Shown here in pieces: positions 1 to 32,897 of a DNA stretch of 32,897 nucleotides (positions within the stretch are counted from its first letter, which is position 1; each line of letters starts with the position of its first letter). Below the pieces are notes generated by a model. It made no database searches and was not told the origin of the DNA. It worked only from the letters and a program-made list of their open reading frames with translations. Origin of the DNA: a virus. The stretch covers positions 1 through 32,897 of the IMG/VR virus record IMGVR_UViG_3300044626_000445; one strand, given 5' to 3'. Made by a program: the position numbers and the translations under genes.

Positions 1-74
1 AGGCCATGCAGGCAATTCACGATGGATTCGTACCAAATGCCAGCACTGAGGTGGGCGTGGGCCTTGGGGCCTAA
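1..74 (+). CDS. Cassette 0 gene, 3' end (partial)
   Basis: An open frame enters from the left edge and stops with TAA at 72-74, a stop supplied by the GCCTAAC inverse core of the first attC. The last 23 codons read A-M-Q-A-I-H-D-G and end V-G-L-G-A. An ATG at position 6 lies in frame, but 22 residues is short for a gene, so this is more likely the tail of a longer cassette gene. I do not recognise it. The frame is supported by its position directly against attC and by the same stop arrangement in other cassettes here. Confidence 0.5.
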   Translation, partial: AMQAIHDGFVPNASTEVGVGLGA

Positions 75-171
75 CGTTCGAGCTAACCGGCCCAGCGGGG
101 CCGAACAGGAGTAGACGATGCGAGACGATGCAGCCGGCCCCGATGGGTCCGCGTTGAGCGAGGGGTTAGGC
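69..171 (+). other. attC site 1
   Basis: Inverse core GCCTAAC at 69-75 and core GTTAGGC at 165-171 enclose about 90 bp. The left arm TTCGAGCT and right arm TTGAGCGA are the conserved L boxes of this array, and CCGGCCC with GGGCC repeats form the inner stem. The central part contains AGGAG at 107-111 and an ATG at 118 that opens the frame of the cassette 1 gene. Confidence 0.9.
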
Positions 172-534
172 CCCGGCGTGGAGATGCCCGAGCCGATTGG
201 CGCGGTGATGCCGGAAGACGGGACCGAATACGTGGACTGCTACTCGGCCGCGCAAATGCACGACTACGCCAGCGTTTGTGTAGTGGCCGCGACCACGGAG
301 TGCACCGAGCACTGGCAGCGCCGGGCGCAGCAGATCGAAGCGGGCGGCAATGTGCACTCGCTTGCCGCTGGCGAAGTGAGCCGCCGCACTGATGTTGCTG
401 TGCGGGCAATGGATGCCGCCATCGTGGCCGCGATCAACGCGGCGAAAGATGCGGGGGTGCCGCAGGGCCTGATCGTGGGGCTGCTGCACAGCTACGCGCA
501 CGACCAGACTGCGGCCCTGCTGAATGGGGCCTAA
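118..534 (+). CDS. Cassette 1 hypothetical protein
   Basis: This frame encodes 138 residues. The ATG at 118 has an AGGAG ribosome site at 107-111, but both lie inside the upstream attC loop. In-frame ATGs at 184 and 208 lie inside the cassette proper with weaker ribosome sites, so the true start is uncertain. The last 60 or so residues (V-S-R-R-T-D-V-A-V-R-A-M-D through H-S-Y-A-H-D-Q-T-A-A-L) are nearly identical to the cassette 5 protein, while the N-terminal halves are unrelated. The shared part is Ala-rich and predicted helical. The TAA stop at 532-534 lies in the inverse core of attC 2. I know no function; it is soluble, with no membrane segment or signal peptide. Confidence 0.75.
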   Translation: MRDDAAGPDGSALSEGLGPGVEMPEPIGAVMPEDGTEYVDCYSAAQMHDYASVCVVAATTECTEHWQRRAQQIEAGGNVHSLAAGEVSRRTDVAVRAMDAAIVAAINAAKDAGVPQGLIVGLLHSYAHDQTAALLNGA

Positions 535-654
535 CGTTCGAGCTAAGCTGCCCGCGGAGGCGGCGTTGCCCTGCGGGGCGAAGGAGAATTGACATGACCG
601 AAGAACCGCAGGGCAACGCTGCCGTAGCGGGTCAGCTTGAGCGAGGGGTTAGGC
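529..654 (+). other. attC site 2
   Basis: Inverse core GCCTAAC at 529-535 and core GTTAGGC at 648-654. The inner stem is long: CCCGC pairs with GCGGG, and GTTGCCCTGCGG pairs with CCGCAGGGCAAC. This is the longest attC here, at 126 bp. Its loop carries AAGGAG and an ATG at 594 that opens a 23-codon frame ending at 665. Confidence 0.92.
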
Positions 655-665
655 GTCTTTGTTGA
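594..665 (+). CDS. Possible leader mini-ORF starting in attC 2 loop
   Basis: An AAGGAG ribosome site at 581-586 precedes the ATG at 594 by 7 bases. The 23-codon frame reads through the right arm and core of attC 2 and stops with TGA at 663-665, 15 bases before the cassette 2 ATG. Short translated ORFs of this kind are known at integron attI1, where they help ribosomes reach cassette genes. Whether this one is translated is inference. Confidence 0.35.
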   Translation: MTEEPQGNAAVAGQLERGVRRLC

Positions 666-680
666 TAAACGAGAGGAACT

Positions 681-1064
681 ATGAGCTACGACATTTACCT
701 TACAGACCCGGTGACCGGCGACACGCTTGAATTGGACGCGCCACACCACATGCGCGGGGGAACCTACGCTGTGGGCGGCACGACCCGGGCGCACTTGAAC
801 GTGACATACAACTACGCTGCGCACTTTCGCCGAGTGTTTGAGGGATGGTTGCCAGAACGCGGGGTTCCGGTCGAAGGAATCCGAACGATCTACGGCATGA
901 CAGGCGCCCAAAGTCTGCCGTTGCTGGACAAGGCTATCTCACACTTGGCAGACGATGTAGCCCCCGACTACTGGCAGGCCACGGAAGGCAATGCAAAGCG
1001 GGCGCTGGTTCAATTGCGTGCATTAGCTGCCATGCGGCCGGATGGAGTGTGGGAAGGCGACTAG
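681..1064 (+). CDS. Cassette 2 hypothetical protein
   Basis: This gene encodes 127 residues. The ATG at 681 follows a GAGAGGA ribosome site with short spacing. The protein begins M-S-Y-D-I-Y-L-T-D-P-V-T-G and carries a central H-H-M-R-G-G-T-Y block, then an N-V-T-Y-N-Y-A motif and a D-Y-W-x-A-T-E-G-N-A segment near the C-terminus. It has no membrane segment, signal peptide or cysteine cluster. It looks like a compact conserved family of unknown function that also occurs outside integrons; that recollection is from general knowledge and was not searched. The cassette starts GTTAGGCGTC and ends GACGCCTAAC, an exact 10-base complement, so this is a complete mobile unit. Confidence 0.85.
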   Translation: MSYDIYLTDPVTGDTLELDAPHHMRGGTYAVGGTTRAHLNVTYNYAAHFRRVFEGWLPERGVPVEGIRTIYGMTGAQSLPLLDKAISHLADDVAPDYWQATEGNAKRALVQLRALAAMRPDGVWEGD

Positions 1065-1066
1065 AC

Positions 1067-1133
1067 GCCTAACGTTTGAGCTAACCGGGGGCAGCGGCTT
1101 GCCGCTGACCTCCGGTTGAGCGATGGGTTGGGC
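1067..1133 (+). other. attC site 3
   Basis: Inverse core GCCTAAC at 1067-1073 and core GTTGGGC at 1127-1133, 67 bp in all. The hairpin arms are TTTGAGCTAACCGG with CCGGTTGAGCGA, and the tip is formed by GCGGC with GCCGC. It follows the cassette 2 stop codon by two bases. Confidence 0.92.
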
Positions 1134-1167
1134 GGCTGGTGAACGAAGGCACGAAGGGAAAAGACGC

Positions 1168-1485
1168 ATGAAGAAGAAGCCCGCAGACATTGCGCCGCGC
1201 CTGCTGGAGTGGCAGGGCAGGTACGACGACTGGCAGGCCCAGTACGAGGCATTGCAAGCACTGACGAAGTGCGGCCCAGAAGCGCCGATTGCGCTGGCTA
1301 TGGGGCGTATGTGGGACGCCTACACCGCATGCCTGGGGCGCGAGGTTGGCGACGACAACGAATGGCTCGATTGGTACTGCTGGGAGAACGACATGGGCGC
1401 AAAGGGGCTAGAGGTGACAAGCACCAGCGGCAAGACGATCAAGGTGCGGACCGTGGCGCACCTTGCGCGCGTGATCTGCTACTAG
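1168..1485 (+). CDS. Cassette 3 hypothetical protein
   Basis: This gene encodes 105 residues from the ATG at 1168, which follows an AAGGGAAA ribosome-type site. The frame is open back to an ATG at 1123 inside attC 3, but the internal start fits a gene contained in its cassette. The protein is rich in Trp, Tyr and Asp (W-Q-G-R-Y-D-D-W-Q-A-Q-Y and E-W-L-D-W-Y-C-W-E-N-D), has a basic start (M-K-K-K-P) and no membrane segment. I do not recognise it. The cassette begins GTTGGGCGGC and ends GCCGCCCAAC, an exact 10-base complement. Confidence 0.8.
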   Translation: MKKKPADIAPRLLEWQGRYDDWQAQYEALQALTKCGPEAPIALAMGRMWDAYTACLGREVGDDNEWLDWYCWENDMGAKGLEVTSTSGKTIKVRTVAHLARVICY

Positions 1486-1487
1486 CC

Positions 1488-1559
1488 GCCCAACGTGGGA
1501 ACTAAGCTGCCTGCGGAGGCCGCAGGCCGCAGCAGGTCAGCTTGAGTGACGGGTTAGGC
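1488..1559 (+). other. attC site 4
   Basis: Inverse core GCCCAAC at 1488-1494 and core GTTAGGC at 1553-1559, 72 bp. The arms include AACTAAGCTGCCTGC with GCAGGTCAGCTTGAG, and the tip is GCGGAGGCCGC. It follows the cassette 3 stop by two bases. Confidence 0.92.
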
Positions 1560-1588
1560 CCCATGTTGAACGAAGCAAAGGAAAGACG

Positions 1589-1921
1589 ATGACCGACTTT
1601 GAAACGCAAGTGAAGGCCGCCGCCGAGAAGGCTGTGCTGCACCATGTGAGCAGCGGCGAATGGCTGCTGCCGAACTACGAAAGCCGCCTGAAGGTGCCGG
1701 CTGAGTGGATGGCCGAGATGTGGCGCTTGGTGGATGCCGACCGCGTGCGCAAGCAAGTGGTGGAGCGCATCGAGGCCGAGCTGGCCGAGCGCATGGTGAA
1801 CCACATGGCCGCCGAACTGGCGACCGACATCAAGCAGATTCTGAGCGTGAAGGAGCGCCGCGAGGCTCTGCGCGCGCTGGCCCGTGAGCACATGGACGCG
1901 GTGATGAAGGCTGGGGCCTAA
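1589..1921 (+). CDS. Cassette 4 hypothetical helical protein
   Basis: This gene encodes 110 residues. An AAAGGAAAG ribosome site precedes the ATG at 1589. The protein is almost entirely helix-forming, with many Ala, Glu, Arg and Val residues (for example R-K-Q-V-V-E-R-I-E-A-E-L-A-E-R), and could form a coiled coil or helical bundle. It has no membrane segment, cysteine pair or catalytic motif that I can see. The TAA stop at 1919-1921 is supplied by the inverse core of attC 5. The cassette starts GTTAGGCCCC and ends GGGGCCTAAC, exact complements. Function unknown. Confidence 0.82.
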   Translation: MTDFETQVKAAAEKAVLHHVSSGEWLLPNYESRLKVPAEWMAEMWRLVDADRVRKQVVERIEAELAERMVNHMAAELATDIKQILSVKERREALRALAREHMDAVMKAGA

Positions 1922-2017
1922 CGTTCGAGCTAACTTGGACCCAACGGCGTGAACACAGTAACCGAAGCGCTCCACGGCAACCCGCCGTTGGGGCTCAAGT
2001 TGAGCGAGGGGTTGGGC
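1916..2017 (+). other. attC site 5 (identical to site 6)
   Basis: Inverse core GCCTAAC at 1916-1922 and core GTTGGGC at 2011-2017. The arms are GAGCTAACTTGGACCCAACGG with CCGTTGGGGCTCAAGTTGAG. The 102 bp match attC 6 base for base, although the genes closed by the two sites are unrelated. Confidence 0.92.
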
Positions 2018-2049
2018 CCCACTGTTGACAAACAACGATAGAGGCAGAA

Positions 2050-2364
2050 GTGGACAAAGAGACAATGCAAGAGCTACGCGCCTGCGCAGATGCCGCAGGG
2101 CTTAGCCACGAGCTTTCTGTGCTGCTGTTTAAGGCTGAGCGCAACGCCGAGGCCGAGGTGCGCGCTGAAGCTGCGGGCAACATTCGCCCGCTGACTGTTG
2201 GAAACGTGAGCCGCCGAACGGATGTGGCTGTGCGCGCCATGGACGATGCCATCGTGGCTGCGATCAACGCGGCAAAGAATGCCGGCGTGCCGCAGGGGCT
2301 GATTGTGGGCCTGCTGCACAGCTACGCGCACGACCAGACGGCGGCCCTGGTGAATGGGGCCTAA
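2050..2364 (+). CDS. Cassette 5 hypothetical protein, homologous to cassette 1
   Basis: This gene encodes 104 residues from a GTG at 2050, preceded by GAGGCAG at good spacing; an ATG at 2065 is an alternative. The C-terminal 55 or so residues (V-S-R-R-T-D-V-A-V-R-A-M-D-D-A-I through H-S-Y-A-H-D-Q-T-A-A-L-V-N-G-A) match the cassette 1 product almost exactly. The N-terminal half is different (helical, with a C-A-D-A-A-G-L-S-H-E-L segment). The TAA stop lies in the inverse core of attC 6. The cassette ends GTTGGGCCCC and GGGGCCTAAC are complementary but for one G-T type mismatch. No function can be assigned. Confidence 0.78.
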   Translation: MDKETMQELRACADAAGLSHELSVLLFKAERNAEAEVRAEAAGNIRPLTVGNVSRRTDVAVRAMDDAIVAAINAAKNAGVPQGLIVGLLHSYAHDQTAALVNGA

Positions 2365-2460
2365 CGTTCGAGCTAACTTGGACCCAACGGCGTGAACACA
2401 GTAACCGAAGCGCTCCACGGCAACCCGCCGTTGGGGCTCAAGTTGAGCGAGGGGTTGGGC
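2359..2460 (+). other. attC site 6 (identical to site 5)
   Basis: Inverse core GCCTAAC at 2359-2365 and core GTTGGGC at 2454-2460, with the same 102 bp as attC 5. A GTG at 2392 in the loop opens a frame that runs through the core into the cassette 6 gene without a stop. Confidence 0.92.
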
Positions 2461-3045
2461 CGCACCCGCGCGGTAGCTGCCCTGTTTTGCCGCGCGGACA
2501 GCCACTACAAGGCGCTGCCTGCGGTGGACGTGTGGGACGAGGCCCGAGACGCGCGCCAGTGGCCTGGTGGCGTGCCGCTGGTGGCGCACCCGCCGTGCCG
2601 ACTGTGGGCGAAGCTGCGGCAGTTTGCCAAAGCCCGCGACCCAGCGATGGAGCGCCAACTTGCGATTGACGCGGTGCGCCGCGTACAGCGGTTCGGTGGC
2701 GTGCTGGAGCACCCAGCAGAAAGCACTCTGTGGGCACACATGGGCCTGCCGACACCTGGCCGCGCGCCTGACCAACACGACGGCTGGACTGCCGAGATAC
2801 GACAGTGCGACTGGGGCCACAAGGCCGAGAAGCTGACCTGGCTGTATGTGGTGGGCTGCCACCCTGACAACCTGCCGCCCATGCCGCCGCGTGGCGAGCC
2901 GACCGGCGTGATTAAGCCCCAGCGCGGGATACCCCGCGATGGCCGAAAGATCGTGACGAAGGCCGAGAGAGAACACACGCCGCCCGAGCTAGCTTTATGG
3001 CTGGTGGAGTTGGCACGACGCTGCCAAGTGCGGCCCAACGCATAG
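2455..3045 (+). CDS. Cassette 6 HPPC-motif protein, phage-associated family
   Basis: This frame encodes 196 residues if it starts at the TTG at 2455, which is also the first base of the mobile cassette after the G/TT crossover. The frame is open upstream to a GTG at 2392 within attC 6 (217 residues), so the start is uncertain and no strong ribosome site decides it. The protein contains V-D-V-W-D-E-A-R-D-A-R, then V-A-H-P-P-C-R-L-W, F-G-G-V-L-E-H-P-A, W-G-H-K-A-E-K-x-T-W-L-Y-V-V-G-C and a C-terminal E-R-x-H-T-P-P-E-L-A. I recall similar proteins from phages and prophages, with no settled function; conserved His, Cys and Glu suggest an enzyme or metal site. The cassette ends are complementary over 12 bases. 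Confidence 0.75.
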   Translation: MGRTRAVAALFCRADSHYKALPAVDVWDEARDARQWPGGVPLVAHPPCRLWAKLRQFAKARDPAMERQLAIDAVRRVQRFGGVLEHPAESTLWAHMGLPTPGRAPDQHDGWTAEIRQCDWGHKAEKLTWLYVVGCHPDNLPPMPPRGEPTGVIKPQRGIPRDGRKIVTKAEREHTPPELALWLVELARRCQVRPNA

Positions 3046-3090
3046 GTTAAGCGGCCCGCCTCGCGGGTCCGCTTGAACCGGTAGTTCGGC
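3033..3090 (+). other. attC site 7
   Basis: Inverse core GCCCAAC at 3033-3039 and an off-consensus core GTTCGGC at 3084-3090, 58 bp. The arms GGTTAAGCGG with CCGCTTGAACC enclose a tight CCCGC/GCGGG hairpin. The inverse core lies inside the end of the cassette 6 coding frame (stop at 3045). Confidence 0.85.
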
Positions 3091-3126
3091 TGGCGCCGGA
3101 GCGAAGTGAATTCAAAGGAGCGACGA

Positions 3127-3333
3127 ATGCTAGGACTGAAGATCGTGCCGCACCCGCTGGCCCGCGATGTGCGCGTGGAGTTCAAGGTGACGCGCTGGGC
3201 TACGCGGGACAAGAAGCGCAAGAACTGGCGCGTGATGCGGATCGAGATAAACCGGCCAGGGTGCTACCAAGTGGGCGACACGCTTTACATCCACCCCGAC
3301 CTGATAGCCAAGCTGCCGCCGCGCGCAGTATGA
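3127..3333 (+). CDS. Cassette 7 small basic protein
   Basis: This gene encodes 68 residues. AAAGGAG at 3114-3120 sits six bases before the ATG at 3127, which decides the start over the GTG at 3106. The product is basic (W-A-T-R-D-K-K-R-K-N-W-R) with alternating hydrophobic strands and ends P-P-R-A-V, which suggests a small beta-rich nucleic-acid-binding or structural protein; that is inference only. It has no cysteines that could form a metal site and no membrane segment. Its cassette begins GTTCGGC and closes with GCCGAAC, exact complements of an unusual core. Confidence 0.75.
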   Translation: MLGLKIVPHPLARDVRVEFKVTRWATRDKKRKNWRVMRIEINRPGCYQVGDTLYIHPDLIAKLPPRAV

Positions 3334-3334
3334 A

Positions 3335-3392
3335 GCCGAACGCCCGAGTTCAGGCGGGGCCGTAGGACCTCGCCTGGAACGAAGTGTTAGGC
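3335..3392 (+). other. attC site 8
   Basis: Off-consensus inverse core GCCGAAC at 3335-3341 and normal core GTTAGGC at 3386-3392, 58 bp. The arms are TTCAGGCG and CGCCTGGAA with a short loop. The inverse core complements the odd core that opens the same cassette, which supports a single mobile unit. Confidence 0.85.
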
Positions 3393-3422
3393 CACCCCCA
3401 CCCGAAGCGAAAGGACGCAGGC

Positions 3423-3725
3423 ATGCAAGCCTTGAGCGAACTGATTACCGCCGCCATGCAACTGGCTGGCACTGACGACCAAGTAAGCCACGGCGCGCGA
3501 CTGTGGAAAACCGAAGGCGGCCGGCGCTGCCCGCTGGACTGGGACGGCTGCTCGCAAGCGGTGTACGTGGACCTGAAGACCGGCGAGTACGACTACGGCA
3601 AGCCTGGCGGGCCAGGGCATGCTGACTGCGTGCGCTACTGCCCGCACGGCATGGAGCCGCCCCCACCAGAAGAAGAGGAAGAGCGCGTGTATGACGACGG
3701 CGACCCGGTTGAAGCTGTGGCCTAA
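3423..3725 (+). CDS. Cassette 8 cysteine-containing hypothetical protein
   Basis: This gene encodes 100 residues from the ATG at 3423, with AAAGGA about nine bases upstream. Four cysteines occur in two groups (R-R-C-P-L-D-W-D-G-C and A-D-C-V-R-Y-C-P-H-G), so a zinc site is possible. The C-terminal 25 residues are very acidic with a P-P-P-P-E-E-E-E-E-E run. It has no membrane segment. The TAA stop at 3723-3725 lies in the inverse core of attC 9, and the cassette ends GTTAGGCCAC and GTGGCCTAAC are exact complements. Function unknown. Confidence 0.8.
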   Translation: MQALSELITAAMQLAGTDDQVSHGARLWKTEGGRRCPLDWDGCSQAVYVDLKTGEYDYGKPGGPGHADCVRYCPHGMEPPPPEEEEERVYDDGDPVEAVA

Positions 3726-3824
3726 CGTTCGAGCTGAGCCGGCCACAACGGCCCGCGATGAGGTGTCAAGGAATCCTTGACTGCTGGCCGGCCGTTGGGG
3801 CTCGGTTCGAGCGAGTAGTTAGGG
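3720..3824 (+). other. attC site 9, last in array
   Basis: Inverse core GCCTAAC at 3720-3726 and core GTTAGGG at 3818-3824, whose last base departs from GTTRRRY. The arms are GAGCTGAGCCGGCC and GGCCGGC...GGGGCTCGGTTCGAGC, and CAACGGCC pairs with GGCCGTTG. The loop holds the palindrome GTCAAGGAATCCTTGAC at 3765-3781. No further attC follows before phage-type genes. Confidence 0.85.
3765..3781. repeat. 17-base palindrome, copy 1 (in attC 9 loop)
   Basis: GTCAAGGAATCCTTGAC is a perfect inverted repeat of 8-base half-sites around a central A. It lies in the loop of the last attC. The same sequence, inverted, recurs at 4930-4946. It could be a repressor operator or a recombination site; neither is shown. 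Confidence 0.7.
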
Positions 3825-3870
3825 CGCTGGCCCCGTAGCGCGACGATGTTTGCGTGTTACAAAATAGTCC

Positions 3871-3898
3871 TTGACTCCGGCGGTTGCCGTGCTACAGT
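3871..3898 (+). promoter_or_regulatory. Sigma70-type promoter for the rightward small genes
   Basis: TTGACT at 3871-3876 and TACAGT at 3893-3898 are separated by 16 bases, a good match to a housekeeping promoter. The first gene starts 36 bases after the -10 box. The half-site TCCTTGAC at 3868-3875 overlaps the -35 box and equals one arm of the palindromes at 3765 and 4930, so a protein binding those could control this promoter. Confidence 0.65.
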
Positions 3899-3934
3899 AA
3901 CACCCATCGCAACACGCAACCCGGAGCAAGCAAC

Positions 3935-4078
3935 ATGCAAACCACCTACTGGAACGGCGATCTGGCCCGCTACACCGGCAAGACCATGATCCTGCACGGC
4001 GGCTTGTTCTACGAGATCGAACTGCTTGAAGGCCACCTCAAGGGCCAAACCAAGGTGACGCAACGCGCCCCCAAGTAA
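3935..4078 (+). CDS. Small hypothetical protein, first gene of rightward block
   Basis: This gene encodes 47 residues from the ATG at 3935. GGAG at 3923-3926 is eight bases upstream, which fixes the start against longer readings. The sequence starts M-Q-T-T-Y-W-N-G-D and contains T-G-K-T-M-I-L-H-G-G-L-F-Y-E-I-E-L-L-E-G-H, alternating in the manner of a small beta-rich domain. It has no membrane segment or cysteines. It follows the promoter at 3871-3898 directly and precedes the next gene by 11 bases with a shared transcript implied. I do not recognise a function; it may be an early or lysogeny-expressed phage gene. Confidence 0.7.
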   Translation: MQTTYWNGDLARYTGKTMILHGGLFYEIELLEGHLKGQTKVTQRAPK

Positions 4079-4089
4079 GGAGAATCAGC

Positions 4090-4338
4090 ATGACCACCAC
4101 GTACACCCAAGCTGTTACTTTCGCCTCTCTTGTTGATGAGGCTGTGGAGCGCGCCAAAGAGCAAGCCGCGCCGTTCACCCCTTCGCGCGCACAGTACGAA
4201 GACGCGCTGAATTGGGCGCTGGTGATCGTGAGCGACTTTGCCGACCCGTGGGCCTTTATCAAGGCAACGCATCGCGGCGCCGGCACGATGGACGCCGTAG
4301 CTTCTGAACTGTTCAAGCGTCTCCGGGCTTCGGCATGA
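4090..4338 (+). CDS. Small hypothetical helical protein
   Basis: This gene encodes 82 residues; AAGGAGA lies just before the ATG at 4090. The protein is predicted mainly helical, with V-D-E-A-V-E-R-A-K-E-Q-A-A and a Trp-containing middle section (A-L-N-W-A-L-V-I-V-S-D-F-A-D-P-W-A-F). It has no membrane-length hydrophobic run and no metal site. The stop overlaps the ATG of the next gene (ATGA at 4335-4338), so the two are translationally coupled. Function unknown. Confidence 0.72.
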   Translation: MTTTYTQAVTFASLVDEAVERAKEQAAPFTPSRAQYEDALNWALVIVSDFADPWAFIKATHRGAGTMDAVASELFKRLRASA

Positions 4339-4553
4339 ACGTCGTTTGCAGCAACTGCAACAGGGTGGGCCATGCGTGGCCCCTTTGCCCAGACTTAACG
4401 GGAGACCCGCATCAAGAAGCTTGGTATGTCGCGGCGCGCGCGGCAGAAGTCGAGCGCGAGCGCATCAGGGCAAGGCTGATGGAAATGCACGAAAGAGACA
4501 AGGAACGGCACAACTACTGGCACGTTGCCGTTGTGGAGTTGTTCGGATCATGA
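4335..4553 (+). CDS. Small protein with CCHC zinc-knuckle motif
   Basis: This gene encodes 72 residues. Residues 5-18 read C-S-N-C-N-R-V-G-H-A-W-P-L-C, an exact C-x2-C-x4-H-x4-C zinc knuckle, the metal-binding motif best known from retroviral nucleocapsid and other single-strand nucleic-acid binding proteins. The rest is a charged helix (E-V-E-R-E-R-I-R-A-R-L-M-E-M-H-E-R-D-K). It overlaps the upstream gene (ATGA) and its stop overlaps the downstream start (ATGA at 4550-4553). A role in binding RNA or single-stranded DNA is inferred from the motif only. Confidence 0.72.
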   Translation: MNVVCSNCNRVGHAWPLCPDLTGDPHQEAWYVAARAAEVERERIRARLMEMHERDKERHNYWHVAVVELFGS

Positions 4554-4783
4554 CCGCCCCCAACAAAGGCGGACGCCCACCCGCCCCGCCAGCCCTGCGC
4601 CGCGTGAACGTCCCCGTGCGCCTGCCCGCGTGGCTTGTCGAGTGGATGGCAGCGCAGCCCGACACGCCCGCAGCGCTGATCGAGGCCGCGCTGCTGAAGG
4701 CGCACAAGCTGAAACCGCCGCATCTGGTGGCCGACAAGCTGGCGAGGAAGCGGGCAAAGGCACTTGGCACGGAATCTGCTTAG
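4550..4783 (+). CDS. Small protein, possible ribbon-helix-helix regulator
   Basis: This gene encodes 77 residues from an ATG at 4550 that overlaps the previous stop. The frame is open further upstream but the coupled start is preferred. After a flexible N-K-G-G-R-P-P-A-P-P start comes R-R-V-N-V-P-V-R-L-P-A-W-L-V-E-W-M, then A-A-L-I-E-A-A-L-L-K-A-H, a strand-helix-helix layout like CopG/Arc-type proteins. The C-terminus is Lys/Arg-rich. It is the last gene before the terminator at 4894. DNA binding is plausible, and the palindromes nearby would be a candidate target, but that is inference. Confidence 0.65.
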   Translation: MTAPNKGGRPPAPPALRRVNVPVRLPAWLVEWMAAQPDTPAALIEAALLKAHKLKPPHLVADKLARKRAKALGTESA

Positions 4784-4893
4784 TGCTACATTCCGCGCAG
4801 TGCCAAACGCGAGCCGTGCAAAGCGGCCACAAGGGTTAGCTACCCGGATTCCCCGGCGGCCGGAAGCGGATACGGTGGCCGCAGCACTCGAAG

Positions 4894-4918
4894 ACGCCCC
4901 AAGCGCTGGGGCGTTTTT
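4894..4918 (+). terminator. Rho-independent terminator of the rightward block
   Basis: ACGCCCC at 4894-4900 pairs with GGGGCGT at 4908-4914 around a 7-base loop and runs into TTTTT at 4914-4918. It lies 110 bases after the last rightward gene. The rest of the gap 4784-4987 holds the second palindrome and no other gene that I can support. Confidence 0.85.
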
Positions 4919-4929
4919 CGTGGGCAACC

Positions 4930-4946
4930 GTCAAGGATTCCTTGAC
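4930..4946. repeat. 17-base palindrome, copy 2
   Basis: GTCAAGGATTCCTTGAC is the reverse complement of the copy at 3765-3781, identical over all 17 bases. The two copies bracket the promoter, four genes and terminator of the rightward block. Confidence 0.7.
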
Positions 4947-4987
4947 AGCTCATTCCCTCCTATTCGGCCAGCTATTCACCTTTTCAT

Positions 4988-6013
4988 TCAGTCCCGCCGC
5001 TTGCGCAGGAATTTCAGCCAGTCGGCCGCTGCTTCCACGTCCCAAAACGGCTTGACGACTTCAGCCGGTGGCGCGTTCGGCTGGATGACAAGGGCGACAG
5101 ACGGCGCGAGGCGCTTCGGCCGGAACCGATGTTCCTTCGCGTACTCGTCAATGACCTTGTAGCCTGACACGCGGAAGAACCAGTGAACGTCACCCTCTAG
5201 GCTCGGCTCGATGCGGGCCTCGTCTACGTGGGTGTGACCCGCGACTAGGATGTGGTCCCGGTGGCCGAAGAGGATTTCCCGCTTCATGCCGTGAGTGTCT
5301 GAGAACTGGCTCTTGCCGGGGAAGTCGTGGCGGGCGTGAAGCCTCACCTCTTTGCCGTTCGGCCACCGCAGGGCCAGCCTGGCGCCGTGCGACTGATGAG
5401 CGCCGGCCGACACGATGAAGCGGAGAAGGTCGCCGCCCTGGTTCCAGAGGTCGTGGTTTCCATTCACGACGAAGAGGTTTGGAGCCAGTCCAAGCATCCA
5501 CGCGGTCAGCCGTAGGCCGTCGCTGAAGGTCGTGCTTTGGTGTGCGTACAGACGTGCCAACCGGCCTACCCAGTTGTTGGTGAGGTCGCCTATATGCCCG
5601 GCGTACATCCCTTTGGTGCGTCCAACGGTGGACAGATCATCCTCTAGCCGTCCAATGTCGCACCCGTCGTCGTCCACATGGGGATCGCCGACAAGCAAGA
5701 CGCCTATAGGGCCGGGGTCGTTCACTTGCACGTCGATGAGGTTTGCCCACTTCTCATGGGCTTGCTGCCGCGCCAGGCCCAGCCGCTTGCGGGCGATGAG
5801 TTCGGCCAGCGGTTCATTTGGGTCAGGGGCCGGGGCTACGCTGACGATCTTGTCAACGTGAACCCGCTGCATGTTGGCTGCTCTGAGCCTGCACTGAAGC
5901 GTGCCGCGGGGGATGCCCAGCTCTTCGGAGGCTTTGCAGACGTTGCCGCCGTTGCGTTCAAGCGCGGCCACCGCTTCGGCCATCTTCTCAGCGGTCATCT
6001 TGTGGGCCGGCAT
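4988..6013 (-). CDS. Metallophosphoesterase with N-terminal helix-turn-helix
   Basis: This gene encodes 341 residues. Residues 21-46 (N-G-G-N-V-C-K-A-S-E-E-L-G-I-P-R-G-T-L-Q-x-R-L) look like a Fis-type helix-turn-helix. The calcineurin-like metal-binding motifs follow in order: G-D-P-H at 109, G-H-I-G-D at 139, N-G-N-H-D at 184, H-A-R-H-D at 226 and A-G-H-T-H at 258, so the two-metal site is complete. Such enzymes cleave phosphoesters, and some phage members act on nucleic acids. The ATG at 6013 overlaps the previous stop (TAATG). It is the last leftward gene before the convergent terminator. The substrate is unknown. Confidence 0.88.
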   Translation of the reverse strand: MPAHKMTAEKMAEAVAALERNGGNVCKASEELGIPRGTLQCRLRAANMQRVHVDKIVSVAPAPDPNEPLAELIARKRLGLARQQAHEKWANLIDVQVNDPGPIGVLLVGDPHVDDDGCDIGRLEDDLSTVGRTKGMYAGHIGDLTNNWVGRLARLYAHQSTTFSDGLRLTAWMLGLAPNLFVVNGNHDLWNQGGDLLRFIVSAGAHQSHGARLALRWPNGKEVRLHARHDFPGKSQFSDTHGMKREILFGHRDHILVAGHTHVDEARIEPSLEGDVHWFFRVSGYKVIDEYAKEHRFRPKRLAPSVALVIQPNAPPAEVVKPFWDVEAAADWLKFLRKRRD

Positions 6014-6216
6014 TACTGGCTCCCTCGATGCTGGCCGCAGTAGTCGTCTGCAGCAGACACCACCGGCCACATGGAGAACGCACCGTCCTCCACGTCATAG
6101 AGCACGCTGGGCGGGTTCATTCGGCATTCGCCTATGCCGTCCTCTTCGGGCTTGAAGTGCAAGCAGTTGCCGCAAGTGCGATCACGGGGCGCAGGCCCCT
6201 TGGTTTTCGGGGCCAT
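6013..6216 (-). CDS. Small CxxC protein, possible zinc binder
   Basis: This gene encodes 67 residues from the ATG at 6216. C-G-N-C-L-H-F-K near residue 15, E-C-R-M-N-P-P near 30 and a late D-Y-C-G-Q-H give a spaced cysteine/histidine set like a small zinc ribbon. It sits five bases after Rz and shares a base with the phosphoesterase start, so it is part of the late operon. Such small cysteine proteins are common in phages and their function is unknown. Confidence 0.72.
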   Translation of the reverse strand: MAPKTKGPAPRDRTCGNCLHFKPEEDGIGECRMNPPSVLYDVEDGAFSMWPVVSAADDYCGQHRGSQ

Positions 6217-6220
6217 TGGG

Positions 6221-6682
6221 TCAGTCCTTAGTGATTCCGGTCACGTACTGCTGCAGCGCTTCTAGCTGCGCGGCTGTTCGGTCAGCAGCTCCTGCCATCG
6301 TTTGAATAGCCGCTGCACATTCGTTGACCACGACGACGAGTCGGGCGGCGACATCAGCTCGGGCGGCGGAGGCGGGATCGTCGGGGGCTTGGGCGACACT
6401 GCTACCGAGCGTGTCGCGCAGCCGGTCAAGCTCATCACGAGCACTGTCAGCGTCAGCACGGACGCGAGTGGATTGGGTCGCATAGATTTGGGCTGCTTTC
6501 CTCGCATTGGCTGCGAACTCTTGCTCCTGCGCGCGGGCCTGCTGTTCGGCAAAGGCCAGTTGCTCTGCGGCAACTCGTCTTTCCTCGGCCAGCGTGTCGG
6601 TCGCCATGTCGAGCCGCCATGTCTGCACGCCGAAGGCGACGATTGACGCTGCAAGGGCAACACCTAGAGCGCGGGCGATCAC
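6221..6682 (-). CDS. Rz: Rz-like inner-membrane spanin
   Basis: This gene encodes 153 residues from the GTG at 6682, which overlaps the upstream stop as GTGA and has GGAGG five bases before it; the GTG at 6721 is less likely. The N-terminus (A-R-A-L-G-V-A-L-A-A-S-I-V-A-F-G-V) is a single signal-anchor segment. A long Ala/Glu/Arg-rich coiled coil follows (L-A-E-E-R-R-V-A-A-E-Q-L-A-F-A-E-Q-Q). This is the layout of phage i-spanins, which span the periplasm and join the outer-membrane partner to disrupt the envelope at lysis. The Rz1 gene is nested inside it in another frame, which strongly supports the call. Confidence 0.85.
   Translation of the reverse strand: MIARALGVALAASIVAFGVQTWRLDMATDTLAEERRVAAEQLAFAEQQARAQEQEFAANARKAAQIYATQSTRVRADADSARDELDRLRDTLGSSVAQAPDDPASAARADVAARLVVVVNECAAAIQTMAGAADRTAAQLEALQQYVTGITKD
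6262..6483 (-). CDS. Rz1: Rz1-like outer-membrane lipoprotein spanin, nested in Rz
   Basis: This gene encodes 73 residues from the ATG at 6483, wholly inside Rz in a different frame. The start is short and basic, followed by a hydrophobic stretch (L-A-S-V-L-T-L-T-V-L-V-M-S) and the lipobox L-T-G-C at residues 19-22, so Cys22 should be lipidated. The mature part is proline-rich (K-P-P-T-I-P-P-P-P-P-E-L), as is typical of o-spanins. It pairs with Rz across the periplasm to fuse membranes in the last step of lysis. Confidence 0.85.
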   Translation of the reverse strand: MRPNPLASVLTLTVLVMSLTGCATRSVAVSPKPPTIPPPPPELMSPPDSSSWSTNVQRLFKRWQELLTEQPRS

Positions 6683-6807
6683 AAGCGCCTCCACAAGCGC
6701 CGGGCTGTAACGCTGCGGCACAGGTCATAGGCTGTCACTGCCAAGCCGATGAGCACCAGCGGCAAGAACAGAACCACCGGCGCGACGAAATTGGCAAGCC
6801 GCCTCAC
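6679..6807 (-). CDS. Small membrane protein in the lysis cassette
   Basis: This gene encodes 42 residues from a GTG at 6807. A basic start (M-R-R-L-A-N-F) leads into one clear membrane segment (V-A-P-V-V-L-F-L-P-L-V-L-I-G-L-A-V-T-A) and a basic tail (R-R-L-W-R-R-L). The stop overlaps the GTG of Rz, and its 3' end contains the GGAGG ribosome site of Rz. It may help control lysis timing or simply couple translation. I know no named family. Confidence 0.55.
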   Translation of the reverse strand: MRRLANFVAPVVLFLPLVLIGLAVTAYDLCRSVTARRLWRRL

Positions 6808-6831
6808 GAGCGCCACCAGCGCAGCACAGCC

Positions 6832-7062
6832 TCAGCCCACTGCCTCACCGCTGCGCGCCAGTTGTCGATGGTTCGTGCCATTGGGAGCCTTCACTTTCTG
6901 GACGGTGTTGCCGGTGATGTAGGCCCCGACAGTGCCAATGACGACGAGCGCGTAAGTGCTGCCGGCCGCGTCGAGCTTGCCGAAGAACTGCAGCACGGTC
7001 GTGGCGATGCCGCAGCCGAGCGTGAGCAGGAAGCGCCGGCCGCCGAAGGTGTCAAGCGTCAT
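6832..7062 (-). CDS. Holin-like small membrane protein
   Basis: This gene encodes 76 residues. The ATG at 7062 overlaps the end of the upstream holin-like gene by 11 bases. Two hydrophobic segments ([17 protein letters not shown] and [14 protein letters not shown]) are joined by a short polar turn, the form of small holins that permeabilise the inner membrane. I recall similar short proteins starting T-F-G-G-R-R-F in phages of related hosts. The C-terminal 20 residues are polar. It could be holin or antiholin to the neighbour. Confidence 0.68.
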
Positions 7063-7300
7063 CGTCAGACTCCAGCGCGCTCATCCGCGCCTCGTGCTCG
7101 CGCTGCTCTCTGCGGTCCCTGCGCCAGCCGAGCCACGCATTGGTCGCAAAGCCTGCAGCCGCCAGCAGCACGCCGATAAGGGCCATGCCCTCGCTCGACA
7201 GCAGCCACCCGCCGACAGCAGCGCCAGAGGCACCGCCATACGTTGCAACCTTGGCGGCCTCCGAGGCGACTTGATCGAAAGTGTGGGGGTTGCTGTTCAT
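7052..7300 (-). CDS. Putative holin
   Basis: This gene encodes 82 residues from the ATG at 7300, directly after the tailspike stop. It has an amphipathic start, two hydrophobic segments ([13 protein letters not shown] and [22 protein letters not shown]) and a highly charged tail ([13 protein letters not shown]). This is the usual design of class II phage holins. Its place at the head of the holin, small membrane protein, Rz/Rz1 cassette supports lysis. Confidence 0.75.
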
Positions 7301-7301
7301 G

Positions 7302-9404
7302 TCACAGGTTCCCTTCGCTCACCCACGTTCCCGGCGTACCCGCAACCGTGCAACTCCAAGCCTTCGGAGAGCCCGCGACCGGCGGGAACAAAATGGCGCG
7401 GTCGCCCGTGTTCCAAGCGAGGGTCTGCCACGGGTTGTTTGTCTGCGGGCTGCCGGTCACAAGAAAGGTGCGCGGGCCTGGGCGATTGATGCCGCCGATC
7501 ATGGTCGTTGCGCCGAAGATGTTTAGGTTGGAGTCATACGCGACAGCCGTGCGAAGGCCGACCGTGTAGCCAGGCTGAAACACAAGCGGGTTCGTCAGCG
7601 TGGTAGCACCGCGCAGGAAATAGCCGTATTCAGCAGCCGAGCCGCTACGGCCGTCTACAAGCACGTTGTCGGCAATCTCGGTGTACCCGCCGATTGCCCC
7701 GTTCGTTGACTGATAGACACCGCCGACAATCTCGGGAATAACCGCGTTGTCCACACTGCCGCAGTCGATGAAGCGGTTTCGGCGAACAAACGTCATGTTC
7801 GCGGTCTGCACCTCAACAGCAGATGTGCCCGCGCGAAGAATGATGTTGTCATCGAACGTGACGTTTCCTTGCAAGCTGGCCCCGTAGATACCGCAGTCCT
7901 CAAAGCGGTTGCGCACGATGTCCCACGAGCATTCACGGGTCGTCGGCGTGGTGTCGTTGTGGATCAGGCCGTACTCAGCGCCGGTCACGCGGTTGCCGTC
8001 AGCGATGCAATGCGAGGGGCCATCGTGCGTGTTGGTGGCGATGATGCCGACATAGAGGCCGCCAGTCGTCAGGCCCACCGTTCGGGTCAGTACCGTGTTG
8101 CCGGTCACTTCCACGTCAACGCCGTTTGCTCGGATGCCGAAGGTGTTGTCACCCCCGACCGTAAGCGAGGCCGGATCGCCAATTTCCTCTAGCCGGTTGC
8201 CGGTGATGCGGACGCGGAAGGACTCTCGAATCTCCGTGCCGCCAGAGCCTGCGCCGGTCTGCGTCTCGCACTTCATGCCATACGCAAAGCCGCGCACCCA
8301 GTTGTTTTCGATGGTGACGTTGACGCACCCGCGCGAGGCATCCACCGCCATGCAGTCGATAGGCGTGACCGTGGGAATGTCGTTCCAAATCTTGTTGTTC
8401 TTGACTTCGAGGTTCCGCACGAAGCAGGCCCCGACGCCGTGGTTCACGTTCAGCAGGTTCTTAAACTCGCAGTCGCGCACCAAAAGGCCATCGGTCATCG
8501 GGGCCGGAGGAAGCGTGGCCGTGCGCGGCAGCACAGAGGGGCCGCCGCCGATGTCGTGGATGTAAAGGTGATGGAACTCGATGCGCTTGTTAGGCGCGAG
8601 GTTGGTCGCTTGGGTGTTCTGGTCGAAGTTCGCCAGCACGAAGCTAAACGAGCGGTTGGCTCCGGTGCCGTTCGTCACGATGCCGGAGCCGTCCATCTCG
8701 AAGTGGCAAAACTCCAAGTCTTCGCAGCCGTTCTCGATTCGGAACATGCCGAACTGAGAAGCGCCCACGCCGGCCGAGCTGACGATGAACTTGGTGTTCT
8801 TGCCGCCACGAATGCGGCACTTCTTGAGCCCGCTAATGACCACGGCGCACGAAGCCTGCGCGTCGTTGCGCGGGTTGGTCAGCAGATAGGTGCCGTCCGG
8901 GAAGTAGATTTCCGACACGTTGCCCGCAGCCGCGCAGGCCGCGAACATCGCCTGGATTGCCGTGGTCGCGCTGGTGGCGCCGTTGCTCGGCACGCCGAAA
9001 TCAACAGTAGCGATGACCTTGCGGTATTCGTTGACCACATGCTGCGTGGTGGCGGCAGCGCCCGACAGACCTGACCTGACCGCGAGGAGCGCATCGCCTT
9101 GCGTGGCGTCAGCCAACAGCGCCAGCGCCTCAGATGCCGTCACGTTGTCGCGTGCGTACTGCGGAAGATCGGCACCCGCCGCGTCGGTTGCTCGGATGCG
9201 ATAGGCCCCAGCTCCCAAGAAGACGGCCGGAACCTTGCCGTTCGGGCACGCCAGCGGGTTCGGGTGCGCCACATCAAGGGCTGGCGTAGTGAACACCGCC
9301 TTGAGAGCAAAGGTGCCAGCCTCGTAGAAGAACACCTGCGCCCCATTGATGGGGACGCCCGATGCGTCGGTGATGGCCTGCTGCCAGACGAAAGGTTGCG
9401 CCAT
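7302..9404 (-). CDS. Tailspike, right-handed beta-helix (pectate-lyase-like)
   Basis: This gene encodes 700 residues. AGGAG five bases before the ATG at 9404 fixes the start. Residues 1-100 or so (M-A-Q-P-F-V-W-Q-Q-A-I-T-D-A-S-G-V-P-I-N-G-A) form a particle-binding N-terminal domain common to phage spikes. From about residue 130 the F-G-V-P-S-N-G-A start motif and many short repeats with N-N-x-V, G-N-x-V and D-C-x-F turns indicate a parallel beta-helix of pectate-lyase type. The last 60 residues form a separate C-terminal cap or trimerisation part. By analogy with P22 gp9 it should bind, and perhaps cleave, a host surface polysaccharide. Confidence 0.88.
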   Translation of the reverse strand: MAQPFVWQQAITDASGVPINGAQVFFYEAGTFALKAVFTTPALDVAHPNPLACPNGKVPAVFLGAGAYRIRATDAAGADLPQYARDNVTASEALALLADATQGDALLAVRSGLSGAAATTQHVVNEYRKVIATVDFGVPSNGATSATTAIQAMFAACAAAGNVSEIYFPDGTYLLTNPRNDAQASCAVVISGLKKCRIRGGKNTKFIVSSAGVGASQFGMFRIENGCEDLEFCHFEMDGSGIVTNGTGANRSFSFVLANFDQNTQATNLAPNKRIEFHHLYIHDIGGGPSVLPRTATLPPAPMTDGLLVRDCEFKNLLNVNHGVGACFVRNLEVKNNKIWNDIPTVTPIDCMAVDASRGCVNVTIENNWVRGFAYGMKCETQTGAGSGGTEIRESFRVRITGNRLEEIGDPASLTVGGDNTFGIRANGVDVEVTGNTVLTRTVGLTTGGLYVGIIATNTHDGPSHCIADGNRVTGAEYGLIHNDTTPTTRECSWDIVRNRFEDCGIYGASLQGNVTFDDNIILRAGTSAVEVQTANMTFVRRNRFIDCGSVDNAVIPEIVGGVYQSTNGAIGGYTEIADNVLVDGRSGSAAEYGYFLRGATTLTNPLVFQPGYTVGLRTAVAYDSNLNIFGATTMIGGINRPGPRTFLVTGSPQTNNPWQTLAWNTGDRAILFPPVAGSPKAWSCTVAGTPGTWVSEGNL

Positions 9405-9424
9405 GCTGGCTCCTGAAATGCAAA

Positions 9425-9445
9425 GGGCCACCCAAAGGCGGCCCC
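9425..9445 (-). terminator. Second, weaker hairpin downstream of ejection genes
   Basis: On the minus strand GGGGCCGCC, TTT and GGGTGGCCC form a hairpin with one mismatch, followed by TTTGCATTTC. It lies between the ejection operon and the tailspike start, in tandem with the hairpin at 9459-9474. Confidence 0.5.
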
Positions 9446-9448
9446 TAG

Positions 9449-9474
9449 AAAGGACAAAGCCGCCCGGAGGCGGC
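9449..9474 (-). terminator. Rho-independent terminator after ejection genes
   Basis: On the minus strand GCCGCC, TCCG and GGCGGC form a perfect 6-bp GC stem followed by TTTGTCCTTT. It stands about 95 bases after the last ejection gene and before the tailspike, so it may separate or dampen late transcription there. Confidence 0.6.
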
Positions 9475-9490
9475 CTGCTACAGTGATGGG

Positions 9491-9643
9491 ATGGACTACC
9501 TAGACTTCGCGCTGCTCAAGCTCGGGCTGTTGGGCCTCGCCGCTTTCGTGTGGGGCGTGTTCTGCGGGCTCAACGGTCTGTCCCTACGAGGGGAGCGCCT
9601 CGAAGGACAAGACGCTGAATCTCGGGGTCCATCAGAGCGTTAG
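9491..9643 (+). CDS. Small membrane protein on the opposite strand (moron-like)
   Basis: This gene encodes 50 residues from the ATG at 9491; the ORF runs against all its neighbours and overlaps the last 74 bases of the ejection gene. Residues 2-28 (D-Y-L-D-F-A-L-L-K-L-G-L-L-G-L-A-A-F-V-W-G-V) are one membrane segment, then a polar tail follows. GCTACAGT upstream at 9477-9484 resembles the -10 region of the promoter at 3893. In P22 the immI region with the superinfection-exclusion gene sieA sits at this same place, between genes 16 and 9. An exclusion role is therefore plausible but only inferred from position and type. Confidence 0.6.
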   Translation: MDYLDFALLKLGLLGLAAFVWGVFCGLNGLSLRGERLEGQDAESRGPSER

Positions 9644-11153
9644 CCATCGCGCTGGGCGGCGGCTGCAAAAGCCTGTTTTGCACCGGACCCGACAGCACAC
9701 CAGCGCGAGCCATCGGGCGCGCAGCCACGCCAGCCATCATCAGCGGATTGGAGAAACTGAGCGCCGCGGTGCCGCCCAAAGCCCAATCGAGCGGGCTTGT
9801 CTGCGGCAGGCTGCCCATGCCTTCGATTGGCTGCGCGGCAGTCTTGAACTGCTCGGCAAAGGCGCCGGCTTGCTTCAGTTGGCCTGTCAAGGGCTTGCCC
9901 TTCTTCAGGTCCGCCGCCAGCTTGCGCGCGTCAACGCTGCCGGTTGTCGTGTTCAGCGCGTTTTCGACCGTGTAGGTCTTGGCGATACGGACGCGCGCAT
10001 CGCGCAGGGCCTGCACAAGTTCTGGTTTGTTCAAGCCTTGCGCGTAGTCCTCAAGCGCCGATTCGAGCCGCTTTGCATCAGAGGCAGCGGCTTGCGCCTT
10101 TGCCAGTGCGTCGGGGTCAGCAGTGCGGCCGTAGGAGCGAAACCACGCGGTCGCGTCGTTGCGGGCCTTGCGTAGATCGAAGACCGCCGCCTTGGGGTCA
10201 AGGGCCGGCGTACCGGGCCGGTTTGTCAGCGTGTCTGCCGCGACTGCCGGGCGCTTCGGCAAAGCCTCCAAGGCCGCGTAGGCTTTGCCCGCCTCGGCGC
10301 GCACCTTGTCGAGCACGTCCGTCGTGATCTGGGTGTCGCCGGGAAGGTCGAGCGCTTCGGCGGCAAGCCTGTTCGTCACGGCTTGGTTCTTGGCGCTGGC
10401 GTTCTGTGCCGTGGTCAGCTTGCCGGAGAAGCCCTCAAGGACGCGATTAACCAGCGTCGGGCGGGCCTGAGTCGGCGGGATGACGTAGCCAGCCTGCCGG
10501 GCATCGGCGACGGCTTGCGCGAGTTGCGGAGACTGTGCCGGGCCGCGCAGCGTGTTGCCGACAGCCTGACCCACGCGCCCCAAGCCTTGCACAACGGGAG
10601 GCGCCAGCGCTCCAATGGCCGCGCCCGTGCCCACGTCGTCAGGGTTGACCATGCCAGCGGCAACACCGCCACCGACAGCCCCGCCCGCCATCCTGATGCC
10701 CATGTCGCCCGCGCGAGCCGCAGCACCCACAGGCGCCGCGCCCGTCGTCATGCCACCCGAGCGAATGGCCGCACCGAGTCGCGGCAACATGGGGGCCACA
10801 GCGCCACCGAGAGCCGTGACAGCCGGAGCCGTGGCCGCGATGTTGCCGCCGATGCGAGCCGCTTGCGGCAGAAACTGACCTTGCACCGCCGCATCGAACT
10901 CAGCCCGGCCGGCTGCGTTTTCAGCGCGCACGCGAGCTTGCTCGTCGGCGCCACCAAGGCGCGACAGGAAGCCGGCGCCCGTGTCGATGATGTCTTTGAC
11001 GCCACGCGCCAGCGCGACAGGCGGCGAACGCAGAAGTTCGCGCTTCAGGAAGTCGGCGCGCTCGGCTTTCTGGTCGCGCTTCGGGGCGTCGTCCCATTTG
11101 ACCGCGCCCGGGTCTGGCGCGTCCCATTGGACTTGCTTCGGGTCAATCTGCAT
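9570..11153 (-). CDS. Ejection protein, P22 gp16-like position
   Basis: This gene encodes 527 residues from the ATG at 11153, overlapping the previous gene by 11 bases. The N-terminus is charged and repetitive (D-P-K-Q-V-Q-W-D-A-P-D-P-G-A-V-K-W-D-D). Residues 95-200 or so are Gly/Ala-rich and membrane-friendly (A-V-G-G-G-V-A-A-G-M), as expected of proteins ejected with the DNA to form a conduit through the envelope. A long helical, Ala/Lys-rich part follows. Its place third after two other ejection-type genes matches P22 gene 16. Assignment rests on order and composition more than on motif. Confidence 0.68.
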   Translation of the reverse strand: MQIDPKQVQWDAPDPGAVKWDDAPKRDQKAERADFLKRELLRSPPVALARGVKDIIDTGAGFLSRLGGADEQARVRAENAAGRAEFDAAVQGQFLPQAARIGGNIAATAPAVTALGGAVAPMLPRLGAAIRSGGMTTGAAPVGAAARAGDMGIRMAGGAVGGGVAAGMVNPDDVGTGAAIGALAPPVVQGLGRVGQAVGNTLRGPAQSPQLAQAVADARQAGYVIPPTQARPTLVNRVLEGFSGKLTTAQNASAKNQAVTNRLAAEALDLPGDTQITTDVLDKVRAEAGKAYAALEALPKRPAVAADTLTNRPGTPALDPKAAVFDLRKARNDATAWFRSYGRTADPDALAKAQAAASDAKRLESALEDYAQGLNKPELVQALRDARVRIAKTYTVENALNTTTGSVDARKLAADLKKGKPLTGQLKQAGAFAEQFKTAAQPIEGMGSLPQTSPLDWALGGTAALSFSNPLMMAGVAARPMARAGVLSGPVQNRLLQPPPSAMANALMDPEIQRLVLRGAPLVGTDR

Positions 11154-12309
11154 ACGCCGTGCTCCCGTCGCTGTATTGCACGACCTTGCGGCCGTTCAGC
11201 GTGCCGGTACGGACCACCTGCTTTGCAGCAGGAGCGGCAGGCTGTTCGGCCTGCCCGCCGCCAGATATGCGGTCAACCTCGCCTTGCCGACTCTTGGGAA
11301 CGTCAGCGCGCATGCCTTCAATGGCCGCGCGACGGTTACGCGCCTTCTGCTCAATCACAGGCCGAGAGTCGCCAATCTGCGGGAAGTATTGACGCTCAGC
11401 GTTGGCGAATTCCTCGGGGCTGATGACAGCGCCGGATTCGCGGCGCAGGACCGCGTTCACAAAGTCCCGCTTGGCCTGCACCAGTTGCTGCTGTTCGGGC
11501 GGGCTCATGGCGGTGATGACATCGCCTACAGCGTTGTTGCGAGTAGCGCCCGGGAACGTCGTGCTGGCGCCCTTGCGCGCTAGCTCGCTCATGATGCGGT
11601 CAGCGGCTTGCATGCGCGAAGAAAACAAGACGGCCTTCGCCTGTCCCTCTGTCAGCGGCTTTTCGCTTTCGCCCGGACGCACCAACGGCTTGCCGTCAGC
11701 GCCGACCACCGGCTGCGCCTGCGCGCCCGGCCTGTTACCGGGCTGCACATAGGTAACGGTTCCGTCCGCCTGCTGCACCGGGATGGGGGCCATCAACGTA
11801 ACCCCGCCAGCAGCGCCCGCGCGCTTCATGCGCTCCGTGTAAGCCGCAAACTCGGGGTTCTTCATGGCAAGCTCGAATTCTTGCCATGAGGTCGGCATCT
11901 TTGGCGCTTCAGCCTGCGCCGGCAGCGCCACCGTAGGCTTACCGTCAGGCCCCCATGTGATGAGTTCCTTTGTCGGGTCGCGCTGGATCGGCTCACGCGG
12001 CTTCTGTTGCGGCCCGCGCAGCATCTCGATCTGCTTCGGATCAAACCCGGCCATCATCAGCGCAGCCGGCTGGAAGTCCTGCGGCGGCCCCATGTTGCCG
12101 GCCATGTCGTTGAGCATGTTGCGCTGCACGCCTTGCTGTTGCTGCTGCTGCATCAGCGCGTTTCGACGCTGCACGCGCTCGTTCTGCGCGTCTTCAAACT
12201 CCATCTGAAACAGCGCGTTTTTCTGCTGGTTCAGCAGCGCCGCCTGGCGCTCGGCCTGGATGTCGGCCGGCGACAGGAGCCGCGAAGTCGGGCGATAGTT
12301 GAAGTCCAT
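11143..12309 (-). CDS. Ejection protein, P22 gp20-like position
   Basis: This gene encodes 388 residues from the ATG at 12309, one base after the previous stop. It has a helical Gln-rich N-terminus with a poly-Gln run near residue 55 (Q-Q-Q-Q-Q-Q), a proline-rich middle and a helical domain with A-D-R-I-M-S-E-L and L-R-R-E-S-G-A-V-I-S-P-E-E-F-A-N-A-E-R-Q-Y-F-P-Q, a segment I recall from phage DNA-transfer proteins. The C-terminus ends with a small strand motif (G-R-K-V-V-Q-Y-S-D-G-S). Expected role: injected virion protein aiding DNA entry. Confidence 0.68.
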   Translation of the reverse strand: MDFNYRPTSRLLSPADIQAERQAALLNQQKNALFQMEFEDAQNERVQRRNALMQQQQQQGVQRNMLNDMAGNMGPPQDFQPAALMMAGFDPKQIEMLRGPQQKPREPIQRDPTKELITWGPDGKPTVALPAQAEAPKMPTSWQEFELAMKNPEFAAYTERMKRAGAAGGVTLMAPIPVQQADGTVTYVQPGNRPGAQAQPVVGADGKPLVRPGESEKPLTEGQAKAVLFSSRMQAADRIMSELARKGASTTFPGATRNNAVGDVITAMSPPEQQQLVQAKRDFVNAVLRRESGAVISPEEFANAERQYFPQIGDSRPVIEQKARNRRAAIEGMRADVPKSRQGEVDRISGGGQAEQPAAPAAKQVVRTGTLNGRKVVQYSDGSTAYAD

Positions 12310-12310
12310 C

Positions 12311-13474
12311 TCAGCCCCCGCCGTTCTGGCGCTGCCAGTTGTTGAACCAATCGTTCACCGTGCCGCCGAGGGTGTTCGTCATGCCCATGTACCCACTGCC
12401 GCGGATGTTGCCGCCTTGGCCGATCAGGTTCGTGGTGTTGTTGCCGAAGCTGCCGGTGGCCTGCTGGTTGTTGTTGCCGCCGACCTGACCCAGCCCTGCC
12501 ACGCCCATCAGGCGATTGAGCGAGTCCGTCAGCTTGGTTCCGGCGTAGTCCTGCCCGAACCGCTGCGCGCCCTTCAACTGTGCGCCGCTGTAGTAGCCGC
12601 CCGATGCCGCCGAGCGGTCTTGCAAGAGCTTGTTGCCCTCGTTGAGCCCGAACTGATAGCCCGGGTCTTGCGTGATGCTCGACGGGTCAGCCATCAGCGC
12701 GTTGATCTTCGGCAACGTGGAGTTGCGCAAGTCCATCAACGGCTGGTTGTCGGCGCGCTGCTGGGCGAGCACGTCACGCTGGAATTGCAGGTTCTGCGCG
12801 TTCGCGTCCTGCGCTGCGTTGATGGCGCGGTTTTGTCCGTACAAACCGATGCCCGCCGACACCAAGGGGCCGAGGAAGCCGGGGCTGGTCAGGAAGCTGC
12901 CGATGCCGCCCGCAGCGCCAGCCGTCGTGCCTGCCGCAGTGCCTGCTGCCGTGCCAGCACCAAGGCTCGGGGCCAGCGTGAAGCCTGCCGGGGCTGTCAT
13001 GCCACCTGCCACAGCGCCGCCAGCACTCCCACCGCCGGCCACACCGCCTGCCGTCGGAGCCGACGAACCACCGAAGCCGCCAAGAGCGCCAGCCCCGAGC
13101 AGGTTTGCACCCGTCGCACCCAAGGCCAAAGCAAGGCCGGCGTCCCAGTTGCGATCAGCGCGCTCGAACCGCTGGGGCTGCACAACGAAGTTCCCGTTAG
13201 CGTCCTGCACCCATCGGGATTCTGCGATTTCGTCGCCCCCGGCCATGAGTTGCAGGCCGTTGCTGGCGAGGTACGCCTGCAGCGCGTCGGGGTTGATGCC
13301 GCCGCCTTCGAGCATGAACTGTTCAGCGCCCGGCAAGCCAGTCAGGCCAGAGAGGAAGCCCTGCCCGTTGCCATAACCCAGCGAGGCCATGCCGTCGCCG
13401 TCTTCTTGCGGGCGGAAGAAGGGGCTCGTTCGCGGGTCAATCGCATACGGGTTCATCATCAAAGCGTTCTGCAT
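12311..13474 (-). CDS. Ejection protein, P22 gp7-like position
   Basis: This gene encodes 387 residues from the ATG at 13474, with GAGGAC upstream. The first 130 residues are mixed. Residues 130-200 or so are extremely Gly/Ala/Thr-rich (G-A-G-A-L-G-G-F-G-G-S-S, then G-T-A-A-G-T-A-A-G-T-T-A-G-A-A-G-G) and could insert into membranes. Then a helical part (A-A-Q-D-A-N-A-Q-N-L-Q-F-Q-R-D-V-L-A-Q-Q) and an Asn/Gly-rich tail follow. It is the first of three consecutive ejection-type genes, the P22 7-20-16 order. Confidence 0.7.
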   Translation of the reverse strand: MQNALMMNPYAIDPRTSPFFRPQEDGDGMASLGYGNGQGFLSGLTGLPGAEQFMLEGGGINPDALQAYLASNGLQLMAGGDEIAESRWVQDANGNFVVQPQRFERADRNWDAGLALALGATGANLLGAGALGGFGGSSAPTAGGVAGGGSAGGAVAGGMTAPAGFTLAPSLGAGTAAGTAAGTTAGAAGGIGSFLTSPGFLGPLVSAGIGLYGQNRAINAAQDANAQNLQFQRDVLAQQRADNQPLMDLRNSTLPKINALMADPSSITQDPGYQFGLNEGNKLLQDRSAASGGYYSGAQLKGAQRFGQDYAGTKLTDSLNRLMGVAGLGQVGGNNNQQATGSFGNNTTNLIGQGGNIRGSGYMGMTNTLGGTVNDWFNNWQRQNGGG

Positions 13475-13483
13475 GTCACGTCC

Positions 13484-13975
13484 TCAAGGAATAGAGGAAA
13501 GTTCAAGGTCAGGCCGGGGAATCTGTCCCGCGCCTGTCAGTGCGTTGTCTACGATCACATCGCGCACCACCAGCAACACCTCGGCGTTTGCCTGCGCCTG
13601 CTGCGCAACTGCCGACACTTGCTGCGTGGCCTGCGCGGTCGCTGCTTGGTTGGCTTCCACCGCCGCCACCACGTCGGCCAGGCGCTCGCCCGTGAAACCG
13701 CCGATGCGATCCCACACAGCTGTCATCCAGCGATACCAAGCGTTCGCGTCCACATACACCGGCACCCGCTGGCCGTTCACCTCTGCGTAGCCGATAGCCA
13801 TGCGAGCCGGGGGCAGGGTCGTGTCACGCGCCGATGACGTGCTGCCGATGCCGGGCGAGTAGACCCCGGAGATGGCCCGCGCGACGTAGTAGACGACGGC
13901 ACCAGAGCGCCGCCCAGCCGTGACCGTCCGCGTGAACGATGGCTTGACGTGGACAACGCAGCCGGTCGAGGCCAT
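13484..13975 (-). CDS. Hypothetical virion protein with C-terminal coiled coil
   Basis: This gene encodes 163 residues; its ATG overlaps the upstream stop as TGATG. The N-terminal 100 residues are beta-rich (V-V-Y-Y-V-A-R-A-I-S-G-V-Y), and residues 110-145 or so (A-A-V-E-A-N-Q-A-A-T-A-Q-A-T-Q-Q-V-S-A-V-A-Q-Q-A-Q-A-N-A) form an Ala/Gln coiled coil, suggesting a trimer. It stands where P22 has its tail needle gene 26, but the length and fold do not match a needle. Function unknown. Confidence 0.62.
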   Translation of the reverse strand: MASTGCVVHVKPSFTRTVTAGRRSGAVVYYVARAISGVYSPGIGSTSSARDTTLPPARMAIGYAEVNGQRVPVYVDANAWYRWMTAVWDRIGGFTGERLADVVAAVEANQAATAQATQQVSAVAQQAQANAEVLLVVRDVIVDNALTGAGQIPRPDLELSSIP

Positions 13976-14547
13976 CAGTCAGGCACCACGAAGGTCGCGG
14001 TTGAGAGCGTGTGCGTGCCGGGTGATGCGTAAACGTCCTCGGTGATGCGGCACACGATGCAGCCGAACGATGTCGCCGCGGTCAGGTCGATCGCTACACC
14101 GCCAGATGTGGCCGCCACCTTGAACGAGTCCGTGGTCGCGTCACGAACGAAGTAGATCGTGCCCTCCACCAGCGGGGCGGGCGGGTTGCCGTTGAAGAAA
14201 ACGATCTGATTGGTGTCGCTGTACCCATGCGCCTCGGAATAGATCAGGTCCGACGAGGCAATGCTCATGAAGTTTCTTGGCGTGAACCCGCCATTCGGGG
14301 CTGACTCCACGAAGGTCGAGCCGTTCCAGAAACCGAGCCACCGCACCGTCGAAGCCGGGACCGACACGTCTGCCGCAGCGTTCAGCGCACGCGAACCGCC
14401 AGACGCGGCATTGACCACAATCGCCGCCCTGACGCTGCTGGCGATCTCGTTTGCGCCCGTGGTGCCGGGGTAGGCCGAATGCACGCTCACATCGGTGAAC
14501 GTCAGCCCACTCAAAAGCGCGTTTTTGGTCGTTACGGGGCGGGTCAT
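13975..14547 (-). CDS. Hypothetical phage virion protein
   Basis: This gene encodes 190 residues from an ATG overlapping the gp10-like stop (ATGA). It is rich in Ala, Thr, Ser and Val with alternating strands. A segment (A-H-G-Y-S-D-T-N-Q-I-V-F-F-N-G-N, then L-V-E-G-T-I-Y-F-V) resembles small beta domains seen in phage tail and fibre proteins. It has no membrane segment or catalytic motif. It is probably a minor structural component given its place in the tail-assembly block. Confidence 0.62.
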   Translation of the reverse strand: MTRPVTTKNALLSGLTFTDVSVHSAYPGTTGANEIASSVRAAIVVNAASGGSRALNAAADVSVPASTVRWLGFWNGSTFVESAPNGGFTPRNFMSIASSDLIYSEAHGYSDTNQIVFFNGNPPAPLVEGTIYFVRDATTDSFKVAATSGGVAIDLTAATSFGCIVCRITEDVYASPGTHTLSTATFVVPD

Positions 14548-16007
14548 GTCTTGTTCTCCACGGCGTCCACATGCAGGCCGATGATTGATACCTTGGCGTC
14601 ATCGGTGCATCGGAAGCGCCAGACCCGATCACGCCCTTGGCCGAGGCGGTCCCACTTCACCGGCTTGGCCCACTCACCGAGCTTGCCGCTTGAGCGCTTC
14701 GACCACGCGCCCCACGTTGCGCCGCCGTTGTTGGAGTAAGCCATCTCGATCTGCGGGTCCAGGCCGCTGGCCGTTTCGCCGGTTGTCACGTCAAGGCGCA
14801 GCCGCTGGAACGTCACACGCTGCCGGCTCGGGGCGGCGTTGTGCGGGGTCGTCCACAGCCGATAGAGCACGTCGCCGTCGTTCGTGTATTCGTAGGCGTC
14901 AAGCTCGTACAGCCCGCCATCAGCGTCGGCCACGACATGCCGGCCAAAGGCGAAGGCGTGCGTCGTGCAGCGCCACGGCTCAATGTCCCCGGAGAAGAAC
15001 TCCGCGCGTTCGTGCCACTTCTGCACGCTTGCGTCGTAGACCCATGTGGACGACAGGCCCGGCACGTTTAAGACGTAGAACGTCTGCCCGGCGTCTTGGT
15101 ACGTCCACGCCCACGCACCCGAGAGGTCGTCCAGCTTTGCTAGTTCTTCCTCGAGGTCGTGCGTGCTGATGCGAACCGGCTGATAGCTAGACGGCCCGCC
15201 GATGGCCCACACGACGCCCTGGCCCCGTTCGTCCTGGCCAACGTAGTAGATCGTGTTGTCGATGCGCTGGGCAGAGAACGCAGCCGCAAGGCCGCTTTCG
15301 ATGTTGGCCCCGTTGTTGCGTGCGTATGGGCTGTCCACCGTGGGAGCCGGAAACCAGACTTCGACCGAGCCCTGCCCGAACAACCAGATTTCGCCATGAT
15401 CGACAAGGTGGCCGACGATGTTGTCCGGCCGACGTTCAGCCGATGCGAAGTCAAGCGCCGAATAGTCCGAGGCGGTGTCAATGCCCGCGCTCCAAAACCA
15501 CTGCTGACTGTTGGGCTTAGCAAAGATGAACCGGCCATCGAGGAAGGCCACCCGACGAGAGCCGAGGAAATCGGGATCCGTGATCCGATTGAAAGCGTTG
15601 TTCGCCAGCGTCAGGACGTAGCCGTTACCGTCCACCACCACCAGCGAGAACAGGCCTTGCGCGAACTCCACCCGGCCCGTGCTGGTAAGCAGCGAACCAC
15701 GAACCGCCGTCGTCCAATCGCTGAACACTTCCAGCAGCGCAGAGCCTGCAACGAGGAACAGGCGCGAGCCCGTCCAGAACGCGCCCCGAGCCTCTGCGCC
15801 GACACTGCCGAGCCGGGTCAGGCCGGGCACTTGCTCGCGGAACAGCAGGCTTTTTTCGGGGCCGGCTTCCGAGCGTTTGAGCATGTAGTTCACATGCCGC
15901 TCAGACGTAGCCCGCAGGGCGCGACGACGCGACAGACGACGCGCAGCCAGTGCCCCAGCGTCAACCCCGACAGTCTCAATGCCGATGGTGACGCTAAACA
16001 AGCTCAC
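14544..16007 (-). CDS. Packaged-DNA stabilisation protein, P22 gp10-like
   Basis: This gene encodes 487 residues from a GTG at 16007 that overlaps the upstream stop as GTGA. The sequence is beta-rich with repeated blade-like units (F-W-T-G-S-R-L-F-L-V-A-G-S-A-L-L, then W-L-F-G-Q-G-S-V-E-V-W). A motif near the middle (N-N-G-A-N-I-E-S-G-L-A-A) and a late segment (Q-R-V-T-F-Q-R-L-R-L-D-V-T-T-G) match what I know of the P22 gp10 hub family. It would cap the portal-gp4 channel after packaging and carry the tail hub. Length is close to P22 gp10 (472). Confidence 0.82.
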   Translation of the reverse strand: MSLFSVTIGIETVGVDAGALAARRLSRRRALRATSERHVNYMLKRSEAGPEKSLLFREQVPGLTRLGSVGAEARGAFWTGSRLFLVAGSALLEVFSDWTTAVRGSLLTSTGRVEFAQGLFSLVVVDGNGYVLTLANNAFNRITDPDFLGSRRVAFLDGRFIFAKPNSQQWFWSAGIDTASDYSALDFASAERRPDNIVGHLVDHGEIWLFGQGSVEVWFPAPTVDSPYARNNGANIESGLAAAFSAQRIDNTIYYVGQDERGQGVVWAIGGPSSYQPVRISTHDLEEELAKLDDLSGAWAWTYQDAGQTFYVLNVPGLSSTWVYDASVQKWHERAEFFSGDIEPWRCTTHAFAFGRHVVADADGGLYELDAYEYTNDGDVLYRLWTTPHNAAPSRQRVTFQRLRLDVTTGETASGLDPQIEMAYSNNGGATWGAWSKRSSGKLGEWAKPVKWDRLGQGRDRVWRFRCTDDAKVSIIGLHVDAVENKT

Positions 16008-16297
16008 AGCTCTACCCCGTCCGCAAACAGTCGCGCCGAGCCCGAGAAGAACGCCGGAGCCGTGAGGGAGCCGCTGCCGTTCTCTTGCACCACCACGCCG
16101 GCCGGGATGGCCGATTCAAAGGTGAGCCGGTACTCCACGTCGCCTGACACCGCGCCATTGAGCGCCGCGCGGATGATCGACGCAGCAGCATCACCTGGCG
16201 CAGCAGGCGGGCAAGCCCAGCCCGGCACGCCGATGCCGTCGCCGCCGTAATGCACCCCAAAAAAGCCGGGGATGTCGCCGTCATACGCAATGCTCAT
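16004..16297 (-). CDS. Small hypothetical phage protein
   Basis: This gene encodes 97 residues; its ATG overlaps the upstream stop (ATGA) and its stop overlaps the next GTG. It is Gly/Ala-rich with a W-A-C-P-P-A-A-P-G-D section and a strand-rich C-terminus (V-E-Y-R-L-T-F-E-S-A-I-P-A-G-V-V-V-Q-E-N-G-S-G). Coupling to both neighbours makes it a real gene. It may be a small structural or chaperone partner of the 584-residue protein. Function unknown. Confidence 0.62.
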   Translation of the reverse strand: MSIAYDGDIPGFFGVHYGGDGIGVPGWACPPAAPGDAAASIIRAALNGAVSGDVEYRLTFESAIPAGVVVQENGSGSLTAPAFFSGSARLFADGVEL

Positions 16298-18048
16298 GTC
16301 GCCGTGACCGTCTTCTTGAACGAATAGGTGCCGTCCGTGTTGAAGCCGAAGACCACGTACACGACACCGGCTGTGATCGATGCGCTTGTGATCGCCATGT
16401 TCCCCGAGGCGTCAACGATCTGCGAGTTCAGTTCTAGAACAACAGCGCCGCTAGAGGCGCGGCAGACCTTGACGAAGGGCACCGAAATACCTGACCAGCC
16501 CGTCCCCGTCCACTGCTTGAAGCCCGTCAGCGACAGCGAGGCAAACCCAGGCGGCGGTGGGGGTGCCGGTGCGCCGCTTGTGACCTGAGTCGCTGCCAGA
16601 GGGGGCGTGCTGACGTTGCCTGCGGCATCTCTTGCGCGCACCCGCAGTGCGTAGCTTGTCGAGGGCGTCAGGCCGGTGAACGTGTGCGTCAGCACGTTGC
16701 CGAGCGTGGTGTAGCTGCTGCCTCCGTTGCTCGACACGTCGTAGGCAGTTACTGCCACGTTGTCGGAGCCCGCAGGCCACGAGAACTGGATCGACGTACT
16801 TGTGACCGTGCCGATAACGATAGAGCCGACTTGCGTCGGCGGCGTCGTGTCGGTGCCGGGGTTCGGCGTGACGCTGTTACTTGCTGCGCTCTCGGCGCCG
16901 AAGCCGCGCGAGTTTTGCGCAGCTAACGTGAAGGTGTACGCAACCCCGTTGGTCAGGCCCGTGTGTGTGATCGGCAGCGAAGCTACAGACACCGTGCTGC
17001 CGCCCGGCGTGGCGGTGCTTCGGTAGCCCGTGATCGTCGCGCCGCCCGTGCTGCCAGGAGTGCCGTTGACCGTGGCTTGACCGTTGCCAGCGACTGCGGT
17101 TCCGATAGTCGGCGCGCTCGGCACGGTGCTCGGCGTGAAGCTGGCGGTGGACACCACGTTGCTCGGCCCGGTCTGCGCAAAGTCGGCCACCAAAGCCGTG
17201 CCGTTGGTGAGGCCCGTCAGGTTGAAGTCGCGCGCACCCGTGGCGCCGCTGGTGAGCGTTGCCGTGGGCGATGCCAGCACTTCAGCAGCAGTCCACGCCG
17301 GAGCCGCTGCTGCGCGGGTGCGAACCGCCAGCGTCGAGCTACCCGAGGGCGCCGTGTCGGTGGTGACACGCACCGTGGCGATGGTGTCGCCGGTGCTGAC
17401 GACGGTGGGGCTAGAGAGGACGGGGCTCGCCGCAAGCGCCTCCAGAGACCATGCCCACATCGACCAACTACGGGTGCCCGGGAAGGAGCCCCCGATTGCC
17501 ACCGACGAGGCACCAGCAATGCTCAGAAGGTGGAAGCGGCTCGTGGACGCATCGGCCGTGGCAATCACTGTTACACCGCTGCCGGGCGTCAGCGTGGACT
17601 GGCTGCCGAGTTCCGCGACGATGGCGTACACCGTGCGCCCGCTGGCGCTGCTGACGGTAGCAGTCGGCGAGGCGTTGTCCGCGCCGGCCTTGACCAGCCC
17701 CGACAGCGGAGACGCAGCGCAGCCGTCGAAAGCCGCTGCCGCCACGAAGATGCCGCCGTCAGTGTTGGCGCAAACGGCCGTGAAGTCGTTGGCGCCGGTC
17801 AGCGTGGTGGCGCCGTGCGCCGCTTGGAAGAAGCTGCCGAAGTTGTTGCTCTCGACCGCCGACAGCGTAAGGCCAACGCCGCCATAGTTGGCTGACGACA
17901 GGTTGCGCGCCGCCGCCGTGCCGCCGTTGGTGGCCGTCGAGATGCCGACGATGTAGCGGCCAGCGCTGCTGCCGGTGTTGACCGAGACGGATTGACTGGA
18001 GACGAAGTTCGTCCACGCAGCGCCGAACGAAGAAGCGACGTAGTTCAT
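16294..18048 (-). CDS. Virion protein with fibronectin type III repeats
   Basis: This gene encodes 584 residues from the ATG at 18048, four bases after the previous stop. Residues 1-205 or so are a Ser/Ala/Gly-rich beta domain. About 210-310, 313-400 and 404-490 are three fibronectin type III-like repeats; the last has the clearest pattern (S-I-Q-F-S-W-P-A-G-S-D-N-V-A-V-T-A-Y, then T-H-T-F-T-G-L-T-P-S-T-S-Y). A proline spacer (P-A-P-P-P-P-P-G-F) precedes a 90-residue C-terminal domain. Such repeats in phages usually help attachment to carbohydrate surfaces. It lies between gp4- and gp10-like genes, where P22 has no such gene. Confidence 0.75.
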   Translation of the reverse strand: MNYVASSFGAAWTNFVSSQSVSVNTGSSAGRYIVGISTATNGGTAAARNLSSANYGGVGLTLSAVESNNFGSFFQAAHGATTLTGANDFTAVCANTDGGIFVAAAAFDGCAASPLSGLVKAGADNASPTATVSSASGRTVYAIVAELGSQSTLTPGSGVTVIATADASTSRFHLLSIAGASSVAIGGSFPGTRSWSMWAWSLEALAASPVLSSPTVVSTGDTIATVRVTTDTAPSGSSTLAVRTRAAAAPAWTAAEVLASPTATLTSGATGARDFNLTGLTNGTALVADFAQTGPSNVVSTASFTPSTVPSAPTIGTAVAGNGQATVNGTPGSTGGATITGYRSTATPGGSTVSVASLPITHTGLTNGVAYTFTLAAQNSRGFGAESAASNSVTPNPGTDTTPPTQVGSIVIGTVTSTSIQFSWPAGSDNVAVTAYDVSSNGGSSYTTLGNVLTHTFTGLTPSTSYALRVRARDAAGNVSTPPLAATQVTSGAPAPPPPPGFASLSLTGFKQWTGTGWSGISVPFVKVCRASSGAVVLELNSQIVDASGNMAITSASITAGVVYVVFGFNTDGTYSFKKTVTAT

Positions 18049-18052
18049 GTTT

Positions 18053-21043
18053 TCAGTTGGTGGGCAACCACCACGCCTCCATGTGAGCGGCAGAGTCCGG
18101 GCACACCAGCACCGCGTTCAGCTCGGGGCTGTATTGCCAGCGCTCGTAGCTGTCGGTGTTCGGGCTGACGCGGTTCATGAACGAACTGGTGCCCGTGAAC
18201 GCCCAGCGGCTCCACGTCCACGCCTGCGTGCGCCAGTCACCCGCGGGCGGCACAAGGCGCCAGACGCCTGTCGGCGGGCTGGTCGAGCAGTCCACCAGCA
18301 GGAAGTCGTCGAAGGCGGGCCGGTACATCAGGCCCTGGCCCCACACGCCTGTCGGGCCGGTGCCGGTGAAGGTCAGCTCCACCCACGCGCCGCCCGGGTT
18401 CGCGGCGTCGAGGCCGTGGAAGTTGTTGCCCGGCGTGCCGATATGCCGGCCGCCGATGTAGAGGTCGCGCACCGGGTCGTGGATGAACACCGAAGGCTGC
18501 ACACCGCTGCCCAGCCCGACAGGCCGCGCTGTCTGCGTGTGGCTCTGCCACGTCGCGCCGGAGTTGGTGTAGTCGAGCGAGTGATAGGCCGTGCCGGCGT
18601 CGCACGGGAAGCGGAAAAACTTGCGGCGGATCGTGTCTTTCACCACCGCGTCAACGTCAACCGTTGACACCGGGCCCACATCGCCAAAGCGCGTCCACGT
18701 CGGAGTGCCCGACAGCGCCAGCCGGTGCGCCTGCCCCGACTTGCTGGCGCCCTGCTCGATGGCGGTGCCGTAGGCCTGCATGAAGGCAGGGCCGTTTGGC
18801 TCGTCGCTGTCTAGCCCCTTGACGTGGCTGTAAGCGTGCTGCGAGCCGGGGCGGCCCACGATGTCGTTCTCGCCGTAGGTGGGGTTAGAGGTAACAGCCG
18901 GCGTCAGCTTCGTTGGCGCGATCAAGCGCTCCATGAGGCCCGTGCTCGCGCGCCACGCATAACTGCCGTCGTTGGTGTCGGTGCCGCTGTGCCCCGCGCC
19001 GATGCCGATGACGTACATGAAGTCAGTCACCACGCCTGCGCCGTTCTTGAACCGCACCAGCGTGGCCGAGCACCAATCCGACAGCACCTTGTCGAGCGTG
19101 AATGCCTCGGTGCCGTTGCTTGCGGTGTCGTCGAGCAAGTTGGTCGATACGTCCGTGATCGTCAGCGGCGTGCCCTTGGCAAACGGCCAGGCCCAGACTG
19201 GCGGCTGCGGGCAAGGGAACGCGGCCGTACTCAGAGCCACCTGAGCGAAGTCGGCGTAGTAGGCGCGCTTCGGCGGGACGTTGCCCAGATCGATGTTCAG
19301 ATACCCGGTCAGGGCGATGGCGTTGAAGCCCGGAAGAGCTGTGCGCCAGACGTCTTCGGCTGGGCCGCTGGATCCGTACACCAGCGCCTGGTCGGTCATC
19401 GAGAAAACCTGCGTCCAGGCGGTGTCGTTCTCGCGCGCCAGCCACGCCTGCACGATGGTGTCGCGCACGCCGGTCGCGCTCGGGTTGCTGCTCTCCCAGC
19501 GCTTGCCGGGCTTGACGCGCAGCATGACGGAGATCCACTCGCCGGCTGGCACCTCGTAAGCCGACCCCGCGGGCAGGTCGCTCGACGGCAGCGCAGTGGC
19601 CGCGAATGCGCTGCCCGGCTGATAGCTGCCGCTGCCGTCTAGGTTGGCTGCCAGCCGGCGCCCGGCCAGACCGCCGCTGAAGCTGTACGCCGACATGGTG
19701 AACGGCAGATCAGGCGTGCTCGGAATCCAGAAGCGGTTGCTGGGGCCGTAGCCGCCGGTGATCTGCTGCGGCACCGTCATTTCGGCTTGCAACATCCACA
19801 TCTTGCGACCGAACCTGCCATCAGTGCTGGTCTGGTCGATGGCGGTGGCGCGCGTGTGAAACGTGGGGTCCACGCGGTAGCGGAACAGCAGGTGGAACTC
19901 GTCGCCGTCCCAGACGTTGGACCGCGAGATCGAGTCAATCGGGAACGCACCGTGATCGCTCGGGCGCCAGGTCGGGAAGGCGGCCTGCTCGTCGGGGTGG
20001 CCGTACCAGCCATAGCCGAACGCCTGCGAGCCGTGCGGAAAGTTGATCTGATCGTTGGTTGACCGCATCAGCTTGCCGGCGTTGTTGATGTCGTCGACGC
20101 CCAGGCCGTTGCTGTCGCCTTCGAGCGCCGAGAAAAGCCGCGTCCAGAGCGCGCCGCTTTGGTGGCCAATGTGGTCGCCGACCGCCCAGTCTTGCTGGGT
20201 CGTGGAGAACGGCTGGCCGGTCGATGCGACGTAGGTGACGGTGAGCGTGTTCGCGTTCTTGGCGGTCACCAGCCAGAGGTTGTTGGTCTGCCCTCCGTTG
20301 GGTCGGCAGGTATGCACGTAATACTCGCCATGCACTGCGGGGTCCGGCCACAGGTGCGCCGTCTCCAGCACCACCGGCCGGGGGCCGACACCGCCCGATG
20401 CGGGCAGCGCTTGCGCGAGCACGCCACCGAGCGCGAGGAATCGCATCGCAGAGCCGAGCGCTTGGTCAGGCACCAGCGACGGCAGCAGAGCCGCACCCGC
20501 GTGCCCGGCACCCGCGGCTGGGCTCGTGACGAATGCGTCGATTTCGTTCTGAGTGGTGATGCGGTGAGCCCACACCACGCCAGGGCCGGTGCTGATGGTG
20601 GCCCAGTCGGCGGATGTCGGGGGCGACGGCGGCGCAGCACTCACCGGCACCGAGAGCGTGTTGCTCACGATCCCGCCCGGCGCCGTGCCGCGTACCTGCG
20701 CGGTGCCGGCCGCTGCCCAGGTGGCCGACGACAATTTCACCAGCTCGCCAGGCGCAGGCAGCACGGTCGGCGGGCTCCAACTCACGCCGGGGCCGCTCAC
20801 GCTCTCCATCGTCACCGTAATCGGGCCGGTCAGGTTGGCCGCCGTCACGGTGATGGGCTCGGCAGAGCCGACGATGGCGGAACCGTCGTAAGACAGCGTA
20901 AGCGTGATCGGAGCAGGCGGCGGGGGCGGCGGGGCCGGTGCGGGGGGCGGCGCAGGCACCGGGCCTGGAGCGGTCACCGGGCCATTGCCCCACACCACAG
21001 ACGACGAGCCGGCCTGCGCGATGATGACGACGCTAGAGGGCAT
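18053..21043 (-). CDS. Large surface or receptor-binding virion protein
   Basis: This gene encodes 996 residues; the ATG at 21043 overlaps the gp4-like stop (TAATG). After a short beta N-terminus come a Pro/Ala linker (residues 23-44 or so, with P-P-P-P-P-P) and an Ig-like domain (about 45-135). Residues 150-620 form a large Trp-rich beta domain, possibly a jelly-roll or lectin-like unit (F-H-L-L-F-R-Y-R-V-D-P, then G-E-W-I-S-V-M-L-R-V-K-P-G-K). Residues 640-990 contain propeller-like repeats (W-x-x-F-G-D-V-G-P, Y-S-P-E-L-N-A-V-L-V). I recognise no catalytic motif. It is likely a tail-associated adhesin or depolymerase-like protein; this is inference. Confidence 0.7.
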   Translation of the reverse strand: MPSSVVIIAQAGSSSVVWGNGPVTAPGPVPAPPPAPAPPPPPPAPITLTLSYDGSAIVGSAEPITVTAANLTGPITVTMESVSGPGVSWSPPTVLPAPGELVKLSSATWAAAGTAQVRGTAPGGIVSNTLSVPVSAAPPSPPTSADWATISTGPGVVWAHRITTQNEIDAFVTSPAAGAGHAGAALLPSLVPDQALGSAMRFLALGGVLAQALPASGGVGPRPVVLETAHLWPDPAVHGEYYVHTCRPNGGQTNNLWLVTAKNANTLTVTYVASTGQPFSTTQQDWAVGDHIGHQSGALWTRLFSALEGDSNGLGVDDINNAGKLMRSTNDQINFPHGSQAFGYGWYGHPDEQAAFPTWRPSDHGAFPIDSISRSNVWDGDEFHLLFRYRVDPTFHTRATAIDQTSTDGRFGRKMWMLQAEMTVPQQITGGYGPSNRFWIPSTPDLPFTMSAYSFSGGLAGRRLAANLDGSGSYQPGSAFAATALPSSDLPAGSAYEVPAGEWISVMLRVKPGKRWESSNPSATGVRDTIVQAWLARENDTAWTQVFSMTDQALVYGSSGPAEDVWRTALPGFNAIALTGYLNIDLGNVPPKRAYYADFAQVALSTAAFPCPQPPVWAWPFAKGTPLTITDVSTNLLDDTASNGTEAFTLDKVLSDWCSATLVRFKNGAGVVTDFMYVIGIGAGHSGTDTNDGSYAWRASTGLMERLIAPTKLTPAVTSNPTYGENDIVGRPGSQHAYSHVKGLDSDEPNGPAFMQAYGTAIEQGASKSGQAHRLALSGTPTWTRFGDVGPVSTVDVDAVVKDTIRRKFFRFPCDAGTAYHSLDYTNSGATWQSHTQTARPVGLGSGVQPSVFIHDPVRDLYIGGRHIGTPGNNFHGLDAANPGGAWVELTFTGTGPTGVWGQGLMYRPAFDDFLLVDCSTSPPTGVWRLVPPAGDWRTQAWTWSRWAFTGTSSFMNRVSPNTDSYERWQYSPELNAVLVCPDSAAHMEAWWLPTN

Positions 21044-21702
21044 TAGAAATACTCCGCCACGACAGGCGCCGTATCCACGCGCTGCTGCCCGATCATGCGA
21101 AGCGTCCGCATCGATTCGGTTTGCCGGGCCGTCAAGCGCGCGGCCTGCTCGCCTGATAGGCCGAACTCGTCCACCAAGTCGCCAGCAACCAGCAGCGCAA
21201 ACGCGCGCATAGCGCCTGGCGGCACATCAGGGACCGTGCCGCTTTGCACGTCGGCTGAAATCGCCTGATACGTCAGATTGGCGGTCGTGTTGCTCCGCGG
21301 CACCGGCCAGAAGCGGCACAGCGCGCCATCAATGAAAAGCAGTTCGGGCTCGCCCCTGTCGCCCTTGTTCGGCAGGGCCTGATACTCACGGTGCGAGACA
21401 ACCCGAAGGGGGCGCTCTTCGTTGCCGACAAGGACAGTCGCCGTCACCGGGTACAGGAAATCGGCGGCCCCGATGGTTGCCGTGGCAACGCCAGCCGTAA
21501 GCGGCAGCGAAGTTTGCGCGCCGGTTACGTTCCACCAAAGGATATGCAGCGTCTGCAGTTCCTTCAGTCGCGCGTCCATTGCCTCGTACACAAGCGCAGC
21601 GTCTTCGGCTTCGGCGGTGTCAGACGCGCCGATAACGCCGAGCTTGCGAAGGATCATCTCTCCGAGCTGCTCGCGGGTGCGGGTCCATGTGTACGTTGGC
21701 AT
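21043..21702 (-). CDS. Tail accessory / head-completion protein, P22 gp4-like
   Basis: This gene encodes 219 residues from the ATG at 21702, which overlaps the upstream stop (TGATG); a GTG one codon upstream is also in frame. It starts P-T-Y-T-W-T-R-T-R-E-Q-L-G-E-M-I-L-R-K-L-G-V and contains L-K-E-L-Q-T-L-H-I-L-W-W and R-F-W-P-V-P, features I associate with the gp4-type connector that binds under the portal ring. Its C-terminus is helical. It follows the capsid and two small genes, as in related phages. P22 gp4 is 166 residues, so this is somewhat longer. Confidence 0.75.
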   Translation of the reverse strand: MPTYTWTRTREQLGEMILRKLGVIGASDTAEAEDAALVYEAMDARLKELQTLHILWWNVTGAQTSLPLTAGVATATIGAADFLYPVTATVLVGNEERPLRVVSHREYQALPNKGDRGEPELLFIDGALCRFWPVPRSNTTANLTYQAISADVQSGTVPDVPPGAMRAFALLVAGDLVDEFGLSGEQAARLTARQTESMRTLRMIGQQRVDTAPVVAEYF

Positions 21703-21911
21703 CACCGGGCCTTGGGTGGTCGCCCGCGCCGTTTGGCGTCGGGCAGCGCATCAAGCACTTGCACGCCGTCGAATGACTCAGCGAAGAAGCGATTGCCGCG
21801 CAGTTTGTTGATGGCGTGCTGATCGATGACTTCGACCGCAACGCCGGCCGGGAACTTCAGCCCAAAGGCATCCGTCCCCGGCTCGTCACCTATGTAGGTG
21901 AAGTGGGCCAA
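21702..21911 (-). CDS. Small hypothetical phage protein
   Basis: This gene encodes 69 residues from a TTG at 21911, two bases after the previous stop; no internal ATG exists. It reads F-T-Y-I-G-D-E-P-G-T-D-A-F-G-L-K-F-P-A-G and ends with a basic A-K-R-R-G-R-P-P-K tail. The stop overlaps the gp4-like start. Small proteins of this form sit between capsid and connector genes in several phages. Function unknown. Confidence 0.62.
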   Translation of the reverse strand: MAHFTYIGDEPGTDAFGLKFPAGVAVEVIDQHAINKLRGNRFFAESFDGVQVLDALPDAKRRGRPPKAR

Positions 21912-21913
21912 TC

Positions 21914-22405
21914 TCAGGGCACCACGTAGAACACGACAACGCTGACCGAACCGGCCGCAAACGTCGCCGCAGCAGCGACGAAGGTCACGGTGATGATCGT
22001 TTCAGCGGTGAAGCTCGGCAGGACGCCGGTCGCCAGAAGGCCGTTCAGCGGGTAGTTGACACCCGTCACGTTCGACACGTTGCCCGAGGCGAACGCATCG
22101 CCCGACACCACGCCGAAATTGCCCAGGCCGTCCGCGTCGGTCGAGTCGTAGGTGCCGGAGCCACCGTTGGCAAGCCAGCCCACATCGATGTCGAGCGTTT
22201 CGGTGCCGGTGTCGAGGTCGGCCGCGTACAGGTGGCCGCCCAGGACAACCGCACCCGCGGGCAGCTTGCACATCTGGCCGATGTCAGCGATGGTCGGGTT
22301 TACGGCCACCGGAAAGGTGCCGTAAGCCGCGCACACGATGCCGGCGCCAGTGGGCTGGAAGACGGGGAAAGAATCGGCCGCGCGGGCCGCAGTGAAGTTA
22401 GCCAT
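21914..22405 (-). CDS. Putative capsid decoration protein
   Basis: This gene encodes 163 residues; AAGGAAC precedes the ATG at 22405. It is small, neutral and beta-rich with many Ala, Gly, Val and Thr (V-V-L-G-G-H-L-Y-A-A-D-L-D-T-G-T-E-T-L-D-I-D-V-G-W). It has no membrane segment or cysteine cluster. Its place right after the major capsid gene, with a strong ribosome site, suggests an abundant capsid-associated protein. The role is inferred from position. Confidence 0.68.
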   Translation of the reverse strand: MANFTAARAADSFPVFQPTGAGIVCAAYGTFPVAVNPTIADIGQMCKLPAGAVVLGGHLYAADLDTGTETLDIDVGWLANGGSGTYDSTDADGLGNFGVVSGDAFASGNVSNVTGVNYPLNGLLATGVLPSFTAETIITVTFVAAAATFAAGSVSVVVFYVVP

Positions 22406-22455
22406 GTCAGTTCCTTGTGTGTGTTGCGAAGCAGGGGCCGAAGCCCCCGCACGCT

Positions 22456-23535
22456 TTAGGCATCAGCCACGGCAGCGAACCAGCCGGTGACGATGCCGTG
22501 GTCCTTCAGGTCGTCGGTGTCGCCCGAGCCCGAACCGAAAATCATCTTCTTGATGCCGCGAACTTCGCTCACAGCCACGCCGTTCACGAAACCGTAGTCC
22601 CGCGTGTCGGTCGTGGTGCGCGTGCGTTGCGCAAAGCCCACCGCCAGCGCTTGAGCGCCGCAGAGGAAAGATGCACCGATGCGGATGCTCGAAGCGCCTT
22701 CCAGCACAGTCGGCAGTTCTGGGATCTCGCGCACGATGACGCCATCCCACACCAGCGCGCCGCCCTTGAAGATCGGGTTCGTGGTCACACCACGTTCACG
22801 AGCATCACGGTTGGCCTGCGTCACGGTGGAGTTCAGCGCGAAGTCGCGGAACGAGTTCGACGGCACGAACAGCACGTACCACTCCTCATCGTCGTTCAGA
22901 CGAATCGGGCGGATCTTCGGGCTGGCCGCTTGGGCGATGCGCTTCATCAGCGACACGGCTTCGGGAGTCAGCTTGTCGGCCGTGTTGTCCACGTTCGCCA
23001 GCGCCGTGGCGTGCGTTGCCGAGTAGTTCGACTTCGCAGCGCCGATCAGCACGCGGTCCACGTTGTCCACCATCCACGCATTGCGCTGCGCGGAAGTCGC
23101 CGAGGCGTAGGCCACACCGTTGATCGAGCCCAGCGCGGTGATGATGTCGTCGCGCATCTTGGTCATCGACCACATCTTGAGCATCATCTTGCCCGCATCG
23201 CGCAGGTCGATGGCGCTCTTCTGCTGGTCCCAATCGGTCACGGCCACGGCGTGCCGCAGGGGCTCGACGTAGCAGCGGAACGAACGGGTGTCCAGGGCCT
23301 CTTCGTTGCCTTCCAGCGTGCCGTTGCCGGTGACGCCAGAGCCCGTCAGTTCGTTGACGAGCGCGAAGGTCACGCTGTCGCCGGACTTCTTGGTAAGGTC
23401 TTCCTTGAGCTGGATGATGCTGTTCTCATCCGTGCCCATGTACTTCTGAAAGCGGTTGTCGCGGATGTACGCAGTGAAGAACTTGTCGTCCCACTGCTGC
23501 GGGGTAAGCCCGGTGCGGGCGGTCGTCAGAGACAT
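22456..23535 (-). CDS. Major capsid protein, N4-gp56/DUF4043-like
   Basis: This gene encodes 359 residues; GAAGGAAA before the ATG at 23535 is a strong ribosome site. It starts T-T-A-R-T-G-L-T-P-Q-Q-W-D-D-K-F-F and contains T-D-E-N-S-I-I-Q-L-K-E-D-L-T-K-K and R-H-A-V-A-V-T-D-W-D-Q-Q-K-S-A-I-D-L-R, which I recognise from the N4-gp56 family (DUF4043) of phage coat proteins with the HK97 fold. It forms the procapsid shell on the scaffold encoded just upstream. Confidence 0.9.
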   Translation of the reverse strand: MSLTTARTGLTPQQWDDKFFTAYIRDNRFQKYMGTDENSIIQLKEDLTKKSGDSVTFALVNELTGSGVTGNGTLEGNEEALDTRSFRCYVEPLRHAVAVTDWDQQKSAIDLRDAGKMMLKMWSMTKMRDDIITALGSINGVAYASATSAQRNAWMVDNVDRVLIGAAKSNYSATHATALANVDNTADKLTPEAVSLMKRIAQAASPKIRPIRLNDDEEWYVLFVPSNSFRDFALNSTVTQANRDARERGVTTNPIFKGGALVWDGVIVREIPELPTVLEGASSIRIGASFLCGAQALAVGFAQRTRTTTDTRDYGFVNGVAVSEVRGIKKMIFGSGSGDTDDLKDHGIVTGWFAAVADA

Positions 23536-23545
23536 GATGTTTCCT

Positions 23546-24337
23546 TCAGGTGCGGTTCAGTACCGCGTCGAGTGGTGTCATTTCCGACACGGCGGCCTGG
23601 AATTGGCCGCGCGTGTCTCGGGCTTGCGTCAGGGTCTGAGGAATGGGGGCACGCACTGGCGGCGGCGCCACGGGCTTGGCCCGCAACATCCCGCGCAACT
23701 CAGCAATCTCAAGCAGCATCTCGCCTTGCGGCAGCGAGGCAACGCGGTACGCTTCCGCCAAGTCTTTCGACAGGTGGTAAGCCACGTCAGGCCCGCCGCG
23801 CAGCACCAGCGCTTTGCGGAAGTCGTCGTGAAGCACAGGACGCAGCGCCTCAATAGCGGCGTCGAAGTCCTGATACTTGGTCTGGCCTTCCTTCACTACG
23901 GACTCGGTGCGGGCGTTGATCTCCCGCTCCATTTGTTCCCGCTGCATCTGCTGCTGCCAGGTCTGCCGCTCCTTCTCCACGCGGGCATTGGCGCGGTACT
24001 CAACAAGGTCGTTGAAATACTGCGCTTGGTCCGTGTATTGGTTCGGGTCCGGCTCGCCTTGGCCGCCTGCTGGCCGCTGCCGCTGGGACTGTTCGTAAAG
24101 CTCGCGGTAGTGAGCCGCTTGCTTTTCCGCTTCCTGCCTGCGATTGCGTTCAGCGATTGCTGCCGCGACAAGTCCTTGTGACTGCTTGTCTTCCGTCTTG
24201 GGCGGTTCTGCCGGTGGCGCAGTTGTTTCACCCGTGGGCTGTTCGACCTGTTCGACCGCTTCAGCCTCTACGGCTTCCACGGCTTCAACTTCGGCCGGAC
24301 CCTCATCGCTCAAGATCGAATTCAGCGTGCTATCCAT
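23546..24337 (-). CDS. Scaffolding protein
   Basis: This gene encodes 263 residues from the ATG at 24337. The frame is open further upstream, but that part covers a terminator, and this start has a GAAGAG site. The N-terminal third is acidic and low-complexity (E-V-E-A-V-E-A-V-E-A-E-A-V-E-Q-V-E-Q). A long charged helical middle (R-N-R-R-Q-E-A-E-K-Q-A-A-H-Y-R-E-L) and a basic C-terminal part near the capsid-binding end follow. Composition, length and its place directly before the capsid gene match phage scaffolds, which guide shell assembly and then leave. Confidence 0.8.
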   Translation of the reverse strand: MDSTLNSILSDEGPAEVEAVEAVEAEAVEQVEQPTGETTAPPAEPPKTEDKQSQGLVAAAIAERNRRQEAEKQAAHYRELYEQSQRQRPAGGQGEPDPNQYTDQAQYFNDLVEYRANARVEKERQTWQQQMQREQMEREINARTESVVKEGQTKYQDFDAAIEALRPVLHDDFRKALVLRGGPDVAYHLSKDLAEAYRVASLPQGEMLLEIAELRGMLRAKPVAPPPVRAPIPQTLTQARDTRGQFQAAVSEMTPLDAVLNRT

Positions 24338-24407
24338 TCCCACTCTTCGCGCCCGGTTAGGCCCGGCGACAGCCAACACGCCCGACAGTCCGGCGACGAC
24401 CGACAAG

Positions 24408-24438
24408 AAAAAGGCCCCCAAGGTTTCCCGAGGGGGCC
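24408..24438 (-). terminator. Rho-independent terminator within the late operon
   Basis: On the minus strand GGCCCCC and GGGGGCC form a 7-bp GC stem around a 12-base loop, followed by TTTTT. It lies between the 136-residue protein gene and the scaffold gene, whose start is 70 bases further on. I see no clear promoter in those 70 bases. Confidence 0.82.
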
Positions 24439-24457
24439 GAACTTGCCGAGGAGAAAA

Positions 24458-24868
24458 CTAGTCCATGAGCGCGACGATGTACGCCACGTCCATCTCTTCA
24501 ATCTCTTGCGCGATGCGCTGCATCTCAAGTTGCAAGGCCACTTGCCTTTCGGCTGAACGCCTCACCTTTGCAACGTCTCGCGCCGCCTCCGCGATGGCCT
24601 CTTGTGCCCTTGCGTTGGCCTCTTCAATCTTCAGCGCCTGCACCCGCGCTGCTATCGCCGCCTGCCGCTCCCTGTACGCAGACAGAAGCAGCTCGTTCGG
24701 CTCTAGGTACTCGCTCCGCTCTTCTTGCGCCTCGTCCTGTTCTAGCTGCTCATCGGGCAACAGTTGGACGTATGGCCGCCATGACCGAGTTTTGCGCGTC
24801 CGCGGCTTGCGGAAGCTGCTAACCGACGGCGCTACATCGCCGCCGACAAGCGCCAGCAGCAGAGACAT
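24458..24868 (-). CDS. Hypothetical coiled-coil phage protein
   Basis: This gene encodes 136 residues from the ATG at 24868, three bases after the previous stop. The N-terminal 40 residues are basic (R-K-P-R-T-R-K-T-R-S-W-R-P-Y). Residues 45-130 form long charged helices with a coiled-coil character (R-E-R-Q-A-A-I-A-A-R-V-Q-A-L-K-I-E-E-A). It has no catalytic motif. It is probably a minor structural or assembly protein, given the place between a virion gene and the scaffold. It is the last gene before the internal terminator. Confidence 0.65.
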   Translation of the reverse strand: MSLLLALVGGDVAPSVSSFRKPRTRKTRSWRPYVQLLPDEQLEQDEAQEERSEYLEPNELLLSAYRERQAAIAARVQALKIEEANARAQEAIAEAARDVAKVRRSAERQVALQLEMQRIAQEIEEMDVAYIVALMD

Positions 24869-24871
24869 GGC

Positions 24872-26347
24872 TTACTCGTAGTAACCGCGGAAAGTGACCA
24901 CCGTCCAGATCACTTGAGAAGCGGTCGCCGTGCCTTGAATAAACTTCGCCACCGCGCCGATCAGTTCACCAGGCGCGACGACAATGGGCGCGCTGCTGAA
25001 ATCCTGGTCAAGTTCCTGCGCCTGCGATCCGATGGCAGCGCCGACTAGCCACGTCTGCAGGCCGACACCGACACGCCGCGCCGCTTTGACCGTGGCCGTC
25101 GAGAACGACGCGCCTTCACCCGTGGCAAGGCTGTTCAACTGCGTGCCGCCGAAGGCAATCGACCACTGCACGGTCGTGGGCGTCGTTGCCACCGCCGCGC
25201 CGATGTTGACGCTGGAGATGTGGATACCCGTGATGACGAGGTTCCGGCCGGTAATGTTGATCGTGGCCGCAGGGTTCGTGAACGCCGTCACCCAGCCGTC
25301 GAGGCCCGGGGCTGCTGCGGTGATGCCCGCTTGACCACCTAGGCCCGTGGCGAGGGCCGTGGTCTGCGACAGCGCCGCGCCCGTTACCGTCGTGGCGCCC
25401 GTGGCGTTCGGCAGCAGGGCAGACGTGCCCATCGTGCCGCCGTTCTGGCCTTGGTAGGCAGACGCGCCCATCGTGCATTGCTGCACGCCCCAATCGCGGT
25501 TGCTCGCCACGTCCATGAGGCCCACGCCGACGCGGGACACGCGCATCGTGTTCGTGTTCGACACGGCGCCCGTGTTGAACTTCATGATGAACATCGGGAG
25601 CGAGCCCTGCAGGAACGGCAAGCCGTTCGCCGTGGGGATGTCCATGTGCCCGAGCAGCTTGTCGTCAAGCCAGAACTCAACCTCGCGCTCGCCCACAACC
25701 ATCAAGAACTTGAACATGCTGCCGACTGTCAGCGCCGACAGCGGGAGCGCGGCATCAAGTGCGGATTCGACCGCAGTGCCGTTGAACGAGATGACGCCAA
25801 ACACGCCGGCCGACGTGATCTTGAGCCAGCAGCCATCAGTCGGCACCGTGGTAGCCGCGCTCGGCAGGCCCAGGCCCAACAGGAATACCTCGCCCGAAAC
25901 CATCGCGGCGTTGAACTGGCCGAAATAGGCTTCAACCGCCAGCGGGGCCGTGTTGACCAGCGGGAAATACTGTTTCGTGTGCATGAACGCGCCATGCGCG
26001 CTCGTTGTGCCTTGCACCGCCGAAAAGTTCACCGTACCGGCGCCGGGCTGCGCCGCCGTCAATGTGCTGAAGACGTAACGCCAGACGCCCGTGTTCTGCG
26101 TCGTGGCGTTGAACACGTCGTGGAACAGCACCGAATCGACGCCAACGCGCAGCCGGTAGTCGGGCGAAATCTCGCCTGACTTGCGGAATTTGGCGTTTGT
26201 CAGTTCGCCGTCGTCGTTCTCGACGTACAGGACAGCGATGCCAGCCTTTGCTGGGTCGTCGTTCGTGCGAACCAGCAGTTGCCGGTCGGCATCGACGTTG
26301 GCACCCGTGCCAGACAGTGCGCCGACGATGTTGGTATCGAGTGCCAT
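24872..26347 (-). CDS. Putative virion structural protein
   Basis: This gene encodes 491 residues; its ATG at 26347 shares a base with the homing endonuclease stop (TGATG). It is a large, evenly beta-rich, Ala/Gly/Thr/Val-rich protein. Its middle section resembles a concanavalin-type sandwich (L-P-L-S-A-L-T-V-G-S-M-F-K-F-L-M-V-V-G-E, then R-E-V-E-F-W-L-D-D-K-L-L-G-H-M-D). It has no membrane segment. Located between portal and scaffold, it may be a head fibre or decoration protein; I know no named homologue with certainty. Confidence 0.68.
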   Translation of the reverse strand: MALDTNIVGALSGTGANVDADRQLLVRTNDDPAKAGIAVLYVENDDGELTNAKFRKSGEISPDYRLRVGVDSVLFHDVFNATTQNTGVWRYVFSTLTAAQPGAGTVNFSAVQGTTSAHGAFMHTKQYFPLVNTAPLAVEAYFGQFNAAMVSGEVFLLGLGLPSAATTVPTDGCWLKITSAGVFGVISFNGTAVESALDAALPLSALTVGSMFKFLMVVGEREVEFWLDDKLLGHMDIPTANGLPFLQGSLPMFIMKFNTGAVSNTNTMRVSRVGVGLMDVASNRDWGVQQCTMGASAYQGQNGGTMGTSALLPNATGATTVTGAALSQTTALATGLGGQAGITAAAPGLDGWVTAFTNPAATINITGRNLVITGIHISSVNIGAAVATTPTTVQWSIAFGGTQLNSLATGEGASFSTATVKAARRVGVGLQTWLVGAAIGSQAQELDQDFSSAPIVVAPGELIGAVAKFIQGTATASQVIWTVVTFRGYYE

Positions 26348-26832
26348 CAGTTACCTGCGATTTCGTTAAGGTGCGCAAACTCGCCCCAGATTTCAAAGGC
26401 CGCCTTGTTGTACGCGGCAGCGGCCTCCGCTTCAGTCTTGAAACTGCCGAGGTAGATGCTTTTCTTGTCTTTCATGACCCACGCGCGATAGCGCGGGCTT
26501 TTGGTGTTCGCAGCGCAAACACCTTTGTACTTTGACGATCCGCCCATCGCGGGCTTGTTTGCGCAGTTCTGGCTTCTCGTTGCAAGCCGCAGATTGCAGC
26601 GCCGGTTGTCTAGGCCATCTCCGTTGATGTGGTCAACATCCTTGCGCCTATCGGCATCAAGAATCATCCGGTGCATGTAAACGGCGCGGCCAGCGACGGA
26701 AGTGGCCGCGTAATATTTTTTTGCCTTTGCGGAGGTCGAATAGTCGTTGACGCTCCACTTGAACTGGCTCATCAACCCGGCCAACTCATCATCAAACTTG
26801 ACCACGAACTCACCGACAGAAATTTGAGCCAT
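26347..26832 (-). CDS. HNH homing endonuclease with AP2 DNA-binding domain
   Basis: This gene encodes 161 residues from the ATG at 26832. The HNH part has M-H-R-M-I-L near residue 53 and D-V-D-H-I-N-G-D-G-L-D-N-R-R-C-N-L-R at 65-82, with all key residues present. An AP2-like domain at about 101-156 follows (K-Y-K-G-V through Y-L-G-S-F-K-T-E-A-E-A-A-A-A-Y). This is the standard free-standing phage homing endonuclease, a mobile gene that cuts DNA lacking it. It lies between two structural genes, 31 bases after the 94-residue gene, and shares a base with the next start. Confidence 0.9.
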   Translation of the reverse strand: MAQISVGEFVVKFDDELAGLMSQFKWSVNDYSTSAKAKKYYAATSVAGRAVYMHRMILDADRRKDVDHINGDGLDNRRCNLRLATRSQNCANKPAMGGSSKYKGVCAANTKSPRYRAWVMKDKKSIYLGSFKTEAEAAAAYNKAAFEIWGEFAHLNEIAGN

Positions 26833-26863
26833 GAATTAACACCACATTGTTTGGGCAATTCTA

Positions 26864-27148
26864 TCAGCCATTCGCCCAAACGTAGTGAACCCGGAACGCG
26901 CCTGAGAGCTTGTGCTCGCTGCGCCCGTGGATCGTGAATTCATCGGTGCCCGGCGCGCATGTCAGCGCACAGAGCATTGCGAAATAGCGGTGGTCTGCCG
27001 CCGTGTGCTTCGTCGTGGAGTCGTTGCCCATCACCCACGCTTCGACGTGCGTCTCTGCCGTCACGCCAGGCGCCGCGACGGTGGTCGACGCCTCATTGCT
27101 GCCCGGGTGCGCGGGAAACGTGATGTCGGCCTCTCCGGTGCCGGTCAC
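26864..27148 (-). CDS. Small hypothetical phage protein
   Basis: This gene encodes 94 residues; its ATG overlaps the portal stop (ATGA at 27145-27148). It is beta-rich: A-D-I-T-F-P-A-H-P-G-S-N-E-A-S-T-T-V, then A-A-D-H-R-Y-F-A-M-L-C-A-L and F-R-V-H-Y-V-W-A-N at the end. I recall similar short proteins of unknown role encoded among structural genes of other phages. It is presumably a minor virion component. Confidence 0.65.
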   Translation of the reverse strand: MTGTGEADITFPAHPGSNEASTTVAAPGVTAETHVEAWVMGNDSTTKHTAADHRYFAMLCALTCAPGTDEFTIHGRSEHKLSGAFRVHYVWANG

Positions 27149-29271
27149 TGCTCGTCCTGCATGTCTTCAATCGCGTAGACCTGCCCGCTCGGGGCGACCA
27201 CGCGCTTGCGCTTTGGCTTGTTCATCTGCGCGATGGCTTCAGCCAGAAGCATCATGGGGTCGGGCTTCTCTTCGACCGGCTCCGGCTCGGCGATGTCTTC
27301 CTCGACTTCGGTGCTCAGAGACAGCGGCACTTCGAGTTTCTTCGCCATCAGTTGAATCGCGCCGGCCAACTCGCCCATGTCGCGCTTCACGTCGGCGTTC
27401 AGGGCGGCGATGCGCTCGGCGGACTCCATCTGCATCCGCGCAAGTCTGGCCTTGGACTCTTCAGACATCGCCGTTTGTTGCAGCCTGCCCTCAATCTCGA
27501 CCTGCTTCACGGCCATGCCGCTCTGCGCCTCTTGCAGTTGCTGCTTCAGTTGCTGTATGACCTGTTGCGCCTCTTGCAGCTTCTGGATCGCCATCGCGCC
27601 TTCTTCGCCCTTGCCGTCCATCTCGTCAAGGATCTCGTCCTTGTTGCGGATGCTCGACGCCTTGATGAGCGCACGCGGCGGAATCGGGATGCCTCCCTTA
27701 GCAAGCTCGATCAGCCCTTGAAACTGCTCGATCTGCAGGCTGGCCGTTGCTGGCGCGGTGTCGAGAGTGATGTCAACGTCCATTTCCGCGACGTTGTTCT
27801 TCACTTCGGCAGGCTGCTGCAATGCGGGCGAAGCCTTGGCTTCCTGCTCCATCTCCGGCGTTACCTTGACGCCTTGAGCGCGCATGTCGTTGATGATCTT
27901 CTCGCCCATCGTTTGCGGCTGGTTCAGCCCTACGAACCTGACATTGCGCTCGTCGTCGGTGACGCGAACCCACTTCTCGGCGGTCCAATACTGCCGGACG
28001 CGGTTCCACACCTTGCGATACACAGCAAGCTGCCACGACTTGAACCAGTCGAACACCGGGCCAAGTTCGTTCTGGCCCATTTCTTGCCGAGCCATCAGAG
28101 CACGGCCGGACATCACCCGCTGCTCAGTGCCAGACATGGCAGCATTGACGCCAACCGCGTCGATCTCTTGCTTGGCCTCTTGCAGCAGTTGAAACTGCGC
28201 ATCGGCCATGTCGCCTGTCGGGATGACGCCGAAGTCCTCGCCCAGCTTTGCATCACCTTGCAACTCGACGTGGCCGTCAGGCTTGGCAAGCTCGGCCTTA
28301 AGGTGGTTCTTGTCACCCGTGAGCGCATTCCCGAAGGTCTGCCGGGTGTTCATCAAGTGCATCGCTTTGCTGCGGCGCTTGTTGATCTCGTCTTGCAGGC
28401 TGATCCAGCGCTTGACAACGCCGAAGCGGTTGCCGTCGCGGTCGATGTAGCAGGAACCGAAGACGAAGCCGTCTTCTTGCGCGCCGTGCTCATCAACGTA
28501 GGGCGAAGGCATGCGCTTCAGGACGCCGGCCTTGGTAAACGTGCTGTGAAACACGCCCGCCGCCTCGTTCGACCACATCTCCACGATGCGAACGCGGCGG
28601 CGCTTGGGATCGGCCCAACGCAGGCGCGGCACATCGTCGAAGGTCTGCCCTTGCGCGGCGGATTCAGCCGCCATCGTGCTGTTCAGCGCGTCTTCCTTGT
28701 CGGGCCACTTTGCAAGCGCGTCGTCTAGGTCCATCCAGACAAATTGACCCTTGAACTTTGCGTCGGAGAAGTTGCGCAGCCGGCTGTGTGGGTCGTAGAA
28801 CATCCGATCCCACATGATCGGCAGCACTTCGATGCACGGCTCGCCGTACTTCTCGACGATGCGGACATCCGCGCCGCAGCAACCCTCGACGATGAACCCG
28901 TCGAAAGCCTCGGAACGAACCTCGTCCCATCGGCTTTGATCCATGACGAACCGCAGCGCATCCGTCGCGGCTTCGGCGCCTTGTTCTTCCTTCGGCGTGC
29001 GCGGGTAGGCTTTCGGGTCGCTGCGCTGGCCGGCTTCCATGCCAAGCAGGAAGTCCACCTTAGGGCCAATGCGGTCAATGGTGACGATGGGCTGCTTGCG
29101 CTTTTTCAGCACGGCGGCCTCGGCTTCGGTCCACTGGTTGCCGTTGCGATAGTCGCGCCAGGTTTCGGCCTCGCGCCGGTTGTCCTCGGTCGCCTGCTCC
29201 GCGGACTCATAGAAGCGCACAAGCATGGTCAGGGCTTCTTCGCCCTCCACTTGCTTCATGCTGTCTTCCAT
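27145..29271 (-). CDS. Portal protein, P22 gp1-like
   Basis: This gene encodes 708 residues from the ATG at 29271, overlapping the terminase end by 16 bases; an ATG at 29259 with GGAAG upstream is an equally good start. It contains R-D-Y-R-N-G-N-Q-W-T-E-A-E near residue 40, then I-D-R-I-G-P-K-V-D-F-L-L-G-M-E-A and D-A-L-R-F-V-M-D-Q-S. Residues 560-650 form a long coiled-coil stretch (E-A-Q-Q-V-I-Q-Q-L-K-Q-Q-L-Q-E-A-Q). Length is close to P22 gp1 (725). It forms the twelve-fold ring through which DNA is packaged and to which gp4-like proteins bind. Confidence 0.9.
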   Translation of the reverse strand: MEDSMKQVEGEEALTMLVRFYESAEQATEDNRREAETWRDYRNGNQWTEAEAAVLKKRKQPIVTIDRIGPKVDFLLGMEAGQRSDPKAYPRTPKEEQGAEAATDALRFVMDQSRWDEVRSEAFDGFIVEGCCGADVRIVEKYGEPCIEVLPIMWDRMFYDPHSRLRNFSDAKFKGQFVWMDLDDALAKWPDKEDALNSTMAAESAAQGQTFDDVPRLRWADPKRRRVRIVEMWSNEAAGVFHSTFTKAGVLKRMPSPYVDEHGAQEDGFVFGSCYIDRDGNRFGVVKRWISLQDEINKRRSKAMHLMNTRQTFGNALTGDKNHLKAELAKPDGHVELQGDAKLGEDFGVIPTGDMADAQFQLLQEAKQEIDAVGVNAAMSGTEQRVMSGRALMARQEMGQNELGPVFDWFKSWQLAVYRKVWNRVRQYWTAEKWVRVTDDERNVRFVGLNQPQTMGEKIINDMRAQGVKVTPEMEQEAKASPALQQPAEVKNNVAEMDVDITLDTAPATASLQIEQFQGLIELAKGGIPIPPRALIKASSIRNKDEILDEMDGKGEEGAMAIQKLQEAQQVIQQLKQQLQEAQSGMAVKQVEIEGRLQQTAMSEESKARLARMQMESAERIAALNADVKRDMGELAGAIQLMAKKLEVPLSLSTEVEEDIAEPEPVEEKPDPMMLLAEAIAQMNKPKRKRVVAPSGQVYAIEDMQDEQ

Positions 29272-30740
29272 GTGTCTGCCCCTGTGTCTTTGTCGAACGC
29301 CCGCGCCCAGCGGTCAACCTTTGGCCGCTCCACCTTTACAGGTGCCGCGATGGCCGGGTGTGCTTCATCCAAGGCCCGCCCGATCAGGCTTGCCGTGTCT
29401 ACGTCGTCGTCGTGCTTGCCAGCCGGAAAGCGTATGAACTCTTCGACATCCGCGCCCGGCTCAAAGTAAACGCAGCCCATCGCCGCGCGGCTCTGGAAGC
29501 CCCGCGCCCGCGTCGGCTTGTCGCTGATGCTTGGCAACCACTCAAGCCGGCCGAAGGTTTCGCGCTCTCTCATGCGCCGCCTCAGCATGGGCTCGATGGC
29601 CTTCTGGATCACGCCGGCCTCACCGAACCACGCGAACGGCTTGTGCCGCTTCATCAGGTCTATCTGCCGCTCGATCCAGACATCCGAGCTTGTCTGCCCG
29701 CGCCAGCCATCCAAGCGGTACAAGTCGCCGTTCGGAGCCACGCCCCAAATGCGATGCACCGTGTAGTCGCCTCCGCCATCCGTCACCGCGTAGTCGCTGG
29801 TGCCGTAGATGTGCAGCTCGGGCTTCGTGCGCCATTCCTTGAGCCAAGACCGCTGGAAGTACGTGCCTTCTTCGCTGGCCGGCTCTTGCTGATACAGCGC
29901 GGACCACTCTCGCGGCCCTACTGCTGCCCGGATACGCTCCAGCGCTTCGACCGGGTATTGCTCGGGCCACAGCGCTTTGCCGTCGTCCAGCGCCTTCAGC
30001 GACAGAACGTCCCACTTTTCGTGCTGCGCCTCATCCAGCAGCCAACCGCTAAGGTCGTCCTCATGCCATCGAGTCTGGATAACAACGACGCGGGCGCCTG
30101 GCATCAGCCGCGTGTAAGCGGTGGACTTGTACCAATCCCGCAATCTGCGCCGCACCGTCTCGCTGTCGGCCTCTTCCCGGTTCTTGATCGGGTCGTCAAT
30201 CAGCAGCAAGTGCGCGCCGCGACCTGTCAGCGCGCCACCAGCACCAACCGCGTAGTAAGCGCCGCGCTGTGCGGTGCCGACTTCGATGCCGCCGTTGACG
30301 TGAAACCGCTTTACGCTTTGGCTGTCCTCGGCCAGCTTGACGCCGGGAAACACAGCCCCGAACGCGGGGTCTTGTATCTGCGCCTTGACCTTGCGCCCGA
30401 AATCGTCAGCCAAGTCTTGCGCGTATGTGCTGGCAATGACGTAGTGCTCAGGGTTGCGCCCGAGATACCACGCCGGGAAAAACTCCGACGCCAGCATGCT
30501 CTTGCCGTGGCGCGGCGGCATGAAGATCATGAGCCGTTTGCACTCGCCTCGCTCGACCTCTTCGAGCTTCCGCGCGATCAGCCGATGATGCGCCGCGTCC
30601 CTATAGCCGGGCCACTGATACGCCGCATAGGCGATGAGGCGGGAGAACGCGAAGTCTTCAGGTGTCGGCGCGGGTCGCTGCTGCAACGGCGGCATCGCGC
30701 TGTTCTTTGGTCGCGTGGCTGTGCTCAATCGGCCCACCAT
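29256..30740 (-). CDS. terL: Terminase large subunit
   Basis: This gene encodes 494 residues from the ATG at 30740, with an ATG at 30695 as alternative; neither has a strong ribosome site. Walker A M-P-P-R-H-G-K-S lies at residues 74-81, Walker B L-L-L-I-D-D at 178-183, and T-R-W-H-E-D-D-L at 223-230. The nuclease domain has S-D-Y-A-V-T-D at 315-321 and H-D-D-D-V-D-T-A-S-L at 443-452, so both ATPase and nuclease sites look complete. It drives and cuts DNA during packaging. It overlaps the small subunit gene upstream and the portal gene downstream, the standard order. Confidence 0.93.
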   Translation of the reverse strand: MVGRLSTATRPKNSAMPPLQQRPAPTPEDFAFSRLIAYAAYQWPGYRDAAHHRLIARKLEEVERGECKRLMIFMPPRHGKSMLASEFFPAWYLGRNPEHYVIASTYAQDLADDFGRKVKAQIQDPAFGAVFPGVKLAEDSQSVKRFHVNGGIEVGTAQRGAYYAVGAGGALTGRGAHLLLIDDPIKNREEADSETVRRRLRDWYKSTAYTRLMPGARVVVIQTRWHEDDLSGWLLDEAQHEKWDVLSLKALDDGKALWPEQYPVEALERIRAAVGPREWSALYQQEPASEEGTYFQRSWLKEWRTKPELHIYGTSDYAVTDGGGDYTVHRIWGVAPNGDLYRLDGWRGQTSSDVWIERQIDLMKRHKPFAWFGEAGVIQKAIEPMLRRRMRERETFGRLEWLPSISDKPTRARGFQSRAAMGCVYFEPGADVEEFIRFPAGKHDDDVDTASLIGRALDEAHPAIAAPVKVERPKVDRWARAFDKDTGADTWKTA

Positions 30741-30957
30741 CAGCGCCCGTCAGTTGAACCGGGAGCACCTTCCCAACAAGCGCCAAGAACGGCGCCGGGT
30801 GGCTTTGCGCGACGCTGGTCAGGTACTCGACGCCGCCAGCCTCGTCTAAGGCTTGCGCAATCATGTCGCGGATGAGCGCCGTGTTCTTGTTCGGGACGCC
30901 CTTTTTGCGCCCAGGCCCCGGCGTGCCTTTTCCGATTCCTGCGGTTTGTTTTTCCAT
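30658..30957 (-). CDS. Putative terminase small subunit
   Basis: This gene encodes 99 residues from the ATG at 30957. It starts with a basic, Gly-rich DNA-binding-type segment (G-T-P-G-P-G-R-K-K-G-V-P-N-K-N-T-A-L-I-R-D-M-I), continues with a helix and ends P-F-L-A-L-V-G-K-V-L-P-V-Q-L-T-G. This pattern is common in small proteins located directly before phage large terminases. It overlaps the large subunit gene by 83 bases. It probably recognises the packaging site. It is the first gene after the putative late promoter. Confidence 0.75.
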   Translation of the reverse strand: MEKQTAGIGKGTPGPGRKKGVPNKNTALIRDMIAQALDEAGGVEYLTSVAQSHPAPFLALVGKVLPVQLTGADGGPIEHSHATKEQRDAAVAAATRADT

Positions 30958-31010
30958 GGTTCCCCCGGCGACAGGGACAGTTGCGCCCGAAAGCGAGCCA
31001 GAAAGCACAA

Positions 31011-31027
31011 CGCCCCATCCCGGGGCG
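31011..31027 (-). terminator. Weak leader hairpin upstream of terminase
   Basis: On the minus strand CGCCCC and GGGGCG pair around GGGAT, followed by TTGTGCTTTC, a poor U-tract. It lies between the putative late promoter and the terminase genes, where a Q-dependent early terminator would be expected. The other bases of the 30958-31136 gap hold no gene that I can support. Confidence 0.4.
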
Positions 31028-31111
31028 CTGCTCGCATGAGCCTTGCAGTGACACTGCCGCCTCCGAAATGGAAGGGCGCGTCCTATGCCTATGGGCTCAC
31101 ACGTTCCCCGA

Positions 31112-31140
31112 AGCGTGCCACAGTTCGGCGGGTGCGTCAA
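31112..31140 (-). promoter_or_regulatory. Possible late promoter downstream of the Q-like gene
   Basis: On the minus strand TTGACG at 31140-31135 is followed after 17 bases by CACGCT at 31117-31112. The -35 box is good, the -10 box weak. Position right after a Q-like gene, about 155 bases before the first late gene, fits a lambda-type late promoter with a leader. Confidence 0.38.
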
Positions 31141-31505
31141 GCCCCCCTGTTCCTCAGCATGTCCCGCGCATCAATGACCGTCTGCTTGAGCCCGTCGAGC
31201 GTCAGCCCCAGCGCCTGCGCCATCCTGCGGGGCGCCACCGGGTAGACGTAGTGCCACTGGATTGAATGCCGATGCAGCTCGGGCAGCGTCACAAAGACCT
31301 TCTGCAGCTTCACCGCTTCCCGCGTGTCTACCGGATCGCTCACGCTGTGCCCGCTGTACTGATCGCTGCTTTTGTACCCGCGAAACATCGGATGCACGGC
31401 CCGATGGCTTGCACCGCGGCACCAGCGCGCCCAGTTGCGCAGCCGCTCATCCACGGGCCATTGCCGCTCGGGGATTGCGTGAAAGTCGATCTCGTCTCGT
31501 GTCAT
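31137..31505 (-). CDS. Q-like late antiterminator
   Basis: This gene encodes 122 residues from the ATG at 31505, with AGGGG at good spacing. It has W-P-V-D-E-R-L-R-N-W-A-R-W-C-R near residue 18, then a variable segment, then V-T-L-P-E-L-H-R-H-S-I-Q-W-H-Y-V-Y-P and a helix-turn-helix-like end (R-R-M-A-Q-A-L-G-L-T-L-D-G-L-K-Q-T-V-I-D-A-R-D-M-L-R). This matches my knowledge of Q-type phage proteins that let RNA polymerase pass terminators. Its place between the replication-side genes and the terminase supports the call. Confidence 0.72.
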   Translation of the reverse strand: MTRDEIDFHAIPERQWPVDERLRNWARWCRGASHRAVHPMFRGYKSSDQYSGHSVSDPVDTREAVKLQKVFVTLPELHRHSIQWHYVYPVAPRRMAQALGLTLDGLKQTVIDARDMLRNRGA

Positions 31506-31575
31506 CGCATCCCCTACAAGCTGCGCGCCAGCGCGGTCGTTATCTCGGTAGTGACTGTCTTTGCGGTCAAGGCGT

Positions 31576-31914
31576 TCACGGCCACCCCTCAAAGCTGATC
31601 CCCACCGCCCAAGCCGCCCGCTGCTGCTCGTACACGTACCGCACGCGCTTGCGGTCCCTGTCGTCCACGCCGAGCCACGCGGCCACGGCATCACGCACGC
31701 CCTTCAGCGAGCCGGCAAGGTTGTCGTCGTCCAGCCCGTTGCTAGGCGCAAACCGCGTCAGCGTCACCACGCACGGGAGCGGCGGCTTCTCGGCCCATCG
31801 GGCAAGCTCCCAGGCGGCGGCTTCCTTCTCAGCCTTCACCCGCTTTGCACGCACGCGCCAGTGCTCGCGGTCGTTCAAGCCGCGGCCGGTGCGTAGGTTT
31901 GGCAGCAGGATCAC
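31576..31914 (-). CDS. RusA-like Holliday-junction resolvase
   Basis: This gene encodes 112 residues; its ATG at 31914 overlaps the upstream stop. The motif G-L-D-D-D-N-L-A-G-S-L-K-G-V-R-D-A-V-A-A-W-L-G-V-D-D-R-D carries the spaced aspartates and lysine typical of RusA-type nucleases, which resolve branched DNA. The family is usually about 120 residues and often lies beside Q genes in phages. A 21-codon GTG frame overlaps its stop and ends at the ribosome site of the Q-like gene. Confidence 0.7.
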   Translation of the reverse strand: MILLPNLRTGRGLNDREHWRVRAKRVKAEKEAAAWELARWAEKPPLPCVVTLTRFAPSNGLDDDNLAGSLKGVRDAVAAWLGVDDRDRKRVRYVYEQQRAAWAVGISFEGWP

Positions 31915-32111
31915 ACCGCCTCCGCCATAAGCAGCCGCTCAAGCGCCAGCGCCAGCGCGACCCGGCTGTCTGCCTGGTGCCGCTGCTGCAGCGTCCTGAT
32001 GTCGTGCTCTACCGTGTGGCGATGCACGCCGAGGGCTGCGGCTATCTGCGCGTTGTTCTTGCCGTCGAGTAGCAGGGCTGCGACACCACTGCGGCGGGCT
32101 TCGGTGTTCAT
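31911..32111 (-). CDS. Small helix-turn-helix protein
   Basis: This gene encodes 66 residues; its ATG at 32111 overlaps the upstream stop (ATGA). Residues 10-40 (V-A-A-L-L-L-D-G-K-N-N-A-Q-I-A-A-A-L-G-V-H-R-H-T-V-E-H-D-I-R-T-L) are a clear helix-turn-helix of the FixJ/Fis type. A second helical part follows. It may regulate phage transcription or help another DNA-binding protein; the target is unknown. Confidence 0.72.
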   Translation of the reverse strand: MNTEARRSGVAALLLDGKNNAQIAAALGVHRHTVEHDIRTLQQRHQADSRVALALALERLLMAEAV

Positions 32112-32401
32112 GCTGTTTCAATGGGCCTGCGACGGCGCCACTTAGCCCAATCCGCGCGGCTCATGCCCACAAGGTTTTCGCGCCGGTTGTCGGTAGCGTC
32201 GTTATTTCGAAAACCGACCACCTCGTGACCCGGCAGGATCATTCGATGCAGCGGGTCATGGGCTCCCGTGTGGCCGGTGACAATTTGGCTTACAACACCG
32301 TCATTGCCTTTGTGCCCGCGCCAAACTTTCGTGCGCAACAAGTAGGCATCGCATTCGTCAACAGTGACGATAGTTCCGCACTTCAATCGAAAACGCTTCA
32401 T
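32108..32401 (-). CDS. HNH-like protein with missing catalytic histidine
   Basis: This gene encodes 97 residues from the ATG at 32401, which overlaps the upstream stop; the frame is open further upstream but the coupled start is preferred. L-H-R-M-I-L near residue 51 and N-N-D-A-T-D-N-R-R-E-N-L near 66-77 match the HNH_3 pattern seen in the intact endonuclease at 26347-26832. Where that protein has D-H this one has G-F (residues 63-64), so the key histidine is absent. It may be a domesticated DNA-binding form. The C-terminus is basic. Confidence 0.68.
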   Translation of the reverse strand: MKRFRLKCGTIVTVDECDAYLLRTKVWRGHKGNDGVVSQIVTGHTGAHDPLHRMILPGHEVVGFRNNDATDNRRENLVGMSRADWAKWRRRRPIETA

Positions 32402-32565
32402 CCCTGCACCCTCGCCACAAACCCCGGGCACCGCTGCAGCAGATTCGCCAGCGCAGGCCCGACGACTGGCGCACCGATGCGGGCTTGCCGGAAGTTGCCG
32501 CACTGCCACGGGCGGAAGTGGCGGCAATCCACGCAGCGCACGCGGGGGTCTAAGGGGTCGGTCAT
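32398..32565 (-). CDS. Small CxxC protein, possible zinc binder
   Basis: This gene encodes 55 residues from the ATG at 32565; both ends overlap neighbours as ATGA. R-C-V-D-C-R-H-F-R-P-W-Q-C-G-N-F near residue 10 and a late L-L-Q-R-C-P-G-F give C-x2-C-x-H plus further cysteines, a likely small zinc site. Very similar short proteins occur in replication-side operons of phages from related hosts, by my recollection. Function unknown. Confidence 0.68.
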   Translation of the reverse strand: MTDPLDPRVRCVDCRHFRPWQCGNFRQARIGAPVVGPALANLLQRCPGFVARVQG

Positions 32566-32897
32566 GCGGTCCTCACGGCTTGTTTAACGCGCGCCAGCAG
32601 CTCGGCGGGCGCTTTGGTGGCCTTGTGCTCTCGCTGGCGCTGTAGCTCGGCTTCGGCAAGGGCTAGGCCGGTCGGCGGTGGCGCGTCCACACGCTGCGCC
32701 GGCAGTTCATCGGGCTTCAGCCATGCAGCTTCCAGCCCCTGCGAACCCCGCCGACACCAGACGCGCAGAAACGCCTCCAGGGTCATGCCTGCCTTGCCTG
32801 CCTCGGTCACTGCCCCGTCGAGCGTGGTCTGCGTCACCGGGGCGCGCTTGGCTTTGCGTAGGTGCAGCCAGTCGGTCCAAACCTGTTCGGCAACATC
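32562..32897 (-). CDS. Phage replication-type protein, C-terminal part (cut by right edge)
   Basis: The open frame runs off the right edge with 111 codons visible, beginning D-V-A-E-Q-V-W-T-D-W-L-H-L-R-K-A-K-R-A-P-V-T. This is followed by A-G-M-T-L-E-A-F-L-R-V-W-C-R-R-G-S-Q-G-L-E-A-A-W-L. I recall this C-terminal domain from phage replication or helicase-loader proteins, where it follows a DNA-binding N-terminus. The GTG at 32837 could be read as a start but lies inside this conserved domain. Its stop overlaps the next gene. Confidence 0.65.
   Translation of the reverse strand, partial: DVAEQVWTDWLHLRKAKRAPVTQTTLDGAVTEAGKAGMTLEAFLRVWCRRGSQGLEAAWLKPDELPAQRVDAPPPTGLALAEAELQRQREHKATKAPAELLARVKQAVRTA

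Follow-up and report, generated by a model that had tools for sequence, protein, structure and literature searches.

Integrons as well as CALINs have already been described in phages, and phage attC sites are able to recombine with attI1 in E. coli (Qi et al. 2023, PMC9892861). In its main text, that study does not state how genes are oriented relative to attC; nor does it describe, as far as it goes, a fixed site where the early operon ends, the sharing of cassettes between phages or translation starts within attC. The stretch of viral DNA analysed here (hereafter, the window) comprises an entire IMG/VR record of 32,897 bp, without a terminal repeat, and joins an array of attC sites to P22-type phage genes. 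Its cassette genes run against the attC sites and one of them fits a translation start within attC, two points that were absent from the initial annotation of this DNA.

Results

The attC array and its phage neighbours

The first 3,824 nt of the window contain nine attC-like sites and eight gene units, with two of the sites (3033-3090 and 3335-3392) being degenerate, and they are followed by phage genes. The initial annotation had described this succession of cassette attC sites up to 3824 and P22-type DNA, with no integrase between them, and both observations held: profile searches detected neither a tyrosine integrase (PF00589) nor an integron integrase (TIGR02249) anywhere in the window. 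It had also considered that the attC sites could be chance hairpins, which is at odds with the seven sites retrieved by a strict scanner, as compared with 0.8 expected per dinucleotide-shuffled window on both strands. In single-strand folding, all the sites folded clearly outperformed their shuffled versions, except for 3335-3392, with site 529-654 reaching z = -8.1. The clustered attC sites, with R''-L''-L'-R' architecture, and the lack of TIGR02249 identify the array as a CALIN, within a record that is itself a fragment; no intI with an adjacent attI, as in an integron, was found in the window or in the related phage G001. The features of this part of the window are as follows.

69-171, - strand: attC 1 (R' box 69-75, R'' box 165-171; loop with AGGAG and ATG(118) for the + strand gene)
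118-534, + strand: cassette gene, 138 aa, with its start within attC 1 and its end at the TAA of the next R' box; C-terminal part matching phrog_15190
75-534, no strand: mobile unit of attC 1 and its gene, 99.6% in phage contig G003 (L009 11111-11582)
529-654, - strand: attC 2 (126 nt; loop with AAGGAG and ATG(594))
681-1064, + strand: cassette gene, 127 aa, function unknown
1067-1133, - strand: attC 3
1073-1493, no strand: mobile unit of attC 3 and gene 1168-1485, 100% in circular phage G001 (L092 2303-2730)
1488-1559, - strand: attC 4
1589-1921, + strand: cassette gene, 110 aa, stop codon within the R' box
1916-2017, - strand: attC 5 (99% identity to attC 6 over 111 nt)
2050-2364, + strand: cassette gene, 104 aa, paralogue of 118-534 (84% over 210 nt)
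2359-2460, - strand: attC 6
2392-3045, + strand: cassette gene of at most 217 aa, uncertain start inside attC 6; similar proteins, identified by eye, in the L009 array
3033-3090, - strand: attC 7, degenerate cores
3127-3333, + strand: cassette gene, 68 aa
3335-3392, - strand: attC 8, degenerate, fold not above shuffles (z -1.3)
3423-3725, + strand: cassette gene, 100 aa, stop codon within the R' box
3720-3824, - strand: attC 9, outermost (loop palindrome GTCAAGGAATCCTTGAC; outer core GTTAGGG), oriented from its overall arm sequence because the automatic score was ambiguous
3871-3898, + strand: sigma70-like promoter, TTGACT-16-TACAGT, preceding a repeated phage leader
3935-4783, + strand: four small ORFs (3935-4078, 4090-4338, 4335-4553 and 4550-4783)
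4922-4953, no strand: palindrome GTCAAGGATTCCTTGAC at the late-operon end, in the same place in G001, G002 and G003
4988-32897, - strand: P22-type late operon and part of the replication region

The late operon runs on the - strand from around 31 kb down to 4988, with replication-type genes further right, where the record ends with a partial O-like replication gene and a RusA-like resolvase gene, also on the - strand. It codes for TerL, portal (phrog_156), coat (phrog_334), head closure (Hc3/gp10, phrog_578) and DNA ejection (phrog_598) proteins, holin and Rz, and then a phosphoesterase; the P22-like portal, coat, head closure and DNA ejection proteins assign the window to a P22-type podovirus. 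Two small HNH/AP2 homing-endonuclease-like proteins are encoded on the - strand, the first (26347-26832) within the late operon, ahead of the portal-coat region, and the second (32108-32527) near the replication genes. Neither Rfam families nor tRNAs were found in the window, and nucleotide searches of phage and plasmid collections returned no close copy of the array or the junction. Likewise, a phosphoesterase alignment against sequenced bacterial genomes produced a single, distant hit in Rhizobium (31%) and hence no prophage of the window's clade or sequenced host.

Between array and late operon, the second small ORF (4090-4338) has a homologue in phage G012 (88% aa identity), and the repeated leader (3893-3937) is 93% identical to its G012 counterpart. 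This leader, ATCGCAACACGCAACCCGGAGCAAGC, with a -10-like TACAGT, occurs at 3893-3937 in the window, 6861-6904 in L087 and around 4385-4415 in L092, each time followed by different genes, and looks like a mobile early promoter with a ribosome-binding site. A 17-base palindrome, GTCAAGGA(A/T)TCCTTGAC, with the shared flank ATGAG, is found in the loop of attC 9 (3758-3789) and, inverted, at the late-operon end (4922-4953); in G001, the late-operon-end copy lies near the integrase. One possibility is that an operator or attP site has been copied into the attC loop.

Gene orientation relative to attC

Ordinary cassettes consist of a gene and, downstream of it in the same orientation, its attC. Accordingly, the gene-adjacent attC arm of aadA1 from R100, our positive control, bears the unpaired bases (TT-C-AAGCCG-A-CGCC). 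In the window's sites, the arm found where the gene ends is CCTAACGTTCGAGCTAAGCTG, the reverse complement of the ordinary distal arm, and the unpaired bases are in the opposite arm, indicating that the attC sites are on the - strand and the genes on the + strand. The + strand fold was the more stable one in every strict site compared (-43.0 versus -37.7 kcal/mol for 529-654). The bottom strand of attC is the recombinogenic one, and this difference is as expected if the + strand is that bottom strand.

We examined the generality of this layout in 108 viral stretches fetched with a single attC motif, CCTAACGTTCGAGCTAA, around 60 of which hold arrays, calling the gene strand with a codon-usage scorer. 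The gene opposed the attC in 133 of the 134 intervals scored, from 61 viral contigs that include some near-duplicates; all five intervals scored in the window were inverted, so that its units depart from the standard cassette. Conversely, in the chromosomal integrons of 72 out of 398 Pseudomonadota genomes, those with intI, the gene runs with the attC in the 12 intervals scored automatically, nine of them by the same codon model (Fisher P = 1e-16 for viral versus bacterial orientation). These calls leave out TJE1 and P12002L, whose attC types are missed by the scanner. MW202573, a phage with a published CALIN and another attC sequence, was inverted too.

Two further observations are independent of the scorer. 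Of about 134 phage cassette genes, 57 have the TAA of the GCCTAAC box as their stop codon, and the matches of cassette genes to known families, including N6/N4 methylases, MT-A70, DUF5131, NinX and Lar, fall on the inverted strand. With DNA this GC-rich, a strand test based on open frames that end in R boxes had no discriminating power.

None of the 398 genomes spanning the phylum contained the attC subtype of the phages, as opposed to 5 out of 399 genomes of one order. In these five genomes the genes, which by eye include hydrolase, DUF998-like, GNAT and cupin genes, among others, run with the attC, indicating that inversion goes with the phage and not with the attC subtype. The attC end TTAGCTCGAACGTTAGG characterizes the 108 viral stretches and shows the same 0/398 and 5/399 distribution in bacteria, and the subtype containing it may be mainly a phage sequence.

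Position of the array in related phages

The window begins within the array, and its left flank can thus be judged only from relatives, which we found through the window's phosphoesterase. The phosphoesterase of contig G003 (L009) is 93% identical, and its nucleotide match to the window stops at 4930, at palindrome GTCAAGGATTCCTTGAC. Past the palindrome, G003 contains a cassette array followed by NinB (PF05772, 98 bits), an HNH-type protein (by eye), a SpoVG-like protein and ERF (PF04404), with these early genes, from NinB to ERF, co-directional with the cassettes. The ends of contig G001 overlap by 43 nt, indicating a circular genome of around 42.4 kb, in which the late-operon end is followed by the palindrome, a tyrosine integrase gene, an excisionase-like gene, small genes, the array, NinB and the remaining early region. 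In the window, the interval that holds the integrase in G001 contains instead the four small genes with their own promoter-like site. Two other array-bearing contigs, G018 and G037, are also circular, with end overlaps of 127 and 123 nt.

A search for NinB identified six contigs in which ninB is followed by an array; in several, the first attC lies around 45 nt past the ninB stop codon. Among 54 array-bearing records checked, 19 contained NinB, which according to coordinates was upstream of, and co-directional with, the array in 11. The ORFs immediately upstream of some 50 viral arrays showed PHROG matches to NinB, RusA, RecT, RecE, Erf, SSB, HNH and methyltransferases. In relatives, therefore, phage genes flank the array on both sides, with NinB/ERF on one and the late-operon end or an integrase on the other; judging from gene order, the array lies inside the phage genome, where the early recombination operon (ERF-SSB-HNH-NinB) reaches its 3' end, ahead of int or the late-operon end. 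From this location, the junction at 3825 is the downstream border of a phage-borne array, whose upstream border lies beyond the left end of the record. The altered outermost core, GTTAGGG, had been taken by the initial annotation as a possible trace of insertion; it does occur in the window, yet related phage arrays commonly have this variant, which is thus not a mark of insertion.

Predicted translation starts within attC

We scored 151 distinct phage attC sites of at least 70 nt for a Shine-Dalgarno sequence and an ATG or GTG within the site. On the gene strand, 91 sites contained both signals, and the frame remained open for at least 30 codons past the site in 74; on the other strand of the same 151 sites there were 10 and nine, respectively. 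Only two of 51 bacterial attC sites contained these signals on the gene strand, neither of them staying open. The proteins predicted from such starts carry an attC-coded N-terminal stretch ending in ..VERGVR or ..LSEGLG, which correspond to the two open frames of the L'-R'' segment. Gene 118-534 of the window fits this pattern, with AGGAG, six bases and ATG118 inside attC 1. The AAGGAG and ATG594 of attC 2 are soon followed by a stop codon, and the next gene has its own start. From these sequence patterns, we infer that attC hairpin loops start the translation of the following gene.

Probable cassette exchange and integron integrases

Two units of the window occur in other phages amid unrelated neighbours: 66-537 is 99.6% identical to a segment of G003 and 1067-1494 is 100% identical to a segment of the circular G001. 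As judged by direct inspection, the ends of both shared units coincide with the R' core expected for inverted units, GCCTAA/C, the integrase crossover box (G/TTRRRY of R'), although one of the four ends, in G003, has the variant core GTTATGC; the chance of finding a core that near a random position is 3% per end. An all-against-all test was limited by missed attC sites. A third shared match, in L239 (99.2%), begins inside attC 3 and not at the core. Additionally, the 126-nt attC 2 (529-654) is 98-99% identical in L191 (3486-3614) and L193 (343-468), with both flanking genes being different, indicating that sites and genes re-associate, by either homologous recombination or cassette formation. 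Exchange at R' alone does not explain, from the sequences compared, the reuse of attC 2 and the segment ends inside attC.

No integron integrase reached the cut-off in a first set of 27 records. In a further set, two of 45 array contigs contained full-length integron integrase genes, at 1489-2529 of L185 (G051; 425 bits) and 7550-8659 of L345 (G045; 428 bits). In G045, a C5-methylase gene is followed by the array, the integron integrase gene, a phage (tyrosine) integrase gene and, on the other strand, lysis-type genes; in G051, ParB-like and HNH-type genes are followed by the array, the integron integrase gene and a large serine recombinase gene. Both are apparently complete phage integrons, with inverted arrays. 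Because their integrase genes are promoter-distal, a cassette inserted at the corresponding attI would be the last in the operon, opposite to the situation in bacteria. The methyltransferase cassette of G051 contains several tandem repeats of about 54 bp within the gene (L185 3500-3780).

Discussion

It is likely that the window is part of a P22-type phage genome with a mirror-image cassette array at the downstream end of the early operon, whose genes are started from attC and whose units are exchanged by an integron integrase. Along the direction of transcription, a unit would consist of attC and then gene, instead of the gene and then attC of ordinary cassettes. The early operon would transcribe the array from its NinB end, and each attC would form in the transcript a hairpin whose loop, in many cases, is predicted to expose a Shine-Dalgarno sequence and a start codon; translation of the following gene would begin there, adding a short N-terminus (..VERGVR- or ..LSEGLG-). 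An integron integrase would perform the exchange of units, probably acting in trans in the window's phage, from the host or from another phage; some relatives carry such a gene at the array's distal end. The wider proposal that phages own a separate integron system, with mirror-image cassettes whose attC provides ribosome-binding site, start and peptide, arrays read from the early operon towards the integrase and a pool kept apart from that of bacteria, seems to us evenly poised.

The initial annotation had contemplated two origins for the junction, a phage genome carrying a cassette array, which the flanks of the relatives and three circular genomes endorse, and a prophage inserted in an integron, either at its last attC or next to it. 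In the latter case, with the integron belonging to a host chromosome, the array would be host DNA and the junction an attachment site, in agreement with the lack of an integrase between array and phage genes, the recurrence in attC 9 of the palindrome near the late-operon end and the description in PMC9892861 of Vibrio prophages flanked by attC repeats. This is nevertheless very improbable, because, in relatives, phage early genes lie beyond the array, G001, G018 and G037 are circular with the array inside and the gene-versus-attC orientation is opposite to that of bacterial arrays. A prophage in a host integron, examined through the relatives, was rejected: beyond the array, these have phage early genes, not host DNA. 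The suggestion that a phage uses the integron as its attachment region is not supported either; the array is internal in G001, with integrase and palindrome outside it and small genes between. Misassembly of an integron contig and a phage contig at around 3825 is scarcely credible, with the same kind of join appearing in independent contigs from other samples and within circular genomes.

Two other explanations accept a phage-borne array and question either the recombinase or the cause of the inversion. Units could be shuffled by phage homologous recombination (Erf/RecT with NinB) between attC repeats, leaving the attC fold as a relic or for translation only. Arrays do adjoin genes for NinB, Erf, RecT and RusA, attC 5 and 6 share 99% identity, a shared segment has one end within an attC and the genes flanking the 126-nt attC 2 vary on both sides; we still regard this as rather unlikely, because two shared units have both ends at the R' core, the attC sites retain their bottom-strand fold and extra-helical bases and two related phages encode a full-length integron integrase beside the array. 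Alternatively, a single ancestral inverted array might have spread by descent and exchange, the starts in attC loops arising later and not being the cause of inversion. We consider such a founder effect possible but doubtful: all the arrays were fetched with one attC motif and several phages have cassettes in common, whereas a variety of early regions (NinB, RecT, RecE, Erf, methyltransferase or ParB-type) adjoin the arrays and MW202573 is inverted despite its different attC sequence.

If the preferred reading of an inverted, integrase-exchanged phage array is true, phages gain a modular site for swapping early accessory genes, which would explain the turnover of small genes at the ends of early operons, and attC would be at once a recombination site and a translation start. 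If the wider proposal of a separate phage system holds, phages would also trade accessory and anti-restriction genes through their own cassette pool, and bacterial cassettes captured by a phage array would be antisense, which would keep both pools apart. The predicted barrier matters for claims that phages spread bacterial cassettes. Since the same attC was found with different genes, these arrays also bear on the open question of the origin of cassettes and how they form.

What appears to be new is the inverted, attC-started cassette format, given that we found no report of inverted phage cassette genes or attC-borne translation starts in the open-access papers searched, mostly at the level of titles and abstracts; phage CALINs themselves are known. 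Those of Qi et al. 2023 (PMC9892861) similarly comprise attC arrays without intI in phage genomes and include DNA methyltransferase cassettes, and one of their phages, MW202573, has P22-type coat and portal genes and its attC sites in the early-gene stretch ahead of a convergent late operon. Vibrio anguillarum phage p16, discussed in the same article among complete integrons in phages, is also a phage genome with integron parts, comparable to G045 and G051; unlike the arrays studied here, which are inverted and contain phage-type genes (NinX, Lar, methyltransferases), that of p16 is a piece of its host's chromosomal integron (PMC9892861).

Sedentary chromosomal integrons of Pseudomonadota share with the phage arrays the attC architecture, the R'/R'' cores and the extra-helical bases, with the same subtype in the five genomes of one order already mentioned, but their genes run with the attC, their loops lack a start signal and their arrays lie beside intI.

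The nin region of lambda and P22, together with accessory 'moron' genes, offers a parallel, with early operons that end in variable small genes beside recombination genes such as ninB. The phage arrays described here differ from it in that their variable genes are units with attC sites.
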